From contig JAPLTG010000035.1 in assembly GCA_026398255.1 (NCBI GenBank), positions 1-64,000 on the forward strand: a stretch of DNA of 64,000 nucleotides. The letters are read 5' to 3'. The DNA is from Verrucomicrobiota bacterium (GTDB taxonomy: Bacteria; Verrucomicrobiota; Verrucomicrobiia; Chthoniobacterales; Terrimicrobiaceae). The notes under the pieces are model-generated. The model was not told where the DNA came from. It saw nothing but the letters and a program-made list of their open reading frames with translations, and did no database searches. Both the position numbers and the translations under genes were made by a program. Numbering within the stretch: the first letter of the stretch is position 1; every line of letters starts with the position of its first letter. Below are positions 1-64,000 of the stretch, piece after piece.

Positions 1-126
1 AAACTTCGCGGAGTCCGGAAGGAAAAATTCCTCATTCACCTCAAAGAATCGGAGTGGCGTTTCAATCATCGAAGTGTTAACATCTACTCAATATTGCTAA
101 CGCAAACTCGCTATTTTCCCCTCTAA
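1..126 (+). mobile_element. 3' end of IS1595-family transposase gene (partial)
   Basis: The first reading frame is open from the window edge to a TAA at 124-126 and gives the last 41 residues of a protein. It contains K-E-K-F, then H-L-K-E, then the W-R-F-N-H-R cluster followed by a hydrophobic I-Y-S-I-L-L segment. From family knowledge this order is the C-terminal signature of IS1595-type (DDE) transposases. The rest of the element lies outside the window. The sequence just after the stop (about 127-143) could hold the right terminal inverted repeat, but the left end cannot be seen to test this. It abuts the start of the AAA ATPase gene. Confidence 0.7.
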
Positions 127-158
127 ACTGGACAAGACCCTATGTAATTCGTCAGTCT

Positions 159-1412
159 GTGGAGCGTAAACTTCCGCAATCGGTTGCGCGGGAGATCAAG
201 TTGCCTATGGGAACGGGCAAGGTAGTGGGTTTGGCGGGTGTGCGTCGTGCTGGAAAGACTTTCCTTTTCTTCCATGCGATGCAGTTGCTGCTGGAAATGG
301 GAGTTCCACATGAGCGGATGCTTTATCTGAATTTCGAGGATGACCGCCTTCAACCCATACGCGAAGGGGATTTGGATTTGGTATTGAGGAGTTACCGGGA
401 ATTATATCCGGATTCTATTGGCAAAAAGGTTTATTTGTTTCTTGATGAAGTTCAAAGTGCGCCGGGTTGGGAGCTGTGGGCGCGGAGGTTGCATGACACT
501 GAGAATGTCGAGATTTTTGTAACAGGTTCTTCGTCTCAACTTTTGGCCCGCGATCTTTCGACGGCCTTGCGCGGGCGGAGCATTACACTTGAGGTGTTTC
601 CGCTTTCCTTCAGAGAGTTTTTGAATTTCCGCTCGATTCCTGTGGTGGAGGCTGACGCAAACAATGAAAGCCGCTTGCGTGCGGCTTTGGTGGAATATCT
701 GGAATGGGGAGGGTTTCCGGAACTTGTTCTAGCGGATGAGGCTTTGCGTCCATTAATTTTGGAGGAATACACCTCGCTCATGTTGTATCGGGATATCCTG
801 GAGCGCTACGGGGTGCGCAACGAGAAGTTGATGAGGGAACTTCTGCGACATGCATTTCGAAACACGGCGACGCTTTTGAATGTGAGTAAATTGCATCGCG
901 ATCTGGCATCGCAAGGGTATCAAGTCTCAAAAAATACCCTTTTTGAATATCTTGGGTATTTGGAAGATGCTTTCCTTATTTTTCTGCTTCCGATCCAAGA
1001 ATTGTCGATCAGAAAACAAGCGCACAATCCCAAAAAATTGCATGTCATTGATACGGGATTGATCTCGGCTTTCAAGACTCACCCCGGTCGAGATTTGGGT
1101 CACCGTTTGGAAACGGCTGTATTTTTGCATCGGCGCCGGCGGTGCAAAGGCTTGTTTTATTGTGCGGATTCGCTGGAAATCGACCTATGCGATGCGGAGG
1201 GACAGGAGTTTTTCAACACTTGCTGGGATCTAGGAAACCCGGAAACGCTGGATCGTGAGTTGCGAGCGATGGCGTTTGGGGCGAAGTGTTGGCCGTCCGC
1301 AAAAGGTCAACTTGTTTACCATGAATACCAGCAACAGTCTCTGGAAGGCGTTTCGAATTGCTTGCCAGCATGGAAGATGTTGATTGGCGATGGAAATGGC
1401 AACATTCAATGA
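159..1412 (+). CDS. AAA family ATPase with DUF4143 domain, probably N-terminally shortened
   Basis: The 417 residues have a Walker A motif G-V-R-R-A-G-K-T at about 27-34, a Walker B Y-L-F-L-D-E-V at about 92-98, and a C-terminal DUF4143-like part with L-E-I-D (the E-x-D of a nuclease-like fold) near 345. Such orphan ATPases are widespread in bacteria and of unknown role. The only available start is the GTG at 159; the frame stays open further upstream into the transposase end without an ATG. Family members usually carry some extra residues before this point. I infer that the IS insertion removed the original start. The stop overlaps the next gene start (ATGA at 1409-1412), so it is translationally linked to the glycosyltransferase operon. 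Confidence 0.8.
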   Translation: MERKLPQSVAREIKLPMGTGKVVGLAGVRRAGKTFLFFHAMQLLLEMGVPHERMLYLNFEDDRLQPIREGDLDLVLRSYRELYPDSIGKKVYLFLDEVQSAPGWELWARRLHDTENVEIFVTGSSSQLLARDLSTALRGRSITLEVFPLSFREFLNFRSIPVVEADANNESRLRAALVEYLEWGGFPELVLADEALRPLILEEYTSLMLYRDILERYGVRNEKLMRELLRHAFRNTATLLNVSKLHRDLASQGYQVSKNTLFEYLGYLEDAFLIFLLPIQELSIRKQAHNPKKLHVIDTGLISAFKTHPGRDLGHRLETAVFLHRRRRCKGLFYCADSLEIDLCDAEGQEFFNTCWDLGNPETLDRELRAMAFGAKCWPSAKGQLVYHEYQQQSLEGVSNCLPAWKMLIGDGNGNIQ

Positions 1413-2506
1413 AGGTGGCCTTCGTTTACAGCGGCGGGCGGGAGCGGCGCGGATCGGCTGGACCATCCGACTTTTTTTACGGTGCGAGGGAATTGGGGGC
1501 TCTGGAGGGCTATGAGGTGGAGTTTATGGATTTGGATCATGCCCCGGCGGATTGGGTTACTGCGCTGGTTGGCAGGATTTTTGCAAAGTGTCTACCGCCA
1601 AGGACCAGCGCGGATTGGATCGCTCGCTGTCGGCGGGTGTTGCCGAGGCTGAGGGGCGCCGATGTGGTGGTCGCGACGGCCACGGAAATTTCATTTGGGC
1701 TCGCATTTTGGAAGTCGCTGGGCATGATGCAGAAGCCGCTCGTAGGGATTCTCTGCGGAGCGGTGAATTACCCGATCGCATCGGAAATTCGGCGAAAATT
1801 CGTCGCGAGTCATTTCAAGCAGTTTCAGCCTGTGCTTTTTGCCGATTCCGAATTGCCAGAGATCGAGCGGCGGTTCGGTGTGCCAAGCAGATTGTCTTCG
1901 GTGTGTTGGTTTGGGGTGGATGACAGTTTTTGGACTCTGCCGGAGGAAGGCGTGCGGCGCGAAGGTGTGCTGGCTGTTGGCAATGACAGTCGACGGGATT
2001 TTTTGACTCTTGTGGAGGCGGCGAAGTTTTTGCCTGAAATAAGCTTCACAGTCATAACCCGAAGGGAAAAGTCTCGGATTCTTCCCCCGAATGTGGAATG
2101 GCGGCGAGGGGATTGGAAAGAGGCGCCTGTCACAGATGATGAGTTGCGGGCGCTCTATCAGCAGGCGTCCTGCGTCGTTGTTCCTCTGGAAGAATGCATT
2201 CAACCTTCCGGTCAAAGCGTCGCGATGCAAGCGATGATGTGCGGGGCTCCAGTCGTTCACACAAAAACGGCTGGTTGGTGGGGCGCTGGCGTGATTCGGG
2301 ATCGGATCGAGGTGGAATTGGTTGCGCCTGGATACGGCGATGCCATGGCTCGCGCCATAAAAAAATCTCTTCAAAGTGATAAAAAAAACCGTGCCCGGGA
2401 GAGTTTGTTGGCTCATGCTTGGACGGCGTCGGGTTTTGCCCAAAGAATATCAAAGGTGATCGAAAGCGCCGCTTCCGAGAAGTTGAACCGTGTGGCTGGA
2501 AAATGA
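1409..2506 (+). CDS. Glycosyltransferase, GT-B fold (GT4-like)
   Basis: The protein has 365 residues, starting at the ATG that overlaps the stop of the ATPase gene by 4 nt; this start gives the expected M-K-V-A-F-V-Y first beta strand. A C-terminal segment P-S-G-Q-S-V-A-M-Q-A-M-M-C-G-A-P-V-V matches the conserved sugar-nucleotide-binding region of GT4-like enzymes, although the usual E-x7-E pair is not clear. It probably transfers a sugar to a growing surface glycan at the inner face of the membrane. The donor and acceptor cannot be read from sequence. First of a run of overlapping genes. No membrane segment seen. Confidence 0.75.
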   Translation: MKVAFVYSGGRERRGSAGPSDFFYGARELGALEGYEVEFMDLDHAPADWVTALVGRIFAKCLPPRTSADWIARCRRVLPRLRGADVVVATATEISFGLAFWKSLGMMQKPLVGILCGAVNYPIASEIRRKFVASHFKQFQPVLFADSELPEIERRFGVPSRLSSVCWFGVDDSFWTLPEEGVRREGVLAVGNDSRRDFLTLVEAAKFLPEISFTVITRREKSRILPPNVEWRRGDWKEAPVTDDELRALYQQASCVVVPLEECIQPSGQSVAMQAMMCGAPVVHTKTAGWWGAGVIRDRIEVELVAPGYGDAMARAIKKSLQSDKKNRARESLLAHAWTASGFAQRISKVIESAASEKLNRVAGK

Positions 2507-3261
2507 ACAATCAAGAAAAAACAACCGCTCTCGTTATCCCGCATTTTAATGACACGGAGCGTCTTGAGGTATTTCTGCCAAAGCTCGCCAAGATTCTTCC
2601 CGAGTATTTCGAGATCATTGTCTCGGATGATGGATCAAGCTCAGATGAGCGGAGGAAGCTCAGTCATTTGATCCATGAGGTGCAAAGGGCAGTGGGTTCG
2701 GGTGGAGTGCAGTTGAGAGATGCCCTCTTCCATGAGCGGAATACTGGGAAGGGCGGGGCTGTCCTGAGGGGGTGGCTGGCTTCGAGTCAAACCCGAAACC
2801 TTGGTTTTGTGGATGCCGACGGAGCTGTTGGCGTCGAGGAGATTGTGCGCGGCACGAATTTCTTTCATTCCATGGAGGGGGCGCAATGGGACGCGCTTTT
2901 CGCCAACAGGGTCAAAATGCTCGGACGAAATGTGCAACGCTCGCTGAAACGCCATTTTTCAGGCCGGATTTTTGCCACGATCGTTTCAAATCTCGGAAAA
3001 ACATCGGCTTATGATACGCAATGTGGTTTCAAGCTCTTGCGGCGTGAAGCTTTTACTCGGATCGCGCCTTATATGAAGACGCCAGGCTTTGCGTTTGATG
3101 TTGAATTATGCCTGCTACTTCAAAAATTTGGTTTTCACACGATCGAGTTTCCGGTTGATTGGAGTGACATCCCTGGAAGCAAAGTGCGATTGGTGCGTGA
3201 TGGCTTGAGAATGGCCTTGGAAGTGATTCGGATTCGCCGAAGGGTGGATGCCATTAAGTAA
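2503..3261 (+). CDS. Glycosyltransferase family 2 (dolichyl-phosphate-mannose-synthase-like)
   Basis: The 252-residue product begins with T-A-L-V-I-P-H-F-N-D and has D-D-G-S-S near 45 and F-V-D-A-D-G (the DxD metal and nucleotide-sugar site) near 105. C-G-F-K-L-L-R-R near 180 is typical of the DPM1/polyprenyl-phosphate branch of GT2. The enzyme may charge a lipid carrier or extend a glycan. The start overlaps the previous stop by ATGA. No C-terminal membrane helices are present, so it is a soluble or peripheral form. Confidence 0.85.
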   Translation: MNNQEKTTALVIPHFNDTERLEVFLPKLAKILPEYFEIIVSDDGSSSDERRKLSHLIHEVQRAVGSGGVQLRDALFHERNTGKGGAVLRGWLASSQTRNLGFVDADGAVGVEEIVRGTNFFHSMEGAQWDALFANRVKMLGRNVQRSLKRHFSGRIFATIVSNLGKTSAYDTQCGFKLLRREAFTRIAPYMKTPGFAFDVELCLLLQKFGFHTIEFPVDWSDIPGSKVRLVRDGLRMALEVIRIRRRVDAIK

Positions 3262-4246
3262 CAAAATGTTTGGATTTAATAATATTAGAAAGCCGATTGT
3301 CGCAGTCAGCATGGCGCCGACTCGTTCGCCATGGGGCGGAGCGAGCCCATTTGTGTGGCAACTCCAAGAAATGATGCACCGCCGGGGCTGGCGTGTTCAG
3401 TATTCGTTGAACCCAACGCCAGATTTGGTGTTTGTGATCGATCCCCGGATGGACCACCCGAAGAAAAAATTCGGACTAGAGGAATTGAGGAGCTTTCGCA
3501 AGGCAAACCCGACGACACCAATCTTGCATCGCATCAATGAATGTGACCAGCGCAAGGCAACGAATGATATTGATGAGTTGTTGAGACAAACCAGCGAACT
3601 GGCGGACTACACGGTTTTTATTGCCGAGTGGTTGCGGGATTATTTTGCCGCGAAGTGGTTCGATTTATCGCGTCCTCATTCTTGCATTTACAATGGAGCT
3701 GACGCCGGAATTTATCATCCTTTTGGTTCGAGGCTTCCCGAAAGAGGCGAACCGGTGCGGATCGTGACCCACCATTGGTCTGACAATCCCTTAAAGGGTT
3801 TTGATATCTATGAATCAGTCGATCACATGATTGCGGATGGCAAATTGCCCGGGTTTGTTCTACGCGTCATTGGGCGCTGGCCGAAGACGATCCAATGGCG
3901 CTCGGCGGAACTTTTTGGTCCCATGACAGGGCGTCCACTCGCCGACAAACTGCGCGAGTGCCATCTATATCTGACCGCTTCGCGCTGGGAGCCTTGTGGG
4001 ATGCACCATGTGGAAGGCGCGCAATGTGGCTTGCCGCTGGTTTATCACGAAGATGGTGGTGGTATCGTCGAGGCCGGGAGGAAATACGGTCTTGGATACC
4101 ATGAAGACCCTTTGGAGACCATAAAAGAAGTGGCCCAAAGATTGCCGGAGTTTCGACATAAAGTTTTGCAAAACATGCCTTCCGGTGATCGGATGGCTAT
4201 GGATTACGCTGATGTGTGTCGCATGCTGGTGGGGTTCGGAAATTGA
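3248..4246 (+). CDS. Glycosyltransferase, GT4-like
   Basis: The 332-residue protein reads through P-T-R-S-P-W-G-G (an early glycine-rich loop), N-G-A-D near 150, and a C-terminal W-E-P-C-G-M-H-H-V-E-G-A-Q-C-G-L-P, which matches the conserved acceptor/nucleotide region of GT4 enzymes, with the E-G and C-G-L-P landmarks in place. Two starts are possible: ATG 3248, overlapping the upstream gene and preceded by AAGGG only 3 nt away, and ATG 3266. I keep 3248 because of the overlap pattern of the operon. Sugar specificity unknown. Confidence 0.75.
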   Translation: MPLSNKMFGFNNIRKPIVAVSMAPTRSPWGGASPFVWQLQEMMHRRGWRVQYSLNPTPDLVFVIDPRMDHPKKKFGLEELRSFRKANPTTPILHRINECDQRKATNDIDELLRQTSELADYTVFIAEWLRDYFAAKWFDLSRPHSCIYNGADAGIYHPFGSRLPERGEPVRIVTHHWSDNPLKGFDIYESVDHMIADGKLPGFVLRVIGRWPKTIQWRSAELFGPMTGRPLADKLRECHLYLTASRWEPCGMHHVEGAQCGLPLVYHEDGGGIVEAGRKYGLGYHEDPLETIKEVAQRLPEFRHKVLQNMPSGDRMAMDYADVCRMLVGFGN

Positions 4247-5142
4247 ATAAACCTCCACCCATTCTCATTTCAACGGCGCCGCGCTACATGGGGTTGGCCC
4301 TCTGGACAGTTGGGCAAATGGCCAGATTTTGGAGCGGTCATCCGCAGGTTTTCATATCCGGTGCGGAGGCTGATTCTCGATGTCTCCCTTTGCGGGACGA
4401 CCCGGCGAATTGGATGCGCGTCACCGCCAGTGCCTGTGAGGAGCTTTTACAACGCGGTTATGACATGGCGTTTGTTATTTTGGACGACCACGCGCCGATT
4501 GCCGAATGCAATGGGGAATTTTTAACCAATAGCATGTCCCGCATGATGCGCGAGAAGGATGCGACTCTCTGCCTTGCCGTGGGGCCCGGGCCTGTTTTGA
4601 AGCGCAAGGGTTTTTTTGAGGAATGTGGAAGCTACAGATTCGAAAAGTTGAGTGTTGATGAGCCTTGGAAATTAGCCCTTCACCCTGCTTTGTGGAACCT
4701 CAAGAAACTGCATGAAATCTTGCTCCATCTGATGGAAAAACTGCCTGTTGCGCAACAAAATCCTTGGGCTTTTGAGCGAATCGGGAGTTCCGCCGCAGAA
4801 GGTGGTTTGAGCAGGGATTTGCTGGCATCATGTTGGAGAGTCGATGGCTGGCAGTCGGCTACAAAGGAAGCTAAGAGATTGCATGATTTGAGAGATTTAT
4901 ACACCCGAACTATCTTGCGTTCAGCCACTATGGCATTAATGCCGATCGGTCTGAGTGCAGAAAAATTCAAAAACCGAATTGCAGGACTCTGGCATCCACG
5001 CCTTGGAGCCTATCCCTGCTTTTGGAGTGGTATCATGAAGAAGGGTGCGCTCAATGGTGACTACCTCTTTTATGCCTCAATCAAAAACCGCCCGGAACTT
5101 GTTAACGGGATCGAGGCGCTCTTCCCGGCGCAACGCGCATGA
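4243..5142 (+). CDS. Hypothetical protein of glycan operon (unrecognised)
   Basis: I do not recognise this 299-residue protein. The start is taken as TTG 4243, because it overlaps the previous stop as TTGA in the manner of its neighbours and has a G-rich sequence upstream. An in-frame GTG at 4216 is the alternative. The N-terminal part I-L-I-S-T-A-P-R-Y and a later V-I-L-D-D-H-A-P could be the first strand and the acidic site of a GT-A-like nucleotide-diphospho-sugar fold, but no full glycosyltransferase motif is visible. No signal peptide or membrane helices are seen. Its position between two glycosyltransferases implies a role in the same glycan pathway. Confidence 0.7.
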   Translation: MNKPPPILISTAPRYMGLALWTVGQMARFWSGHPQVFISGAEADSRCLPLRDDPANWMRVTASACEELLQRGYDMAFVILDDHAPIAECNGEFLTNSMSRMMREKDATLCLAVGPGPVLKRKGFFEECGSYRFEKLSVDEPWKLALHPALWNLKKLHEILLHLMEKLPVAQQNPWAFERIGSSAAEGGLSRDLLASCWRVDGWQSATKEAKRLHDLRDLYTRTILRSATMALMPIGLSAEKFKNRIAGLWHPRLGAYPCFWSGIMKKGALNGDYLFYASIKNRPELVNGIEALFPAQRA

Positions 5143-5945
5143 AGATCGTGGGCATCCTTTTGGTGCGTAACGAGGAGGGCTTCGTCGAAGCTGCAGTGCG
5201 GAATGTGCTGGGTTTCTGTGACGAGTTTATTGCGGTGGATAACGGGTCAACTGATGAAACCATTCCGATACTCGAAAAACTCCGCGAACAAAATCCGCAG
5301 AAACTCAGGGTTCATCATGCTTCTCATCCGCGTGAGAGCCACGAATTGGTTGCGGGCTTGGCCGGGACTAATACTTGGGTGTTTGGGGTGGATGGCGACG
5401 AGATTTATGATCCCGTCGGGCTTGCCCGTTTTCGCAAAAGACTCGAATCCGGAGAATTTGAACATGATTGGTGTATCTTCGGAAATGTGCTGAATGTGCG
5501 TCGCCTCGATCTCGCTCGCGGAATCGCGGAAGGTCACCTTGCGCCACCTTGCCGTAGCATGACAAAGCTCTACAACTTTGCCGTGATCGAGGCTTGGCAT
5601 GGGCCCTGCCTGGAACGCCTGCACGGCGGGCGCGTTGTTTTCAAGAATGGCTTCCATGAAAAGTTGCGGCGGAACTTGCACGAGTCTGTTTCGTGGGATG
5701 AGGCGGATCTCCGCTGCATGCATCTTTGTTTCATACCGCGATCTTCCAAGGAGTCACCCGTCTCGGGTCCCCGCAAAAACATCATGGATATCCACAACCG
5801 CAGCATCACCAAAACGATTCTGCAGTTCCGCGACAGACTTCTCGGTAGGCCTGTGGTGGATTGGAAGGAGCAACGCTATGGCCGGGGCGATAGGGTTGAA
5901 AAATTGACTGCTCCTTTTTTCTCAAGGGAGCTCCACTCGCATTGA
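5139..5945 (+). CDS. Glycosyltransferase family 2
   Basis: The 268-residue protein starts K-I-V-G-I-L-L-V-R-N-E-E, followed by F-I-A-V-D-N-G-S-T-D-E-T (UDP-sugar binding) and G-V-D-G-D-E-I-Y (DxD-type metal site) near 85. These are hallmarks of GT-A fold family 2 enzymes of the SPS/TagA-like group that act on lipooligosaccharide or surface glycans. ATGA overlap with the upstream gene fixes the start. The middle part, with R-S-M-T-K-L-Y and H-E-K, resembles that subgroup. Acceptor unknown. Confidence 0.85.
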   Translation: MKIVGILLVRNEEGFVEAAVRNVLGFCDEFIAVDNGSTDETIPILEKLREQNPQKLRVHHASHPRESHELVAGLAGTNTWVFGVDGDEIYDPVGLARFRKRLESGEFEHDWCIFGNVLNVRRLDLARGIAEGHLAPPCRSMTKLYNFAVIEAWHGPCLERLHGGRVVFKNGFHEKLRRNLHESVSWDEADLRCMHLCFIPRSSKESPVSGPRKNIMDIHNRSITKTILQFRDRLLGRPVVDWKEQRYGRGDRVEKLTAPFFSRELHSH

Positions 5946-7039
5946 AAAGAGTCGGATTCATTATCAATAGCCGCATTCCGGAGTGGCATGCAATGAGGCG
6001 CGGCATGCGACCGCACCATATGCTGACTGGTTGGCCAGACAAGGGGTCGCCAATGCATTTCATGCGCTTTGCCTGGATCGCGAATCATGTGAACCAAGGC
6101 GCCGAGATCGGATATGAACTTTTCAAACCTTGGCGCAAATACGATGCGGTGGTTTTTTTGAAGTCCATGGAAATGGGGTGCGACCGCCTCTTGGAAAGCC
6201 TCAAGGCCTCGCGGGTCGTGTTCGAAGCCAATGTGGATTACTACACGCTTCGTGGGAATGAATCTCTCCCGCAGGAAATTTTGCCTTCGGAGGCCCAGCG
6301 GCAGGCGGCGATTCGCATGACCACAAGCGCCGACAAGATTATCGCCTCCTCGCGGCATTTGGCTGGGATTTGCTCAGCCTGGAATTCCCGCACGAGTTGG
6401 GTTCCCGACAACATACCCGACCGTTGGATCGGAGGCAAGGTATCGCAAAGGCCCGTTCGCGGCGGGCGTCTTCAAGTTTGGTGGAGCGGAATGGCATCCA
6501 AGTTGGGAGATTTGTTGGAGATTGAAAAACCGCTGCGCATTTTTTCTGACAAGATTCATTTGCACCTCGTCACCGGGGATTTGCCATCCGCGCTGGATCG
6601 GCTTCCAGAAGGCCAAGGAACCCGGTTGCGACGACTGCTGACTGATTTGCAGGTAACCATTCACCGTTTTCGGGATGTTCCCTCCCTGCTGGCCCTTTAC
6701 AGCAGCGGAGGGGTGATCATATCCCCGCGTCAACTCGCCAATCCCTACAATCAATCCCACACCGAGTGGAAGATCACCTTGGGGATGGCTGCGGGGCTTC
6801 CCGCCATAGCCAGTCCCCAGCCGAGTTATTTGGATGTGGCAGAGATTGCCGACCATCCGAAAGCAGTGACGATTTGTGCCTCCGATGCCGATTGGTGCGA
6901 TGCCTTCGCAGAGGCGATGGGTGATGTCGATTTTGAGGACCGGAGTCGCGCATCACTCGATGTGGTGCAGCGGCATTACGCCTCATCGGTGGTTGCAAAA
7001 ATGCACTCGCGCGAGATGCTGGAGCTTCTGTCAGAATGA
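5942..7039 (+). CDS. Glycosyltransferase, GT-B fold
   Basis: The 365-residue protein begins at a TTG (5942-5944) whose last two bases overlap the upstream TGA, giving K-R-V-G-F-I-I-N-S as the first strand. A Rossmann-like half ends near N-I-P-D-R-W, and the C-terminal half has H-T-E-W-K-I-T-L-G-M-A-A-G-L-P-A-I-A-S, matching the donor-binding E and G-L-P positions of GT4-like enzymes. There is no better ATG nearby at the N-terminus. It overlaps the next gene by ATGA. Confidence 0.75.
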   Translation: MKRVGFIINSRIPEWHAMRRGMRPHHMLTGWPDKGSPMHFMRFAWIANHVNQGAEIGYELFKPWRKYDAVVFLKSMEMGCDRLLESLKASRVVFEANVDYYTLRGNESLPQEILPSEAQRQAAIRMTTSADKIIASSRHLAGICSAWNSRTSWVPDNIPDRWIGGKVSQRPVRGGRLQVWWSGMASKLGDLLEIEKPLRIFSDKIHLHLVTGDLPSALDRLPEGQGTRLRRLLTDLQVTIHRFRDVPSLLALYSSGGVIISPRQLANPYNQSHTEWKITLGMAAGLPAIASPQPSYLDVAEIADHPKAVTICASDADWCDAFAEAMGDVDFEDRSRASLDVVQRHYASSVVAKMHSREMLELLSE

Positions 7040-8160
7040 CCAAGCGGATTGTTTTCGCAAAATACGGATCTTTTTCTCTGGTGAATTCCAGAGTGGAGGA
7101 GATCTTGCGACGGCAATTTCCCTCCTACCATCTGCAGGTGGTCGATGTGGCACAGGATGTCTTGACGCATTACCGGATCGAGTCGCTTTGGTTGAGATTG
7201 TATTCCAGCCTGAGCGAGTTGCCCGCATTCGTCAGGGGACGGCATAGTCCTTGGGATTTTGTTTTTCGCCATTTGCGGGCATGGGAGTTGATTCAGCGCT
7301 GGATTCGCCAAAACATTCCGCCATCCGAAACGGCTTTTGTTTTTCAAACCCAAGGAATGTTCGACGCCTCGCATCCAGAAGTTCCGTTTTTCATTTACAC
7401 CGACCATACGCGCGCCGCTCATAAGCGACAGCCCAGAGGAGGCACGCCTGCGAGAGTGGGAAATGGTTGGGAAGCCGCCGAACAGAATCTCTACCGGAAA
7501 GCGGCAACGATTTTTACTTTGAGCAAATTCTGCGAGGAATCTTTGGTGGAGGACTACGCCATACCGCGAGCAAAGGCCCTCACGGTTTCTACTGGTATCA
7601 ATATCGATATGCCTTCAGCCATGTCTGATCGTTCGAAAGCAGCTCCGGTGATTTTATTTGTGGGTGTGGAGTGGGAAACAAAAGGCGGGCCAGAGTTGTG
7701 GAGTGCATTTGCAAAAGTCAGGCTGCGGCGTCCAGATGCCGAACTCTGGATTGTGGGCGCGCGTCCCGACTTGAGAGGCGAGGGGGTTCGGCTTTTTGGT
7801 CGTGTGAATAGCGAGCAAATGGCGCAAATTTTTCAAGAGGCGAGACTACTTTGCGTGCCAAGCCGGATCGAGCGGGCAAGCATGGTGGCGCTGGATGCCG
7901 CAGCGCACGGGTTGCCTGTGATTTCAACCCCGCATGGTGCCGGTGCCGAGCGAGTTCAGGGCGAGGTGACAGGTCTTTTGATCGATCCCTGCAACACGGA
8001 TGCATTTGCTGAGGGAATTTTGCGGCTTCTGGATCATCCTGACCTCGCAGCAGAGATGGGCAAGGCGGGGCGAAGAATGGTGGAGGAGTCCTTCACTTGG
8101 GAAGCTGTCGGCAAAAAAATCGGAGATCGCATTCGCTTGTCGATTAAGCCTGTTTCATGA
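7036..8160 (+). CDS. Glycosyltransferase family 4
   Basis: The 374 residues include F-V-G-V-E-W-E-T-K-G-G near 200 (the start of the C-terminal Rossmann domain) and E-R-A-S-M-V-A-L-D-A-A-A-H-G-L-P-V-I (donor site) near 275. H-G-A-G-A-E-R-V-Q-G-E and a final W-E-A-V-G follow; this is the standard GT4 architecture of retaining glycosyltransferases. The usual E-x7-E is changed to E-x8-D in this reading. Start and stop both overlap neighbours by 4 nt. Confidence 0.85.
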   Translation: MTKRIVFAKYGSFSLVNSRVEEILRRQFPSYHLQVVDVAQDVLTHYRIESLWLRLYSSLSELPAFVRGRHSPWDFVFRHLRAWELIQRWIRQNIPPSETAFVFQTQGMFDASHPEVPFFIYTDHTRAAHKRQPRGGTPARVGNGWEAAEQNLYRKAATIFTLSKFCEESLVEDYAIPRAKALTVSTGINIDMPSAMSDRSKAAPVILFVGVEWETKGGPELWSAFAKVRLRRPDAELWIVGARPDLRGEGVRLFGRVNSEQMAQIFQEARLLCVPSRIERASMVALDAAAHGLPVISTPHGAGAERVQGEVTGLLIDPCNTDAFAEGILRLLDHPDLAAEMGKAGRRMVEESFTWEAVGKKIGDRIRLSIKPVS

Positions 8161-8963
8161 GCCATACGGATATCCAGCGCGAATTCTCAAAAATCTGGCG
8201 TCTCGCCACGGCACCGCTACGCCGTCTGCCGGATTTTTTGATTCCAGGTTCGCCGAAGTGCGGCACCTCCTCGCTTTTTGATTTGATCATGCTCCATCCC
8301 GAGGCCCGGCGTGGTTTGCGCAAGGAGCCCACGAATTTCATTCACTATCCCACGAGCGTGCTCCGTTCGCGGATGAATCAGCCCTTGGCCCTCGGCCGTT
8401 TTCTTTGTGGTGACGGGAGTGTGGAGTATTTCTTTCATCCGGATGCCCCCGCAAATGCCGCCGCCATTGTGCCGAATGCCAAACTCCTTTTCCTGTTTCG
8501 CGATCCCGTGGAGCGGGCTTGGTCGGAATACCGCATGTTTGTTAAGTCCGGCCATGAGCGGGCGGATTTTACCGCCTCCATCCAAAAAGCGGTGCAGTGG
8601 CTCTCCAATCCGGATTTGCAGCCTCTGGTGGAATCCGCCTCAAGAAATTCCTTCAATCCCGTGCGCTATGTTCGTTGCGGGATGTATGCGCAGCTTCTCG
8701 CGGTTTGGGAGAAGTCGTTTTCAAAAAACAACACGCTTGTTCTTTTTGCAGAAGATTTTTTTTCCAGCCCCTCGGAGACTGCTAAGCAGGTTTATTCCTT
8801 TCTTGGATTGAGACCTCATGTTTCCGATTCGTGGCCGCATGCGCGGGATGGTGATTCCAAGGAGCAACCGCCGCGAGAAGCCATGCAGATTTTGCGCGAA
8901 TTCTATCGTCCGCACAACGAGCACCTGAGACGGATGCTTGGAAAACCCCTGCCATGGCATTGA
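8157..8963 (+). CDS. PAPS-dependent sulfotransferase
   Basis: The 268 residues contain I-P-G-S-P-K-C-G-T-S-S-L near 29-40, the 5'-phosphosulfate-binding loop, and F-R-D-P-V-E-R-A-W-S-E-Y near 118-129, the 3'-phosphate-binding motif. Both are hallmarks of heparan-sulfate-type sulfotransferases. From family knowledge it transfers sulfate from PAPS to a hydroxyl or amino group of a glycan. It lies inside a row of glycosyltransferase genes with ATGA coupling, so I infer that the surface glycan is sulfated. No PAPS synthesis genes (cysDNC) are in the window. No membrane anchor is seen. Confidence 0.88.
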   Translation: MSHTDIQREFSKIWRLATAPLRRLPDFLIPGSPKCGTSSLFDLIMLHPEARRGLRKEPTNFIHYPTSVLRSRMNQPLALGRFLCGDGSVEYFFHPDAPANAAAIVPNAKLLFLFRDPVERAWSEYRMFVKSGHERADFTASIQKAVQWLSNPDLQPLVESASRNSFNPVRYVRCGMYAQLLAVWEKSFSKNNTLVLFAEDFFSSPSETAKQVYSFLGLRPHVSDSWPHARDGDSKEQPPREAMQILREFYRPHNEHLRRMLGKPLPWH

Positions 8964-10099
8964 TTCCAAGGCCGGAGCGCACCTCGCCACTCAGCGAGTG
9001 CTTTTACTTGGCCCTCGATCTCGCCAGTCGGGTCAAAAATCTTCCTGCCCGCATCGAAGCGACAAGGCGTTGCGAGTCGATTCAGCGTAGTCGGAATGCC
9101 AGCCCGGTATTGAATTACGGTCTATCCGCCCCACGTTCCGGGATGCGCTTGCCGATCGGAGGCGAAGTCAAATTGATCCCCCTCAAACAGCGCTTTCCCG
9201 AGCAGTTTCAGGATTTCAATCTTGTGTATTTGGTGAGCAGTGCCTTGCCGCCTCATGCGGAAATCCTCGTGGCCAAGGCAAAGCGGATGGGAATCCCGCT
9301 CGTATGGAATCAAAACGGAGTCGGCTATCCCGCGTGGTGTGGTGACTTTTATCCTTGGTTCAACCGCCGCATGGCGCGAATCCGAGAGCAGGCGGATTTC
9401 ATTTTCGATCAAAGCGAATTCTCCAGCCTCAGTGCAGAGCGTTATCTTGGAAAGGTAGCCACTCCTTCCGAGGTTCTCTTTAATCCCGTGGATTTGGACA
9501 TCTTCAGCCCCGCGCCAGATCCGCTCGATCACGGAGTCTGGCGCATCCTTGCCGCCGGAACCAGTCATGCCCTGTATCGCACGAAATCCGTGATCGATAC
9601 TTTCAAGGTTCTTCTCGCGCGGGGACGCAAGGCGCGGCTTATGATCGCCGGCGAGTTCCGTTGGCCTGGTGCGGAAGTGGATGTTCGCCGGGAGTTGGAT
9701 GGCATCGCCGAACATGTCGAGATTTTGCCGCCGTTCACTCAAAGCGAGGCGCCGAGTATCTACCGCCAAGCCCATGTCCTCCTGCATACGAAATACAATG
9801 ACCCATGTCCTACTGTTCCTATCGAGGCGATGGCATGCGGGTTGCCCGTTGTCGGAACGCACAGTGCCGGCATGCCGGAGCTTGTTTCCAAAGGGTGCGG
9901 AGTCCTTGCCCCCGTTCCCTCCAGCTGGACGAGGGATATCGCCGGCGATCCCGTGCAATTGGCGGATGCGGTGGAAGCCGTGATGTCACGCCACCCGGAG
10001 ATGTCTGCTGCCGCGCGCGCCCACGCCGTGGCAACATTCGATGTGAAAAATTGGCTGAACAGGCACGAGCAGGTTTTCATAAACTTGATGCGCCACTGA
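8954..10099 (+). CDS. Glycosyltransferase family 4
   Basis: The 381-residue protein overlaps the sulfotransferase gene by 10 nt. It has N-P-V-D-L-D-I-F-S-P (linker to the C-terminal domain) near 180, then N-D-P-C-P-T-V-P-I-E-A-M-A-C-G-L-P-V-V-G (donor-binding region with the conserved E) near 290. S-A-G-M-P-E-L-V follows. This is typical GT4. The N-terminus is longer and more polar than in neighbours. Confidence 0.88.
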   Translation: MALIPRPERTSPLSECFYLALDLASRVKNLPARIEATRRCESIQRSRNASPVLNYGLSAPRSGMRLPIGGEVKLIPLKQRFPEQFQDFNLVYLVSSALPPHAEILVAKAKRMGIPLVWNQNGVGYPAWCGDFYPWFNRRMARIREQADFIFDQSEFSSLSAERYLGKVATPSEVLFNPVDLDIFSPAPDPLDHGVWRILAAGTSHALYRTKSVIDTFKVLLARGRKARLMIAGEFRWPGAEVDVRRELDGIAEHVEILPPFTQSEAPSIYRQAHVLLHTKYNDPCPTVPIEAMACGLPVVGTHSAGMPELVSKGCGVLAPVPSSWTRDIAGDPVQLADAVEAVMSRHPEMSAAARAHAVATFDVKNWLNRHEQVFINLMRH

Positions 10100-10106
10100 C
10101 ACATTC

Positions 10107-11105
10107 ATGCCAAATCCATTCTTCAGCGTCCTGCTCCCGGCGTTTAACGCGAAGGCTCATGTTGGTGCCGCCATTCGAGACATCCTGGCGCAGACTTTCC
10201 GCGATTTTGAGTTGCTGGTGGTGGATGATGGATCCACGGACGGCACTTCGGAATGCGTAGAGACATTCTCCGACCCACGGCTTCGCCTCATACGCCTTCC
10301 TGCCAATCAGGGCCTTGTGGCCGCCTTGAATGCCGGCCTGCAGGAAGCACGAGGAAAATGGATCGCCCGCCAAGACGCCGACGACCGCTCTCGAAGAGAC
10401 CGCTTGGCAAAGCAGGCCCGTCTTCTTTCGGAAAATCCCGACGCGGTGCTTGTTTACTCGCAAGCCCGTCTGATCGATGGTCACGGGCTGTGGCGTGGAA
10501 GGCTGCGGCCACCTCTCGAAGATGCAGGCCTGCGCTGGGATTTCTGCTTCAGAAACCCCATTCCGCATACCTCAGCCGTTTTCCCCCTCCATCTTGTCCG
10601 CGAAGACCTCGGGGGATATCGAAACTGCAAAGCCTGCGAGGACTACGACCTCTGGTCGCGCCTTCTGCGCCATGGGAAAGCCGTTGGATCAGCAGAAACG
10701 CTCGTCTCCTATCGCAATCATGCATCATCCATCATGGGTCAGGAGCATGCCGTGCAAGCCGAGCGCGAGAATCCCGCATTGCGCGAAATCATGTCAAAAA
10801 ACCTTCAGGATTGGCTGGATGCCTCCAAAGAAGAAGTCGATCTCGTTGCATCGGCTTGGCTCGATCCCAAACATGCGCGCTGGGAAGATTATTTTACAGC
10901 AACGAATCGGCTGGCCTGCGGACCGCTTCGGCCACATCCAGCTTTGCTTGCAGAGCAGGATTTCACACTCCTGAACCGCGTGGCTGCAGTCTCCGCCGCT
11001 ATCGCCCTTGAAATGCTTTCCGCATTGAAAAAAACATCCCCGGACCGGTATGCATCCCTTCCCCAGCCGAGGACTTTTATTACCCGACTTCTCAAGCGCA
11101 TCTGA
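10107..11105 (+). CDS. Glycosyltransferase family 2
   Basis: The 332-residue GT-A enzyme opens F-F-S-V-L-L-P-A-F-N-A, then V-V-D-D-G-S-T-D-G-T near 37-46 and A-R-Q-D-A-D-D near 88-94 (metal-binding DxD). C-E-D-Y-D-L-W-S-R near 185 supplies the catalytic-base region. These motifs match the chondroitin-synthase or WcaA-like branch of GT2. It begins 7 nt after the previous stop and is the last gene before a terminator, so it closes the operon. Confidence 0.9.
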   Translation: MPNPFFSVLLPAFNAKAHVGAAIRDILAQTFRDFELLVVDDGSTDGTSECVETFSDPRLRLIRLPANQGLVAALNAGLQEARGKWIARQDADDRSRRDRLAKQARLLSENPDAVLVYSQARLIDGHGLWRGRLRPPLEDAGLRWDFCFRNPIPHTSAVFPLHLVREDLGGYRNCKACEDYDLWSRLLRHGKAVGSAETLVSYRNHASSIMGQEHAVQAERENPALREIMSKNLQDWLDASKEEVDLVASAWLDPKHARWEDYFTATNRLACGPLRPHPALLAEQDFTLLNRVAAVSAAIALEMLSALKKTSPDRYASLPQPRTFITRLLKRI

Positions 11106-11129
11106 TTCCTCTCATCGCTCTTTTTGAAT

Positions 11130-11161
11130 GGCACCGTGGCTACCAGCCCGGTGCCTTTTTT
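11130..11161 (+). terminator. Rho-independent terminator of glycan operon
   Basis: A perfect 7-bp stem (GGCACCG at 11130-11136, CGGTGCC at 11149-11155) is followed directly by six T residues. It lies 24 nt after the stop of the last overlapping glycosyltransferase gene. Confidence 0.88.
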
Positions 11162-11203
11162 GTTTTCAGATTTTGCTGCACGGAACAAATTATCCGCATC
11201 TGC

Positions 11204-12292
11204 ATGAAACTTCTCTTTCTGTCCAGCTATGCGCATTTGGTTCTGGAGCGCAGCACATCCCGGGTTTCAGGCGGGGCAGAGTTGCAGGTGGCTTTGCTTG
11301 CGCGTGAATTGGCGCGGCGGGGAGTTGAGGTTGTAATCGTTGGCGGCGATACCGGGCAGCAGGATGGTGTCGTCATTGAGGGGGTGAAAATTCGCTCTGG
11401 GGGGCAATTCCATAGCGGCAACCCGGTCGCCATGTTGGCTTCAATACCCAAGGTATTTTCTGTGATTCGGGAGGAGCGGCCGGACTGGGTGTTTCTATTG
11501 GGGTGGACGGCTTGGATGGCTATCATTGTGGCAATGCGTGGGGCGCTTGGGTATCGCGCGGGATTTATTTGCGGCTTGGATAGTGAGCTAACGGGGGATT
11601 TCCGTCGGGAGAATCCGGTGCGGGGCGGATTGTTCGAATGGGGCGTGGCGAAGTGTGATTTGCGGTATGCCATGACGGAGCGTCAGGGGGAGCTTTTCGC
11701 GAAGCGTGGCTGGAGCTGCGCGATGTATCGGAATTTGATTTTGCCCAGAGCGTTTCCAAATCAAGGGATGAAAGAGGTGGATTTTTTGTGGGTCTCGCGA
11801 TGCCAACCGGTGAAGCGTCCGCATTTGTTCCTCGATCTGGTGGAGAAGCTGCCTGAGCACTCATTCGAGATGATCTGTCCAAGGGAGGATGTGGGTTTAT
11901 GGGAAAGCGTGGCGACGCGGGCGGCAGTGATGCGGAATCTCCGGTTCATCGAGAAGGTGCCCTACCACGAAATTCAGAGTCACTACGATGCAGCGCGGGT
12001 TTTTGTGAATACCTCGGAGTGGGAGGGATGGCCGAATAGCTTCATCCAGGCAGGGCTGGGCAGGACGGCGTTGCTTTCGCTTGTGGTGAATCCGGATGGG
12101 ATTTTCGAGCGGTTCGGGTTGGGGTGTCTTGCTTCGGGGAATTTTGAGAGTCTCAAATCAGATGCGCAGGCGATGATATCTGATGCGGCGGCGCTGGAAC
12201 GGATGCAGGCGGGGTGTGCGCGGTTTGTGGCCGAGATGCATGACAACGCCAAGGAGACGGAGGCGTTTCTGGCGGGGTTGCGGGATTTTTAA
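11204..12292 (+). CDS. Glycosyltransferase family 4
   Basis: The 362-residue protein begins K-L-L-F-L-S-S-Y-A-H and has S-G-G-A-E-L-Q-V near 22-29, the loop that binds the acceptor in GT4 enzymes. F-L-W-V-S-R-C-Q-P-V-K-R-P follows near 193, and N-T-S-E-W-E-G-W-P-N-S-F-I-Q-A near 265 gives the donor-site E-G and Q/E positions. It lies behind the terminator of the glycan operon and so probably has its own promoter, though none is clear. Its stop codon overlaps that of tsaD on the other strand in a shared TTAA. Confidence 0.85.
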   Translation: MKLLFLSSYAHLVLERSTSRVSGGAELQVALLARELARRGVEVVIVGGDTGQQDGVVIEGVKIRSGGQFHSGNPVAMLASIPKVFSVIREERPDWVFLLGWTAWMAIIVAMRGALGYRAGFICGLDSELTGDFRRENPVRGGLFEWGVAKCDLRYAMTERQGELFAKRGWSCAMYRNLILPRAFPNQGMKEVDFLWVSRCQPVKRPHLFLDLVEKLPEHSFEMICPREDVGLWESVATRAAVMRNLRFIEKVPYHEIQSHYDAARVFVNTSEWEGWPNSFIQAGLGRTALLSLVVNPDGIFERFGLGCLASGNFESLKSDAQAMISDAAALERMQAGCARFVAEMHDNAKETEAFLAGLRDF

Positions 12293-13311
12293 GAGGGGAT
12301 TTTTGCGAGGGCGCTGGCTTGGAAATTTGGGGAAATTTCCTCGGTGATTGGAGAGGTGTGGCCGGCCGCGAGGTGATGGGCTGCGGCGTAGGCGATCATT
12401 AGGGCGTTGTCTGTGAGGAGGTCGGGTGGGGGGAAGAGGAGTTCGAGTCCGACTCGTTCGGCTTGGGTGTTGAGCGATTGGCGGAGGGAGGAATTGGCGC
12501 TGACTCCGCCGCTGATGGCGATGGTGTGGCGGCCGGATTGGCGCGCGGCTTTTAGGAGTTTGGTGGCGAGGACATTGACGATGGCGGCTTGGATGGAGGC
12601 GCAGAGGTCGGGGAGATCCGTTTTAGCGGGTGGGCCGTGTTTTTCGAGGAAGATGCGGACCGAGGTTTTGAGGCCGCTGAAGCTGAAATCGAAATCGCCC
12701 GACTCGATCATGCCGCGCGGGAAATCGTATCGTGCGGGATCGCCGTCCGCAGCGAGGCGGTCGATGAGGATGCCGCCGGGATAGCCGAGGCCGAGGAGTT
12801 TGGCGGTTTTGTCGAAGGCCTCGCCGGCGGCGTCGTCGAGGGTGCGGCCGAGGAGTTGGTATTTTCCGAAGCCTTCGACATCCAAAAGCAAAGTGTGACC
12901 GCCGCTGACGACCAGCGCGGTGTGGGGTGGGATGGTGTCGCGTCCGAAGAACGGTGAGAGCAAGTGGCCCTCGATGTGGTTCACGGCGAGGAAGGTTTTG
13001 GCCGCACCAAGGGCCAGCCCCTTGGCGAGCGAGGCTCCGACAAGCAGGGCGGAGGCGAGGCCGGGACCGGTTGTGGCGGCGATGGCATCGAGTTGGGAAA
13101 AATCGAGGCCCGCTTTTTGCCTGGCGCGGTCGATGATGAGCGGGGCGCTGGCGAGGTGATTACGCGAGGCGACCTCGGGAACCACGCCGCCGAACTCGGA
13201 ATGAATTTCCGCCTGGCTGAAAATTTCATGCGCGAGCACGCCGTTAAAGCCGGACAGAACGGCGGCGGCGGTTTCGTCGCAGGAGGTTTCGATGGCGAGA
13301 ATGGTGGGCAC
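12289..13311 (-). CDS. tsaD: tRNA N6-adenosine threonylcarbamoyltransferase TsaD
   Basis: TsaD transfers the threonylcarbamoyl group to A37 of ANN-decoding tRNAs, together with TsaB, TsaE and TsaC. The 340-residue protein starts at GTG 13311 (V-P-T-I-L-A-I-E-T-S-C-D-E-T), which matches the usual N-terminus and length. A longer reading would run into the upstream protease gene. The metal-binding H-I-E-G-H motif sits near 115, V-V-S-G-G-H-T near 133 and A-I-S-G-G-V-S-A-N-S near 270. It follows the S41 protease gene by 5 nt. TsaB, TsaC and TsaE are not in view. Confidence 0.95.
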   Translation of the reverse strand: MPTILAIETSCDETAAAVLSGFNGVLAHEIFSQAEIHSEFGGVVPEVASRNHLASAPLIIDRARQKAGLDFSQLDAIAATTGPGLASALLVGASLAKGLALGAAKTFLAVNHIEGHLLSPFFGRDTIPPHTALVVSGGHTLLLDVEGFGKYQLLGRTLDDAAGEAFDKTAKLLGLGYPGGILIDRLAADGDPARYDFPRGMIESGDFDFSFSGLKTSVRIFLEKHGPPAKTDLPDLCASIQAAIVNVLATKLLKAARQSGRHTIAISGGVSANSSLRQSLNTQAERVGLELLFPPPDLLTDNALMIAYAAAHHLAAGHTSPITEEISPNFQASALAKIPS

Positions 13312-13316
13312 AGCGG

Positions 13317-14564
13317 TCAGTTGTTTTTGGCGTGGAGAAGCGAACCTTGGAGGGCGTCCACGGCGCGTTCGAGTTGCGGATCCCAAATGACAGCTCCGGG
13401 TTTCGAGGGATCTTCGCGTTCGCGTCGGTAGCGTAGGAGGTCGACTTCTTCTTTTTGGCTGAGAGTGGCGCGGATGTGGGGGGCGACGCCGTGTTCGTGA
13501 ATGAGTTTTCGGCCGGGGGTGAAATACTTGGCGGTGGTGAGTCGTGCGGCGGAGCCGTCGGGGAGAGCGATGACGCTTTGCACCGAGCCTTTGCCGAAGG
13601 TGGTTTCGCCGACGACGAGTGCGCGGTCGAGGTCCTTGAGCGCGCCCGCGACGATCTCCGAGCCGCTGGCGCTGGCATAATTTGTTAAAACCACGAGCGG
13701 GTATTTTCGAATAGCGGTGGGTTTGGTGGAAGTGCGGTATTCGCGCGAGGGGGTGCGGCCCTCGGTGAAGACCACGAGTGTGTTGGGAGGGAGGAATTGG
13801 CCGGCCACATCCACTGCGCTGCCGAGTAGTCCGCCGGGATTGTGGCGGAGGTCGAGCACGAGCGCGTCCATTCCCTGCTTCTCAAGTTTGTCGAGCTCGG
13901 CGGCGAGTTCGTTGGCGGTGGGTTCGTTGAATTGCGTGATGCGGACATAGCCGATGCGGGCTGTGGATGGAGGTCGGGGAGGGAGGATTTGGGCGTCCTT
14001 CACGCTTGGCACTTTGATGATTTCGCGGACGAGTTCGTGGTCTTTGATTTCGCCGGTGGAGGGACGCTTGATGGTGAGGGTGACGGATTCACCGGCTTGT
14101 CCTCGGAGTTTTTCGACCGCCGAGTTCACATTGAGTTGCTCGGTGGATTCGCCGTTGATTTTCAGAATCTGGTCGCCGGGGAGGAGACCGGCTCGGAAGC
14201 CTGGGGTGTCCTCCATGGGATTCAGAACGGTGAGCACTCCGCCGCGCTCCGTGACCACCACGCCGAGTCCGCCGAATTCGCTGCGCGTGTCCTCCTGCAT
14301 ATTTTTGAAATTTTTCGCATCCATGAACTGGCTGTGGGGATCGAGTTGGTCGAGCAAGCCTCGGAGAGCGTTGTGGGCCAGGTCGGTGTAGCCCGTCTTC
14401 GATTCGTCCACATAGTCCTGCCGGATAAGTTGCATGGTGCGGGCGAGGAGTTGGAGCTGCTCGTAGGGGGAGTCTTCCGCTTTTTCCGGAGTATCGGATG
14501 CTTCTTGAGCGAGGGCGGTGCTGGCAAAGACGGCGACTCCGAGGATTTTTAAAAACCAACGCAT
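13317..14564 (-). CDS. C-terminal processing peptidase, S41 family (CtpA/Prc-like)
   Basis: The start at 14564 gives a clean signal peptide (M-R-W-F-L-K-I-L-G-V-A-V-F, cleavage after A-L-A) and a 415-residue periplasmic serine protease. A PDZ domain covers about 90-175 (E-F-G-G-L-G-V-V-V to V-T-L-T-I). The peptidase part has L-R-H-N-P-G-G near 230 and Y-A-S-A-S-G-S-E-I near 290 with the catalytic serine. G-K-G-S-V-Q near 320 carries the catalytic lysine. Family members trim membrane or periplasmic proteins. An upstream in-frame ATG at 14600 would add residues before the signal peptide and seems less likely. Confidence 0.93.
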   Translation of the reverse strand: MRWFLKILGVAVFASTALAQEASDTPEKAEDSPYEQLQLLARTMQLIRQDYVDESKTGYTDLAHNALRGLLDQLDPHSQFMDAKNFKNMQEDTRSEFGGLGVVVTERGGVLTVLNPMEDTPGFRAGLLPGDQILKINGESTEQLNVNSAVEKLRGQAGESVTLTIKRPSTGEIKDHELVREIIKVPSVKDAQILPPRPPSTARIGYVRITQFNEPTANELAAELDKLEKQGMDALVLDLRHNPGGLLGSAVDVAGQFLPPNTLVVFTEGRTPSREYRTSTKPTAIRKYPLVVLTNYASASGSEIVAGALKDLDRALVVGETTFGKGSVQSVIALPDGSAARLTTAKYFTPGRKLIHEHGVAPHIRATLSQKEEVDLLRYRREREDPSKPGAVIWDPQLERAVDALQGSLLHAKNN

Positions 14565-14618
14565 GGTTTGAGAGAGTAGCATTCGGGTGTGGTTTGCCAA
14601 ACGGCGAGCGCAGGCGGG

Positions 14619-15875
14619 CTAAAATGCTCCGGCGATTTCCGAACCGATGATTCGCAGGCCCTCGCGGACATCGCGGTCGTCCATCGCAAAGGAAATTCGC
14701 AGGCACTCGTGGCGGTGGCGCCAATCCTCGGCGATGTCCCCGAAGAAGAAATACTCGCCCGGCACGACAAGCACGCCGCGTTCCTTGAGGTTTTGGTAAA
14801 GTTCGCGCGAGGTTTTCTTGGAATTTTCCAGCCACAGCCAGAGGAAGAGCGCGCCTTCGCTTTCATGCAGGGCGTAGGGCGCATCGGCTGGAAAAAACTC
14901 CGCAACCGCCTCCAGCGCGGCGTCGCGTTTGCGGCGGTAGTAGGGCTGGATGATTTCGCGGGCGAGTCGCGTGATCTCGCCGCTGGCGAAAAGCGGGCCA
15001 ACGATCGATTGGCCGAAATTACCATTCGCCAGGCCGGTGACGGCCATCATTGAGGACACGGCCGAGGCGACCTGGGGCGGGCCAACGACAAACGCTGTGC
15101 GGGTTCCGGGCAGGCCGAGCTTCGAGAGGCTCATGACATGGATCGTGTGCGGAGTCCAAAGCGGCTTGGCTTCCGAGAAGACTATGCCGGGAAATGGCCA
15201 ACCGTAGGCGTTGTCGATGATGAGTGGGATGTCGCGACCGGCGGCGAGGCGTTCCAACCGGGTGAGTTCCTCATCGGTAACGAGGTTTCCGCTGGGGTTG
15301 GTCGGGCGGGAAATGCAGATCGCACCGATGTCTGGCCCGACTTGGAGATTGGAAAAATCGATGTGGTATTTGAAGCGATGTGGCGCGGTGCGGCTGATTC
15401 CAGGCCGCTGCGAAGCGAACATTCCTTCCTCGAGGCCTTGGTTCGCGTAGCCGATGTATTCCGGCATGAGGGGCAAAAGAATCCGTGCTGGTGAGCCATC
15501 GGGGCGTTTTCCCCCGAAGAGATTGAAAAGAAAATGGAACGCGGTTTGCCCGCCGGGAGTGACGGCGATGTTTTCGGGGCCCACCTCCCAGCCGAGTTCG
15601 GTGCGCAGGAGTCCTGCCAGAGCGGTGAGGACGGCGGCGTTGCCGCGCGGGGGATCGTAGATCGCCAGTGTGCGGCGGAGCGTGGCGGGATCGTCGAGGA
15701 TTTCGTGGAGGCGTTGATTCCAGACCGCCTCCATCTCGGGAATGTGCGCGGGGTTTCCGCCGCCGAGCATGAGAGGAGCCGGGCCGCTCCCTGAGAGCGC
15801 CTTACCGAGGTCATCCATCAGATTTTCAATGCCACTGCCACGGGAGGCGCGTTGGCCAAAGGCGGAGAATTTCAT
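14619..15875 (-). CDS. avtA: Valine--pyruvate aminotransferase AvtA
   Basis: The 418-residue PLP enzyme matches the E. coli AvtA pattern along its length. Landmarks are M-L-G-G-G-N-P-A-H-I-P-E-M near 36, P-E-Y-I-G-Y-A near 138, S-R-P-T-N-P-S-G-N near 190, D-N-A-Y-G near 222 and the PLP lysine in S-L-S-K-L-G-L-P-G near 250. AvtA interconverts valine and alanine with their keto acids. The ATG overlaps the tatC stop by 4 nt, so it is co-translated with tatC and argH. Confusion with L,L-diaminopimelate aminotransferase is possible but less likely. Confidence 0.88.
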   Translation of the reverse strand: MKFSAFGQRASRGSGIENLMDDLGKALSGSGPAPLMLGGGNPAHIPEMEAVWNQRLHEILDDPATLRRTLAIYDPPRGNAAVLTALAGLLRTELGWEVGPENIAVTPGGQTAFHFLFNLFGGKRPDGSPARILLPLMPEYIGYANQGLEEGMFASQRPGISRTAPHRFKYHIDFSNLQVGPDIGAICISRPTNPSGNLVTDEELTRLERLAAGRDIPLIIDNAYGWPFPGIVFSEAKPLWTPHTIHVMSLSKLGLPGTRTAFVVGPPQVASAVSSMMAVTGLANGNFGQSIVGPLFASGEITRLAREIIQPYYRRKRDAALEAVAEFFPADAPYALHESEGALFLWLWLENSKKTSRELYQNLKERGVLVVPGEYFFFGDIAEDWRHRHECLRISFAMDDRDVREGLRIIGSEIAGAF

Positions 15876-16654
15876 GGGGCTGGCTCGGTTTTTTTAGAGC
15901 GGTCGCGCATCAACCACGCGATGCCGATGCAGATTTCGTAGAGCACGCACATCGGCCCTCCCATCAAGAGGAGAGTCACCATGTCGGATGTGGGGGTGAT
16001 GATGGCGGCCACCACAAAAATGATTATGACGGCGAAGGCGCGGGCGCTGCGGAGTTGGGCGTGGTCGACCATGCCGAGCTTCACCAACAGGAGGACGATG
16101 AGGGGAAGTTCGAACGCGAGGCCGAAGGAAATGACGAATTGCGTGGTGAAAGAATAGTATTCACGCACGGTCCAAGTCGGCTGCCAATTCATCGAGCGCG
16201 CGTCATTGAAAAAGAATTCGAGGGTTTGAGGGAGAACGATGAAGTAGCTGAATGCCGCGCCGGTGAGGAAGAGTCCACCGCCGATGAGAGAGGCCGGGAT
16301 GAGTATCCGTTTTTCCTTCGGAGTGAGAGCGGGCAGAATGAACTCGGCGAGGAAATAGACGAGGAATGGGAACGCCAGAATCAGGCCACCGTAGAATGAG
16401 AGTTCGAGGGAAATCGTGAACGAATCGGCGACGCCAAGGGATTGAATATTGGCGGCGCGCTTAGGATCGACGGCGATGAGGGGATGTTGGACGGCCGCAG
16501 CCAATTTGTCGCGGAAGGCGAAGCAGAGCACCATCGCCGAGACCAGCGCGGAGGCGACTTTGATGATGGTGAAACGGAGGTCCTCGATGTGAGAGAGGAA
16601 GGGCTTCTCCACATCGCCGCGATTGCGAAATTCAAACAGGCGCTCGAGCAACAT
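15872..16654 (-). CDS. tatC: Sec-independent protein translocase subunit TatC
   Basis: TatC recognises twin-arginine signal peptides and forms the inner-membrane core of the Tat pathway. The 260-residue protein has the family N-terminus E-K-P-F-L-S-H-I-E-D-L-R, then six hydrophobic segments. F-P-F-L-V-Y-F-L-A-E-F-I-L-P-A-L (first-loop region) and I-T-P-T-S-D near 222 are both diagnostic. tatA/B genes are not nearby. It follows argH by 5 nt and overlaps avtA by 4 nt. Confidence 0.95.
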   Translation of the reverse strand: MLLERLFEFRNRGDVEKPFLSHIEDLRFTIIKVASALVSAMVLCFAFRDKLAAAVQHPLIAVDPKRAANIQSLGVADSFTISLELSFYGGLILAFPFLVYFLAEFILPALTPKEKRILIPASLIGGGLFLTGAAFSYFIVLPQTLEFFFNDARSMNWQPTWTVREYYSFTTQFVISFGLAFELPLIVLLLVKLGMVDHAQLRSARAFAVIIIFVVAAIITPTSDMVTLLLMGGPMCVLYEICIGIAWLMRDRSKKTEPAP

Positions 16655-16659
16655 GGTGG

Positions 16660-18027
16660 CTAGCCGAGGAGGCTCCGCCAGCGCGAGAGTTCGCGGGAGA
16701 TGTTTTCAGGCGAGGGGGCCCCGATGGTCTTTCGGGCGGCCAGGGCGGATTGGAGTTGGAAGGTGGATTTGACGATCTCGGGAGTGAGCACTGGCGAGGA
16801 TTTAAGAAATTCAGACGAGTCGAGGCGATCGAGGGGGGTATTTAATTCGCGCGCGCGGGCTACGAGGCCGCCGACGATTTCGTGGGCCTTGCGGAAGGGA
16901 ACGCCGCCTTCGACGAGGCGGTCGGCGAGATCGGTCGCGAGCAAAAGTGGGTCACCAGCGGCTTCGAGCGCGCGGGCCTCGCGCAGGGAGGCTGCAGAAA
17001 ACATCTCGGCGAGGATTGAGAGCGTCGCGGAGAGAGTTTTCACGGAATCAAACACGGCCTCTTTGTCCTCCTGCATGTCGCGATTGTAGGTGAGGGGGAG
17101 GCCTTTCATCACGGTCAGCAGGGTCATGAGATTACCGTAGAGCCGACCTGTCTTGCCGCGGGCGAGTTCGGCGATGTCGGGATTTTTTTTCTGCGGCATG
17201 AGGCTCGAGCCGGTTGTGTGGCGGTCGCTCAATTCGAGGAAGCCAAACTCCGTCGAGGCCCAGAGGATCACATCCTCGCTAAGGCGCGAGAGGTGCATGC
17301 CGGCAATCGCAATCGCTGCCAAAACCTCGCACGCGAAATCCCGGTCTGCCACGGCATCCATGCTGTTGGTGGTGACACGAGGAAATCCCAACTCCTTCGC
17401 CACGGCCTCGCGGTCCAAAAGAATCGTCGATCCCGCGATGGCGCCAGAGCCGAGAGGCATGGCGTCCATACGGGCGTGGGCATCGCGAAGGCGTCCGGCG
17501 TCGCGGTCGAGCATTTCGACATAGGCCAAAAGATGGTGGGCAAAAAAGACGGGTTGGGCGCGCTGGAGGTGCGTGTAGCCCGGCATGATCGCGGTGCGGT
17601 GGCGCTCGGCGAGGCCGACGAGTTCGCGCTGGAGGCCTTGGAGTTTTTGAGCGAGGGAGTCGCAGGCTTCGCGCACCCAGAGGCGAAAATCGAGGGCGAC
17701 CTGGTCGTTGCGGCTGCGGGCAGTGTGGAGCTTCGCGCCGGCGGGGCCGATGCGTTTCGTCAGTTCCGATTCGATGTTCATGTGGACATCCTCGAGGTCC
17801 ATCAGGAACTCGAAGCGCCCCTCCTCGATCTCGGCGAGGATTTGGCGCAGGCCGGACTCGATTTTTTCAAATTCCTCCCCGGTGAGAATGCCTGCGGACT
17901 TCAGCGCGCGGGCGTGGGCGATGCTTCCCGCGATGTCATGCGGGTAAAGTTGCCAATCGATCGAGACCGACTCGCCGTAGCTTTTGAGGAGATCGGATTG
18001 CTCCTCCTTGAAACGACCTTTCCACAT
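16660..18027 (-). CDS. argH: Argininosuccinate lyase
   Basis: ArgH splits argininosuccinate into arginine and fumarate, the last step of arginine synthesis. The 455 residues show M-W-K-G-R-F, R-S-R-N-D-Q-V-A near 108, the H-T-H-L catalytic-histidine region written here as G-Y-T-H-L-Q-R-A-Q-P near 157, and the fumarase/lyase signature G-S-S-L-M-P-Q-K-K-N-P near 278. Length is normal. It sits 7 nt after the fur-family gene and 5 nt before tatC in one minus-strand transcription unit. Confidence 0.96.
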   Translation of the reverse strand: MWKGRFKEEQSDLLKSYGESVSIDWQLYPHDIAGSIAHARALKSAGILTGEEFEKIESGLRQILAEIEEGRFEFLMDLEDVHMNIESELTKRIGPAGAKLHTARSRNDQVALDFRLWVREACDSLAQKLQGLQRELVGLAERHRTAIMPGYTHLQRAQPVFFAHHLLAYVEMLDRDAGRLRDAHARMDAMPLGSGAIAGSTILLDREAVAKELGFPRVTTNSMDAVADRDFACEVLAAIAIAGMHLSRLSEDVILWASTEFGFLELSDRHTTGSSLMPQKKNPDIAELARGKTGRLYGNLMTLLTVMKGLPLTYNRDMQEDKEAVFDSVKTLSATLSILAEMFSAASLREARALEAAGDPLLLATDLADRLVEGGVPFRKAHEIVGGLVARARELNTPLDRLDSSEFLKSSPVLTPEIVKSTFQLQSALAARKTIGAPSPENISRELSRWRSLLG

Positions 18028-18034
18028 GAGCGGG

Positions 18035-18523
18035 TCAGGCTTTCGCCGCCTCCGGATTTCCCTTTTTGCAGGTGCCGCGTTGCTGGAATTCGTCGCAGCG
18101 GGCTTCGATCGTCAGGCGCTTGTTGGTCGGGGAAAAACCCAGGCGGCGCGAGATGCAATTTTCGAGCAGCTCCATGTTCGGATCCTCGAATTCGATGATC
18201 TTTTTGCAATCCACGCAGACGAGGTGGTTATGCGTGGGGTGTTCGAGAAAATTGGGGTCGTAGATTTTGGTGTCGCCGCCGAGGTCGAGTTCGCGCAGGA
18301 GTCCGCTCTCCACGAGAATTGGCAGGGTGCGGTAGACCGTGGCGCGGGAAACGGAGCGGTCGATTCCGCGCGCCATCACGAGCAATTCCTCCGCAGTGTA
18401 ATGCTCGTTGGTTCCAAAAGCCGCCTCGATAATGGCGTCGCGCTGGGAGGTCTTGCGCAGACCTTTGCCTGCGAGATGGGCATGTAGGATTTCGCGAACG
18501 CTTTCGCGCGGAATTTGTGCCAT
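18035..18523 (-). CDS. fur: Fur family transcriptional regulator
   Basis: The 162-residue protein has a winged-helix DNA-binding N-terminal half (R-K-T-S-Q-R-D-A-I, then S-R-A-T-V-Y-R-T-L) and a metal-binding dimerisation half with H-N-H-L-V-C-V-D-C near 100-108. The C-x-x-C zinc site has a partner Cys pair near the end (R-C-D-E-F through G-T-C). The T-V-Y-R-T-L and H-x-H-L-x-C patterns fit iron-sensing Fur better than Zur or PerR, but the class call is tentative. It is the first gene of a unit with argH and tatC. An AT-rich TAAATATAG lies just upstream and may be its -10 region. Confidence 0.85.
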   Translation of the reverse strand: MAQIPRESVREILHAHLAGKGLRKTSQRDAIIEAAFGTNEHYTAEELLVMARGIDRSVSRATVYRTLPILVESGLLRELDLGGDTKIYDPNFLEHPTHNHLVCVDCKKIIEFEDPNMELLENCISRRLGFSPTNKRLTIEARCDEFQQRGTCKKGNPEAAKA

Positions 18524-18572
18524 TGCGGTAGGCTATATTTACCCGGAAACGAGTCAAGGCGGGGGAGAGGGT

Positions 18573-18662
18573 GTCAGAGGTCCACGGCAAAGAAGAGCTG
18601 GCTACCGTTGCTGCATTCCTGCCCTGGCGGGGTTTGCCGGTCCGCAGTCCATGGCCCCTGAC
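18573..18662 (-). ncRNA. ffs: Signal recognition particle RNA, small bacterial type
   Basis: Read on the minus strand, this gap contains the conserved domain IV hairpin: CCAGG, then GCA-GGAA-UGC with a GGAA tetraloop, then AGCA on the 3' side. Longer helices close the molecule: GUCAGGGG at 18655-18662 pairs with CCUCUGAC at 18573-18580, and CCAUGG pairs with CCGUGG inside. This is the layout of bacterial 4.5S RNA, which binds Ffh and targets membrane proteins. The ends are taken from the outer helix, so the mature ends may differ by several bases. Confidence 0.85.
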
Positions 18663-18731
18663 GAGTTGGAACCTAGCGCGGCGAGGGAGAGTGGGCAATG
18701 GCAAGATTTCCTCTCCGGCAATCAAGAGCCA

Positions 18732-19802
18732 CTACGACGCGGAGGACGCAGCGCGGGTGAGGATTTGCAGAGTCTCGCGGGCATTGCGTTCGATGGAATA
18801 CTCCGAAGCCAGGCGGTGGCATGCTTCGCGGGCGGCGATTCGTTTTTCGGGGTTGCGCCATTTTTCCACCGCTTCGGTGAGGGCGAGGCTGTCGCCGGCG
18901 GGGGTGATGTCGCCATGGACGCCCGGAGTGAGGATTTCGGAAAATCCATTCGCCGAGGTCGTGATAACGGGCAACCCGGCGGCGAGGGCCTCGAGACAGG
19001 CGTTCGAGAAGGGGTCATACCAAGTCGGAGCGACGAGCAAATCCGCGGCGGCGAAGAGCGAGGCGATGTCGGAGACCGGTCCGAGGAATCGGGCTTTCTT
19101 GTGGCGATAGAGATCGGCGGGGCCGCGACCTGCGACAAGGAGCGTCGTGGAGTCGAGCTTGTCCAAAGCCCCGATCGCGGTGGCGAGACCTTTGCGTTCC
19201 CAGCCGGTGCCGAGAAAAAGTAGGCACAAAACCTCGGGGTCGATCTGGAATTTTTTCCTGGCTGTCTCGCGTTCGGGTAATTCCGCCCAAGGCTGAATGC
19301 CGTTGCGGACGATGTGAATCTGGTTTGCGGGGTAGGGGAACCGGGCGAGGATTTCGTCGCGGACCATCGCGGAGTTGGCGATGATTGCGCGGGTATTTTG
19401 GGGATCGAAGACGCGGCGCTCGAGTTCGAGGATTTGGGCATGCTTGCGATTGAGGCCGCGTGTGAGGCGCTTCCAGAGTGGCTCGAAGGCATTTCGTCTA
19501 TCCAGCCAAGCCGCGTGAACTCCGTCGCCGGCCCGGTAGACTTCGCAGCCGGGGACTCGTTCCAAGCTCAGGTGGATGTCGCAACCGGTGGGTTTTTTTA
19601 AAAATGCGTCGGCAAATTCGCGGGGAGAAGAGGCCTCCAAGCGGAGGATTTCGCCAAAGGGCCATCGATCAGCGGGCCAGTCGGGCGAGGTGATGAGGGA
19701 GGTTTCCTCACCAAGTCCTTGGAGTGCCGCGGCGAGTCGGAGGAGGTAAGCCTCGGCGCCGCCGGTGGCGGAGTGGCCTCGGCGGACAAATCCAATTTTC
19801 AT
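18732..19802 (-). CDS. Glycosyltransferase family 4 (WaaG-like)
   Basis: The protein is read from ATG 19802 (ATGA overlap with the gpsA stop), giving 356 residues beginning K-I-G-F-V-R-R-G-H-S-A-T-G-G-A-E-A-Y. G-C-E-V-Y-R-A-G-D-G-V-H near 85 and N-S-A-M-V-R-D-E-I near 145 resemble WaaG, the LPS core heptose glucosyltransferase I. F-L-G-T-G-W-E-R-K-G and D-P-F-S-N-A-C-L-E-A-L-A-A-G-L-P-V form the GT-B donor domain. A core-LPS role is an inference. Co-transcription with plsY and gpsA links it to envelope lipid synthesis. Confidence 0.85.
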   Translation of the reverse strand: MKIGFVRRGHSATGGAEAYLLRLAAALQGLGEETSLITSPDWPADRWPFGEILRLEASSPREFADAFLKKPTGCDIHLSLERVPGCEVYRAGDGVHAAWLDRRNAFEPLWKRLTRGLNRKHAQILELERRVFDPQNTRAIIANSAMVRDEILARFPYPANQIHIVRNGIQPWAELPERETARKKFQIDPEVLCLLFLGTGWERKGLATAIGALDKLDSTTLLVAGRGPADLYRHKKARFLGPVSDIASLFAAADLLVAPTWYDPFSNACLEALAAGLPVITTSANGFSEILTPGVHGDITPAGDSLALTEAVEKWRNPEKRIAAREACHRLASEYSIERNARETLQILTRAASSAS

Positions 19803-20818
19803 GCCCGGCGCGAACTGCTCGTATCGTTCTCGGGTTTCGGTGGACGGCCGAGGAGTTCGGAGATTGATTCGCGCGGGGGCTTGGCTTCGTGTAGCGCAGA
19901 GTAAATTTCCGCTGTGATGGGGGCTTCGATGCCGGCGCGTTGCGCGCATTGCCAGGCGCCGAGCGAGGTGGGGACCCCTTCCGCGACCATTTTCATCGAG
20001 TCGATAATGGCCGCAGGAGTTTCGCCCCGGCCGAGTCGCTCGCCGAATTTTCGGTTGCGGCTTTGGGCGCTGAAGCAGGTAACCATCAAATCGCCGATAC
20101 CGCTGAGGCCGAAGAAAGTTTCCTTGCGGCCGCCAAGCGAAACGCCGAGACGCGTCATCTCGGCTAGCGAGCGGGTGACGAGGGCGGCCTTGGAATTGTC
20201 GCCCATGCCGAAGCCGTCGCAAACTCCGGCTGCGATGGCGTAGACATTTTTCAACGCTCCGCCGAGTTGGATGCCGAGAATGTCGTCGCTCGTGTAGGTG
20301 CGAAAAGCTTTCACCGAGAAAATCCGCTGGAGAGGTTCCAAGAGATCGGTCTGGTCCGATCCAATCACGCTCGCAGCGGGAATGCGTCGAGCGATTTCCA
20401 CAGCGAGGTTAGGTCCGGAAAGAACGGCCATGCGGCAATCCGGCAGGCAGTCAGCGAGGACTTGGCTCATGAGCTTGCCGCTGTCGTGTTCGATGCCTTT
20501 GGTGCAGGAAACCAGAACGGTTCCGGGGTTTGGTCCCAATTCCGCGATTTGCATGGCCGTTTTACGAACGGCTTTCGAAGGGAGAACCGAGATGATCAAG
20601 GGGGAGGAAAGCGTCTCCGCCAAGTCCGGAGTCGCGCGGACGGTTGCGGGGATTTTTACATCAGGGAGGTAACTGGAATTGATCCGGTTTGAGTTGATGT
20701 CCTCGGCGACAGCGGGGTTGTGGCTCCAGAGTGTGATGGGGAGGCCGTGGTCGGCGAGGATGACGGACAGAGCCGTGCCCCAACTTCCGCTGCCAATGAT
20801 GCTAATCCGGTCGAACAT
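19799..20818 (-). CDS. gpsA: Glycerol-3-phosphate dehydrogenase [NAD(P)+]
   Basis: GpsA reduces dihydroxyacetone phosphate to sn-glycerol 3-phosphate for phospholipid synthesis. The 339 residues open with I-S-I-I-G-S-G-S-W-G-T-A (dinucleotide-binding loop). Then come S-C-T-K-G-I-E near 110, the G-G-A-L-K-N-V-Y-A-I-A-A-G catalytic-lysine motif near 190 and G-D-L-M-V-T-C near 245. It lies 7 nt after plsY, the enzyme that uses its product, and overlaps the WaaG-like gene by 4 nt. Confidence 0.97.
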   Translation of the reverse strand: MFDRISIIGSGSWGTALSVILADHGLPITLWSHNPAVAEDINSNRINSSYLPDVKIPATVRATPDLAETLSSPLIISVLPSKAVRKTAMQIAELGPNPGTVLVSCTKGIEHDSGKLMSQVLADCLPDCRMAVLSGPNLAVEIARRIPAASVIGSDQTDLLEPLQRIFSVKAFRTYTSDDILGIQLGGALKNVYAIAAGVCDGFGMGDNSKAALVTRSLAEMTRLGVSLGGRKETFFGLSGIGDLMVTCFSAQSRNRKFGERLGRGETPAAIIDSMKMVAEGVPTSLGAWQCAQRAGIEAPITAEIYSALHEAKPPRESISELLGRPPKPENDTSSSRRA

Positions 20819-20825
20819 TTTTTAA

Positions 20826-21467
20826 TCAAGAGGCTGGCTTTGTTTTTTTCTCAAAGCGTTTTTCGGTTCCAGCCATGAGGCGCGAGATATTCGATTTATG
20901 ACGCCAAACGGCAAGCGCGCACATCGTCGCCGCAATGCCGGTGCGGATCGCGTCGCAGTCCCCCATCCACCACAGCACAGCCGATGAGGTCGGGAGAGCC
21001 ACCGCCGCGCCGAGGGAGGCCACAGAGACAAAGCGCGTAGCATAAAAGAGAACGAGCCAGACCGCCAAGCCTGAGGCGAAGACCGGCCATGGGAAGAGAG
21101 CCAGCATGATCCCCGCCGAGGTCGCGATGCCCTTGCCGCCTTGGAAGCGGAGCCACACGGGATAGCTATGACCGATCACAGCGAAAATCGCCGCCACCAC
21201 GCCGGCCGGAATGATGTCGTTTGGGGCAGATCCAAAAAAACGCACGCCCATTTCAAAAGCTGCCATCACGGCCAGCCAGCCCTTCAGCGCATCGAGCGCA
21301 AAAACCGTGTAGCCCCATGGTTTGCCAAGGACCCGGAGGGCATTCGTCGCTCCAGTGCTCCCGCTACCTTCCTTGTGCAGATCCACGCCGTTGATCTTGC
21401 CAGCCAGAAACCCCCACGGGATCGAACCCAAAAAATATGCGACGAGGGCAGAGGCCAGATAAAGCAT
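20826..21467 (-). CDS. plsY: Acyl-phosphate:glycerol-3-phosphate acyltransferase PlsY
   Basis: PlsY acylates glycerol 3-phosphate from acyl-phosphate at the inner membrane to give lysophosphatidic acid. The 213-residue, multi-helix protein has the three family motifs: G-S-I-P-W-G near 14, G-S-G-S-T-G-A-T-N-A near 34-43, and F-Q-G-G-K-G-I-A-T near 108-116. It heads the plsY-gpsA-glycosyltransferase unit. PlsX is not in view. Confidence 0.96.
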   Translation of the reverse strand: MLYLASALVAYFLGSIPWGFLAGKINGVDLHKEGSGSTGATNALRVLGKPWGYTVFALDALKGWLAVMAAFEMGVRFFGSAPNDIIPAGVVAAIFAVIGHSYPVWLRFQGGKGIATSAGIMLALFPWPVFASGLAVWLVLFYATRFVSVASLGAAVALPTSSAVLWWMGDCDAIRTGIAATMCALAVWRHKSNISRLMAGTEKRFEKKTKPAS

Positions 21468-21565
21468 TGCACCATGATCAAATCATCGCTGGCGTCACTT
21501 GCCTCAAGAAAAAAGACACCTTTTTCAGCTTGGCACGGGGCGGTGCGGGATCATGATCGCCCGCG

Positions 21566-22501
21566 ATGGCACGATCTAATCCCATCTCCCTCCGTTCGTT
21601 GATCAGCGAAATCGGCCCTGTCGACCAAGTCGGGATTGAGGAACGCGTGGCCAAATACATCACCCGCTCGATCAAAAAAGCCTCGAAGGTCCAAGCGCTG
21701 AAACTCGCCGTTTCGATGGTCGACCTCACCACTCTGGAGGGAAAAGACACCCCGGGCAAAGTCGCTTCCCTCTGCCTCAAGGCCCTCCACCCGCACGACG
21801 ATCCCTCGATTCCATCCACCGCTGCTGTCTGCGTTTACCCGCGCCTTGTGAAGCACGCGAAGAAACTCCTGCGCGGCTCATCTGTGAAAATCGCCTCCGT
21901 CGCAACCGCCTTTCCATCTGGTCAGGCTCCGCTCGCGACGCGCCTCTCCGAGGTTCGCGCCGCTGTATCCGATGGCGCCGACGAGATCGATATGGTCATC
22001 AGTCGCGGTGCCTTCCTCGCCGGAGAACTCGCCCTCGTGCAGGACGAAATCGCCGCCGTCCGCGACGCCTGCGGCAAGACCACGCTCAAAGCGATCCTCG
22101 AAACGAGCGAACTCGAAACCTACGACAACATCCGCGCCGCCTCGTTCCTCGCCATGCGCGTCCTTCGCCCCGGCGATTTCATTAAGACCAGCACCGGCAA
22201 AACCTCGTCGAACGCCACCCTTGGAAACAACCAAGTCATGCTCGAGGCGATCCGGGATTTTTATCTCGAGACTGGCACCGAGATCGCGATGAAGCCTGCC
22301 GGCGGAATCCGCACGGCGAAGCAGGCCATTCAATTCCTCATCGCCGTCAAAGAAACCCTCGGCGACGCTTGGCTGAACAACGCCCACTACCGCTTCGGCG
22401 CCTCCGCCCTCCTCAACGACCTCGTCCGCCAACTCGTGAAAGAAAAGACCGGCGCCTACCAGGCCCCCTACACCTTCAGCGAAGCCTCCGGAAGCTACTA
22501 A
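21566..22501 (+). CDS. deoC: Deoxyribose-phosphate aldolase
   Basis: DeoC cleaves 2-deoxyribose 5-phosphate into glyceraldehyde 3-phosphate and acetaldehyde. The 311-residue protein is the longer form of the family. It has C-V-Y-P near 90, D-E-I-D-M-V-I near 138, the Schiff-base lysine in F-I-K-T-S-T-G-K near 205-212, and K-P-A-G-G-I-R near 242. Two aldehyde dehydrogenase-family genes follow, the first 2 nt away, which fits oxidation of the acetaldehyde product. Confidence 0.95.
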   Translation: MARSNPISLRSLISEIGPVDQVGIEERVAKYITRSIKKASKVQALKLAVSMVDLTTLEGKDTPGKVASLCLKALHPHDDPSIPSTAAVCVYPRLVKHAKKLLRGSSVKIASVATAFPSGQAPLATRLSEVRAAVSDGADEIDMVISRGAFLAGELALVQDEIAAVRDACGKTTLKAILETSELETYDNIRAASFLAMRVLRPGDFIKTSTGKTSSNATLGNNQVMLEAIRDFYLETGTEIAMKPAGGIRTAKQAIQFLIAVKETLGDAWLNNAHYRFGASALLNDLVRQLVKEKTGAYQAPYTFSEASGSY

Positions 22502-22503
22502 CC

Positions 22504-23982
22504 ATGCCCGCCAAACGCCCAAACAACCCCGCCCGCGAACTCCTTTTCGGCGACCTCTGGGAATACGATCCCGCCCCGGAAACGGCCCCCGCCCACATCG
22601 CACCGCGCTACGACCTTTTCATCAACGGCCAATTCACGGCGCCGAAGTCGAAGAAGTGGTTCGACTCCATCTCCCCGGGCAACGAGCAAAAAGTCTCCGA
22701 AATCGCGCTCGCCAATGAGGTCGATGTGAACGCCGCCTTCGCCGCCGCCTCGGCCGCCTTCCCGAAATGGAGCAAAGCCTCCGGCGCTGAGCGTGGAAAA
22801 TATCTCTACCGCATCGCCCGTCTCCTCCAAGACCGCGCCCGTGAGTTTGCCGTCGCCGAGACGATCGATGGCGGCAAGCCGATCCGCGAATCCCGCGACT
22901 TCGATGTCCCCGTCGCCGCAGCCCATTTTTTCTACCACGCTGGCTGGGCCGACAAACTCGCCTATGCCGCGCCAGGCCGCACGCTCGCCCCGCTCGGCGT
23001 CGTTGGCCAGATCATCCCCTGGAATTTCCCGCTTCTCATGCTGGCGTGGAAAATCGCCCCCGCGCTGGCCTGCGGAAACACTATCGTTCTCAAGCCCGCC
23101 GAGACCACCTCCGTCACGGCGATGAAATTTTGCTCGATCCTCCAAGACGCCGGCCTCCCGCCCGGAGTGCTCAACATCGTCACCGGCGCAGGCGACACCG
23201 GCACGAACATCGTTCACCACCCCGCCGCCGCGAAGATCGCCTTCACCGGCTCGACCACGATCGGCAAATTCATCCAGCGCACCCTTGCTGGAACCGACAA
23301 GAGAATCACCCTCGAGCTGGGCGGAAAAGCCGCGAACATCGTCTTTGAGGACGCCCCGATTGACCAAGCCGTCGAAGGCATCGTCAACGGCATCTTCTTC
23401 AACCAAGGCCATGTCTGTTGTGCCGGTTCGCGCTTGCTCGTTCAGGAAAGCGTCGCCGACGAAGTCCTTCGCAAATTGAAAATGCGCCTCCGCCACCTCC
23501 GCGTTGGCGACCCGCTCGACAAGAACACCGACATCGGCGCGATCAACTCCCGCAAGCAGCTCGAAAAAATCCAGGAACTCGTGAAAAGCGGCGTCAGCGA
23601 AGGCGCGGAAATCCATCAGCCCGCCTGCAAGCTCCCGAAGCGCGGATTCTATTTTGCTCCGACCCTCTTCTCGAATGTCTCGCTCAGCCACCGCATCGCC
23701 CGCGAGGAAATCTTCGGCCCCGTCCTCTCCATACTCACCTTCCGCACCCCCGAGGAAGCCATCGAAAAAGCCCACAACACCCCCTATGGCCTCAGCGCCG
23801 GCGTCTGGACCGACAAAGGCTCCCGCATTCTGAAGATGTCCACCGAACTCAAAGCCGGCGTCGTCTGGGCGAACACCTACAACAAATTCGACCCAGCCTC
23901 GCCGTTTGGCGGCTACAAGGAATCCGGCTTCGGCCGCGAAGGCGGCAAACAAGGCCTCCTCGACTACGCTCAAATTGTTTGA
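22504..23982 (+). CDS. Aldehyde dehydrogenase (NAD(P)+-dependent)
   Basis: The 492-residue enzyme starts at ATG 22504, 2 nt after the deoC stop. An N-terminal extension of about 35 residues precedes the usual Y-D-L-F-I-N-G-Q-F. I-I-P-W-N-F-P (NAD binding) is near 175, F-T-G-S-T near 253, the general base in L-E-L-G-G-K near 277, the catalytic cysteine in G-H-V-C-C-A-G-S near 310 and N-x-F-D-P-A-S-P-F-G-G near 470. It probably oxidises the acetaldehyde made by DeoC. It is separated from the second ALDH-like gene by an inverted-repeat element. Confidence 0.9.
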   Translation: MPAKRPNNPARELLFGDLWEYDPAPETAPAHIAPRYDLFINGQFTAPKSKKWFDSISPGNEQKVSEIALANEVDVNAAFAAASAAFPKWSKASGAERGKYLYRIARLLQDRAREFAVAETIDGGKPIRESRDFDVPVAAAHFFYHAGWADKLAYAAPGRTLAPLGVVGQIIPWNFPLLMLAWKIAPALACGNTIVLKPAETTSVTAMKFCSILQDAGLPPGVLNIVTGAGDTGTNIVHHPAAAKIAFTGSTTIGKFIQRTLAGTDKRITLELGGKAANIVFEDAPIDQAVEGIVNGIFFNQGHVCCAGSRLLVQESVADEVLRKLKMRLRHLRVGDPLDKNTDIGAINSRKQLEKIQELVKSGVSEGAEIHQPACKLPKRGFYFAPTLFSNVSLSHRIAREEIFGPVLSILTFRTPEEAIEKAHNTPYGLSAGVWTDKGSRILKMSTELKAGVVWANTYNKFDPASPFGGYKESGFGREGGKQGLLDYAQIV

Positions 23983-23999
23983 AAACCCGTCCGATGAAA

Positions 24000-24090
24000 T
24001 TGACCACAGAGACCACAGAGGACACGGAGATGGTTTTTTGCCCGCCTGTATTTCTTCTTCCTCTGTGCTCTCTGTGTCCTCTGTGGTCAA
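24000..24090. repeat. MITE-like inverted-repeat element, copy 1
   Basis: The left arm at 24000-24029 starts TTGACCACAGAG, and the right arm at about 24061-24090 is its imperfect reverse complement, ending CTCTGTGGTCAA. Each arm is made of 9-nt units close to ACCACAGAG. The centre contains TTTTTTGCCCGCCTGTATTT. It shares arms and centre with the element at 32959-33100. It is inserted between the two aldehyde dehydrogenase-like genes and can fold into a long hairpin. Confidence 0.85.
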
Positions 24091-24111
24091 CCCCTTCGAT
24101 CCGCTAAATCC

Positions 24112-24975
24112 ATGAGCAGACTTCCCATCACCAAAACCCCGAAATGCTTCCTCGGTGGCGCGTTCATTCGCTCCGAAAGTGGACGCGTTTATGAGCACAA
24201 AGACTCCGCTGGGGCTTTCGTTTGCAATATCCCGCTCTGCACCCGCAAGGACCTCCGTAATGCCGTTGAAGCCGCTGCCAAGGCCGGCCCCGGTTGGGCG
24301 AAACGCAGCGCCTACAACCGCGGCCAAATCCTTTACCGCATCGCGGAAATGCTCGAATCCCGCGCTGACGAACTCGCCGCCGCCATTTCGCTCACCAACC
24401 CGAATGCCGCTGCCTCGCGTGAAGTCCGAGCGGCGATCGACCGAACGGTCCACTACGCGGGTTGGACCGACAAATACGAATCCCTTCTCGGCAGTGTGAA
24501 CCCTGTCTCCACCCCGCACTTCAATTTCACCGTCATGGAGCCCATGGGCCTGATCGGCATCCTCGCCCCCGAGGAATCCCCGCTCCTCGGTCTGCTCTCG
24601 ATGATCCTTCCAGCCATCACCAGCGGCAACACCGTCATCGCTCTCGCCTCTCATGGCGAACCCTATCCCTCCATCCTTCTAGGCGAAATCCTCGCCGTCA
24701 GCGACCTCCCCGGCGGCGTGGTGAATCTCCTCACCGGCACCCGCGCCGACATCCTCCCCACGATGGCCACCCACGCCCACTTGCGTGCTGTTTACGCCGC
24801 CGCCAACAAATCCGAGCGAACCGAAATCCAGCAAGGTGCCGCAGAGCATGTGAAGCGAACCGTTTTCCTCCCGTCAGAAAAACCCATCGACTGGTTCGCG
24901 GACGACGCCCAAGGCCTTTATCACATTCGCCATTTCCTCGAGGCCAAAACCACCTGGCACCCGGTCGGCGTCTAA
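24112..24975 (+). CDS. Short aldehyde dehydrogenase-family protein lacking catalytic half
   Basis: The 287-residue protein aligns by eye with the N-terminal cofactor half of aldehyde dehydrogenases: C-F-L-G-G-A-F-I-R near 12, L-Y-R-I-A-E-M-L-E-S-R-A near 73, and E-P-M-G-L-I-G-I-L-A-P near 140. The catalytic cysteine and the L-E-L-G-G-K glutamate are absent, because the protein ends about where they would appear. It has a proper terminator after it, so I read it as a real shortened gene. Inference: a structural or regulatory partner of the full-length ALDH, as with the second domain of ALDH16-type proteins. It could also be a decaying duplicate. Confidence 0.72.
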   Translation: MSRLPITKTPKCFLGGAFIRSESGRVYEHKDSAGAFVCNIPLCTRKDLRNAVEAAAKAGPGWAKRSAYNRGQILYRIAEMLESRADELAAAISLTNPNAAASREVRAAIDRTVHYAGWTDKYESLLGSVNPVSTPHFNFTVMEPMGLIGILAPEESPLLGLLSMILPAITSGNTVIALASHGEPYPSILLGEILAVSDLPGGVVNLLTGTRADILPTMATHAHLRAVYAAANKSERTEIQQGAAEHVKRTVFLPSEKPIDWFADDAQGLYHIRHFLEAKTTWHPVGV

Positions 24976-24994
24976 AATATCCGGCCGCTGAAAA

Positions 24995-25032
24995 CAAAAA
25001 AAACCCCGCTCATTGACGAGTGGGGTTTTTTT
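24995..25032. terminator. Bidirectional rho-independent terminator
   Basis: The stem ACCCCGCTC/GAGTGGGGT with an ATTGAC-type loop is flanked by an A-run on the left and a T-run (seven T) on the right. It can therefore end both the plus-strand deoC-ALDH unit and the minus-strand small gene that stops at 25050. Confidence 0.9.
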
Positions 25033-25049
25033 GTGAATCGACGGGAGGT

Positions 25050-25358
25050 TTACTTGGCAACCGGGATGGGAATGGTGTCCGGAGTGAGGGCCTTGGCCAG
25101 CGAGGCCAAGCCTTTGTATTTCTTGCCGGTTTTCTTCACCATGCCGCGCGAGACAAGGTTTTGAAGTTTCTCGTAGGCGCGGAGACGGAGCATTTCCTCC
25201 CCGCCGCTGGCCGCGTTCCGTGCCCGAAGGCGCTCGTGGACTTGGTCGAACAATTGTTTGAACTCGAAGGAGGTCTTTTTTGTCAGAACAGCCACCAACT
25301 CTTCCGTCACCAAATCGGGACCGCGTCTAGAGAAAGCACTTTTTCTTTGCATAAGCAT
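25050..25358 (-). CDS. Hypothetical protein, small basic, possible winged-helix
   Basis: I do not recognise this 102-residue protein. It is rich in Lys, Arg and Leu, with predicted helices (E-E-L-V-A-V-L-T, E-F-K-Q-L-F-D-Q-V-H-E-R-L) and a C-terminal stretch L-V-S-R-G-M-V-K-K-T-G-K-K-Y-K-G-L that looks like the recognition helix and wing of a winged-helix fold. The gene is monocistronic, ends at a shared bidirectional terminator and lies between the ALDH operon and tRNA-Leu. The ATG at 25358 is used; M3 is an alternative. Confidence 0.65.
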   Translation of the reverse strand: MLMQRKSAFSRRGPDLVTEELVAVLTKKTSFEFKQLFDQVHERLRARNAASGGEEMLRLRAYEKLQNLVSRGMVKKTGKKYKGLASLAKALTPDTIPIPVAK

Positions 25359-25514
25359 GAGGAGTTACGCTTATCGCTTTGACCTATCTCTGTCCAGCTC
25401 TTATTTTTGCCCCCGGCTGGAGGTCGCCTCGGGGAGGCTGCCGGCGGCATAATCATTTTCGCCCGTTTTTCAGGTTGTCAGAGCGCACGATTCAAGGAAT
25501 GCTACCTGCCTATC

Positions 25515-25596
25515 GCTCATGTGGCGGAACTGGCAGACGCGCACGGCTCAGGACCGTGTGGGGCAACCCTTGGAGGTTCGAATCCTCTCGTGAGCA
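25515..25596 (+). tRNA. tRNA-Leu (anticodon CAG)
   Basis: A 7-bp acceptor stem (GCTCATG with CGTGAGC), discriminator A, the TGGCGGAACTGGC D-arm, the anticodon loop CTCAGGA (anticodon CAG, reading CUG), a long variable arm typical of class II tRNA-Leu and the GGTTCGAATCC T-arm are all present. The 3' CCA is not encoded (the sequence continues ATTC). Confidence 0.95.
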
Positions 25597-25619
25597 ATTC
25601 TTTCCGGATAAAACCTATT

Positions 25620-26315
25620 GTGAATCAAACCCTCGCCCAGTCTGATCCGGAGTTTGTAAAAAAAACATTCGCCGCGATTGCCGGTCGCTATGATTTTGCC
25701 AATCACCTGCTCAGCGGCGGCATGGATTTTCTGTGGCGGCGAAAATTGGCGCGCTTGGTCGCGCAGAGGAAGCCGGTGGATATTCTCGACTTGGCTACTG
25801 GAAGCGGGGACTTGGCGCTTTCGCTGTCGAAATCCTGCCCGAATGCCAAAGTCGTGGCGGCGGATTTTTGCCTGCCCATGCTGGAAATGGCGCGACGGAA
25901 GCATGTCCGGAATCTGGTTCAGGCGGATGGGTTATCTCTCCCGTTTCAGGACGAAACCTTCGATGTCGTCACCATGGCCTTTGGGTTGCGGAACATGGCG
26001 GATTGGGGCTTGGCGATTCGGGAGGCGCACCGTGTTCTGCGGGGAGGCGGGGCATTATTTATCATGGATTTCTCGCTCCCGGATTCGGAATTCGTGCTGA
26101 GATTTTATCGATTCTACCTGCACCGGCTCCTGCCGAAGGTCGCCCACTGGGCCACCCGCCGACGCGATGCCTACGAGTATCTGGGGAAAACGATCGAAAC
26201 TTTCCCGAGCGGCCTCGTCATGAACGCGCTCCTGAAATCGTGCGGCTTCCATTGCGCGCCACCGCGCAAGTTGGCATTCGGCGCGGTGTCGATCTACTGC
26301 GGCTCGGTGGAGTAA
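25620..26315 (+). CDS. ubiE: Demethylmenaquinone/ubiquinone methyltransferase UbiE/MenG
   Basis: This SAM-dependent C-methyltransferase acts in menaquinone or ubiquinone synthesis. The start is GTG 25620, just behind tRNA-Leu, giving 231 residues; longer readings would run through the tRNA. Motifs are [13 protein letters not shown] near 12-24, L-D-L-A-T-G-S-G-D near 60 (SAM site), [12 protein letters not shown] near 117 and the C-terminal G-A-V-S-I-Y. The quinone type cannot be told from sequence alone. Confidence 0.93.
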
Positions 26316-26318
26316 AAA

Positions 26319-27413
26319 TCAGTCGCCAAAGACAATCTCAACCGCCCGTGCCATTTTCACGATCTGCGAGTTGGGATTTACTCGGCGGGGTTTGTGAACT
26401 GCCTGGGCGATCGGCACATCGTGCGTCTCGTAGTTGTTGAAGCTCACCATCGAGCCGAATTTCCCATCGGCGATCAACTGCACCGCCTTGACGCCGAAAG
26501 TCGTTCCTAAAATGCGATCCAGCATTGTCGGGGCGCCACCTCGCTGAAGGTGACCCAGCACGCAGGTGCGGACCTCCTTGCCGGTGCGCTCTCCGATTTC
26601 GCGGCCGACAATTTCTCCAATGCCGCCAAGTCGATTTTCACCGCTGGCCGTGTGGAGGCGGCTTTGGCGTCCACTTTGCGGCGTGGCTCCTTCGGCGACG
26701 ACGACCATCGTGCATTTCGCTCCCACGCGGTCGCGGCGGAGAATTTCGTGGGAGATCTTTTCGAAGTCGAAAGGAATTTCCGGAATCAAAATAATATCCG
26801 CTCCGCCGGCGAGCCCGCCGTGCAGCGCGATCCAGCCGGCATGACGGCCCATCACTTCGAGGACCATGACGCGCTTGTGGCTGGAGGCCGTCGTATGGAG
26901 TCGGTCGAGCGAGCTCGCCACGCACTCCACTGCGGAGTCGAAGCCAAATGTCATGGCCGTTGCCTCGAGGTCGTTGTCGATGGTTTTGGGAACGCCGACT
27001 ACGGGAAGTCCGGCTTTGTGAAGTTGCAGGGCGGTATTCAGCGAACCGTCACCGCCGACCACGATCAATGCGTGGAGTCCGAGGTTTTGGAAGGTCTGGC
27101 GAGTCTTGCCGAGGATTTCGGCGGGAATGAAAGAAGGTTGGCGCGCTCCGCCGCGCTTCACAAATTGCCCGCGATTCACGGTGCCAATCATCGTGCCACC
27201 GAGGTGCATGATTCCAGAGGTCGCCTTGCGGTCGAGCACGGTGAACTCGTCTGGAGCCAGCAATCCTTCGAAGCCGTCGTGGAAACCAATCAATTCCCAA
27301 CCCAGATTCTCAGCGGCACGGCTGGCCGCGCGAAGCACGGCATTCAGGCCGGGACAATCCCCGCCGCTCGTGAGAATGCCGATGCGTTTGCGATCCAAGG
27401 GAGCGGCGCTCAA
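26319..27413 (-). CDS. 6-phosphofructokinase (PfkA superfamily)
   Basis: The 364-residue enzyme phosphorylates fructose 6-phosphate. It opens I-G-I-L-T-S-G-G-D-C-P-G-L-N. The phosphoryl-donor site reads V-V-G-G-D-G-S near 120-126 and the substrate site P-K-T-I-D-N-D near 142-148; G-R-H-A-G-W-I-A is near 189. Glycine after G-G-D is the ATP-type residue, while lysine in P-K-T-I-D-N-D is the residue found in PPi-dependent and actinobacterial-type enzymes. The donor is therefore uncertain and ATP is favoured. The start overlaps the upstream carboxypeptidase gene by ATGA. Confidence 0.92.
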   Translation of the reverse strand: MSAAPLDRKRIGILTSGGDCPGLNAVLRAASRAAENLGWELIGFHDGFEGLLAPDEFTVLDRKATSGIMHLGGTMIGTVNRGQFVKRGGARQPSFIPAEILGKTRQTFQNLGLHALIVVGGDGSLNTALQLHKAGLPVVGVPKTIDNDLEATAMTFGFDSAVECVASSLDRLHTTASSHKRVMVLEVMGRHAGWIALHGGLAGGADIILIPEIPFDFEKISHEILRRDRVGAKCTMVVVAEGATPQSGRQSRLHTASGENRLGGIGEIVGREIGERTGKEVRTCVLGHLQRGGAPTMLDRILGTTFGVKAVQLIADGKFGSMVSFNNYETHDVPIAQAVHKPRRVNPNSQIVKMARAVEIVFGD

Positions 27414-28354
27414 AGGGTGGATCCTTTTTGGGTCGGGCGGCCTTCCGAGGCCCAGGAGTCGTAGATCGCCCAGCCTCGGCGGAGGAGTTGCAATCCATCA
27501 CGGAATCTATCGGGAGATCCGAGAAGGACCACGCTGATGCGGCGAGGGGTCACCATCACGGTCTCACCCTCTCGGTGCGCCTCTGGAGCGCGGTCGGCAG
27601 AGACGATCAAGCAATCTCCGGCACGACGCGTGCGGCCGGTTTTGACCCCATCAATGTTGTCCTGACCCAGAAGCTCGTTCGTATTTTTGATTTCGATGGG
27701 GTTGTCGAGGCCGTTGCGGAAGAGATGAATCACGCGGGAGTTCTGGGCGACATAGAATTTGAAGGCGGCGTCGTTGTAGGCGTGGCGCGTGAGGCGGGCG
27801 AAATCCTCGGCCGTGGAGTAGGGGAGGGCTTGGCCTTTGGGGAGGTTATCCATGCCGGAGGGGTTCAGAAATAAAGTCCGCTTCATGAATAAAGAACGAG
27901 CGAGGGCATTCATCTGGGCGACGAAATTTCCAATCGGGTCGAGGCCATTGGTGTTCGGAATGCGGGATCCCACATGGTCGGCCAGCGCATTAGCGGCGAC
28001 ATTGTCGGAGGCAAGTAGGGCACAATACATCAAGTCGCGCAGGCTCACAGAGTCACCGGGCTGGAGACCGGCGGAACTGCTCGCACCATTCGAGAATGCA
28101 GCGTTGGTCAACGGCACGGCGATGGAAAGATCGACTTTCTGGAGGTTCGCCCAATCGAGGACCACCATGCAGGTGGCGATCTTCGTGAGGCTGGCGACTT
28201 GGAGTTTCTCCTTGGGTTTTACAGATTCAAGGATTTGCCCGGTTTGGTTGTCGAAGATGATGTAACTTTCCTGCGCTCGGACTGGGCCCAGGAATACGGC
28301 CCCGAGGAGGAGCGCCAACAAGGTTTGCAGCGAACGGCTTTCGCGGATTTTCAT
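27410..28354 (-). CDS. D-alanyl-D-alanine carboxypeptidase, S11 family (DacA-like)
   Basis: Starting at ATG 28354, the 314-residue product has a signal peptide (K-I-R-E-S-R-S-L-Q-T-L-L-A-L-L-L-G, cleavage after V-R-A-Q). The active-site triad of penicillin-binding proteins is complete: S-L-T-K near 56 (SxxK), S-D-N near 117 (SxN) and K-T-G near 237. It trims peptidoglycan pentapeptides in the periplasm. There is no C-terminal amphipathic anchor domain like that of DacA, so this is a short form. It overlaps pfkA by 4 nt. Confidence 0.92.
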   Translation of the reverse strand: MKIRESRSLQTLLALLLGAVFLGPVRAQESYIIFDNQTGQILESVKPKEKLQVASLTKIATCMVVLDWANLQKVDLSIAVPLTNAAFSNGASSSAGLQPGDSVSLRDLMYCALLASDNVAANALADHVGSRIPNTNGLDPIGNFVAQMNALARSLFMKRTLFLNPSGMDNLPKGQALPYSTAEDFARLTRHAYNDAAFKFYVAQNSRVIHLFRNGLDNPIEIKNTNELLGQDNIDGVKTGRTRRAGDCLIVSADRAPEAHREGETVMVTPRRISVVLLGSPDRFRDGLQLLRRGWAIYDSWASEGRPTQKGSTL

Positions 28355-28476
28355 TGCTCGGGACGATACCGGCGCCCCTGCTGAGTTCAATCCTATTCAG
28401 GCTCGGCAAGGCACGGCGTTCATGCCTTGAGGAAAAAAGTTCGTTCCTGCTCGGGGGAAAATGATACTGCTCGCGG

Positions 28477-29469
28477 ATGCGAATTCTTTCCGGCATCCAG
28501 CCCTCCGGCACGCCGCACCTTGGCAACTACTTTGGTATGATGAAGCCTGCCATTGAGCTTCAGGAACGGGGCGAGGCGTATTATTTCATCGCCGATTTTC
28601 ACGCCCTGACGACCGTTCAAAATGCCGCTGCGCTTCGTGTGAATGTCCACGAACTGGCGCTCGATTTTCTCGCCTGTGGACTCGATCCGGCGCGCTCCGT
28701 GTTTTTTCGCCAGTCCGATGTGCCGCAGGTTGCCGAGTTGGCGTGGATTCTCAGCACCGTGACGCCTATGGGGCTGCTCGAGCGTTGCCATTCTTTCAAG
28801 GACAAGACCTCTCGTGGAATCGCTCCCTCGCACGGCCTCTTTGCTTATCCGGTGCTGATGGCTGCGGATATCCTGATTTACGACAGCGATATCGTTCCCG
28901 TCGGGCGCGACCAAAAGCAGCACCTCGAAGTCACCCGCGACATCGCGATCAAGATGAATGAAACCTTTGGCTCAATTTTTAAACTTCCCGAACCGGCGAT
29001 CCAGGAATCAACGGCTGTCGTTCCCGGTCTCGATGGCGCGAAGATGAGCAAGAGCTACCACAACACGATCGATCTTTTCGCTCCGGAGAATGTGCTCCGA
29101 AAAAAAATCATGGGCATCAAAACCGACTCCACCCCGGTCGAGGAGCCAAAGCCGATGGAGGGCTCGGTGATCCTCGCTCTTCACAAACTCGTGGCCTCCG
29201 AGGCGGACCACCTTGCCATGGAAAATGATTTTCGTGTCGGCGGCGCAGGTTACGGAGACCTCAAAAAACGCCTCTTCGGAGCGGTGTGGGAATATTTCGC
29301 GCCCTTCCGCGCCAAGCGCGTCGAGTTGGAGGCCGACCCGGGCCATGTCGAAAAAATTCTAGCGGATGGAGCGCAGAAAGCCGCGACCGTGGCAGATGGC
29401 GTGATGCGCCGCGTTCGTAGCGCGGTGGGAATCGGGCCGGGCATCGACAACGCCGCCACCCGCCCCTAG
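28477..29469 (+). CDS. trpS: Tryptophan--tRNA ligase
   Basis: This class I aminoacyl-tRNA synthetase charges tRNA-Trp. The 330 residues open with R-I-L-S-G-I-Q-P-S-G-T-P-H-L-G-N (HIGH-type motif as H-L-G-N), and the K-M-S-K-S signature (A-K-M-S-K-S-Y) is near 189. V-P-V-G-R-D-Q-K-Q-H lies near 145. Length is standard. It starts 122 nt from the divergent carboxypeptidase gene. Confidence 0.97.
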   Translation: MRILSGIQPSGTPHLGNYFGMMKPAIELQERGEAYYFIADFHALTTVQNAAALRVNVHELALDFLACGLDPARSVFFRQSDVPQVAELAWILSTVTPMGLLERCHSFKDKTSRGIAPSHGLFAYPVLMAADILIYDSDIVPVGRDQKQHLEVTRDIAIKMNETFGSIFKLPEPAIQESTAVVPGLDGAKMSKSYHNTIDLFAPENVLRKKIMGIKTDSTPVEEPKPMEGSVILALHKLVASEADHLAMENDFRVGGAGYGDLKKRLFGAVWEYFAPFRAKRVELEADPGHVEKILADGAQKAATVADGVMRRVRSAVGIGPGIDNAATRP

Positions 29470-29478
29470 ATTCCCCGC

Positions 29479-30090
29479 GTGTTTCAAGGAAATCGCCGGC
29501 TTCAAATCACCGCCGTCAAGGCGCTGATCGCCATCAATGTTCTCGTTTTTGTTCTTATGGGCGTCTCGCCGGCGCTGGCTGACTTCGCGGACAGCGTCTT
29601 CGGCCTGAGCGGTCGAGGACTTGCCAAGGGGATGATTTGGCAGTTCGTCACCTACCAATTCGTTCACGCCGGATTTTTCCACCTTCTGGTCAACATGCTC
29701 GGCCTCTGGTTTGCGGGAAATATCCTCGAGCGGATTTTCGGAGCGCGCCGATTTGTGATTTTTTATCTCCTCTGCGGCATTGCGGGAGGCTTGTTGCAGG
29801 TCGCGCTCAGCCCCGGGCCGGCCATGGTCGTGGGAGCATCCGGTTCGGTGTGTGGATTGGTCGCCGCCTTCTCGACGATGTATCCTCAAATGCCCGTCAC
29901 GGCTCTGATCTTTTTTGTGATTCCAGTTCGCATGCGCGCCATGTGGCTGGGCATCATCGTGGCCGGCGTTTCCCTGTTTCTGATGCTGACCGGCTGGTTC
30001 GGCGACATCGGTAATGCGGCCCACCTTGGCGGGGCGATCGCCGGGTTTGGCTTGGTGAAATATAACCGCCGTCGCGAGCGGTTCTCCTGA
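29479..30090 (+). CDS. Rhomboid family intramembrane serine protease
   Basis: The 203-residue protein starts at GTG 29479, 9 nt after trpS. It shows about six hydrophobic segments. F-V-H-A-G-F-F-H-L-L-V-N-M near 63 is the conserved H-x-x-x-H/N loop of rhomboids, G-A-S-G-S-V-C-G near 121 holds the catalytic serine, and N-A-A-H-L-G-G-A-I-A-G near 180 holds the catalytic histidine. It therefore looks active. Substrates unknown. Confidence 0.92.
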   Translation: MFQGNRRLQITAVKALIAINVLVFVLMGVSPALADFADSVFGLSGRGLAKGMIWQFVTYQFVHAGFFHLLVNMLGLWFAGNILERIFGARRFVIFYLLCGIAGGLLQVALSPGPAMVVGASGSVCGLVAAFSTMYPQMPVTALIFFVIPVRMRAMWLGIIVAGVSLFLMLTGWFGDIGNAAHLGGAIAGFGLVKYNRRRERFS

Positions 30091-30093
30091 GGA

Positions 30094-31263
30094 TCAGCGA
30101 GACCAACTTGGCTCGGAGACTTTGCCGAGCGTGGTGACGATGGGCGTGCGGCGGCCCTTGACCGAGTCGAGCAGGATGAGCGAGGAACCTTCGCTGTAGA
30201 TAATATGGCGTGAGTTCGGGCCAAAGGCGGGATCCTGACCCTGCGCGAGAATTCGAGTCATGCCGCTGGCGAGGTCCACCAAAGCAATGTTGAATCCCCC
30301 TTGGCGGGCAGTGAACGCCACCTTCGATCCGTCCGGAGACCAACTTGGCTCGGTGCAATAGCTGTAGCCGGTCGAAACCAATCGGGGCGATCCGCCGGCC
30401 GCGCTCACGCGGAAAAGTTGTGGGCCGCCGCGATCATCGGAGGAAAAAATAATCTCCGAGCCGCTGGGCGACCAGGTCGGGGAGGACTCCACGCCTTTCG
30501 TGCGAGTGAGGCGGTTCGCTCCGCCGCCATTCGCGCTGGCGATGTAGAGCTCAGGATTTCCGTCGCGGCTAAGTGTGCAGGCGATCCGGCTGCCTTCAGG
30601 TGAAAAGCTCGCGCCGGAATTGGTGCCTGGGAATTTCAGAATCCGGGAGCGTGCTCCGCTGGCGAGGTCGATCAGGTAAATGTCCGCATAGCCGCTCTGG
30701 TAGCCGGTGTAGGCGACTCGTCGGCCGTCCGGAGAAATTGCCGGAGCAACACTGATCGCGCCGTCGCGGGTGACTTGAACGGCATTCGCGCCGTCATAAT
30801 CCGCGATGTAAATTTCCTTGGAGCCGGAACGGTTGCTGACGAAGGCGATTTTCGAGGTGGCGATCCCTTTTCCTCCCGTGAGGGTTTCCACGATGTCATC
30901 GGAAAATTGATGGGCGCACTCGCGGATGTTTCCGGAATATGTCTTTTGAAGAACGACGCTCCCGCGAGTATCGGTCACGCTGCCTTGCAGGGAACCGCCG
31001 CCAGCCATTCCGCCGATGGAGTAGGTCGATCGTTCAGGCAGGCCGATGCTGAAGACTCCGGAGAGGTCGAGGTCATTCCCGACGATCTTGCTCGCGAGCC
31101 CTCCATCGGGTCCGCCGAAAGATTTCATGGCGACATTGATGGCGTCACTTTTTTTAACGGTGATCGTGGCTTCCTGCGCGAAGGAGGGAGAGGCGGCGAG
31201 AAGAGAGAGAATCAGGCTGGCGGAGAGTTTGCGTAAGATCGAAAGCATGGTGGTTTTTTGCAA
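30094..31263 (-). CDS. tolB: Tol-Pal system protein TolB
   Basis: TolB is the periplasmic beta-propeller that bridges TolA and Pal during outer-membrane constriction. The 389-residue protein has a signal peptide (cleavage after S-F-A-Q; ATG 31248 is an equally good start), an N-terminal domain to about 135, and repeated W-S-P-D-G-S / I-S-P-D-G-R blades (P-S-W-S-P-D-G, P-A-I-S-P-D-G, P-T-W-S-P-S-G) of the WD40-like PD40 type. tolA, tolQ, tolR and pal are not adjacent, which is unusual for proteobacteria but common elsewhere. Confidence 0.9.
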   Translation of the reverse strand: MQKTTMLSILRKLSASLILSLLAASPSFAQEATITVKKSDAINVAMKSFGGPDGGLASKIVGNDLDLSGVFSIGLPERSTYSIGGMAGGGSLQGSVTDTRGSVVLQKTYSGNIRECAHQFSDDIVETLTGGKGIATSKIAFVSNRSGSKEIYIADYDGANAVQVTRDGAISVAPAISPDGRRVAYTGYQSGYADIYLIDLASGARSRILKFPGTNSGASFSPEGSRIACTLSRDGNPELYIASANGGGANRLTRTKGVESSPTWSPSGSEIIFSSDDRGGPQLFRVSAAGGSPRLVSTGYSYCTEPSWSPDGSKVAFTARQGGFNIALVDLASGMTRILAQGQDPAFGPNSRHIIYSEGSSLILLDSVKGRRTPIVTTLGKVSEPSWSR

Positions 31264-31283
31264 AGGGTTGTTGGTTTGACAAG

Positions 31284-32108
31284 TCAGGATCGAAATCTCC
31301 GCCCCAGCGGGAAACTGCCGAGATTTTGGAGAGAGCGAGCCTGGCGCCCGGCCAGATCCAGGGCGCGGCGGACTTTTGGGGAAGTCGGGCTGCCCTCGAT
31401 TTCGATGTAGAAAACATAGGTCTGCGGTTGCCCTGGAACGGGTCTCGATACGATGCGAGTGAGGCTCACTTTCTGCCTCGCAAAGGGGCCGAGGAACGCA
31501 TGCAGGCTGCCGCAGGTATTCTTCAACGCCGCCACGAAGGCAGTGCGGTCGGAGTCGGCGGAGGGCCAGGGTCGGCGTGCAATCGTGAAGAAATTTGTGA
31601 CATTCACTTCGCTCCCGCGGCCTGGGGTTTCGAGCACATCGAGTCCGTAAATTTTGGCGGCTCCGGGGGAGGCGAGGGCGGCGGCGGATTTCGAGGCAGC
31701 GGCCTTCTCAGCGGCCATCGTCGTGCTGGTGACCGGCACCAATCGCGCGCCGGGGTGGTGTTTTTTCAGCCACTCGCTGTGGTGCTTGATTTGCGTGAAG
31801 TGGGAATAAACCGTCCTCGGTGCCGCGCCTTGGTGGCCGAGCAGGGCGATGCGAATGTCGAGCGAGAGTTCCTGAGTGATGAAAATCGACCCCGCATGCC
31901 GGATCAAAAGATCGATCGTGTCATGCACCGTGCCGCCCGAGGAATTTTCGACCGGCACCAATCCCAACGGGGCCGCTCCGGAAAGAACGCTCTCGAAAAC
32001 CCCGTCAATCGCAGGGCAGGGCATGAGATCGGCTTTCGCGCCAAAACGCCGCCGGGCGAGGATCCCGGAGAAAGTTCCCTCCGGTCCGAGATAAGCCACA
32101 CGATTCAT
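31284..32108 (-). CDS. pheA: Prephenate dehydratase
   Basis: PheA converts prephenate to phenylpyruvate for phenylalanine synthesis. With the start at ATG 32108 (N-R-V-A-Y-L-G-P-E-G-T-F-S) the protein has 274 residues. The PDT domain shows P-V-E-N-S-S-G-G-T-V near 70 and N-V-T-N-F-F-T-I-A near 168 (the T-R-F-like catalytic region). A C-terminal ACT domain (about 185-260, with S-R-P-V-P-G-Q-P-Q-T-Y-V-F) probably gives phenylalanine feedback control. No chorismate mutase domain is fused. An upstream in-frame start at 32165 is less likely. Confidence 0.92.
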   Translation of the reverse strand: MNRVAYLGPEGTFSGILARRRFGAKADLMPCPAIDGVFESVLSGAAPLGLVPVENSSGGTVHDTIDLLIRHAGSIFITQELSLDIRIALLGHQGAAPRTVYSHFTQIKHHSEWLKKHHPGARLVPVTSTTMAAEKAAASKSAAALASPGAAKIYGLDVLETPGRGSEVNVTNFFTIARRPWPSADSDRTAFVAALKNTCGSLHAFLGPFARQKVSLTRIVSRPVPGQPQTYVFYIEIEGSPTSPKVRRALDLAGRQARSLQNLGSFPLGRRFRS

Positions 32109-32237
32109 ATTCCCGCATCCAATCACAAAAGCCCGCCCGCGCGCAAACCCCGCTGTTTTTTTCAAAAAAATTCACGCCTCGATGAAAAACATCATTGCAA
32201 CCCAAGATGCAGTTGCTAAGGTCCGCACCCTTTTCCA

Positions 32238-32450
32238 ATGCCAAAATCCATAGCACGAAGCAAAACACGCAAGTCCGTGGCCAAGCGTTTCAAGGTCACC
32301 GCGACAGGCAAAGTTGTTCGCAACAAAGCCTCGCGGCGCCACCTTCTGGCGAGCAAAAACGCCAAGAAGAAACGCCACATGGCCAAGTCGGTCGTGGTTC
32401 ACGATACCGTCGTGGATCGCATCAAGGCCTGCCTGCCTTTCAGTCACTAA
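32238..32450 (+). CDS. rpmI: 50S ribosomal protein L35
   Basis: The 70-residue basic protein has the L35 pattern P-K-S-x-A-R-S-K-T-R-K-S-V-A-K-R-F near 2-18, T-G-K-V-V-R near 23 and S-R-R-H-L-L-A-S-K near 32. It precedes rplT, the usual partner. infC, often upstream, is not here. A very short ORF (32182-32253) overlaps its start. Confidence 0.96.
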   Translation: MPKSIARSKTRKSVAKRFKVTATGKVVRNKASRRHLLASKNAKKKRHMAKSVVVHDTVVDRIKACLPFSH

Positions 32451-32466
32451 ACTTGCGCTGAAACTT

Positions 32467-32577
32467 GATCTCTTGGACTGCCCTGATTTTTTTCGGGGAT
32501 ACTGGAGCCGGTGAGTCCAGAGATCACAACCAAACGAACAACCGCTCCAAGGAGGCCCCGCCGAAACTCGGGGTTTA
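32467..32577 (+). promoter_or_regulatory. Structured leader between rpmI and rplT
   Basis: Arms GATCTCTTGGACT (32467-32479) and AGTCCAGAGATC (32514-32525) pair over 12 bp with one bulge. A second stem CCCTGA/TCGGGG lies inside, and a third (CCCCG...CGGGG, about 32556-32573) lies just before the rplT start at 32584. From established knowledge, L20 can repress its own translation by binding leader structures that mimic 23S rRNA; whether this is such a site is inference. Confidence 0.5.
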
Positions 32578-32583
32578 GATAAC

Positions 32584-32955
32584 ATGCCAAGAGCAACCAA
32601 TGCTCCAGCCAGCCGCGCCCGTCGTAAGCGCGTCGTCGCAGCGTCCAAGGGATACCGTGGCCGCCGTTCCAAACTCTTCCGCTACGCGAAAGATGCCCAG
32701 ATGAAGGGAAAATACTGGGCCTACCGCGACCGGAAGACCCGCAAGCGCAATTTCCGCGCTCTGTGGATCACCCGTCTCAACGCCGCCGTGCGTGCCGCCG
32801 GGCTCACCTACAGCCGTTTCATCGAGGGCCTCAAGTCCGCGAACATCGGCCTCGACCGCAAGGTTCTCTCCGACATCGCCGTCAAGGACGAGCCGACCTT
32901 CGCCGAGATCATCGCCAAGGTTCGCACCGCCCTCGAAGCGAAAAAAGCGGCCTGA
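32584..32955 (+). CDS. rplT: 50S ribosomal protein L20
   Basis: The 123-residue protein begins P-R-A-T-N-A-P-A-S-R-A-R-R-K-R-V, followed by A-S-K-G-Y-R-G-R-R-S-K-L-F near 23 and K-R-N-F-R-A-L-W-I-T-R-L-N-A-A-V-R near 52, all canonical for L20. It binds 23S rRNA early in 50S assembly. It is separated from pheS by an inverted-repeat element. Confidence 0.97.
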   Translation: MPRATNAPASRARRKRVVAASKGYRGRRSKLFRYAKDAQMKGKYWAYRDRKTRKRNFRALWITRLNAAVRAAGLTYSRFIEGLKSANIGLDRKVLSDIAVKDEPTFAEIIAKVRTALEAKKAA

Positions 32956-32958
32956 GGA

Positions 32959-33100
32959 TTGACCACAGAGGACACAGAGGGCACGAAGGCTTAAAAAACC
33001 TTCGCGCCCGAAGTAGTCTCGGGTTTGCGTGCATGGAAGAAAACCCTTTGCCTGCCTGCATTCTTTCCTCCTCTGTGCTCTCCGTTTCCTCCGTGGTTAA
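32959..33100. repeat. MITE-like inverted-repeat element, copy 2
   Basis: The left arm from 32959 (TTGACCACAGAGGACACAG...) and the right arm ending near 33100 (CTCTGTGCTCTCCG...GTGGTTAA) are imperfect reverse complements. The centre shares TTTGCCTGCCTGCATTCTTTCC with the copy at 24000-24090 (TTTGCCCGCCTGTATTTCTTCTTCC-type). It is longer, with about 50 extra bases in the middle, and lies between rplT and pheS, starting 4 nt after the rplT stop. Confidence 0.85.
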
Positions 33101-33114
33101 ATTTTTGAAAACCC

Positions 33115-34122
33115 ATGGAACAGCAAGTTGACTCCCTTCGCGCCGAGGCTTTGGCGCAGATTGCTGCCGCGACCGACGCCGCTTCGCTTGAGGTGGCCCG
33201 TTTAAAATACCTCGGCAAAAGCGGCGCGATCACGGCCCTCAGCGAGGGAATGCGCAATGTCCCGAAGGAAGACCGCCCGAAATTCGGAAAAATCCTGAAT
33301 GACCTTCGTGCTGTGGTGACTGGCGCTTTGGAGGAATCGCAAAAACGCCTTCTCGAAGCCGCTGACTCGGCTGCCTTCGCCTCGCTGGACCTCACGCTGC
33401 CCGGCACTTTTCCGACACCGGGCACGCTTCATCCGCTCACGCAGTTGATGGACCGCGCCGTGCGTTGTTTCCGCCGCATGGGATTTGCCATAGCCGACGG
33501 TCCCGACATCGAGACCGAGTGGCATTGTTTCGATGCGCTGAACACCCCGCCCGACCATCCCGCCCGCAACGAGCAGGATACTTTTTATCTTCCCGACGGC
33601 CGTCTCCTGCGCTCGCACACTTCGAGTGTTCAGATCCGCGTGATGGAAAACACGCCGCCACCCGTTCGCATTATCGCGCCCGGATCGGCCTATCGCCGTG
33701 ACGAAGTCGATGCCACGCACCTCGCGCAGTTCACCCAAATGGAGGGGCTCTATGTCGCCGAGCGCGTGTCGCTCGCCGATCTCAAGGGCACGCTGGAGTT
33801 TTTCTTCCGCGAGCTTTTCGGCGCCGGCACCGAGATTCAATTTCGCCCGCATTTTTTCCCGTTCACCGAACCAAGCTACGAGATCGACATCCGCGCCGCC
33901 GCACTGGGCGGGGAGTGGATGGAACTCGCTGGCTGCGGCATGGTCGATCCCGCCGTCTTTGAGGAAATTTGCAAGAAACGCGGCGACCGCGCCTACGATC
34001 CTGAAAAAGTCTCCGGCTTCGCGTTCGGCTTCGGCCTCGAGCGCCTTGCCATGAACCTCTCTCGCATTCCCGACATCCGCATGCTCGTGGAAAACGACCT
34101 CCGCTTCCTCAAACAATTCTGA
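33115..34122 (+). CDS. pheS: Phenylalanine--tRNA ligase alpha subunit
   Basis: PheS is the catalytic subunit of the (alpha-beta)2 class II synthetase. The 335-residue protein has an N-terminal coiled-coil tRNA-binding arm (1-85), then the class II motifs. These are H-P-L-T-Q-L near 104, G-P-D-I-E-T-E-W-H-C-F-D near 124, F-T-Q-M-E-G-L near 203 (motif 2 area), and G-F-G-L-E-R-L-A-M near 304-312 (motif 3). It is followed by pheT after 3 nt. Confidence 0.97.
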   Translation: MEQQVDSLRAEALAQIAAATDAASLEVARLKYLGKSGAITALSEGMRNVPKEDRPKFGKILNDLRAVVTGALEESQKRLLEAADSAAFASLDLTLPGTFPTPGTLHPLTQLMDRAVRCFRRMGFAIADGPDIETEWHCFDALNTPPDHPARNEQDTFYLPDGRLLRSHTSSVQIRVMENTPPPVRIIAPGSAYRRDEVDATHLAQFTQMEGLYVAERVSLADLKGTLEFFFRELFGAGTEIQFRPHFFPFTEPSYEIDIRAAALGGEWMELAGCGMVDPAVFEEICKKRGDRAYDPEKVSGFAFGFGLERLAMNLSRIPDIRMLVENDLRFLKQF

Positions 34123-34125
34123 CCC

Positions 34126-36456
34126 GTGAAAATCTCGCTCAACTGGCTCCGTGATTTTGTGGACTGCCAACTTCCGGCGTCCGATTTGGAAACCCTCCTC
34201 CGCCGCGCGGGGCTTGAGGTTGCTGCGATCCATGAGCGCGGTGTCGCGATCGACAAAGTTGTCGTTGCCGAAATCCTCGAATCGGTCCAGCACCCGAACG
34301 CCGACCGGCTCAGCGTTTGCAAGGTGAACGACGGCTCCGAGCATCCGCGCCAGATCGTTTGCGGCGCAAAAAACTACAAGGTCGGCGACAAGGTTCCACT
34401 TGCGCTACCCGGCGCTGTTCTTCCCGGCGATTTCAAAATCAAGCCCGGCAAGCTCCGCGGTGTCGAGAGCGAGGGCATGATGTGCAGCGCGAAGGAACTC
34501 CGCCTCGCCGAGGACGCGCAAGGCCTTTTGATTCTGCCTCCCGAGTCCGTTGTCGGAACTCCGCTCACGGAGATTTTCCCGACCGAAACCATTCTCGAAC
34601 TCGAGATCACTCCAAACCGCGCCGACTGGCTCAGCCACCTCGGCGTCGCCCGCGAAATCGCGGTCTTCACCGGCTCGCCGGTTAAAAACCCCATCCCTCC
34701 GCTCCCTGCCCATGTAGAACAGGCGTCCCGCCTGTTATCGGACCCCGCCGACAAAGCCACTATCTACACCCTCCGCAAAATCTCGGGAGTCAAAGTCGCT
34801 CCAAGCCCGCAATGGCTCGTCGACCGCCTTGCCGTCGTCGGCCTGCGTTCGATCAATAATGTGGTCGATATTACGAACTATGTTCTTTTCGAACTCGGCC
34901 AACCGCTCCACGCGTTCGACGCCGCCAAAATCTCGGGCGACATCCGCGTTCGTGCGGCTGCAGAAGGCGAAAATTTCCACGCTCTCGACGGAAAGGAATA
35001 CAAACTCCCCGCCGGATCCCTCGTCATCGCCGACAACAATGGCCCAGTCGCTCTGGCGGGCGTGATGGGAGGCGAGGGGAGTGGAGTCACCGAAACAACC
35101 ACCGACATTCTTCTCGAAAGCGCATTTTTCGAACCCTCGCGCGTTCGTCGCGCCTCGCGCTCGCTGGGTCTTTTCAGTGATTCCAGTTACCGCTTCGAGC
35201 GAGGCGTCGATCCCGAGGGCGTCGCAAACGCCTCCGCCCGCGCCGTCGAACTCATCCTGCAACTCACGGGCGGCACTGCCTCGGAAATCCTCGAGGTCGC
35301 GGGGGAACTCCCTCCTCGCACCAAAATTTCCCTCCGCCACGACCGCGTGCGATCGGTCCTCGGCTTGGAAATTTCCGATGCTGAAATCGACGCGGCCCTT
35401 GTCCGCGTGGGATTAATCCACTCCGGAGGTAGTGAATGGGAAATCCCCGGATATCGTCGTGAAATCCTTCGTGAGGCCGATCTCATCGAGGAAGTCGCCC
35501 GTGTTGTCGGAATTGAAAAAATTCCCTCCCGCGCCGAAGGCCTCTTCGCCGGCAGTTCCGATGCGGATCTGGCCTACGATTTTGCGATGGACCTCCGCCG
35601 CCGTCTCGCGGGCATGGGTTTCCATGAGGCCCGCACGAGCACCCTCGTCTCGAATGCCGATGCCGCCGATTTTGGAGAATCCGTCGCGCTCAAAAATCCC
35701 TTCGGCGACGACCAGTCCCAACTTCGCAACAGCCTCCTCCCAGGCTTGTTCGCCGCCGTGGTCCGCAATCTCGACCAAGGCGCGAAATCGATCCCGCTGT
35801 TCGAGGTCGGTCGCGTGTTCACCCCGGCAGGGGAATTCCCCCGAATGGCTCTCGTGGTCACCGGCGACCGTTTTTCCGCCGATTGGCGCGGTGTCGAGAC
35901 CCGTTCGTGGGATGTCTTCGATCTCCTTGGAGCCGTCCGCGACCTCGGGGGCGTCGAAACAAATCCTCTTCCCAGCCCGCCCAGCCCCTTTGGAGCCGCC
36001 GCCGAGGTTTTCCTGCACGGCAAAAAAATCGGCCTCCTCGGTCAACTCCACCCCGGCGTGACCCGCCAACTGGGCGCCAACGCCCCCGTCCTCGCCGCGG
36101 AGTTCGACCTCGCCACATGGCGCACTCTGGTTTCCAGGGATCGCACGACCTCCCCGCTCGCCAAATTTCCTGGCTCGGTCCGCGACATTGCCTTCACCGC
36201 GCCTCTCTCGCTGCCCTACGGCGAAGTCCGCGCCGCTATCGAATCCCTCAAGGAACCACTCCTTCAATCAATCGGTCTTTTTGATCTTTTCACCGACCCC
36301 AAGGGCGAAAAAATCCCCGCTGACAAAAAATCCCTCGCCGTCTCACTGTCCTTCCGCAGCCCCGAGCGCACGCTGACAGCGGACGAAGTGAACGCCGCGA
36401 CGGACCGCATCAAAGCCGCTCTCCGCTCAAGATCCGGCATCGAATTCCGCGAATAA
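34126..36456 (+). CDS. pheT: Phenylalanine--tRNA ligase beta subunit
   Basis: The 776-residue subunit starts at GTG 34126. It has the tRNA-binding OB domain near 40-150 (V-V-V-A-E-I-L-E-S and H-P-N-A-D-R-L-S-V-C), the B3/B4 editing domain (G-L-R-S-I-N-N-V-V-D-I-T-N-Y near 240), the B5 domain, and the C-terminal ferredoxin-like anticodon-binding domain (F-P-G-S-V-R-D-I-A-F near 680). Length is normal. It is co-transcribed with pheS. Confidence 0.97.
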   Translation: MKISLNWLRDFVDCQLPASDLETLLRRAGLEVAAIHERGVAIDKVVVAEILESVQHPNADRLSVCKVNDGSEHPRQIVCGAKNYKVGDKVPLALPGAVLPGDFKIKPGKLRGVESEGMMCSAKELRLAEDAQGLLILPPESVVGTPLTEIFPTETILELEITPNRADWLSHLGVAREIAVFTGSPVKNPIPPLPAHVEQASRLLSDPADKATIYTLRKISGVKVAPSPQWLVDRLAVVGLRSINNVVDITNYVLFELGQPLHAFDAAKISGDIRVRAAAEGENFHALDGKEYKLPAGSLVIADNNGPVALAGVMGGEGSGVTETTTDILLESAFFEPSRVRRASRSLGLFSDSSYRFERGVDPEGVANASARAVELILQLTGGTASEILEVAGELPPRTKISLRHDRVRSVLGLEISDAEIDAALVRVGLIHSGGSEWEIPGYRREILREADLIEEVARVVGIEKIPSRAEGLFAGSSDADLAYDFAMDLRRRLAGMGFHEARTSTLVSNADAADFGESVALKNPFGDDQSQLRNSLLPGLFAAVVRNLDQGAKSIPLFEVGRVFTPAGEFPRMALVVTGDRFSADWRGVETRSWDVFDLLGAVRDLGGVETNPLPSPPSPFGAAAEVFLHGKKIGLLGQLHPGVTRQLGANAPVLAAEFDLATWRTLVSRDRTTSPLAKFPGSVRDIAFTAPLSLPYGEVRAAIESLKEPLLQSIGLFDLFTDPKGEKIPADKKSLAVSLSFRSPERTLTADEVNAATDRIKAALRSRSGIEFRE

Positions 36457-36483
36457 AAGCAGACGGGCAGGGATAAGCCGCCG

Positions 36484-36762
36484 CTAGGCCGTTGCACTTG
36501 GCTCCAGGTTTTTTTGAATCTGTTGCTCTTTCTGAATTCGTTCGGAGACCCAGAGTTTGACAAGCGCCTGCCGACTCACGCCGATTAACCGGGATTGCCA
36601 ATCCAGCTTCTCGATCATCCACTCTGGAAAATCCACATTCACGCGACGAGGTTCGACTCCAGGGCGGCGGATCGAAGATTTGTCGATAAATGGAGTGATA
36701 TCTTCCCCATCATCAAATCGCTGTTCAAATTCTTGTGCTGTCATTGTAGATGGCTTCTTCAT
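36484..36762 (-). CDS. BrnA-like / CopG-type antitoxin
   Basis: The 92-residue protein has an acidic N-terminal part (F-E-Q-R-F-D-D-G-E-D-I) and a ribbon-helix-helix DNA-binding end (R-R-V-N-V-D-F-P-E-W-M-I-E-K-L, then G-V-S-R-Q-A-L-V-K-L-W). This is the typical layout of antitoxins that pair with BrnT. It overlaps the 3' end of a BrnT-like ORF upstream by 38 nt, the usual toxin-first order of this type. It would neutralise the toxin and repress the operon. The C-terminal tail looks intact. Confidence 0.8.
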   Translation of the reverse strand: MKKPSTMTAQEFEQRFDDGEDITPFIDKSSIRRPGVEPRRVNVDFPEWMIEKLDWQSRLIGVSRQALVKLWVSERIQKEQQIQKNLEPSATA

Positions 36763-36862
36763 TCTCTCTTGCTCTCCTTACAGATATGATTCGTGCCCGA
36801 TCACCGCGCCCGATTTGTATCGCGTCAGAGTTGTTTGGCGCACTCAAAATCCAAGCGTGCAT
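36725..36862 (-). pseudogene. BrnT-like toxin, C-terminal remnant
   Basis: This 45-codon reading frame ends R-G-D-R-A-R-I-I-S-V-R-R-A-R-E-N-E-E, a close match to the conserved C-terminus of BrnT ribonuclease toxins (G-D-R-x-R-I-I-S-x-R). A full BrnT has about 90 residues. Going upstream the frame meets a stop seven codons before the ATG at 36862, and the expected N-terminal D-x-x-K-x-x-x-N-x-x-K-H-G is not found in any frame, so the toxin is truncated or frameshifted. The antitoxin overlapping it is intact. Confidence 0.55.
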
Positions 36863-36940
36863 TTCCTTGTTGGTATATTCACATGAACATCAAATGGCGT
36901 TTCACGACATACCCTACCGCGGCGGATTTCCCCAAAAATA

Positions 36941-37723
36941 CTAAATCTGGATTGAATGGGGGAGGGGATGGGGAGGGTGGCCGGGGCAGTGGATTTCGGG
37001 GTGAGTTGGGAGAGTCGCAGGGAGGTTTTGGCGGATGGCTTCGCTGGCGAGAGAGGGGGTGTTGCAGTCCTCGCTGAGGTGGGCCAGGAGGATGTGGCGG
37101 AGGTTTTCGGTGGCGATTTCGGCGACGAGCTTGGCGGCGGCTTGGTTGGAGAGGTGGCCGTGGCGGGAGAGGATGCGTTGTTTGACCGACCAGGGTCGCT
37201 TGGTGTCGTTTTGGAGGAGGGCTTCGTCGTGGTTGGTTTCGATCACGAGGGCGTTGACGCCTTGGACGGCGTGGATGATTTGGCGCGTGGCGTAGCCGAG
37301 GTCCGTGAGGATGCCGAGGGAGGAATTGGCGGAGGAGATGACGAATCCTACGGGGTCAGCGGCGTCGTGGGGGACGGAGAAGGGTTGGATGCGGAGTTCG
37401 GCGATTTCAAAGGCTGATCCGCTGTTGAAGAGGCGCCACTCGGTGTCGATCGCGGATTTGCGGAGGCTGTCGGCGGTGAGGGGATTGGTGAAAACGGGGA
37501 TATGGTGCTTGGAGCAGAAAACTTTGAGCCCTCGGGTGTGGTCGCCGTGCTCGTGGGTGAGCAGGATACCGGCGAGATTTTGGGGCGTGATGCCTAGAGC
37601 GAGGATTTGGGTCTCGAGTTGCCGCGCGCTGATCCCGGCATCGACCAGCAGGGCTGTGGACTCTCCACGAACGAGCAGGGAGTTTCCCGAACTGCCGGAG
37701 GCGAGGACGGTGAGTTGGAGCAC
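36941..37723 (-). CDS. MBL-fold metallo-hydrolase, WalJ/YycJ-like
   Basis: The 260-residue protein begins at GTG 37723 with L-T-V-L-A-S-G-S-S-G-N-S, the family N-terminus. The metal-binding H-E-H-G-D-H is near 57-62, a further histidine in P-H-D-A near 119, D-L-G in L-T-D-L-G-Y near 141, and H in H-L-S near 190 and 218. YycJ-type enzymes are thought to be nucleases acting in DNA repair or replication. The gene lies directly after atpG, where atpD would be expected. Confidence 0.85.
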   Translation of the reverse strand: MLQLTVLASGSSGNSLLVRGESTALLVDAGISARQLETQILALGITPQNLAGILLTHEHGDHTRGLKVFCSKHHIPVFTNPLTADSLRKSAIDTEWRLFNSGSAFEIAELRIQPFSVPHDAADPVGFVISSANSSLGILTDLGYATRQIIHAVQGVNALVIETNHDEALLQNDTKRPWSVKQRILSRHGHLSNQAAAKLVAEIATENLRHILLAHLSEDCNTPSLASEAIRQNLPATLPTHPEIHCPGHPPHPLPHSIQI

Positions 37724-37735
37724 GGTCGTGCCCGC

Positions 37736-38602
37736 CTAGCTGAGAGCCAGTTGAGCGGTGGCGATTTCCAGAATCTCGTTGGTGATGCCGGCTTGGCGGG
37801 CCTTGTTGTATTCCAGCGTGAGGTCTTTGACCAAGCTCTTGGCGTTGTCAGTGGCGCTTTTCATGGCGACCATCCGGGCGCTGTGTTCGGAAGCGCGGGA
37901 GCCGAGTTGGGTCTGGAAAACCAGGTAATGGATGTAGGCGGGCAGGATGGACTCCAGCACGGCATTCGGCGAGGGCTCGAATTCCATGCCGCCTTCGATC
38001 GGCGGGAGCGCTTCGTAATCGGTCTTAATGCCGATCTCGTCGATGCTGGTGAGTGGCAGGATCGGGAAGGCGGTGGGAGTCTGCGTGAGAGTATTGACGA
38101 AGCGTGGGTAGAGGAGCGTGACTTTGTCGACCGTGTGATCGAGGAATTTCTCGATACAGAATTTCGAGATCTGCTTGCACTTGGGAAAAGTCGGGCGCTC
38201 CTGAAGCGGAAAGTCGGCGATCATTTGGCGCTTCAAGCGGGCGAGGAATTGGGTGCCCTTTCGGCCAATGCTGACGAAAAGCGTTTTCGCTGGATCGTAG
38301 CTGGCGGCCTCGCGGAGCACATTGGTGTTCAGCGCGCCGCACAGTCCCTTGTCCGTGGTCATCAAAACGACGAGTTCCTTGCCGCCGGCCCGTTGTTCGA
38401 GGAGGGGGTGGGAAGTCGAGTCGATGGCGTCGCGGAGCGAAACGATCACGCGGTTGAGCAGCAAGGCGTAGTCGCGTCCGGCGAGGGCGGCTTGCTGGGC
38501 CTTGCGCATCTTCGAGGCCGCGACCATTTGCATGGCCTTCGTGATTTGGGCGGTGTTTTTGACCGACTTGATGCGTCGGCGGATGTCGCGGAGGTTCGCC
38601 AT
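37736..38602 (-). CDS. atpG: ATP synthase gamma subunit
   Basis: Gamma is the rotating central stalk of F1. The 288-residue protein has the paired terminal coiled-coil helices: N-terminal L-R-D-I-R-R-R-I-K-S-V-K-N-T-A-Q-I-T-K-A-M and C-terminal M-K-S-A-T-D-N-A-K-S-L near 248, then the E-I-L-E-I-A-x-A-Q-L-A end. D-K-G-L-C-G-A-L-N-T-N near 80 is conserved. It follows atpA by 3 nt. The expected next genes atpD and atpC are missing here. Confidence 0.96.
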   Translation of the reverse strand: MANLRDIRRRIKSVKNTAQITKAMQMVAASKMRKAQQAALAGRDYALLLNRVIVSLRDAIDSTSHPLLEQRAGGKELVVLMTTDKGLCGALNTNVLREAASYDPAKTLFVSIGRKGTQFLARLKRQMIADFPLQERPTFPKCKQISKFCIEKFLDHTVDKVTLLYPRFVNTLTQTPTAFPILPLTSIDEIGIKTDYEALPPIEGGMEFEPSPNAVLESILPAYIHYLVFQTQLGSRASEHSARMVAMKSATDNAKSLVKDLTLEYNKARQAGITNEILEIATAQLALS

Positions 38603-38605
38603 TTT

Positions 38606-40144
38606 TTACAGCGTGTTGAAGGACTTGAACTCCTCGAGGGCGGCCTTGAGTTCCTTCTCGACCTCTTCGTCGAATTGCCGTTTGGCGGAAACTTTGTCGA
38701 GGATGGTGGACTTCCGGGTCTCCATGAATTCGACGAGTTTGCTTTGCACGGTTTTGATTTTATCGACGGGGATGGTGTCGAAGAAACCCTTCTGCATGGA
38801 CCAAAGGATGACTGCTTGGGTTTGCACCGGGATCGGGTTGTATTGGGGCTGCTTGAAGAGTTCGACGATGCGGGCGCCGCGGTCGAGAGTGCCTTTGGTT
38901 TTGGCGTCGAGGTCGGAGCCGAACTGAGCGAAGGCGGCGAGTTCGCGGTATTGGGCGAGGTCGCCTTTGATTTTACCGGCGACTTGCTTCATGGCCTTGA
39001 TTTGGGCGGCGGATCCCACGCGGGAAACCGAGAGACCGACCGAGATGGCGGGACGGATGCCTTGGTAGAAAAGATCGGTTTCGAGGTAAATCTGACCGTC
39101 GGTGATCGAGATGACATTCGTCGGGATGTAGGCTGAGACATCGCCTGCCTGGGTCTCGATGATCGGGAGCGCGGTGAGTGAGCCATTGCCGCAATCTTCG
39201 GCGAGTCGGGCAGAGCGCTCGAGGAGGCGGCTGTGGAGATAAAACACATCGCCGGGATACGCCTCACGGCCCGAGGGGCGCTTGAGGAGGAGGGAAATCT
39301 GGCGGTAGGCGTTCGCGTGTTTGGTGAGATCGTCGAATACGATGAGGGCGTCCATCCCATGATCCATGAACCATTCGCCCATCGCAGCACCGGCGAACGG
39401 GGCGATGTATTGGTCGGCAGCGGTGTCGGAGGCCGTGGCGGCGACGATGATAGTGTATTTCAGGGCGTCGCTGGCTTCCAGGGTCGAGACGACTCGGGCG
39501 ATATTGGCGTTTTTCTGGCCGATGCCGACATAGATGGAATAGAGGGGGCGGAAATTCGGGTCGCCACTTTCCTCGGCGGCGCGGTTAATTTTCGCTTGGT
39601 TGATAATCGTGTCGATCGCGATGGTCGTCTTTCCGGTTGCGCGGTCGCCGATGATGAGTTCGCGCTGGCCGCGGCCGACGGGAATCATGGCGTCCACACT
39701 CATGATGCCGGTCTGGACCGGTTGGCTCACCGGGCGGCGCTTGATGATGCCAGGGGCGATTTTTTCAACGGGGTAGGTGGTGTCGTGCGGGATCGGGCCC
39801 TTGCCATCGATCGGGCGGCCGAGGGCGTCCACGACGCGGCCGAGGAGACCCTTGCCGACGGGCACGGAGAGGAGTTTGCCGGTGGTTTTGGCCTCGGAGC
39901 CCTCGCTGATCTTGGTGTAGTCGCCGAGAACGATGACGCCAACCTCGGTTTCCTCGAGGTTGAGGGCGAGACCCATGACGCCATCGGGAAATTCGATCAT
40001 TTCATTCAGCTTCACGGCGCTGAGGCCTTCGACGCGGGCGATGCCGTCGCCGATTTCGCGGACGGTGCCGACATTGGTCTGGCGGGCTGAATGGTTTTTA
40101 ACGGCGCTGATTTTCTCTTCGAGTTCGAGGACGATGTTGCTCAT
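38606..40144 (-). CDS. atpA: ATP synthase alpha subunit
   Basis: The 512-residue F1 alpha subunit carries the P-loop G-D-R-A-T-G-K-T near 168-175, R-E-L-I-I-G, the A-I-D-T-I-I-N-Q block, and the signature [14 protein letters not shown] near 362-375 with the arginine finger. It has the usual non-catalytic nucleotide site and normal length. It lies 20 nt after atpH. Confidence 0.97.
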
Positions 40145-40164
40145 GGTTTTTGGAAAGTTGGGAT

Positions 40165-40551
40165 TCAGGATTGTTTGAGGGATTCGAGGCGGGATTGGAT
40201 GCTGCCGTCCCAGACATTGCTACCGAGGCGGACGCGGAGGCCGCCGATGAGTTCCGGGTTGGAATGAAATTCGGCAGTGATTTCGCCAAAGCGGGCGATG
40301 AGGCTGGAAGTGATTTCGGCGCGGATGGAATCAGCGAGCGGGGTTGCGCTTTCGACCACGGCGTGGTGCCTGGCTGATTCCAACCGCGCGAGGCGTGTGA
40401 GGAATTTTAGCATCTGCACATAGAAGCGGGGCTTGCGGTCGGTGATTTCCGTGGCGATGCGGCGGATGCGGTCGGCATCGAGACGGCCATCGACCATGGC
40501 GAGTTCGAAGAGTTCCTTGGTTTGGCGGCGGGCTTCCCGGCTGAGTTTCAT
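40165..40551 (-). CDS. atpH: ATP synthase delta subunit, unusually short
   Basis: The 128-residue protein starts at ATG 40551, 7 nt after atpF. The C-terminal part is a normal delta/OSCP end: A-T-P-L near 70, [13 protein letters not shown] near 98 and W-D-G-S-I-Q-S-R-L near 113. Typical delta has about 178 residues, so roughly the first two helices of the N-terminal bundle are missing. A longer reading from 40653 would run deep into atpF. The position between atpF and atpA supports its identity. Confidence 0.88.
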
Positions 40552-40558
40552 TGTGGAA

Positions 40559-41068
40559 TCAGGCGGCGAGCTGCTTGGTGGTTTCGGCCGCGAGGCGTTG
40601 CTGGTCGGATTCGGTGAGAATCTTGCCGACAACGGCAGATGTGGTGTCCACAACGAGGTTGACCATTTCCTTCTTCACCTCGGCAACCATGCGGGCGCGC
40701 TCGAGTTCCACATTTTCATTGGCCTTCTCGATGATGCCTTCGGCGTCCTTGATGGCTTGCTGAATGTGTTTTTGGGAGGAGGCGTCGCTGCTGGCACGGC
40801 CTTCTTCAATAATGCGCTGGGCATCGGCGTTGGCCTTGCGGAGGATTTCCTGGCAGCGGAGTTCGGAATCGGCGAGTTGCTTCTTGATCTTCTCGGCGTT
40901 GGCTTGGCCTTCCTCGATGGTTTTGCGGCGCTCTTCAAAAATGGCGATGATCGGTCCGAAGGCGAATTTCTTCAGAATGATGTAAACGGTGAGGAAAAGG
41001 ATGACCTGAGCGAGGAATTTCGGCCAGGTGACGCCGAACTGACTAAAAAGTTGGATGACTGTGTCCAT
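40559..41068 (-). CDS. atpF: ATP synthase subunit b
   Basis: The 169-residue peripheral-stalk subunit has one N-terminal membrane helix (W-P-K-F-L-A-Q-V-I-L-F-L-T-V-Y-I-I-L, about 15-32) and a long charged coiled coil (E-E-R-R-K-T-I-E-E-G-Q-A-N-A-E through about 150). It binds delta at the top of F1. There is a single copy; no b-prime gene is seen. Confidence 0.95.
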   Translation of the reverse strand: MDTVIQLFSQFGVTWPKFLAQVILFLTVYIILKKFAFGPIIAIFEERRKTIEEGQANAEKIKKQLADSELRCQEILRKANADAQRIIEEGRASSDASSQKHIQQAIKDAEGIIEKANENVELERARMVAEVKKEMVNLVVDTTSAVVGKILTESDQQRLAAETTKQLAA

Positions 41069-41105
41069 GAAAATCGAATGAGGTTTGCTGCGGAAAGCCG
41101 GGGAA

Positions 41106-41137
41106 CCGGGACCGGCGGGTTGGCCGCGCGGTCCCGG
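41106..41137 (-). promoter_or_regulatory. Hairpin in the atpE-atpF intergenic gap
   Basis: The arms CCGGGACC (41106-41113) and GGTCCCGG (41130-41137) form a perfect 8-bp GC stem just after the atpE stop on the minus strand. There is no U-run, so it is not a standard terminator. By analogy with other polycistronic messages it could protect the atpE transcript end or pause transcription, but this is inference. Confidence 0.5.
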
Positions 41138-41147
41138 CGGTGGATTT

Positions 41148-41390
41148 TTAGCGTCCTCCGAAGGCGAGGATGAGCGCGTAAATCGCGATAGCTTCGGAGA
41201 GGGCCATGCCGATGATGCTCAGGGTGAGCACCTTGCCGGATGCACCTGGATTGCGGCCAACGGCTTCGACGGCCTTTGCGCCGATCATTCCGATGCCGAG
41301 GGCGGCGCCGGCACCCGCGATGGCGAGGGTGAAGCTGCCCGTAATTCCGCCTGCTGTCGCGGCGGCTTCTGCGATGAGTTGTGGTATCAT
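41148..41390 (-). CDS. atpE: ATP synthase subunit c
   Basis: The 80-residue proteolipid starts at ATG 41390 and has two membrane helices joined by the polar loop G-R-N-P-G-A. The ion-binding carboxylate is the glutamate of G-M-A-L-S-E-A near 66. Helix 1 lacks the glutamine and helix 2 lacks the E-S/T pair used for sodium binding, so protons are the likely coupling ion. A longer in-frame reading from 41606 overlaps atpB and is not used. Confidence 0.95.
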   Translation of the reverse strand: MIPQLIAEAAATAGGITGSFTLAIAGAGAALGIGMIGAKAVEAVGRNPGASGKVLTLSIIGMALSEAIAIYALILAFGGR

Positions 41391-41458
41391 TTTATGGTGT
41401 GTGTTGTTTTTCCCGTCGCCGCCCGCAGTCTTGCCACGGTCCCGGAGACGAAAGTGTT

Positions 41459-42352
41459 TTAGTGCTCCTCCTCGTCGTGCGAGGTGGAGAGTTGAATATA
41501 GACGGCGCAAAGGAGCATGAAGACGGCCGCTTGCAGTAGGCCGACCAAAAGCTCGAGGCCGTAGAAAGGAACCGGAACGATGATCGACATCGGGTAGGCC
41601 ACCCACTCGGGCAGGCCGAGGTTTTTTCCCAGCGTGATCATGGTGGAGAGGAGGTTCTCGCCGGCGAAGACATTGCCGAACAGCCGGAGTGAGAGCGAGA
41701 CAGGGCGGAAGGCGATCGAGACGACTTCGATGACGCCGACGAAGAGAAATACTGGAATCAAAATAACGGCCATCATGCCGGTGAGCCCGCCCTTTACGCC
41801 GAAGAGGTGGTTTAAGAAATTCTTCACGCCCACTTCGCTGAGTGACCAGTAGAGCCAGAACACCATGAACACCGTCGCCATCGCGAGGGTCATGTTAAGG
41901 TCTGCTGTGGTGGGACGGAGGATCGGGGTGGTGACTTCAAAGCCTTGGGCCGTGTCTTGTCCCCAGCCGATCGAGCCGACGCCAGGCAGGAGGGCGAACC
42001 AGTTTGAGACGATGATGAAAATGAAGAGCGTGGCGAGCAGGGAAAAAACCCGCGCGACCATGTGGTGGCCGACGATCCCCTCGATCGTGTCGTAGAGGCC
42101 TTGCACGAGAGCCTCGAAAAAGTTCTGCGCCGGACCGGGCACGACGGAGAGTTGACGGGTGGCTTTGCGAGCGAACCAGATGATCAGGAGGGAGACAAAA
42201 GCGCTGACGAAGATCGAGTTTGAGAGCCAGTCGACAAAGGATCCGCTGCCATCGCCTTTCGGAAAAATCGTCGGCGCATCCAAAGTCAGAACTGCTGCAA
42301 AAAGTGTGGTCAAAGGCATGTCGTGGTGTCGGTATCCCGGTATTCGGCCCAT
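41459..42352 (-). CDS. atpB: ATP synthase subunit a
   Basis: The 297-residue membrane subunit contains the essential arginine in L-S-L-R-L-F-G-N-V-F-A-G-E near 223-235. Five to six hydrophobic helices and a final Q-A-A-V-F-M-L-L-C-A-V-Y-I follow. Start 42352 is preceded by GGAAG at good spacing; ATG 42319 is the alternative. It is first in the atp cluster and a promoter-like sequence lies upstream. No atpI is present between it and prfC. Confidence 0.95.
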   Translation of the reverse strand: MGRIPGYRHHDMPLTTLFAAVLTLDAPTIFPKGDGSGSFVDWLSNSIFVSAFVSLLIIWFARKATRQLSVVPGPAQNFFEALVQGLYDTIEGIVGHHMVARVFSLLATLFIFIIVSNWFALLPGVGSIGWGQDTAQGFEVTTPILRPTTADLNMTLAMATVFMVFWLYWSLSEVGVKNFLNHLFGVKGGLTGMMAVILIPVFLFVGVIEVVSIAFRPVSLSLRLFGNVFAGENLLSTMITLGKNLGLPEWVAYPMSIIVPVPFYGLELLVGLLQAAVFMLLCAVYIQLSTSHDEEEH

Positions 42353-42416
42353 TGGGAGCTTCCAAGATTGGCAGAGGGGTGGCCAAAATGGAACGGTTCC
42401 GAAAGCGGAGCCGTGG

Positions 42417-42444
42417 TTAATACCAGAGAGCTTTTTTTAGGCAA
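42417..42444 (-). promoter_or_regulatory. Putative promoter of atpBEFHAG
   Basis: On the minus strand TTGCCT (42439-42444) and TATTAA (42417-42422) are spaced by 16 nt and match the sigma-70 -35 and -10 boxes at four of six positions each. It lies about 65 nt before the atpB start and downstream of the prfC stop, so the cluster probably starts here. Confidence 0.4.
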
Positions 42445-42471
42445 CCTCAAAGCTTGTTTTTCGTCCCTCGC

Positions 42472-44082
42472 TCAAGTGGTCCGTGGCGGCGAGGGGGGCT
42501 CCGCCCCGAAAGAATGCGCGGGATTTTTTTCCTCGAGATAGCCAATCGTCCAGGAACTCGGAAGAAGAACGACCCAAAATCCGGAGGCATCCTTGGCCAT
42601 CACGCAGCCGCTGGGCAGGAGCAATTCGGGACGCTCGGTCAGCGGGGCACCATCGACCAGCGGCCAGCGGGCGAATTGCCACGGGGCGGTCTCCACGCGG
42701 CAATCGGCGCTGTATTCGGTCTCGAGCCGGTATTGCATGACTTCGAATTGCAGGGGGCCGACGGCGCCGAGGAGCGGCACGCGCTGCACAGAATCGGGAA
42801 GCTCGAATTGCTGGGCGACGCCTTCTTTGAGGAGTTGGTCGAGGCCTTCGCGGAAGCGTTTGAATTTCGCCGTGCTCGAATTCCGCAGGTAGGCGAAACA
42901 CTCGGGCGCAAAGCGAGGCGTTTCTTCATAGCGAATCGTGGAATCCTCGCTCACGGTGTCACCGATCAAGAAATCGTAATTCCCCACGATGCCGACCACA
43001 TCGCCGGCCCAGGCTTCATCCACGGTCTCGCGTTCCTGCGCGAAGAGGCGCTGGGAATTTCCAAGGCGCACGGGTTTGCCGAGGCGGACATGGTGGGCAT
43101 TCATGTCGCGGCGGAAGCAGCCCGAGACGATGCGAATGAAGGAAACGCGGTCGCGGTGCTTGGGGTTCATGTTCGCCTGGATCTTGAAAACGAAGCCCGA
43201 GAATTTTTCCGAAGCCGGCTCGATTTCCTGCTCGCCGCTTTGGCGCGGAGCGGGTGGGGGAGCGAGGCGGAGGAAGTTGTCGAGCAGGAGCTGAACGCCG
43301 AAATTGTTCGCGGCGCTCCCGAAAAAAACGGGCGTGGCCTTGCCGGCGCGGACGGCGTCGAAATCAAATTCCGCGCCTGCGCCTTCGAGGAGTTCGAGTT
43401 CGTCACGGACCCTTTTGTGGACATCCGGCGCGAGCGCCTGGCTCACGGTGGCGTCATCGATTCCCGCGACAGAAACCGGGGCGCGGTAGGTGCCGCCGGG
43501 GGTTCGCTCGAAAAGGTGGACTGCCTTCTGCTCGCGATCGAACACGCCTCGAAATTCGGGCCCGTCGCCGAGCGGCCAATTCATCGGGATCGCGTGGATG
43601 CCGAGGACGGATTCGAGTTCATCCAAAAGCTCGAGAGCCGGGCGGGCCGGGCGGTCGAGCTTGTTCATGAAAGTGAAGATCGGCACGCCGCGCTTACGGC
43701 AAACCTCGAAGAGTTTTCGCGTCTGCGACTCGATGCCTTTGCCGGCGTCCACCACCATCACAGCGGCATCCACGGCGGTGAGCACGCGGTAGGTATCCTC
43801 CGAGAAATCCTTGTGGCCCGGGGTGTCGAGGAGATTGACCACACAGCCGTTGTAGTCGAATTGCAGAACTGTCGAGCTAACCGAGATGCCGCGCTGTTTT
43901 TCGAGTTCCATCCAATCGCTCGTGGTGGCGCGCTGGTTTTTGCGGGAGGTCACGCTGCCGGCGAGTTGAACGGCCCCGCCATAGAGTAAGAATTTTTCGG
44001 TGAGGGTGGTTTTACCGGCGTCGGGGTGTGAGATGATGGCGAAGGTCCGGCGTCGCGCGATTTCGCGCTGGGCGATACTCAT
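42472..44082 (-). CDS. prfC: Peptide chain release factor 3
   Basis: RF3 is the GTPase that removes RF1/RF2 after termination. With the start at ATG 44082 (ATGA overlap with the peptidase gene) it has 536 residues. G-H/P-D-A-G-K-T-T-L (G1) is near 20, R-G-I-S-V-S-S near 65, D-T-P-G-H-K-D-F-S-E-D near 87 (G3, with the RF3-type S-E-D-T-Y-R) and N-K-L-D-R near 142 (G4). The C-terminus ends in a proline-rich tail. A much longer in-frame reading extends into the peptidase gene and is rejected. Confidence 0.95.
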   Translation of the reverse strand: MSIAQREIARRRTFAIISHPDAGKTTLTEKFLLYGGAVQLAGSVTSRKNQRATTSDWMELEKQRGISVSSTVLQFDYNGCVVNLLDTPGHKDFSEDTYRVLTAVDAAVMVVDAGKGIESQTRKLFEVCRKRGVPIFTFMNKLDRPARPALELLDELESVLGIHAIPMNWPLGDGPEFRGVFDREQKAVHLFERTPGGTYRAPVSVAGIDDATVSQALAPDVHKRVRDELELLEGAGAEFDFDAVRAGKATPVFFGSAANNFGVQLLLDNFLRLAPPPAPRQSGEQEIEPASEKFSGFVFKIQANMNPKHRDRVSFIRIVSGCFRRDMNAHHVRLGKPVRLGNSQRLFAQERETVDEAWAGDVVGIVGNYDFLIGDTVSEDSTIRYEETPRFAPECFAYLRNSSTAKFKRFREGLDQLLKEGVAQQFELPDSVQRVPLLGAVGPLQFEVMQYRLETEYSADCRVETAPWQFARWPLVDGAPLTERPELLLPSGCVMAKDASGFWVVLLPSSWTIGYLEEKNPAHSFGAEPPSPPRTT

Positions 44083-45200
44083 ATTTCGAAAGGTTTGGGA
44101 AGTCGGGTCAGGAGCTTGGCGCCAGTTTTTGTGATGAGCACGACATCTTCGTGGCGCACGCCGCCGAGGCCGGGCATGTAGATTCCAGGCTCCACGGTGA
44201 GGATTTGGCCGGGCTGGAAAATGGCTTCGGAGAACCTCGGCGACTCGTGGACTTCCAGGCCGAGGCCGTGGCCGGTGCCGTGGAAAAATCCCTGCCAGCG
44301 GCCGTTTTTGATCTCGGTCGGATAGCCTTGGTCGGCGAAGAATTTTTTTACCATGTTGTGGATGATGCGGCCCTCGACGCCGGGCTTGATCGCATCGAGT
44401 GCGAGTTTTTGGCCTTCTAAACAGGTATTCCACAGTCGGCGCTGCTCCTCGCTGGCGCGGCCGCGAACGACCGTGCGGGTGATGTCGCCGTGGAAGCACG
44501 AGCGGATGTCGCGCGGGAAGATGTCGAGGATGATGAGTTGGTTGGCAAAAAGCTGACCCGATCCGCGGTGGTGGGGATCGCAAGCCTGTTGGCCGCCGGC
44601 AACGATCGTGTCGCCCCGGGCCTCGCCGCCAGCGCGGACCACGGCGGTTTCCATTTCGATGCGGAGGAGTTCGGAGGTCAGGTGAGTGCCGTTGAAAGAC
44701 AGCGCGCCGTCTTTGAGAATCTTCGAGGCGCGGAGGACTTCGATGCCACGGGTCATGCCGATCTCCGAGATGCGGATGGCATTTTCCAAAGCATGCACCT
44801 CGGGTCGGGATTTGATTTCGCGTTCTGGCACAAACGGGTCGCGAACGGGCTTCACATCGATGCCGGCTTTTTTCAGATCGCGGGCATGGCCGAAGGGAAA
44901 ATCTGTGGGGACTTTGACCTCACGGATATTTTTCGAGACGAGCCAAGTCGCGATGACTTTCGCGTAGGAGGGCGTTTTGCCGGGGGCTTTTTCGGCGAGT
45001 TTGGAAAATTCGGAGAAGGCTTCGACGGAATCGACTTTCGCCTCGGCGCGGCCCCGATCGATTTCGAGATCGCTGAGCAGGATGTGTTTTTTGCCTGCCG
45101 TCTCAAGATACGCGAAGGCATCGGGAGCACGGAACCCGCCGAGATAAAGCAGGTCCGCATTGGTCTCGGGACAAGCGATGAGGAGTTTGGATCGAGCCAT
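44079..45200 (-). CDS. M24 family metallopeptidase (Xaa-Pro aminopeptidase-like)
   Basis: The 373-residue protein has a creatinase-like N-terminal domain (about 1-130) and the pita-bread catalytic domain. The five metal ligands are visible: D in I-I-L-D-I near 226, D in H-G-D-I-T-R-T near 240, H in G-T-G-H-G-L-G-L near 310, E in V-E-P-G-I-Y near 340 and E in R-H-E-D-V near 353. Such enzymes remove N-terminal residues before proline. It is the first gene of the prfC pair. Confidence 0.88.
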   Translation of the reverse strand: MARSKLLIACPETNADLLYLGGFRAPDAFAYLETAGKKHILLSDLEIDRGRAEAKVDSVEAFSEFSKLAEKAPGKTPSYAKVIATWLVSKNIREVKVPTDFPFGHARDLKKAGIDVKPVRDPFVPEREIKSRPEVHALENAIRISEIGMTRGIEVLRASKILKDGALSFNGTHLTSELLRIEMETAVVRAGGEARGDTIVAGGQQACDPHHRGSGQLFANQLIILDIFPRDIRSCFHGDITRTVVRGRASEEQRRLWNTCLEGQKLALDAIKPGVEGRIIHNMVKKFFADQGYPTEIKNGRWQGFFHGTGHGLGLEVHESPRFSEAIFQPGQILTVEPGIYMPGLGGVRHEDVVLITKTGAKLLTRLPKPFEI

Positions 45201-45259
45201 GGTTTTCGAGGAGCGGATTATCTAATCCGCGAATGGGGCAAGGGCCAGCGGGATTTGAT

Positions 45260-45904
45260 TCAAATCGCCGCGCGGACGGCTTGGAGGAACGCGCGGACCT
45301 TGGCGGGGTCTTTCTTGCCGGGCGATTCCTCCACGCCTCCCGCGACATCCACGGCGGCGGGTCGAGCGATGCGAATTGCCTCGGCGACATTGTCGGGATT
45401 CAAGCCTCCGGCGAGCACGAAGCGGTGCTCGGGATGTTCCGCAACAAACGCGCCGATCATTTTCCAATCGGCTATTTTTCCTGTTCCCCCGTAGGCCGCA
45501 GGCGACCAGGAATCGAGGAGGATGTGAGGGGTCGAAAAGCGGTTGGCTTCGGCGAGGGATTCGTCGTCACGCACGCGGATGGCCTTCATCCAGTTCGTCA
45601 CTCCCGACATCGCACATTGGGTGGGGGATTCATCGCCGTGGAATTGGATCATCTCGAAGCACCCCGAGCGCCAGAGCGTGTCGAGCAACTCGGGCTCGGG
45701 ATTGACGACGACCGCCACGCGGTCCACCAAGCCATTCAAGCCCCGAATCCACTCGAGCGATTCCAGCGGGATGTGGCGCGAGGAGCCGGGAAAAAAATTG
45801 AAGCCCAGCGCATCGGTGCCGGCTTCCACGCAATCGAGGGCGTCGTCCTCGCGGGTGATGCCGCAGATTTTCACATGCCCGGCCCCGGGTCCGAAGAGCC
45901 TCAT
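45260..45904 (-). CDS. trpF: Phosphoribosylanthranilate isomerase
   Basis: TrpF performs the third step of tryptophan synthesis. The 214-residue TIM barrel shows V-K-I-C-G-I-T near 11-17 with the catalytic cysteine, G-F-N-F-F-P-G-S-S-R near 34, Q-F-H-G-D-E near 88, L-L-D-S (catalytic Asp) near 127 and L-A-G-G-L-N-P-D-N-V near 164. The other trp genes are elsewhere. The ATG overlaps the stop of the holin-like gene by 4 nt. Confidence 0.95.
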   Translation of the reverse strand: MRLFGPGAGHVKICGITREDDALDCVEAGTDALGFNFFPGSSRHIPLESLEWIRGLNGLVDRVAVVVNPEPELLDTLWRSGCFEMIQFHGDESPTQCAMSGVTNWMKAIRVRDDESLAEANRFSTPHILLDSWSPAAYGGTGKIADWKMIGAFVAEHPEHRFVLAGGLNPDNVAEAIRIARPAAVDVAGGVEESPGKKDPAKVRAFLQAVRAAI

Positions 45905-46317
45905 TCGATCACGCGGGCGTCCGCTTTTTTGATCGAGGGGTGATGGGTGATGGTGTGGATCTTCCCGTCACTCGTGCGGAAGAAGGAACTTAAAATCCAG
46001 CTCACGAGGCTGATCACAATGGATCCGAAAAACGCATTCCAGAAGCCATCCACCGAAAACGAAGGGACGATCTGGGCCACAAGCATCAGCATCAGGGCAT
46101 TCACCACCAAAATGAAAAGGCCCATCGTCACGATGATAAAAGGAATGCTGAGCAGGAGCAGAATTGGCCGAACGAAGGCATTGACGATTCCCAGAAGGAG
46201 CGAGGCCCCAAGGAGTGCACCGGCGCTGTTGCAATGAATGCCGGGAATGAGTTTTTCGGCGGCGAATACGGCGATGGTCGTTACCAACCAGCGAATCAGG
46301 AAAGCAGTCACAGCCAA
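45901..46317 (-). CDS. Phage holin family 4 / YvlD-like membrane protein
   Basis: The 138-residue protein has four hydrophobic segments: about 3-20, 35-55, 60-80, and F-F-G-S-I-V-I-S-L-V-S-W-I-L near 95-112. It fits the DUF/phage-holin 4 superfamily of small chromosomal membrane proteins. Despite the name there are no phage genes around it; function unknown. The stop overlaps trpF. Confidence 0.75.
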   Translation of the reverse strand: MAVTAFLIRWLVTTIAVFAAEKLIPGIHCNSAGALLGASLLLGIVNAFVRPILLLLSIPFIIVTMGLFILVVNALMLMLVAQIVPSFSVDGFWNAFFGSIVISLVSWILSSFFRTSDGKIHTITHHPSIKKADARVIE

Positions 46318-46391
46318 AAACTAATTCCGGTCGGATTTTTTTGAAGATTTATTTTGCAAATCCCGGCGGGGAGTTCCACTAATCACGCACT

Positions 46392-46703
46392 ATGCCAGCC
46401 AAAAAAAGCAAAGCAGAGTCCAAGACCAAGGAGGTCAAAGCCAAGAAGACAGTCGCTCCGGCGGCCAAGAAGTCTCCCAAAACTGTAACAAAATCTCCCG
46501 CCAAGGCTAAGGCCGCTCCAGTCAAGTTTGCGAAGCCCCCCGCACCTGCACCAACTCCTGTGATCACACAGGATCAGATCGCCACCCGCGCCTATTATAT
46601 TGGTGAGCGCCGCCAGACGATGGGTTGGCCCGGTGATCCCTCGACCGACTGGATCGACGCGGAAGCTCAATTGATCGCCGAGGCGAAACGCAAAAAAATC
46701 TAG
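46392..46703 (+). CDS. DUF2934 domain protein with lysine/alanine/proline-rich N-terminal tail
   Basis: Residues 1-57 are almost only Lys, Ala, Pro, Ser, Thr and Val (histone H1-like, with K-S-P-A-K-A-K and K-K-S-P-K). The C-terminal part, I-A-x-R-A-Y-Y-I-G-E-R-R-Q and W-I-D-A-E-A-Q-L-I-A-E, is a DUF2934 domain. DUF2934 is of unknown function; the tail suggests DNA or RNA binding. 103 residues, monocistronic, divergent from the holin-like gene. Confidence 0.8.
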   Translation: MPAKKSKAESKTKEVKAKKTVAPAAKKSPKTVTKSPAKAKAAPVKFAKPPAPAPTPVITQDQIATRAYYIGERRQTMGWPGDPSTDWIDAEAQLIAEAKRKKI

Positions 46704-46734
46704 TTTTTTCATCCTCCAAATCCCTTCCCGGCTA

Positions 46735-47280
46735 GTGACGATCGAAGAGCGCCTTAATAAATTTCTCGGACGGCAACCCAAAACCTCTCTCGCGGCGTTT
46801 GTTGCCTCGAATGCGACTCTGGTCGGGGATGTGCGGTTGGGCCGAAACTCGAGTGTTTTCTATGGAGCTGTGCTCCGTGGAGATATCGAATCGATTGTGA
46901 TCGGGGAGGGGACCAATGTGCAGGACGGAGCCATCGTCCACCTGGCCGACGATATGCCAGCTGTGATCGGGGCGAATTGCACGATCGGCCACGCGGCGAT
47001 TATTCATGCCTGCCGGATTGGCGACCTCTGTCTGGTGGGAATGGGAGCCACGGTGCTCGACGGGGCCGAGATCGGCGATGAATGCCTCATCGGGGCCAAG
47101 GCCCTCGTGACCCAACGCACGAAAATCCCGCCGCGCTCGCTGGTGATCGGGTCACCGGCCAAAGTCGTTCGCGAATTGACCCCCGAGGAATTACTTTCGC
47201 TCCGCCAGAGCGCGGAAAAATACATCGCCGTGGCGCACGCGCACGCCTCCCGGCAATCAGCCGTTGCCGGGGATTTGTGA
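46735..47280 (+). CDS. Gamma-carbonic anhydrase family protein (YrdA/PaaY-like)
   Basis: The 181-residue left-handed beta-helix protein starts at GTG 46735. The three zinc-binding histidines appear in A-I-V-H-L near 66, I-G-H-A-A near 83 and I-I-H-A near 88. Hexapeptide-type repeats run through G-A-V-L-R-G-D-I, G-T-N-V-Q-D-G and G-A-E-I-G-D-E. The protein is probably a trimer; anhydrase activity is not assured for this subgroup. It is followed by pgsA after a short gap. Confidence 0.88.
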   Translation: MTIEERLNKFLGRQPKTSLAAFVASNATLVGDVRLGRNSSVFYGAVLRGDIESIVIGEGTNVQDGAIVHLADDMPAVIGANCTIGHAAIIHACRIGDLCLVGMGATVLDGAEIGDECLIGAKALVTQRTKIPPRSLVIGSPAKVVRELTPEELLSLRQSAEKYIAVAHAHASRQSAVAGDL

Positions 47281-47320
47281 TGGGTTTTATCCCGGCCCGC
47301 ACGTCGTCAGCCACCTTCGC

Positions 47321-47884
47321 ATGAATCTTCCAAACCGCCTGACGCTGGCGAGGCTGGGGTTCGCGGCGCTTTTTGTCGTCTGTTTCTCGGTGGATTTTCC
47401 CTACGGATTCAGCGTGGCATTCGGGTTGTTCTTGCTCGCCACATTCACCGATTGGCTCGATGGCGAGATTGCCCGGCGTCACCAACTCGTCACGGATTTC
47501 GGAAAGCTCATGGATCCGCTGGCCGACAAGATTCTCACCGCCGCCGCTTTCATTTGCCTTGTCGCGCACGAGGCGATTCCCGTTTGGGCCGTGACGCTCA
47601 TCATTTCCCGGGAATTTCTGATTACTGGCCTACGGTCGCTCGCGGCCTCGAAAGGGATCGTGTTGCCCGCTGACACGCTGGGAAAACACAAGACCTCCTG
47701 GCAAATGGGCACGATTCTTTACTTCCTGCTCCTTCTCGCGTGGAAAGAGTTCGCCCACCCCGCCTGGTTTGAAAGCGCGTGGTGGGCGGGCACGCACATT
47801 TTTGTGCCAATCATGGTCACGCTCTCGACTTGGTCCGGGCTGACCTATCTTTACAAGAACCGCGACCTGATCGACGGGCGTTGA
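47321..47884 (+). CDS. pgsA: CDP-diacylglycerol--glycerol-3-phosphate 3-phosphatidyltransferase
   Basis: This integral membrane enzyme makes phosphatidylglycerol phosphate. With the start at ATG 47321 (N-L-P-N-R-L-T-L-A-R) it has 187 residues. The CDP-alcohol phosphatidyltransferase motif D-G-x2-A-R-x8-G-x3-D-x3-D is complete (D-W-L-D-G-E-I-A-R-R near 44, G-K-L-M-D-P-L-A-D-K near 61). Four or more membrane segments are present. Confidence 0.94.
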   Translation: MNLPNRLTLARLGFAALFVVCFSVDFPYGFSVAFGLFLLATFTDWLDGEIARRHQLVTDFGKLMDPLADKILTAAAFICLVAHEAIPVWAVTLIISREFLITGLRSLAASKGIVLPADTLGKHKTSWQMGTILYFLLLLAWKEFAHPAWFESAWWAGTHIFVPIMVTLSTWSGLTYLYKNRDLIDGR

Positions 47885-47889
47885 TTTTT

Positions 47890-48186
47890 TTAAACGGCGA
47901 GGCCGAAACGGTGCCGCACCTCGGCGTAGTCGATTTTCAGTGAAGCTCCGATCAAGCGCCCGGCGAGGCGTTCGGATGCGATCCGGATCATGCGGTCGTA
48001 GGCGATCGATTCGAGATCCGCGCCGTTGTGCTTGATGTCAAAAATCCGCGCGCCGGTTTTGAGCAGCTGCGAAATGAACATTTCCGCTTCGACGGGATCG
48101 TCGGTGTAGTGGGTATCCAGGCGTTTGTTGTGGTCTGGGAAAACGGTGTAGCTGATGGAGAATTTAGCGAGCATGGGATGATTCAT
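47890..48186 (-). CDS. Hypothetical protein
   Basis: This 98-residue protein is not recognised. It is mixed acidic and basic without membrane segments, with a beta-alpha pattern (K-F-S-I-S-Y-T-V-F, then E-A-E-M-F-I-S-Q-L-L). Its stop is 6 nt from the pgsA stop (convergent). Codon use looks normal. Confidence 0.6.
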   Translation of the reverse strand: MNHPMLAKFSISYTVFPDHNKRLDTHYTDDPVEAEMFISQLLKTGARIFDIKHNGADLESIAYDRMIRIASERLAGRLIGASLKIDYAEVRHRFGLAV

Positions 48187-48293
48187 AGTTGCTTCGACTC
48201 AACGCGATTTTTGGAGGCTCGTCTTCGGGGTCTTCACCCCGTGGCGGTGGGTGGGTGGATTTTGGAGTCTATCGGCGCTCAAGCATCCAACTC

Positions 48294-48500
48294 ATGAAAA
48301 CCAAAACCAAAAACTCCGGCATCCAACCTAGCCCGCGTATCCACATCTCTCGCGAAGATCGAGCCCGAACGAACGCCGGGAAAACCGTCAACAGCAAGGT
48401 CCGCAGCGAGGGCCGCACGCTGGCCGCAATGGAGCGAAACGCATCAGTCGCTCGTGTCCAAAAAGCCAACGAGGCCAAGCAAATTTCCCCAGCCGAATAG
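48294..48500 (+). CDS. Small basic hypothetical protein
   Basis: The 68-residue, highly charged ORF (K-T-K-T-K-N-S-G, R-I-H-I-S-R-E-D-R-A-R-T-N, then K-V-R-S-E-G-R-T-L-A-A-M-E-R-N) looks disordered and possibly nucleic-acid binding. I do not recognise a family. An earlier in-frame start at 48189 would give 103 residues. It lies upstream of a two-component regulator, with 96 nt between stop and start. Confidence 0.45.
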   Translation: MKTKTKNSGIQPSPRIHISREDRARTNAGKTVNSKVRSEGRTLAAMERNASVARVQKANEAKQISPAE

Positions 48501-48596
48501 TCGGTCGCCCGCTCTTCTGGTGGGGTTTCTACCTACCACGCGGCAGTGGGCGCCGACGATTTTCAACCCAACCCAAAAAACCTAAAATATAAAAAC

Positions 48597-49382
48597 ATGA
48601 CCAAAATCAAACTCTCCAAGCGGCCCACTCAAAAACTCCGTCCGGTGAAACCCGGTAAGCCTTCGGCCTTGCGGATAAAACCTGCCGCCTCTTCTAAATC
48701 ACCTGCCTCCAAGCAAGTCTCAATCGGCATCGTGGATGACCACACCTTCATCCGCGAGGCCCTGCGAAACATGCTCGATGCCGAGGACTCGATCCGTGTG
48801 GTGGGCGAGGCGGACAATGGCCGGAAGGCCGTGGAGATGGCCATTGCCGAGCGGCCCGATGTGATGCTGATGGATATCGGCATGCCTCGGATGAACGGCT
48901 TGGAAGCGGCCCGCCAAATCCGCCAGTCCGCTCCCGGCGTGCGTGTCGTGCTTTTGAGCGCCTTTGGAAATGACAGCTTCATCAACCAAACGATGCTCGG
49001 GGATTTCGATGCCTACCTGCTGAAGGATTCGCCCTCCAACCTCGTCTTGCACGCGATTCAAGAGGTGGTTGGAGGTCGCAAATTTTTCAGTCCCTCGATT
49101 TCCCACCGCATGCGGAAGATCGGTGCCGAGACGCCGATCGGAAACGGCTCGCGTCCCGCTGTGAAGCTGACGAGCCGCGAGATCGAGGTGCTTCAACTCA
49201 TCGCCGAAGGCTACGCCAACAAGCAAATCGCCGGGGATTTGGGGATCAGCATCAAGACGGTGGAAAAGCATCGCCAGAACCTGATGGACAAACTCCACAT
49301 CCACGAGACCGCCAGCCTCACCCGCTACGCGATCTCTTCGGGCGTGATCGATAACGCGGTGCAGACCCTGCTCCCGCTTTAG
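48597..49382 (+). CDS. NarL/FixJ-family response regulator with basic N-terminal extension
   Basis: The 261-residue protein has a lysine- and proline-rich extension at 1-40, a receiver domain with V-D-D-H near 45, the phospho-acceptor D in V-M-L-M-D-I-G-M-P near 90 and K in L-L-K-D-S near 142. A LuxR-type helix-turn-helix follows (L-T-S-R-E-I-E-V-L-Q-L-I-A-E-G near 190, S-I-K-T-V-E-K-H near 220). No histidine kinase gene is next to it, so it is an orphan regulator here. It may control the DUF2334 gene that starts 81 nt after its stop. Confidence 0.88.
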   Translation: MTKIKLSKRPTQKLRPVKPGKPSALRIKPAASSKSPASKQVSIGIVDDHTFIREALRNMLDAEDSIRVVGEADNGRKAVEMAIAERPDVMLMDIGMPRMNGLEAARQIRQSAPGVRVVLLSAFGNDSFINQTMLGDFDAYLLKDSPSNLVLHAIQEVVGGRKFFSPSISHRMRKIGAETPIGNGSRPAVKLTSREIEVLQLIAEGYANKQIAGDLGISIKTVEKHRQNLMDKLHIHETASLTRYAISSGVIDNAVQTLLPL

Positions 49383-49462
49383 CTCCTGTGATCGTGTCGG
49401 GCGTTCTCCCCATCGCGCCCGGTTACCCTCTGCTCCACATTGGGGGCAGAGGGAAAAAAAAC

Positions 49463-51070
49463 ATGAATACACACGCACCAACTCAAAAACGATGGAGTCC
49501 GACTGTTTGGATTCAATGCGGTTGCCTGACCGCATTGGTTCTGGCGGCATTCCTGCTGATCACACCACCTGCGGAGGGCATCGACACGGTTCCGGCCGGG
49601 CCATCGGTTCTCGTTCTTTACGACAACGAGGGCCAATACGGCTGGCTCGGCGAAATCTACTCGGCGAAACTTCAGAATCTACTCGGGCACTTCGAGGCCC
49701 GGGTGGTTCGAAAGCCATTCTCGAAATACCTCGCAGGAGATCTGCAAGGACACGATGCGACTTTTTACCTCGCGTCAGTCTGGAACGAAACGCCCTTGCC
49801 GGGTGTTTTTCAGACAGACCTTGAGGCCAATACCCGGCCGTTCGTTTGGCTCGGGGTGAATCTCTGGCGCTACGCCTGGAATCTCAGCAACTATTCCTAC
49901 AGTCCGGCTTTCGAATCGCGTTATGGGTTACGGTTTCTCTCCTATTCGGGAGACAAGCATCCGACCGTGGTCTACAAGGAAACCGAGCTGAAGAAGGATC
50001 AGTTTGATCTCGGCTTGAGTCGGCTTGAAGTCCTCGACACCAACAAGGTGAAGGTCCATGCGACGGCTCTCGATGAGGCAGGAAAATCCTGGCCCTATGT
50101 CGTGCAGAGCGGAAATTTCTGGGTCGTGGCCGACATGCCAATGATCTCGACCGGCTTTGAATGCCGGGCGCTGGCATTTCAGGATTTGCTCCACGACATG
50201 CTTGGCATTTTCCACGAGGAGAAGCACCGCGCGTATTTCCGAATCGAGGATGTGGCGGCTGTCAATGATTTGCCGACGCTCAAGACACTGGGCAACACGC
50301 TCGACTCGCTTGATGTGCCGTTCACGATCAGCTTGATTCCAGAATATCGCGATTGGTCTGGCATCTACAACGATGGCGTGGCCGAGACGGTGCGTGTCAC
50401 AAAAAACAGCACTTTTACCAAGGAGATCAAGCGCTGGACGTCATTCGGCGGGCAGGTGCTCCAGCATGGAACGACGCACCAGATCGACGGGCTGATGAAT
50501 CCCTACTCGGGTGTCAGCGGCGACGACTATGAGTTCTACCGGGTGACGGCCGACGAGTTTGGCTTTCTCACGCTGGTTGGCCCGCTGCCGGGTAACACCA
50601 TCGCGAATGCCAAGAAGCGTGTGAACCGTGGAAAAAACATCCTGCTCAACGCGGGGTTCACACCGACAGGTTGGCTCACGCCCCACTACCTCTCGACACC
50701 CGAGGGCTACAAGGCGTTTGCCAGCATTTACCCGTTTGCCTGCGACCGCAGCATCCTGTTTTTCAAGGATTCGCAGGGCGTCACGCAGGCCAGTGAGTTG
50801 AATTCGCCGTTCATTTATCGCGACACCTATGGGGTGAAGCGCATGCCGGAAACGATCGGCTACATCGACCCCTGGGGCTGGTATGAAATCCAGCCGCCGA
50901 GCCTGCCAAACGACCTCTTGCAGCGTGCGAAAGCGCTCAAGGTTGTGCGCGATGGATGGGCCGGATTTTATTTCCACTGGTATCTGGACCCACAATTCCT
51001 GCGCGAGACGGTCGAAGGCCTGAAGGCGATGGGCTACGAATTCACCCCCCTCGATGGAACACTTAATTAA
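49463..51070 (+). CDS. DUF2334 polysaccharide-deacetylase-like protein, membrane anchored
   Basis: The 535-residue protein starts at ATG 49463, preceded by CAGAGGG. A hydrophobic segment at about 17-36 (C-L-T-A-L-V-L-A-A-F-L-L-I) is an anchor or signal. F-R-I-E-D-V near 260 is the D-containing start of the DUF2334 (carbohydrate esterase 4-like) fold, and H-G-T-T-H-Q near 329 is the conserved metal-binding H-G-x-x-H. Family members resemble NodB deacetylases. The 2-nt gap to glmS suggests a role in amino-sugar polysaccharide. Substrate unknown. Confidence 0.82.
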   Translation: MNTHAPTQKRWSPTVWIQCGCLTALVLAAFLLITPPAEGIDTVPAGPSVLVLYDNEGQYGWLGEIYSAKLQNLLGHFEARVVRKPFSKYLAGDLQGHDATFYLASVWNETPLPGVFQTDLEANTRPFVWLGVNLWRYAWNLSNYSYSPAFESRYGLRFLSYSGDKHPTVVYKETELKKDQFDLGLSRLEVLDTNKVKVHATALDEAGKSWPYVVQSGNFWVVADMPMISTGFECRALAFQDLLHDMLGIFHEEKHRAYFRIEDVAAVNDLPTLKTLGNTLDSLDVPFTISLIPEYRDWSGIYNDGVAETVRVTKNSTFTKEIKRWTSFGGQVLQHGTTHQIDGLMNPYSGVSGDDYEFYRVTADEFGFLTLVGPLPGNTIANAKKRVNRGKNILLNAGFTPTGWLTPHYLSTPEGYKAFASIYPFACDRSILFFKDSQGVTQASELNSPFIYRDTYGVKRMPETIGYIDPWGWYEIQPPSLPNDLLQRAKALKVVRDGWAGFYFHWYLDPQFLRETVEGLKAMGYEFTPLDGTLN

Positions 51071-51072
51071 TC

Positions 51073-52923
51073 ATGTGTGGAATCGTCGGGTATGTTGGGG
51101 ATTCCGACGCCGTGCCCTTTCTCTTGGAGGGGCTCGGTCGTCTGGAATACCGGGGTTACGATTCGGCCGGCGCTGCCGTGCTGAATCATGGAAAAATCGA
51201 AATTCGAAAAGCCGTGGGCCATGTCTCCTCGCTCGTCGAGGAAATCAAAAGCCATCCGGTCTCGGGAACGAGCGGCATCAGCCACACCCGCTGGGCGACG
51301 CACGGCGGGGTGACGCTGGAAAACGCGCACCCGCACCGCGACGCCTCCGGCAAGCTGGCGCTGGTGCACAACGGAGTCGTTGAAAACCACAAGGACCTCC
51401 GCACCGAACTCGAGTCGCGCGGCCATGTCTTCGCTTCGCAAACCGACACCGAGGTGATCTCGCGGTTGATCGGCGAGGCGTTCGACGGCCATGGCGACAA
51501 GTCGCGCGATGGTTTGGTCGAGGCCGCGCGGGAGGCTTTGCAGCAGGTGAGGGGAACCTACGCGATCGGCGTTCTGCACGAGGATTTGGGGGATTTTCTC
51601 CTCGCCGCGCGGCGAGGCAGTCCGCTGGCCCTCGGGCTCGGCGACGGCGGGCAATTTCTCGCTAGCGATCCGGCGGCCATCGCCGGCTGGGCGTCGAATT
51701 TCGTGTATTTGAACGAAGGCGAGATCGCCTGGCTCGATGGCAAGAAATTTGAGGTGGCGGGCATCGACGGCAGCGCCCCTGCGCCGGTGGTCGTTCGCTC
51801 GATGGAGAAAGCGGCGAAGGCAGGAACGAAGGGGAAGTTCGAGCATTTCATGCAAAAGGAAATCCACGAGCAGCCCGAGAGTTTGCGCGAGGCGATGCGC
51901 GGGCGGTTGATCGCCGATCAGGGCACGGCGTGTTTCCATGGCATCGAGCGGTCACCCGAGGAATTGCGGCAGTGGGAGACTTTGATCTTCACCGGCTGCG
52001 GCACCTCGTTCAACGCGGCGCTCGCCGGCGAATATATCATCGAATTCCTCTCCCGCGTGCCGGTGGAGTGCGAGATCGCCAGCGAATTCCGCTATCGAAA
52101 TTCTCCGCTCGAAATGGGCACTGCGGTCTTTGCGTTGAGTCAAAGCGGGGAGACAGCCGACACGCTCGCGGCTATGCGAGAGATCAAGCGCCGGGGCGCG
52201 CCGACCTTCGGCATTTGCAACAATCCCTTCAGCACGATCAGCCGGGAAAGCGATGGCGGGATCGATCTGCGCGCCGGGCAGGAGGTCGGAGTCGCCGCCA
52301 CGAAATCCTTCACCTCGCAGGTGCTCGTGCTCACGATGCTCGGCCTGATGCTCGGGCGAATGCGGGATTTGCGACACACCGAAGGAAAAAAAATCCTCAG
52401 CGCCCTGGAAAAGCTTCCGGATCTCGTGGCGGAGACGCTGGAGGTGGATGAGGTCGTGCGTCGCATTGCCAAAAAATATGCGGCCTCCGAGAGTTTCCTC
52501 TTCCTCGGCCGACAGGCGAATTTTCCCGTCGCGCTGGAGGGCGCTCTGAAGCTCAAAGAGATTAGTTATATCTCCACCTGTGCCCATCCGAGTGCGGAGC
52601 TGAAGCACGGCGTCATCGCCCTCGTCAATGAGTCCACTCCGAGCATTTTCATCGCGCCGCGTGATGAGTTGTTCGAAAAAAACCTCAGCAACATCGAAGA
52701 GGTGAAAGCTCGCAACGGCCCGGTGATCGCGGTGGGAACGCAAGGCGACGATGTCCTGGCCGACCTCTGCGACGATGTCGTGCTCGTGCCGGCGTGTGAG
52801 GATTTCCTCACGCCGATCCTAACCGTCCTGCCACTCCAATTGCTCGCCTACCACATCGGCGTCGAATTGGGGTGCGATGTGGATAAGCCGCGAAACCTCG
52901 CCAAGAGCGTGACGGTCGAATAG
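51073..52923 (+). CDS. glmS: Glutamine--fructose-6-phosphate aminotransferase (isomerizing)
   Basis: GlmS makes glucosamine 6-phosphate, the first step to UDP-GlcNAc. The 616 residues begin M-C-G-I-V-G with the Cys2 nucleophile of the glutaminase domain. R-W-A-T-H-G near 74 and the N-terminal Ntn fold run to about 240. Two SIS domains follow (G-C-G-T-S-F-N-A near 306, S-Q-S-G-E-T-A-D near 355). The C-terminus ends D-K-P-R-N-L-A-K-S-V-T-V-E. No glmS ribozyme or leader is visible, because the upstream gene is only 2 nt away. Confidence 0.97.
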   Translation: MCGIVGYVGDSDAVPFLLEGLGRLEYRGYDSAGAAVLNHGKIEIRKAVGHVSSLVEEIKSHPVSGTSGISHTRWATHGGVTLENAHPHRDASGKLALVHNGVVENHKDLRTELESRGHVFASQTDTEVISRLIGEAFDGHGDKSRDGLVEAAREALQQVRGTYAIGVLHEDLGDFLLAARRGSPLALGLGDGGQFLASDPAAIAGWASNFVYLNEGEIAWLDGKKFEVAGIDGSAPAPVVVRSMEKAAKAGTKGKFEHFMQKEIHEQPESLREAMRGRLIADQGTACFHGIERSPEELRQWETLIFTGCGTSFNAALAGEYIIEFLSRVPVECEIASEFRYRNSPLEMGTAVFALSQSGETADTLAAMREIKRRGAPTFGICNNPFSTISRESDGGIDLRAGQEVGVAATKSFTSQVLVLTMLGLMLGRMRDLRHTEGKKILSALEKLPDLVAETLEVDEVVRRIAKKYAASESFLFLGRQANFPVALEGALKLKEISYISTCAHPSAELKHGVIALVNESTPSIFIAPRDELFEKNLSNIEEVKARNGPVIAVGTQGDDVLADLCDDVVLVPACEDFLTPILTVLPLQLLAYHIGVELGCDVDKPRNLAKSVTVE

Positions 52924-52934
52924 CCGCCGGGACG

Positions 52935-52976
52935 ATTCCTCTTTCCAAACCGCCCGGCATCCGGTGAAAGAGGAAT
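52935..52976 (+). promoter_or_regulatory. Hairpin covering the coaD ribosome-binding site
   Basis: ATTCCTCTTTC (52935-52945) pairs perfectly with GAAAGAGGAAT (52966-52976), an 11-bp stem with a 20-nt loop. The 3' arm contains the only Shine-Dalgarno-like AGAGGAA before the coaD ATG at 52983. No U-run follows, so it is not a plain terminator. It could limit coaD translation; inference only. Confidence 0.5.
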
Positions 52977-52982
52977 TCTCCC

Positions 52983-53507
52983 ATGAAGGAAAACCGTGCG
53001 ATTTACCCCGGCAGTTTCGATCCTGTGCACCTCGGTCACCTCGATGTGATCAGGCGCTCGACGCAGATTTTTTCATCCGTGATCGTGGCCGTCGCTGCCA
53101 GCAAAGCGAAAGGGCCGCTGTTCAGTGTGGATGTCCGCATGCAAATGCTCCGCGACTCGCTCGGAGACAACCCTGCTATCGAAATTCTACCCCTGCACGG
53201 TCTGCTCGTGGATTTCGCCCGCGAGCAGGAAGTTTTCACCGTGATCCGCGGCCTCCGGGCGGTCTCGGATTTCGAGTTCGAATTCCAAATGGCGCTCATG
53301 AATCGTAAGCTCGAGCCGCGCTTGGAAACGGTCTATCTCACGCCGAAAGAGGACTACACTTATCTCAGCTCGCGCATCGTCAAAGAGGTCGCGCTTTTCG
53401 GCGGCGATGTGGAAAAATTCGTCCCCGCTCCGGCGGCGGCGCGGCTCAAGCAGGCGCTCTTTGAGCCGGAAATCGCCGAGCAGGCCAGGCTTCGCCAAAA
53501 AAGTTGA
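52983..53507 (+). CDS. coaD: Phosphopantetheine adenylyltransferase
   Basis: CoaD adds AMP to 4'-phosphopantetheine in coenzyme A synthesis. The 174-residue nucleotidyltransferase has Y-P-G-S-F-D-P-V-H-L-G-H near 8-19 (T/HxGH), and V-I-R-G-L-R-A-V-S-D-F near 86. Y-T-Y-L-S-S-R-I-V-K-E-V near 122 is also diagnostic. Length is slightly above the usual 160, because of a C-terminal tail. Confidence 0.96.
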   Translation: MKENRAIYPGSFDPVHLGHLDVIRRSTQIFSSVIVAVAASKAKGPLFSVDVRMQMLRDSLGDNPAIEILPLHGLLVDFAREQEVFTVIRGLRAVSDFEFEFQMALMNRKLEPRLETVYLTPKEDYTYLSSRIVKEVALFGGDVEKFVPAPAAARLKQALFEPEIAEQARLRQKS

Positions 53508-53515
53508 GTCAGGCG

Positions 53516-53544
53516 TTGCCACGCTCAAAGAACCTTGCTAGAAA
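53516..53544 (+). promoter_or_regulatory. Weak putative promoter before nuoI
   Basis: TTGCCA (53516-53521) and TAGAAA (53539-53544) are spaced by 17 nt. The predicted transcript start would lie only a few bases before the ATG at 53557, so nuoI would be nearly leaderless, which makes the call weak. Confidence 0.25.
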
Positions 53545-53556
53545 CCACGCACTTTA

Positions 53557-54087
53557 ATGGCCATCACCGTCACGCGTCCGCGCCTTAATCTGGCTGAGAA
53601 AATCTATCTTCCTTCAATTATCGGTGGGTTGCTGATCACGCTGAAACACATCTTTCGCCAGATCACCGGCCAAACGAAGGTGACCATGCAATATCCCGAG
53701 CAGAAGTGGGACGCCCAATTGCCAGCATGGTATCGTGGCGCGCCGACGCTCGTGAGTAACGAAGAGGGCCGCGACAAGTGTGTGGGTTGCCAACTTTGCG
53801 AATTCATTTGCCCGCCTCGCGCCATCACGATTCACCCCGAGGAAATTCCAGCCGATGAGCGTTGGGGAAAAGTCGAGAAACGCCCGAAGTCTTTCGATAT
53901 TGATATGATTCGCTGCATTTATTGCGGCCTCTGCGAAGAAGTCTGCCCGGAGCAAGCGATCTACCTCCGCAAGGACTACTCGATCACCGGGCTCACCCGC
54001 GCGGAAATGGTCCACGACATTCATAAGCTCCGGGAGTTGGGCGGTGAGATGAAGGGCCTCGTCAACAAGTGGAACGATAAAAAGTAG
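53557..54087 (+). CDS. nuoI: NADH-quinone oxidoreductase subunit I
   Basis: NuoI carries iron-sulfur clusters N6a and N6b on the path from NADH to quinone in complex I. The 176 residues contain two ferredoxin motifs, C-V-G-C-Q-L-C-E-F-I-C-P near 73-84 and C-I-Y-C-G-L-C-E-E-V-C-P near 117-128. It heads nuoIJKLMN here; nuoA-H are not in the window. Confidence 0.96.
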   Translation: MAITVTRPRLNLAEKIYLPSIIGGLLITLKHIFRQITGQTKVTMQYPEQKWDAQLPAWYRGAPTLVSNEEGRDKCVGCQLCEFICPPRAITIHPEEIPADERWGKVEKRPKSFDIDMIRCIYCGLCEEVCPEQAIYLRKDYSITGLTRAEMVHDIHKLRELGGEMKGLVNKWNDKK

Positions 54088-54108
54088 AAGCCTCTTTCGA
54101 CCTCGCCC

Positions 54109-54612
54109 ATGCAACTCGCTCTCTTCTGGATTTTCTCGATTCTCATGCTGGCCTTCGCTTTGGGCGTGGTTTTCCTACGGAACCCCGTTTCTTCCGCGAT
54201 GAGCCTGGTGATGACCTTTGTCGCCCTCGCGGCGGTGTTTGTGACGCTCGACGCCTTCTTCATCGCCGTCGTTCAAGTGCTAGTCTACGCCGGCGCTGTC
54301 ATGGTGTTATTTCTTTTCATCATCATGCTCCTCGACCTCCGGGCCGAAAAACACCGCAAAGTCCGCCCGTCCGCTTGGCTGGGTGGGGGATTGGTTGTAG
54401 GCGGATTCATGGCCGCAATCTCCCAAGTCATCGCCGGTTGGTCCGCTCTTCATCAAACCAAGCCGGAGCTTTCCGACCCTTCCTTCAATGATGTCGCCGG
54501 GGTGGGCTTCACGCTGTTCCGCGATTTCAACCTCCCATTCCAAATCATCGGCGTCCTTCTGCTCGTTGCCACGGTGGGGGTCGTTCTCCTGAGCCGAAAG
54601 GAGCTCAAGTGA
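54109..54612 (+). CDS. nuoJ: NADH-quinone oxidoreductase subunit J
   Basis: The 167-residue membrane subunit of complex I has five hydrophobic segments. [16 protein letters not shown] near 54-69 is the conserved NuoJ helix 3 with its pi-bulge region. It lies between nuoI and nuoK. Confidence 0.95.
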
Positions 54613-54640
54613 CCGCAGACGCGGTTTTTTTCCGAAATTC

Positions 54641-54961
54641 ATGCCTACGCTAGCGCATTATCTCCTCGTCAGCGGACTGCTTTTCTCTCTCGGCCTGGCC
54701 GGGGTGCTTCTGCGCCGCAACATTCTGATCATTTTCATGGGCCTTGAGTTGATGCTCAACGCTGCCAACCTTTCCTTGGTTGCCTTTTCGCGGTTTAATC
54801 TCCTGCCGAATGGGTTGCCAAACTACAATGCCCAAGTGCTGGTGTTTTTCATCATCACCGTGGCCGCGGCGGAGGTGGCTGTAGGCCTAGCCATTATCGT
54901 GGCGCTCTTCCGCGCCAAGCAGACCACTCATGTCGAGGACCTCAACACGCTGAAGTTTTGA
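54641..54961 (+). CDS. nuoK: NADH-quinone oxidoreductase subunit K
   Basis: The 106-residue subunit has three membrane helices. [11 protein letters not shown] near 34-44 carries the conserved glutamate of NuoK, and [10 protein letters not shown] near 71-80 carries the second one. Both are proton-path residues. Its stop overlaps the nuoL start by 1 nt (TGATG). Confidence 0.96.
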
Positions 54962-56772
54962 TGAGCACTCAAACCGCGCCTTGGATCATTCTCTTTTCTC
55001 CGCTCGCCGCAGCGGTCCTGATTTTCCTCATTGGGAGGTTCTCCAAAACCCTGAGCGCCGGCCTCGCGATCCTCTCGGCGGCAACAGGTTGCTTCCTGAG
55101 CTGGTGGCTGTTCCGCCAAACCGAAGTCGCGCCGCAACTGTCCCTGGAGTGGCTGAATTTCGGCCCGGAACTCACGATCACGATCGGCATCACGCTGGAC
55201 CACCTGAGCAAGGTCATGCTCCTCGTGGTGACGACAATCTCCACGCTCGTCTTTATCTACTCCACCGGCTACATGCGCGACGAGGAAGGCTACACGCGGT
55301 TCTTCGCCGGCCTTTCTCTGTTCCTCTTCTCCATGCTCGGAATCGTCCTCGCGGACAATTTCGTGATGATGTTCATCTTCTGGGAACTCGTCGGCGTGAG
55401 TTCCTACATCCTCATCGGGCATTATTACTCGAAGGACTCCGCGGCTGATGCCGGCAAGCAAGCCTTCATCGTCAACCGCATCGGCGATTTCGGCTTCATG
55501 CTCGGCATCCTCCTGCTTTGGTCGGCGACTGGCACGGTGGCTTTCTCCGGACTCCTCTCAGCGATTCCAGGCTTCGAAGGCGCGCCGGTGTATCTCACGG
55601 TCGCCTGTGTTTTGGTCTTCATGGGAACGGTTGGAAAGTCAGCTCAAATGCCACTCCATGTATGGCTTCCAAATTCCATGGAAGGCCCAACGCCCGTTTC
55701 TTCGCTCCTCCACGCCGCCACGATGGTCGCGGCTGGTGTTTACATGCTCGCCCGCATTTTCCCGATCCTAGAAGTTGTTCCCGACGCCCGCGAGATCATT
55801 GCTTGGGTCGGCGGAATTACCTGTTTCTGTGCAGCCCTCATGGCCACGCAGCAGAATGACATCAAGCGCATCCTCGCCTATTCCACCATTTCCCAGCTCG
55901 GCTACATGGTTCTCGGCATCGGGGTCGCGCCGACCTCCAGCGAGGCGATGTTTCATCTTTTCACCCACGCCTGCTTCAAGTGCCTCCTCTTCCTCGCGGC
56001 GGGTTCCGTGATGATCGCCATGCACCACGAGACCGACATGTGGCACATGGGTGGGCTCCGCAAAAAAACTCCCGTCACGATGATTTGCTTCATCGCCGGC
56101 ATGCTTGCGCTTTCCGGTTGCCCCTTCACCAGCGGCTACTTCAGTAAAGATCTTATCATCGAGTGGGCTGTCTTGAAGATTCCGTTCCTCGGCTGGCTCG
56201 CCGCCGCCGCCGCCGGCCTCACCGCCTTTTATATCTTCCGCGAGTTTTTCGTCGTCTTCTTCGGCAAAGCCCGCAGCGAGCACGCGGAGCACGCCCACGA
56301 ACAACCCGTCTCGATGCTGGTGCCGATGCTGATCCTCGCCGTCCCGGCCCTTTTCGCCGGCTTGCCGATGATCCAAGAGCATTTCTTCACCCTCTCTCAT
56401 CCTGACGCCCACGCTGTGCCGCACCTCCTGCACCCCTTCCTCTACGCGATGTTCTTCGGCGGCGCCGGCCTCGCGGCCCTGCTTTACTTCAAGGCCGAGA
56501 AGGACCCGGTATCGATCCCGCTTTTCGCCAACCGCCTTTACATTGACGATGTCTATTTCTGGTTCGTGAACAAAATCCAAGGTGGTGGCTCGATCGTTCT
56601 CTCCTGGGCCGACCGCTGGGTGGTTGACCTCGTCATCGTTCAAGTTCCGAGCAAGCTCACTTGGGCCTGCGGCTTCGCCCTGCGGTTCCTGCAAATCGGC
56701 AGCATCCAAGCCTACGCCTTCTTCTTCGGCGCGGGCGTTGTCGGCCTCCTCTACATCATGCTTTCCAAATGA
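54961..56772 (+). CDS. nuoL: NADH-quinone oxidoreductase subunit L
   Basis: This antiporter-like proton-pumping subunit has 603 residues. W-E-L-V-G-V-S-S-Y near 141 holds the key glutamate and H-V-W-L-P-N-S-M-E-G-P-T-P-V-S-S near 236-251 the conserved H/P motif; F-K-C-L-L-F-L-A-A-G near 343 holds lysine. A C-terminal long amphipathic helix is expected near the end. ATG 54961 is used; a TTG one codon upstream is possible. Confidence 0.96.
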   Translation: MSTQTAPWIILFSPLAAAVLIFLIGRFSKTLSAGLAILSAATGCFLSWWLFRQTEVAPQLSLEWLNFGPELTITIGITLDHLSKVMLLVVTTISTLVFIYSTGYMRDEEGYTRFFAGLSLFLFSMLGIVLADNFVMMFIFWELVGVSSYILIGHYYSKDSAADAGKQAFIVNRIGDFGFMLGILLLWSATGTVAFSGLLSAIPGFEGAPVYLTVACVLVFMGTVGKSAQMPLHVWLPNSMEGPTPVSSLLHAATMVAAGVYMLARIFPILEVVPDAREIIAWVGGITCFCAALMATQQNDIKRILAYSTISQLGYMVLGIGVAPTSSEAMFHLFTHACFKCLLFLAAGSVMIAMHHETDMWHMGGLRKKTPVTMICFIAGMLALSGCPFTSGYFSKDLIIEWAVLKIPFLGWLAAAAAGLTAFYIFREFFVVFFGKARSEHAEHAHEQPVSMLVPMLILAVPALFAGLPMIQEHFFTLSHPDAHAVPHLLHPFLYAMFFGGAGLAALLYFKAEKDPVSIPLFANRLYIDDVYFWFVNKIQGGGSIVLSWADRWVVDLVIVQVPSKLTWACGFALRFLQIGSIQAYAFFFGAGVVGLLYIMLSK

Positions 56773-58274
56773 GCACCGTCAGCCCGTTACTTTTTCTCAT
56801 CCTCATTCCGCTGGTCGCAGCCGTTCTCGTGATGCTGGGTGGAAAATCCCGCACCGTCTCGCTCTTCGCATCGGCCTCGAATTTGATCCTGTTGCTCGTG
56901 TTGGCCACGAAATTCCGCCCCTCCGAGGCCGGCTTCCAATTTGTTTCCAGCTTCCCGGTCGTTCCCCAACTCGGGATCAATTTCATCCTCGGTGCGGATG
57001 GTCTCAGCTTCGTTATGCTTTTCCTCTCCACCGCCGTCACACTGGCCGCCGTTGCGGTGGCCCGTCCTCCGGTGGAAAACGACCGCTGGTTCTACATCAG
57101 CCTTCTCATGATTTCGGCGGGCGTCATTGGCGCCTTCGCCTCCGTGGATGTGTTTCTTTTCTACATGTTCCACGAGCTCGCGCTCATCCCGACCTTCCTG
57201 TTGATCGGCATCTGGGGCTCCGGGGACCGCCAAGCCGCCGCGTGGAAAGCCACCATTTACCTTGCGACCGGCAGCTTCGTTCTCCTTCTCGGCCTGATCG
57301 GGCTTTACCTCCTCCAGCCCCTCGGCGACCGCAGTTTCGACCTTCGCCACATCATCCAACTCGCCGAGACCGGCCTGATTCCTGACAACCCGATTGTCTA
57401 TCTCCTCCTGCTCTTCGGATTTGGAACCCTCGTCTCGCTCTTTCCTTTCCACACCTGGGCGCCCCAAGCCTACGCCAGCGCGCCCGCCCCGGCAGCGATG
57501 CTCCACGCCGGCGTCCTCAAAAAATTCGGCCTCTACGGTCTCATCCGGATCTGCGCCCCCGTCTTCCCCGAGTCGATCCAAGCCCTGCTCCCTCTGCTGC
57601 TCGTCCTGATCGTCGGCAACATCCTCTATGTCGGGTATGTGACGATCGCCCAGCGCAAGCTCGACACCATGCTCGGCTACTCGAGCGTCATGCACATGGG
57701 TTACATTTTCCTCGGCTTCGCCGCGCTCAATGTCGTGAGTCTCACCGGTGCCTCCCTCATGCTTCTCAGTCATGGGTTGACTGTTGCCCTCTTGTTCGCC
57801 CTCTGCGGGGAAATTCGCGAGCGCACCGGCACGTTGGAATTTTCGGAACTCGGCGGCATCGCCCGCGCCACGCCACGCCTTGGCCTTGCCTTCGGCTTCG
57901 CCGCGATGGCCTCAGTCGGACTTCCCGGCTTCATCGGGTTCGCCTCGGAGTTGATGGTTTTCTTTGGAGCCTTCGTCGGACAACCCACCGAAATGCGTGG
58001 TCAAACCGCAGCCGCCGCCGAGGTTTTTCGATTCAACTCGATCCAAATCGTCACCATCTGCGCCGTCTGGGGCATCGTCATTTCCGCGATCTACATGCTC
58101 CGCGCTTACCGCAAGATTTTCATGGGCCCATTGCCCGAACGCTGGTCGCGTCTGCCTGACCTCGCTGGTCTGCCCCGCGTGGCCGTCGTGCTTCTCATCG
58201 GCGTCATGCTCTTCTACGGATTCTTCCCGCAACTTCTCGTGAACCTCGTCACTCCCGCCCTGCTTCAGCCATGA
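56769..58274 (+). CDS. nuoM: NADH-quinone oxidoreductase subunit M
   Basis: This 501-residue antiporter-like subunit starts at ATG 56769 (ATGA overlap). F-H-E-L-A-L-I-P-T-F-L-L-I-G near 134-147 contains the conserved glutamate, and F-H-T-W-A-P-Q-A-Y near 221-229 is the loop signature. K-L-D-T-M-L-G-Y-S-S-V-M-H-M-G-Y near 300 is typical. About 14 membrane helices. Confidence 0.96.
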   Translation: MSTVSPLLFLILIPLVAAVLVMLGGKSRTVSLFASASNLILLLVLATKFRPSEAGFQFVSSFPVVPQLGINFILGADGLSFVMLFLSTAVTLAAVAVARPPVENDRWFYISLLMISAGVIGAFASVDVFLFYMFHELALIPTFLLIGIWGSGDRQAAAWKATIYLATGSFVLLLGLIGLYLLQPLGDRSFDLRHIIQLAETGLIPDNPIVYLLLLFGFGTLVSLFPFHTWAPQAYASAPAPAAMLHAGVLKKFGLYGLIRICAPVFPESIQALLPLLLVLIVGNILYVGYVTIAQRKLDTMLGYSSVMHMGYIFLGFAALNVVSLTGASLMLLSHGLTVALLFALCGEIRERTGTLEFSELGGIARATPRLGLAFGFAAMASVGLPGFIGFASELMVFFGAFVGQPTEMRGQTAAAAEVFRFNSIQIVTICAVWGIVISAIYMLRAYRKIFMGPLPERWSRLPDLAGLPRVAVVLLIGVMLFYGFFPQLLVNLVTPALLQP

Positions 58275-59716
58275 TCGATCCCGTTTTTCTGGAAGTCAGC
58301 GTCGTCGTCCTGGGAATTTTTCTGCTCATGGCCGAGGCATTCGGTCTCGCGAAGGAAAAATCCACCCTCGCCTGGTGGGCCATCGGCGGCCTCGCCGCAG
58401 TTTTCATTGGCACATTTTTCATCGGCCCAAACTCCAACAGCTTTGAGGTGTCGGGTTTCTATGTGGTGGATGGCCTTTCTCTGTTCTTCAAACGCTTCGT
58501 CCTCATCTCCACGATTTTGGTGCTGGTGATGTCGGTGGACTACTTGCCGATCGTTCAGCGTCTGGTTCCCGCCGAGCGGCCCGGCGCCGGCTCCGGCGAG
58601 TTTTTTATCCTGCCCGTCTTCACCTGTGCGGGGCTCATGTGGATGGTTTCGGCCACCGACTTCATCATGATTTTCTGCGCGCTCGAGCTCGTTACGATCT
58701 CGTTCTACATCCAAGTCGCCTACCTCCGCCGGAGCATGTCCAGCCTCGAAGCAGGCACGAAATACCTCATCCTCGGCGCGCTCTCGACCGGCTTCTTGGT
58801 TTACGGAATCACCTGGTTTTTTGGAGCCACTGGCCAAACAAACCTCGTCGCCATCCGTGAGGTCCTACCCCTCATTCCCGTCGCGAACCATCCCGCCATC
58901 CTCTTTGGCCTCGCGCTCGTCCTCGTCGCTCTCGGATTCAAAATCGCCGCCGTGCCGTTCCAATTCTGGGTGCCCGATGTGTATCAAGGCGCGCCCACGC
59001 CCGTCACCGCCTACCTCGCCGTGGCATCCAAAGCCGCTGGCTTCCTCGTGCTGATCCGAGTCCTCGAGCCGTTCTTCACCGTTCCCTCTTTCCAAAACAA
59101 GTTGTTCCTCGCGCTCGTCCTTCTTGCCCTGCTGACCCTGGTCTTCGGCAACCTCGCCGCCATTCCTCAGACAAATTTCAAGCGCCTCCTCGGATACTCC
59201 AGCATCGCCCATGCCGGCTACCTCCTCATGGGCCTCGCCGCGATCGGTGACGCCTTCGCCGGAGGCGCCGTGGTCTTTTACCTCTCCGGGTATTTGCTCA
59301 TGACCTTCCTCGCCTTCCTGATTTTGGTGCCTGTCACGAAAGCCTCCGGGGGGGATGACATCGCCCATTTCAACGGCCTCGCCCGCCGCTCTCCCGGCCT
59401 CGCGCTCGCCATGCTCATCGCCGCCGCCTCCCTCGCCGGTGTGCCGTTCACGGTCGGGTTCTTCGGGAAGTTTTTCATCTTCGAAGCCGCCATGAATCAA
59501 GGGCTCTACCTCCTCGTTCTCGCGGGCATCGTGACCGTCGCCAGCGGCTTCTACTACTACTTCAAAGTCATCCGCGCCATGTATTGGCAGCCCGCTCCAG
59601 AGGATGCCGGCCCCGTTGCCATCACCAAAACCTCCTCGGTGGCCATCTTCATCCTCGCAATGCTCATTCTCATCCTCGGCGTCTACCCCCAACTCCTGAT
59701 CGGAATGCTCCCCTGA
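58271..59716 (+). CDS. nuoN: NADH-quinone oxidoreductase subunit N
   Basis: The 481-residue antiporter-like subunit has A-L-E-L-V-T-I-S-F-Y near 136 (essential glutamate) and V-P-F-Q-F-W-V-P-D-V-Y-Q-G-A-P-T-P-V near 231-248. N-F-K-R-L-L-G-Y-S-S-I-A-H-A-G-Y near 302 is also diagnostic. It closes the nuoI-N cluster and overlaps nuoM by ATGA. Confidence 0.96.
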   Translation: MIDPVFLEVSVVVLGIFLLMAEAFGLAKEKSTLAWWAIGGLAAVFIGTFFIGPNSNSFEVSGFYVVDGLSLFFKRFVLISTILVLVMSVDYLPIVQRLVPAERPGAGSGEFFILPVFTCAGLMWMVSATDFIMIFCALELVTISFYIQVAYLRRSMSSLEAGTKYLILGALSTGFLVYGITWFFGATGQTNLVAIREVLPLIPVANHPAILFGLALVLVALGFKIAAVPFQFWVPDVYQGAPTPVTAYLAVASKAAGFLVLIRVLEPFFTVPSFQNKLFLALVLLALLTLVFGNLAAIPQTNFKRLLGYSSIAHAGYLLMGLAAIGDAFAGGAVVFYLSGYLLMTFLAFLILVPVTKASGGDDIAHFNGLARRSPGLALAMLIAAASLAGVPFTVGFFGKFFIFEAAMNQGLYLLVLAGIVTVASGFYYYFKVIRAMYWQPAPEDAGPVAITKTSSVAIFILAMLILILGVYPQLLIGMLP

Positions 59717-59732
59717 TCCCGCGTCCTCCGGC

Positions 59733-60209
59733 ATGGATGACTACTGGAAAACCTGGGAACCCCGCGAGCGAGCCACCCTTTGTTTTCTGATTCAGGAAGG
59801 GCAAATTCTGCTCATCCGAAAAAAGCGCGGGCTCGGAGCGGGAAAAATCAACGGCCCCGGCGGCCGCATCGAGCCTGGCGAGGAACCCCACGAATGCGCC
59901 GTGCGCGAAACCTCCGAAGAAGTCGGCCTGACTCCGCGGAATGTCCAAAGCCGAGGCGAACTCCACTTCCAATTCGCCGACGGCTACAGCCTTCACTGCG
60001 CCGTTTTTGTCGCCCACGAATTCACCGGCGACCTCATCGAAACCGATGAAGCGCTCCCGATCTGGACCCCATTAGACAGCATCCCCTACGACGAAATGTG
60101 GGCCGACGACATCCACTGGCTCCCCGGCGTCATCGCAGGCGGCACTTTCCGAGGCTACTTCCACTTCGACGGCGAAAAAATGCTCTCCAAGCACCTGCTC
60201 TGGGAGTGA
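59733..60209 (+). CDS. Nudix hydrolase, MTH1/MutT-like (8-oxo-dGTP diphosphatase)
   Basis: The 158-residue protein has the full Nudix box G-G-R-I-E-P-G-E-E...R-E-T-S-E-E-V-G (about 47-69). I-R-K-K-R-G-L-G-A-G-K-I-N-G-P near 29-43 and M-W-A-D-D-I-H-W-L-P near 119-128 match human MTH1, which hydrolyses oxidised purine nucleotides. It starts 16 nt after nuoN and may be co-transcribed, linking respiration and oxidised-nucleotide clean-up; the link is inference. Confidence 0.88.
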   Translation: MDDYWKTWEPRERATLCFLIQEGQILLIRKKRGLGAGKINGPGGRIEPGEEPHECAVRETSEEVGLTPRNVQSRGELHFQFADGYSLHCAVFVAHEFTGDLIETDEALPIWTPLDSIPYDEMWADDIHWLPGVIAGGTFRGYFHFDGEKMLSKHLLWE

Positions 60210-60409
60210 AACGAACGCCAAAATGCGACCAGCTTTGACCGCACGCTGGAATGCAACACCACGGAGCAGGCGAATCTGCTTGCTCTCTCTCTGAAGCAAA
60301 GATTATTAATCTCTCCCTAGTGAACGATTGAAACTGGCTTCTTATTGAAGGCGGCGTTAGATATTCAGATTCAATTTTTAATCTGTTTCAAATTGTAAAT
60401 CATGATTTT

Positions 60410-60484
60410 GCGCGATTAGCTCAGTGGTAGAGCGCTTGCTTCACACGCAAGAAGTCGCAGGTTCGAACCCTGCATCGCGCACCA
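60410..60484 (+). tRNA. tRNA-Val (anticodon CAC)
   Basis: The acceptor stem GCGCGAT/ATCGCGC, the D-arm TAGCTCAGTGGTAGAG, the anticodon loop TTCACAC (CAC, reading GUG), the T-arm GGTTCGAACCC and an encoded 3' ACCA are all present. The 200 nt before it (60210-60409) are AT-rich with small inverted repeats (AGATTATTAATCT) and no gene. Confidence 0.96.
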
Positions 60485-60614
60485 TTTTTTTGTTCCCTAA
60501 CCTTTGAATTGGCTTGCCGAGTTCCGCGAATTTTCTTGGCTGCATGGGCCTTTCCGTCGGGGCTGAGACGGCTCCCTGAGGAGCAGTCTATTTCTTGACG
60601 GAAGACGGGTGAAA

Positions 60615-61802
60615 TTAACGCCGACGTATTCGGTTTCGGAGCGGCTGGAGCCTGGAGGGGCTGCGGCGTGGCGGGTGGTTTTGAGATGTTGTCAGGGCTC
60701 GGACGCTTTCCAGTTGGCTCACGAGTGGGGCATCGCGCTCGGTGACGAAGTTGACCACGAGCCCAGGCCGGCCCGCGCGGGCGGTGCGTCCGACCCGATG
60801 CAGGTAATTTTCCATCTGCTGCGGCAAGTGATAGTTGATCACTCGCCCGACATGATCGACATCCAGCCCGCGCGAGGCCAGATCGGTCGAAACGAGCAAA
60901 TCCACGGTCCCCTCGCGGAAGAGTTTCAGGTTCTGCCGGCGCTCCACTTTATCCATTTCACCACGATAAATCACACAAGCGATGTTCGCGGCGGCGAGTT
61001 GGGCGGCGAGCTTGTCGCATTGCTCTCTCGTGTTCGTGAACAGGATCGTTCCGCCCTCCACTTTCTTTTTGAGCAACCGCTCCAGCAGCGGGAAGCGCTG
61101 ACCATCAATGACGAGCTGCTGCAAGGTCGTGAGTGTCGGGACGACTCGATGGCTCCCCGCGCTCCGAATCACTTCGGCTCCAGAAAATAAATCGGCAATG
61201 AGTTTTTCCACCGCTGGCGAGACGGTCGCCGAGAACAAGGCGAGTTGACGCTTTTGCGGAGAAGCCTGGATGATTTTTGTGACATCGGGCAGGAACCCGT
61301 GATCCAGCATCTGGTCGGCTTCGTCGAGGATCAGCATTCGCACATCGTCCAAATCCACAAGCCGCCTCTCGAGCATTTGCACAAGCCGTCCAGGCGTTGC
61401 CACGAGAATCTCAAAGGCCCCGGCCAGCCCTCGCTTTGCCACTTCCGTGGTGGTGCCGCCAAGCACCGATCGAACGCGGAGACGCGTCGTGTGCGTGAAT
61501 GGCTTGAAGGCTTTCGTCACCTGCTCACCGAGTTCCCGTGTTGGAACAACCACGAGCGCCCTCGGCCGTGCAGAAAGCCTAATCGCATCCCCAGCGATTT
61601 CGAGACTTTTGATGTGGTGCATTGCGGGCAATGCATAAGCCAGCGTCTTTCCGCTCCCGGTCTCTGCGATACCCACGATCGAGCGCCCGCCGAGAAGCGC
61701 CGGGATCGCCCGCGCTTGAATTTCCGTGGGACGCAAAATCTGCTTTTCCACCAGAGTTTCCTGCAAAGTGGTCAGTAGAGCGAATTCAGTAAAAGTATTC
61801 AT
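60615..61802 (-). CDS. DEAD-box ATP-dependent RNA helicase
   Basis: The 395-residue helicase starts at ATG 61802. The conserved motifs are in order: Q motif (P-T-E-I-Q), A-E-T-G-S-G-K-T near 47-54, P-T-R-E-L-G, A-T-P-G-R, D-E-A-D near 157, S-A-T near 186, then S-T-D-L-A-S-R-G-L-D and H-R-V-G-R-T-A-R in the second RecA domain. It lacks a long basic C-terminal tail (ends R-R-R-x...R-I-R-R-R). It is of the RhlE/RhlB-like core type and remodels RNA in ribosome assembly or decay. Confidence 0.93.
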   Translation of the reverse strand: MNTFTEFALLTTLQETLVEKQILRPTEIQARAIPALLGGRSIVGIAETGSGKTLAYALPAMHHIKSLEIAGDAIRLSARPRALVVVPTRELGEQVTKAFKPFTHTTRLRVRSVLGGTTTEVAKRGLAGAFEILVATPGRLVQMLERRLVDLDDVRMLILDEADQMLDHGFLPDVTKIIQASPQKRQLALFSATVSPAVEKLIADLFSGAEVIRSAGSHRVVPTLTTLQQLVIDGQRFPLLERLLKKKVEGGTILFTNTREQCDKLAAQLAAANIACVIYRGEMDKVERRQNLKLFREGTVDLLVSTDLASRGLDVDHVGRVINYHLPQQMENYLHRVGRTARAGRPGLVVNFVTERDAPLVSQLESVRALTTSQNHPPRRSPSRLQPLRNRIRRR

Positions 61803-61834
61803 CAATCCCCTGCCTATATTCCTACTTCCTGCCA

Positions 61835-62134
61835 ATGAAGAGGCAATATCCCGACAGGCTGGATTTTTTTCTGCCGACCTTGGCGTGGTTCTTTCGGATT
61901 GCGCCGGCCATTCTTCGCCTCCACCTCTCCCTGCCCCCGAAACATCAACTGGTTTCTCGTCACGATTGCCGGCCGCCGCGCGAGCAGAGCTACGCCAATG
62001 TGCAAGGATTGCAGGCCATACAATACTACGAGATGGAGGGGCCGGTCGACCGCTTCACCGCCCCCACGCTGGATGCTATTCGTCAGGCGTTGCGCAAAGC
62101 GAATCGTCGGAATAGCGGCTTTCAAGCACGGTGA
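61835..62134 (+). CDS. Doubtful ORF between helicase and tRNA-Arg
   Basis: The 415-nt gap 61803-62217 has no confident gene. This 99-codon ORF is the best candidate. It has an early hydrophobic patch (L-D-F-F-L-P-T-L-A-W-F-F-R-I-A) and a later A-N-V-Q-G-L-Q-A-I-Q-Y-Y-E-M-E-G. I recognise no family. A minus-strand ORF of 117 codons covers the same bases (61814-62167), so either or neither may be real. Confidence 0.2.
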   Translation: MKRQYPDRLDFFLPTLAWFFRIAPAILRLHLSLPPKHQLVSRHDCRPPREQSYANVQGLQAIQYYEMEGPVDRFTAPTLDAIRQALRKANRRNSGFQAR

Positions 62135-62217
62135 TGCTGGAGCGGAAAAGTGGCATAAAATTGCCAAACACGAAAAACGGCGAAATGATTTTTCTTGGAT
62201 AAACCGCTGGGGGAGAG

Positions 62218-62294
62218 TGGTGCAGCCGGAAAGACTCGAACTTTCAACCTTCTGATCCGTAGTCAGATGCTCTATCCAATTGAGCTACGGCTGC
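62218..62294 (-). tRNA. tRNA-Arg (anticodon ACG)
   Basis: On the minus strand, the acceptor GCAGCCG/CGGCTGC, the D-arm TAGCTCAATTGGATAGAGC, the anticodon loop CTACGGA (ACG, A34 usually edited to inosine), the T-arm AGTTCGAGTCT and an encoded 3' ACCA are all present. tadA would be needed for inosine and is not in the window. Confidence 0.95.
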
Positions 62295-62400
62295 TTTTAG
62301 GAAAGGGTGAGTATTAAAGGGAAGAATTTCATTGGAGTCAATCGGCAAGTTGCGGGTGGTGGAAAAAATGTGCGCGGCGATGAGGTGGTGGTCGTATGGA

Positions 62401-63363
62401 ATGGACGACATGAATGCGAATTTTCCGGATGGGTTGTTGGGGGCGCTGGCGGCGGATGCGGTTTCGATGCCGGTGCATTGGTATTATGATCGCTCGGCTT
62501 TGGTGCGGGACTATGGGTTTGTGGATCGGTATCTGGCTCCGAAGTCGCCTCACGCGGATAGCATTTTGTGGAGGTCGAGCTATGTGCCGTTGAACGAGCG
62601 GGGGAATATCCTCCGTGAGCAGGCTCAATACTGGGGACAGCGTGGCGTTCATTATCACCAGTTCCTCGCGGCGGGGGAAAACACGCTGAATTTTCAGTTG
62701 GCGTTGGAGTTGTTCCGGATGGTGCGGGAGGCCGGGAAATATGATCCAGCGGTTTGGTTGGATCACTACATCGATTTCATGCTGACGCCGGGAAAGCATC
62801 GCGACACCTATTTGGAGGAATATCACCGCGGGTTTTTCACCAATCTGGCGCGGGGAAAAAAGCCGGGGGCCTGCGGCGTGGATGATGTCCACATCGGGGG
62901 ATTGGCGCAGGTGCCGGCTTTGATTTCGGCGGTGGGTGCTGGGCATCCTGGGTTGATTGAGTTGGTCGAGACCCATGTGTCGCTCACGCACAAAAACCGC
63001 GATGTGATCCGGGCGGCGATCTGCCTGGCAAGAATTCATGCTGCATTGGCGGCGGGCAGTCCCTTGAGGGATGCGATTCTTGAGCACGCCAGCGACTCTA
63101 TTTCTGCTAAAAAAATTACAAAGTGGATCACGGAGGAGGATGGCGTGGTGGTGGGGCGAATTTTGAGTCCGGCATGTTACATCCAGGATGCTTTTCCTGC
63201 GTCACTTTATCTGGCTTGGAAATATGCGGGGGACTTCTCCGGGGGCATCATCGCGAATGCGAATGTGGGTGGCGACAATTGCCATCGCGGGGCGGTGGTG
63301 GGCTCGTTGCTGGGGGTGGCGAATGGGGTTCCTGCGAGATGGTCCGAGGGTTTGGTGGGGTAG
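62401..63363 (+). CDS. ADP-ribosylglycohydrolase-family protein (J1-crystallin-like)
   Basis: The 320-residue product (from ATG 62401; ATG 62410 also possible) has G-A-L-A-A-D-A near 13-19 and N-A-N-V-G-G-D-N-C-H-R-G-A-V-V-G near 286-301, the family frame. The second half of the usual G-G-D-T-D metal motif is changed: the second aspartate is replaced within N-C-H-R. Activity is therefore uncertain. The family removes ADP-ribose from proteins or small molecules. Isolated gene between tRNA-Arg and queA. Confidence 0.78.
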   Translation: MDDMNANFPDGLLGALAADAVSMPVHWYYDRSALVRDYGFVDRYLAPKSPHADSILWRSSYVPLNERGNILREQAQYWGQRGVHYHQFLAAGENTLNFQLALELFRMVREAGKYDPAVWLDHYIDFMLTPGKHRDTYLEEYHRGFFTNLARGKKPGACGVDDVHIGGLAQVPALISAVGAGHPGLIELVETHVSLTHKNRDVIRAAICLARIHAALAAGSPLRDAILEHASDSISAKKITKWITEEDGVVVGRILSPACYIQDAFPASLYLAWKYAGDFSGGIIANANVGGDNCHRGAVVGSLLGVANGVPARWSEGLVG

Positions 63364-63498
63364 TTTTTTTCAGGAGGGCCCTGCTTGTCAGGGCCGGGCC
63401 GGCGTGTTTGCGCGAGCCTCACCAGAATCGACAAGCGTGTCCCTCCTCGCGAGGCGTGGGACCATGCTGGTGGGGTTGCGAGAGTCTTGTGAGGGAGG

Positions 63499-64000
63499 TC
63501 AGTCGGTGAGGAACATGCAGTCGCCGTAGGAGAAGAAACGGTATCGCTCGCGGACGGCTTCGGCGTAGGCGGTCTGGATGAGTTCCCGTCCGGCGAAAGC
63601 GCTCACGAGCATCAGAAGGGTGGATCCGGGGAGGTGGAAATTGGTGAGGAGCGCGCCGGTGTGTTGGAACTGGTAGGGAGGATGAATGAAAATGCGGGTC
63701 GTGCCGGAACACGGCTGGATGGGCCCGGGGGGCTGGGATTCCAGCACGCGGGTGACGGTGGTGCCGACGGCGACGATACGACGGGCGCTCTGGAGGGAGA
63801 GGGCGGTCTCGGGAGGCATGGAGTAGGATTCCTCGTGCATTTCGTGGTCCTCGAGGCGGTCGGTTTTGACGGGGAGAAAGGTGCCGGCGCCAACATGCAG
63901 GGTGAGAAATGTGTGGGGAATCGTGGCGAGGATTTCGGGAGTGAAATGCAGGCCTGCTGTGGGTGCGGCCACGGAGCCGGGGGAGTTGGCATAGACGGTC
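63499..64000 (-). CDS. queA: S-adenosylmethionine:tRNA ribosyltransferase-isomerase (partial, 3' part)
   Basis: QueA transfers and isomerises the ribosyl part of SAM onto 7-aminomethyl-7-deazaguanine in tRNA, a step in queuosine synthesis. The gene runs off the right edge and about 166 C-terminal residues are seen. [31 protein letters not shown] and [17 protein letters not shown] are all QueA-specific. Confidence 0.93.

What the first reader, a model, noticed from the sequence alone, without database searches (positions are those of the whole stretch)
1409..10099. Nine consecutive glycan genes with stop-start overlaps, including a sulfotransferase
ATGA or TTGA overlaps (or a 10-14 nt overlap) join almost every gene from 1409 to 10099, and an AAA ATPase is coupled in front. 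Seven glycosyltransferases plus one PAPS-dependent sulfotransferase with no flippase, polymerase or exporter nearby suggest a dedicated assembly line for a sulfated surface or protein glycan. This is the strongest candidate for an undescribed pathway in the window.
Basis: partly seen in the sequence, partly recalled or inferred. Interest (0 to 1): 0.55.

Follow-up and report, generated by a model that had tools for sequence, protein, structure and literature searches.

The report
Operon building a sulfated surface glycan
A tightly packed run of ten sugar-joining enzymes and one sulfate-adding enzyme, kept in the same order in several related bacteria, most likely builds a sulfated sugar chain for the cell surface; it is a new example of a known kind of gene cluster.

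Summary
All nine junctions from the AAA gene to 10099 overlap (7 of 34 elsewhere in the window). The unit continues to 12292: ten glycosyltransferases (GTs; the 'unknown' gene has a predicted GT-A fold) plus one PAPS-type sulfotransferase. The sulfotransferase clade occurs in 9 of 213 genomes of the order (Chthoniobacterales by record titles), and all nine loci keep the core F-G-H-sulfotransferase-J. One relative carries an APS kinase two genes downstream. In 4 of 4 carriers of one related family a Wzm-type ABC permease lies 9-25 kb upstream on the same strand; 2 of them show a Wzt-type ATPase. 'No exporter nearby' is thus an artefact: the window begins at a contig end collapsed on an IS1595-type element, and own Wzm/Wzt genes sit on another contig. 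The AAA gene matches a candidate phage-defence family (PDC-S01) and is not conserved with the operon. Best reading: the assembly half of an ABC-exported, O-antigen-like sulfated glycan locus, working like the sulfated capsule locus of Vibrio KMM 8419; a new member of a known kind. Between two species of one genus the middle GTs have diverged far more than the flanks, as in surface-antigen switching.

The parts
1..140 (+). 3' end of an IS1595-type element (ends with its inverted repeat); the contig stops here
   Evidence: PF12762 on the complete copy in L005
159..1412 (+). A: AAA_14/DUF4143 ATPase, candidate single-gene defence family PDC-S01; neighbour rather than part of the pathway
1409..2506 (+). 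B: GT4 glycosyltransferase
   Evidence: ortholog in the same position in G012 and in all four family-f9 carriers
2503..3261 (+). C: GT2 glycosyltransferase (best read as polyprenyl-phosphate type; inference); found only in the two carriers of the genus
3248..4246 (+). D: GT4 glycosyltransferase, the best conserved between families (65-82%)
   Evidence: Pfam score just under the cut-off
4243..5142 (+). E: no Pfam/NCBIfam match; predicted GT-A-fold nucleotide-sugar transferase; D82-H83-x-P85 invariant in 6 orthologs
5139..5945 (+). F: GT2 glycosyltransferase
5942..7039 (+). G: divergent GT4 (PF13692 below its cut-off)
7036..8160 (+). H: GT4 glycosyltransferase
8157..8963 (+). I: PAPS-type sulfotransferase (PF00685, also PF13469), only PF00685 match in the genome; PAPS-site and K56-E57 residues invariant in 8 orthologs
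8954..10099 (+). J: GT4 glycosyltransferase
10107..11105 (+). K: GT2 glycosyltransferase, conserved end of the operon
11204..12292 (+). L: GT4 glycosyltransferase, last gene of the conserved block; tsaD (by reading) follows on the other strand

Best explanation
Genes B to L (1409-12292) are the glycosyltransferase/sulfotransferase half of a surface-glycan locus. The GTs add sugars one after another at the cytoplasmic face, probably onto a lipid carrier (inferred). Sulfotransferase I moves sulfate from PAPS to one of those sugars; the PAPS-site fit is shown, the acceptor sugar is inferred. PAPS comes from the cysC/cysD/cysN genes of the same genome (shown to be present). The finished chain leaves through a Wzm/Wzt-type ABC exporter: shown in the same cluster in relatives, inferred here to be the pair on contig C32 or one lost or moved at the IS junction. 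It is then displayed as an O-antigen-like or similar surface glycan (inferred; no KpsC/S-type capsule linkage gene was found in this genome). The AAA gene in front is a separate candidate defence gene.
For: Conserved order B-D-E-F-G-H-I-J-K-L in three carriers of family f9 (G033, G051, G094; G043 read across two fetched stretches), D-to-L in G211, shorter versions in G047, G055 and G012; clade in 9 of 213 order genomes, at least 358 bits against 93 for the next. The sulfotransferase profile hits 3rnl (1.2e-27) and solved heparan sulfate 3-O- and N-sulfotransferases (1.5e-23 and 1.7e-18), with the Glu of 'KEP' aligned to a Glu of 3-OST. APS kinase two genes downstream of L in G211, its only copy; cysC/D/N on own C25. 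Wzm-type permease upstream of B on the same strand in 4 of 4 f9 carriers, Wzt in 2 of 4, and a second PF00685 gene next to Wzm in G051. Own Wzm/Wzt on C32. KpsC/S family in 1 of 9 carriers. Wzy_C (O-antigen ligase/polymerase) in 7 of 9. GT-A fold of E.
Against: No exporter was seen in the fetched flanks of G047, G055, G211 or G012 (some contigs or stretches are short), nor a Wzt in those of G043 and G094. The Wzm proteins of G051 and G094 do not pass Pfam on their own and the Wzt of G051 shows no Wzt_C domain at E up to 0.001; the two Wzm rest on 77% and 72% identity to that of G043. APS kinase is near universal in the family (22 of 26), so its mere presence proves nothing. Own exporter and operon are on different contigs, and the joining through the IS is not proven: the four relevant flanks share no target duplication. 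Wzy_C was not found in G047 or G055. Foldseek TM-scores for E are low (0.30-0.41 over the query in the top ten) and four of its five models are of low confidence. No sugar, sulfate or acceptor has been measured.
Confidence: 0.72

Rival explanations
1. The operon makes a sulfated oligosaccharide for protein glycosylation (S-layer or pilin-like proteins), moved across the membrane by a flippase and put on protein by an oligosaccharyltransferase.
For: A defined set of ten GTs with no polymerase in the operon fits an oligosaccharide of fixed length; KpsC/S in 1 of 9 carriers.
Against: In all four f9 carriers the same cluster has an ABC-2 permease, the usual partner of O-antigen/capsule export. No oligosaccharyltransferase was noticed among the translated flanking genes, but none was searched for by family.
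Confidence: 0.13
2. It is a capsule or released exopolysaccharide rather than an O-antigen (same assembly and export, different anchor; overlaps with the best explanation).
For: Sulfated capsules use this kind of locus (Vibrio KMM 8419, PMC11641403); extra NKWYS 'capsular polysaccharide' proteins occur in G043 and G051.
Against: KpsC/S family in 1 of 9 carriers, so the group 2 capsule route is unlikely; a Wzt_C-like C-terminal domain (below cut-off) in the Wzt of G033 and of the own genome fits O-antigen export, though the Wzt of G051 lacks one at E up to 0.001.
Confidence: 0.25
3. The sulfotransferase is inactive or modifies something unrelated, and the glycan is unsulfated.
For: No biochemical evidence for any member.
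Against: P33-K34-C35, S38, R115, S123 and the K56-E57 pair are invariant in 8 sequences down to 46% identity with the window's; the gene stays embedded between H and J in all nine loci; cysC lies close by in G211.
Confidence: 0.08
4. The AAA_14/DUF4143 ATPase is a working part (regulator or assembly factor) of the pathway, as the ATGA coupling suggested.
For: ATGA overlap; a DUF4143 ATPase also sits in front of B in G012, another (by reading) lies some 3 kb behind the APS kinase in G211, and 3 of 10 own loci examined have a GT directly downstream.
Against: The G012 ATPase is a different gene with no DNA homology to A; similarity starts at base 1405, the start of B. No ortholog of A at the other loci. 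Both match PADLOC's candidate defence family PDC-S01. None of 27 loci from other genomes of the genus has a GT2/GT4 neighbour by my rough profiles.
Confidence: 0.05

Closest known systems
Sulfated capsule locus of Vibrio sp. KMM 8419 (PMC11641403; passages read)
   Same: GTs, sulfotransferases, PAPS genes (cysNDC) and an ABC exporter in one polysaccharide region; differs between strains
   Different: Has kps export genes including kpsS and a solved sulfated product with glucose and rhamnose; here KpsC/S was found in 1 of 9 carriers and no product is known. Sequence relation not tested.
Putative sulfated glycosaminoglycan cluster of Pontiella sulfatireligans F21 (PMC7356697; passages read)
   Same: Same phylum in the broad sense; one sulfotransferase among eight GT2/GT4 genes; sulfated polymer detected by dye. 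Its sulfotransferases are listed under PF13469, a family the window's gene also passes
   Different: Marine Kiritimatiellae; gene order as given in the figure legend differs; no sequence was compared here
xss (synechan) locus of Synechocystis PCC 6803 (PMC8205485; passages read)
   Same: Eight GTs plus two sulfotransferases making a sulfated exopolysaccharide
   Different: Wzx/Wzy polymerisation and plasmid-borne; here the linked exporter in relatives is ABC type
ABC-transporter-dependent (Wzm/Wzt) O-antigen loci, e.g. Aeromonas salmonicida wbsalmo (PMC4483657; search listing only)
   Same: GT genes with an ABC-2 exporter (in relatives)
   Different: A sulfotransferase in the operon; own exporter not linked in the assembly
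Animal heparan sulfate 3-O- and N-sulfotransferases
   Same: Profile match over most of the domain, PAPS-binding loops and a Glu that aligns with the catalytic base (role recalled)
   Different: Bacterial acceptor unknown; clearly diverged

Membership tests
PAPS-dependent carbohydrate sulfotransferase (PF00685 type) | Sulfotransfer_1 domain above curated cut-off | tested here: met
   47.6 bits against 22
PAPS-dependent carbohydrate sulfotransferase (PF00685 type) | 5'-phosphosulfate loop, 3'-phosphate site and catalytic Glu conserved | tested here: met
   Invariant P33 K34 C35 S38, K56 E57, R115, S123 in 8 sequences; aligned with 3-OST; roles of the residues recalled
PAPS-dependent carbohydrate sulfotransferase (PF00685 type) | Transfers sulfate from PAPS to a sugar | not testable with these tools
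   Needs enzyme assay
Sulfated polysaccharide locus (hallmark of PMC11641403: PAPS genes plus sulfotransferase in the cluster) | Sulfotransferase within a GT cluster | tested here: met
Sulfated polysaccharide locus (hallmark of PMC11641403: PAPS genes plus sulfotransferase in the cluster) | PAPS synthesis genes in the same cluster | tested here: inconclusive
   APS kinase at the locus in G211, on other contigs in the other eight carriers; in the own genome cysC/D/N are on contig C25, linkage through the IS inferred only
ABC-transporter-dependent O-antigen/glycan locus | Wzm-type permease with Wzt-type ATPase in the cluster | tested here: inconclusive
   Permease in 4 of 4 f9 carriers, ATPase in 2 of 4; not linked in the own assembly (contig end); not seen in the fetched stretches of the other four relatives
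ABC-transporter-dependent O-antigen/glycan locus | Product ligated to lipid A-core | not testable with these tools
   Wzy_C/ligase family present in own genome but not specific
Group 2 (Kps) capsule | KpsC/KpsS Kdo-linker transferases (PF05159) | tested here: not met
   No match in own genome; 1 of 9 carriers
Wzx/Wzy-dependent locus | Flippase and polymerase in the cluster | tested here: inconclusive
   None among the operon genes or noticed by reading in the fetched flanks; Wzx was not searched for by family, Wzy_C occurs elsewhere in the genome
PDC-S01 candidate defence ATPase (gene A) | PADLOC model match over nearly the full length | tested here: met
   1.8e-92, residues 9-408 of 417; defence activity untested

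The most novel reading that the evidence does not exclude
A sulfated O-antigen-like glycan conserved in sparse lineages of Chthoniobacterales. The sulfotransferase and the outer GT blocks (B-D and I-J) stay nearly constant within a genus, while the inner GT cassette (E-H) is swapped for distant orthologs. The bacterium would thus change the middle of its surface sugar, perhaps under phage pressure, while keeping its sulfate; candidate defence genes (PDC-S01, SoFic-like) sit at the same boundary.
Probability: 0.3. Interest if true: 0.55.

Novelty: new member of a known kind. Interest (0 to 1): 0.35.

Why it matters
Sulfated bacterial polysaccharides are described from cyanobacteria and some marine bacteria (papers). 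A conserved sulfotransferase/GT operon in Chthoniobacterales MAGs, at least one of them from a pond by its record title, would extend the trait to a largely uncultured group (recalled). It would also supply bacterial relatives of the heparan sulfate sulfotransferases, and it points to swapping of inner sugars in a surface glycan. It matters less as a mechanism, since each step has a known precedent.

Tried and rejected
Rejected: AAA ATPase as pathway partner. Rejected: 'no exporter'. Rejected as evidence: presence of APS kinase, since 22 of 26 genomes of the family have it, 20 of them without this sulfotransferase clade. Weak lead dropped: DUF4143 genes placed before GT genes. 3 of 10 own loci examined, but 0 of 27 from other genomes of the genus by two home-made GT profiles. 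That count is rough: 30 loci came with the 96 match rows, 2 of them own and already counted, one (L141) dropped for lack of a central gene; my ORF picker took an antisense frame in at least one own locus (L103); the downstream gene of L114 reads by eye as a WecG-like transferase; and the G012 ATPase in front of B was not among the 30.

Tried without result: target-duplication pairing of the IS ends. It pairs C42 with C10 and C33 with C26, but leaves C25/C19 and C28/C32 unpaired, so the true neighbour of the window's first base stays open; my choice of C25 rests on gene direction only. Sequence search of E against solved structures: no match up to E 1. The sulfotransferase in phage records: no match. 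Paper searches: Spartobacteria with sulfotransferase, 0 papers; Chthoniobacter with polysaccharide terms gave only unrelated papers among the 12 listed of 584; a search for DUF4143 was swamped; search 85 (freshwater Verrucomicrobia) was seen as a listing only. No paper on this operon was listed by searches (20 of 27 listed; 0; 15 of 22; 12 of 584; 8 of 11; 5 of 5) of the open-licence library.

The genome-contig scan needs exact short peptide patterns, so its 7 loci are a lower bound. The first look missed the Wzm of G043, which one search finds, so its rows are not complete. L033 and L034 gave no row; L033 was searched again, L034 not used further.
Full report
Observation. The nine genes are there. 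From the AAA gene (159-1412) to gene J (8954-10099), 9 of 9 junctions overlap (4 nt, except 14 nt for C-D and 10 nt for I-J). Elsewhere in the window 7 of 34 same-strand neighbours overlap by 1-20 nt. Two more GTs follow: K (10107-11105) and L (11204-12292), both by Pfam; then tsaD (by reading) on the other strand ends the unit. Eight of the nine reported genes are likely GTs. Gene E, which has no Pfam or NCBIfam match, gives an AlphaFold model (best mean pLDDT 75.9, the other four 49-67; 6 sequences) whose best structural matches are GT-A transferases: B4GALNT1 at Z 13.2 over 176 residues, rmsd 3.5, and GnT-I at Z 12.7 over 189 residues, rmsd 4.2. Foldseek's best E-value is 3.5e-4, with low TM-scores. 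Matches at Z 10-11 also include nucleotidyltransferases, which share the fold, so transferase activity is inferred from context.

Where the window lies. Window base 1 is base 1 of contig C28 of a 2.60 Mb, 44-contig genome. The first 140 bases are the 3' end of a repeated IS1595-type element (PF12762 on its complete copy). Four 5'-side ends (C25, C19, C42, C33) and four 3'-side ends (C28, C32, C10, C26) of this IS lie at contig ends. Target duplications pair C42-C10 and C33-C26 only. Of the remaining four ends, three lie in glycan genes: C28 itself; C19, which starts a GT cluster; and C32, which carries Wzm, Wzt, a nucleotidyltransferase/dehydratase pair, a GT2 and a PF03567 sulfotransferase-like gene. 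C25 ends in a truncated glutamine-amidotransferase (asparagine-synthase-like) gene. Gene direction favours C25-IS-C28 and C32-IS-C19, but this is inference.

Conservation. The sulfotransferase profile (A1) finds 41 of 213 order genomes at E up to 1e-20, but with a clear gap: nine genomes at 358 bits or more, the rest at 93 or less. The nine are G000 and G012 (own genus), G033, G043, G051, G094 (family f9), G211 (f13), G047 and G055 (f7). Gene order: B-D-E-F-G-H-I-J-K-L in G033, G051 and G094, and across two stretches in G043; D to L in G211 (contig begins at D); E to L in G047; F to J plus L in G055; B-C-D-F-G-H-I-J in G012, whose contig ends after J. So F-G-H-I-J is kept in 9 of 9. C is found only in the genus. 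Overlaps are largely conserved too. No phage record matched the sulfotransferase.

Sulfation. Gene I is the only PF00685 match in the genome. Its profile hits 3rnl, heparan sulfate 3-O-sulfotransferases and N-sulfotransferases among solved structures (1.2e-27, 1.5e-23, 1.7e-18). PAPS-site residues and K56-E57 are invariant in eight sequences (roles recalled). In G211 an APS kinase, its only one, lies two genes after L. In the own genome cysC with CysD- and CysN-like genes is on C25 (CysD and CysN by my reading of a PF01507 and a GTPase protein). Control: APS kinase occurs in 22 of 26 genomes of the family, 20 of them without this sulfotransferase clade, so only the co-location in G211 is informative. 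In G051 a second PF00685 gene (7.8e-26) lies directly after Wzm; G094 has the same by reading.

Export. A Wzm-type permease lies upstream of B on the same contig and strand in 4 of 4 f9 carriers, at about 25, 9, 21 and 20 kb in G033, G043, G051 and G094. Those of G033 and G043 pass Pfam; those of G051 and G094 do not on their own but are 77% and 72% identical to that of G043. A Wzt-type ATPase is present in G033 and G051 (the latter without a Wzt_C match); none was found in the fetched stretches of G043 and G094. G033 also has a NeuB gene in the cluster. Fetched flanks of G012, G047, G055 and G211 show no exporter; the G012 and G055 contigs are only 12.4 and 9.1 kb long. KpsC/S is found in 1 of 9 carriers. 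ABC-2 permeases of some sort occur in 9 of 9, and Wzy_C proteins in 7 of 9.

Mosaic. Against the sister species G012, DNA identity is 86% over 1405-4206 and 93% over 8156-10174. Between these blocks only short patches align: two of 231-295 columns at 69-71%, and two of 33 and 54 columns at 91 and 81%. At protein level: B 90, C 94, D 82, E absent at this place (a 23% E-like gene lies upstream), F 56, G 49, H 34, I 95, J 92%. D of G211, another family, is as close to the window's D (82%) as that of G012. This is what exchange of an inner cassette between related surface-glycan loci looks like; recombination was not formally tested.

The AAA gene. Homology with G012 begins at 1405, the start of B. 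In front of it each genome has a different AAA_14/DUF4143 ATPase. Both match PADLOC family PDC-S01 (window 1.8e-92), and in G012 a Fic gene matching SoFic precedes it. DUF4143 matches occur 2 to 14 times in 16 of 16 genomes of the genus. No ortholog of A was found at the other loci, though G211 has a similar-looking ATPase downstream. I therefore take it as a neighbouring candidate defence gene.

Literature. Passages read: PMC11641403 (Vibrio KMM 8419 sulfated capsule; ABC transporter, cysNDC, sulfotransferases), PMC7356697 (Pontiella sulfatireligans, sulfotransferase among eight GT2/GT4 genes, sulfated polymer detected) and PMC8205485 (synechan, eight GTs and two sulfotransferases, Wzx/Wzy). 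These make the present operon a new member of a known kind. Searches did not list a paper on this operon; several of those lists were cut.

Verdict. A real, conserved GT/sulfotransferase operon, most likely the assembly half of an ABC-exported, O-antigen-like sulfated glycan. Shown: gene content, order, conservation, sulfotransferase motif fit, PAPS genes, exporter linkage in one family. Inferred: lipid-linked assembly, acceptor sugar, own exporter, attachment.

Noticed in passing
window 159-1412; L024:3316-4527: Two AAA_14/DUF4143 ATPases without DNA homology (both PDC-S01 matches) abut the start codon of gene B in two species of one genus; similarity of the two loci starts at window base 1405.
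   Followed up: partly
window 1-140; L075 end; L076 start; L111 end: IS1595-type element at several contig ends; two pairs of flanks share target duplications, the four flanks around C28, C32, C19 and C25 do not, which suggests IS-mediated rearrangement or deletion there.
   Followed up: partly
L111 (own contig C32:10001-27601): A second own glycan locus with Wzm, Wzt and a PF03567 sulfotransferase-like gene (L111:14824-15627).
   Followed up: partly
L143:230-946; L144:12651-13370: A further sulfotransferase directly behind the Wzm gene in G051 (Pfam PF00685) and G094 (by reading).
   Followed up: partly
L028:5068-6162; L084:6243-7157: NKWYS 'capsular polysaccharide synthesis' proteins in the clusters of G043 and G051, function unclear.
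   Followed up: no
window 4243-5142 and orthologs (A2, A3): Gene E belongs to a GT-A-like family with no Pfam or NCBIfam match; D-H-x-P and LHP-x-LW motifs, the second kept even in the distant G012 copy.
   Followed up: partly
L076:1083-4297 (own contig C19): A DUF4143 ATPase gene lies between a partial GT2 5' piece and a full GT2 of similar start, as if the GT2 had been copied or interrupted.
   Followed up: no
L082:5489-6517 (G033): NeuB-family nonulosonate synthase inside the G033 cluster, hinting at an acidic nine-carbon sugar in that version of the glycan.
   Followed up: no
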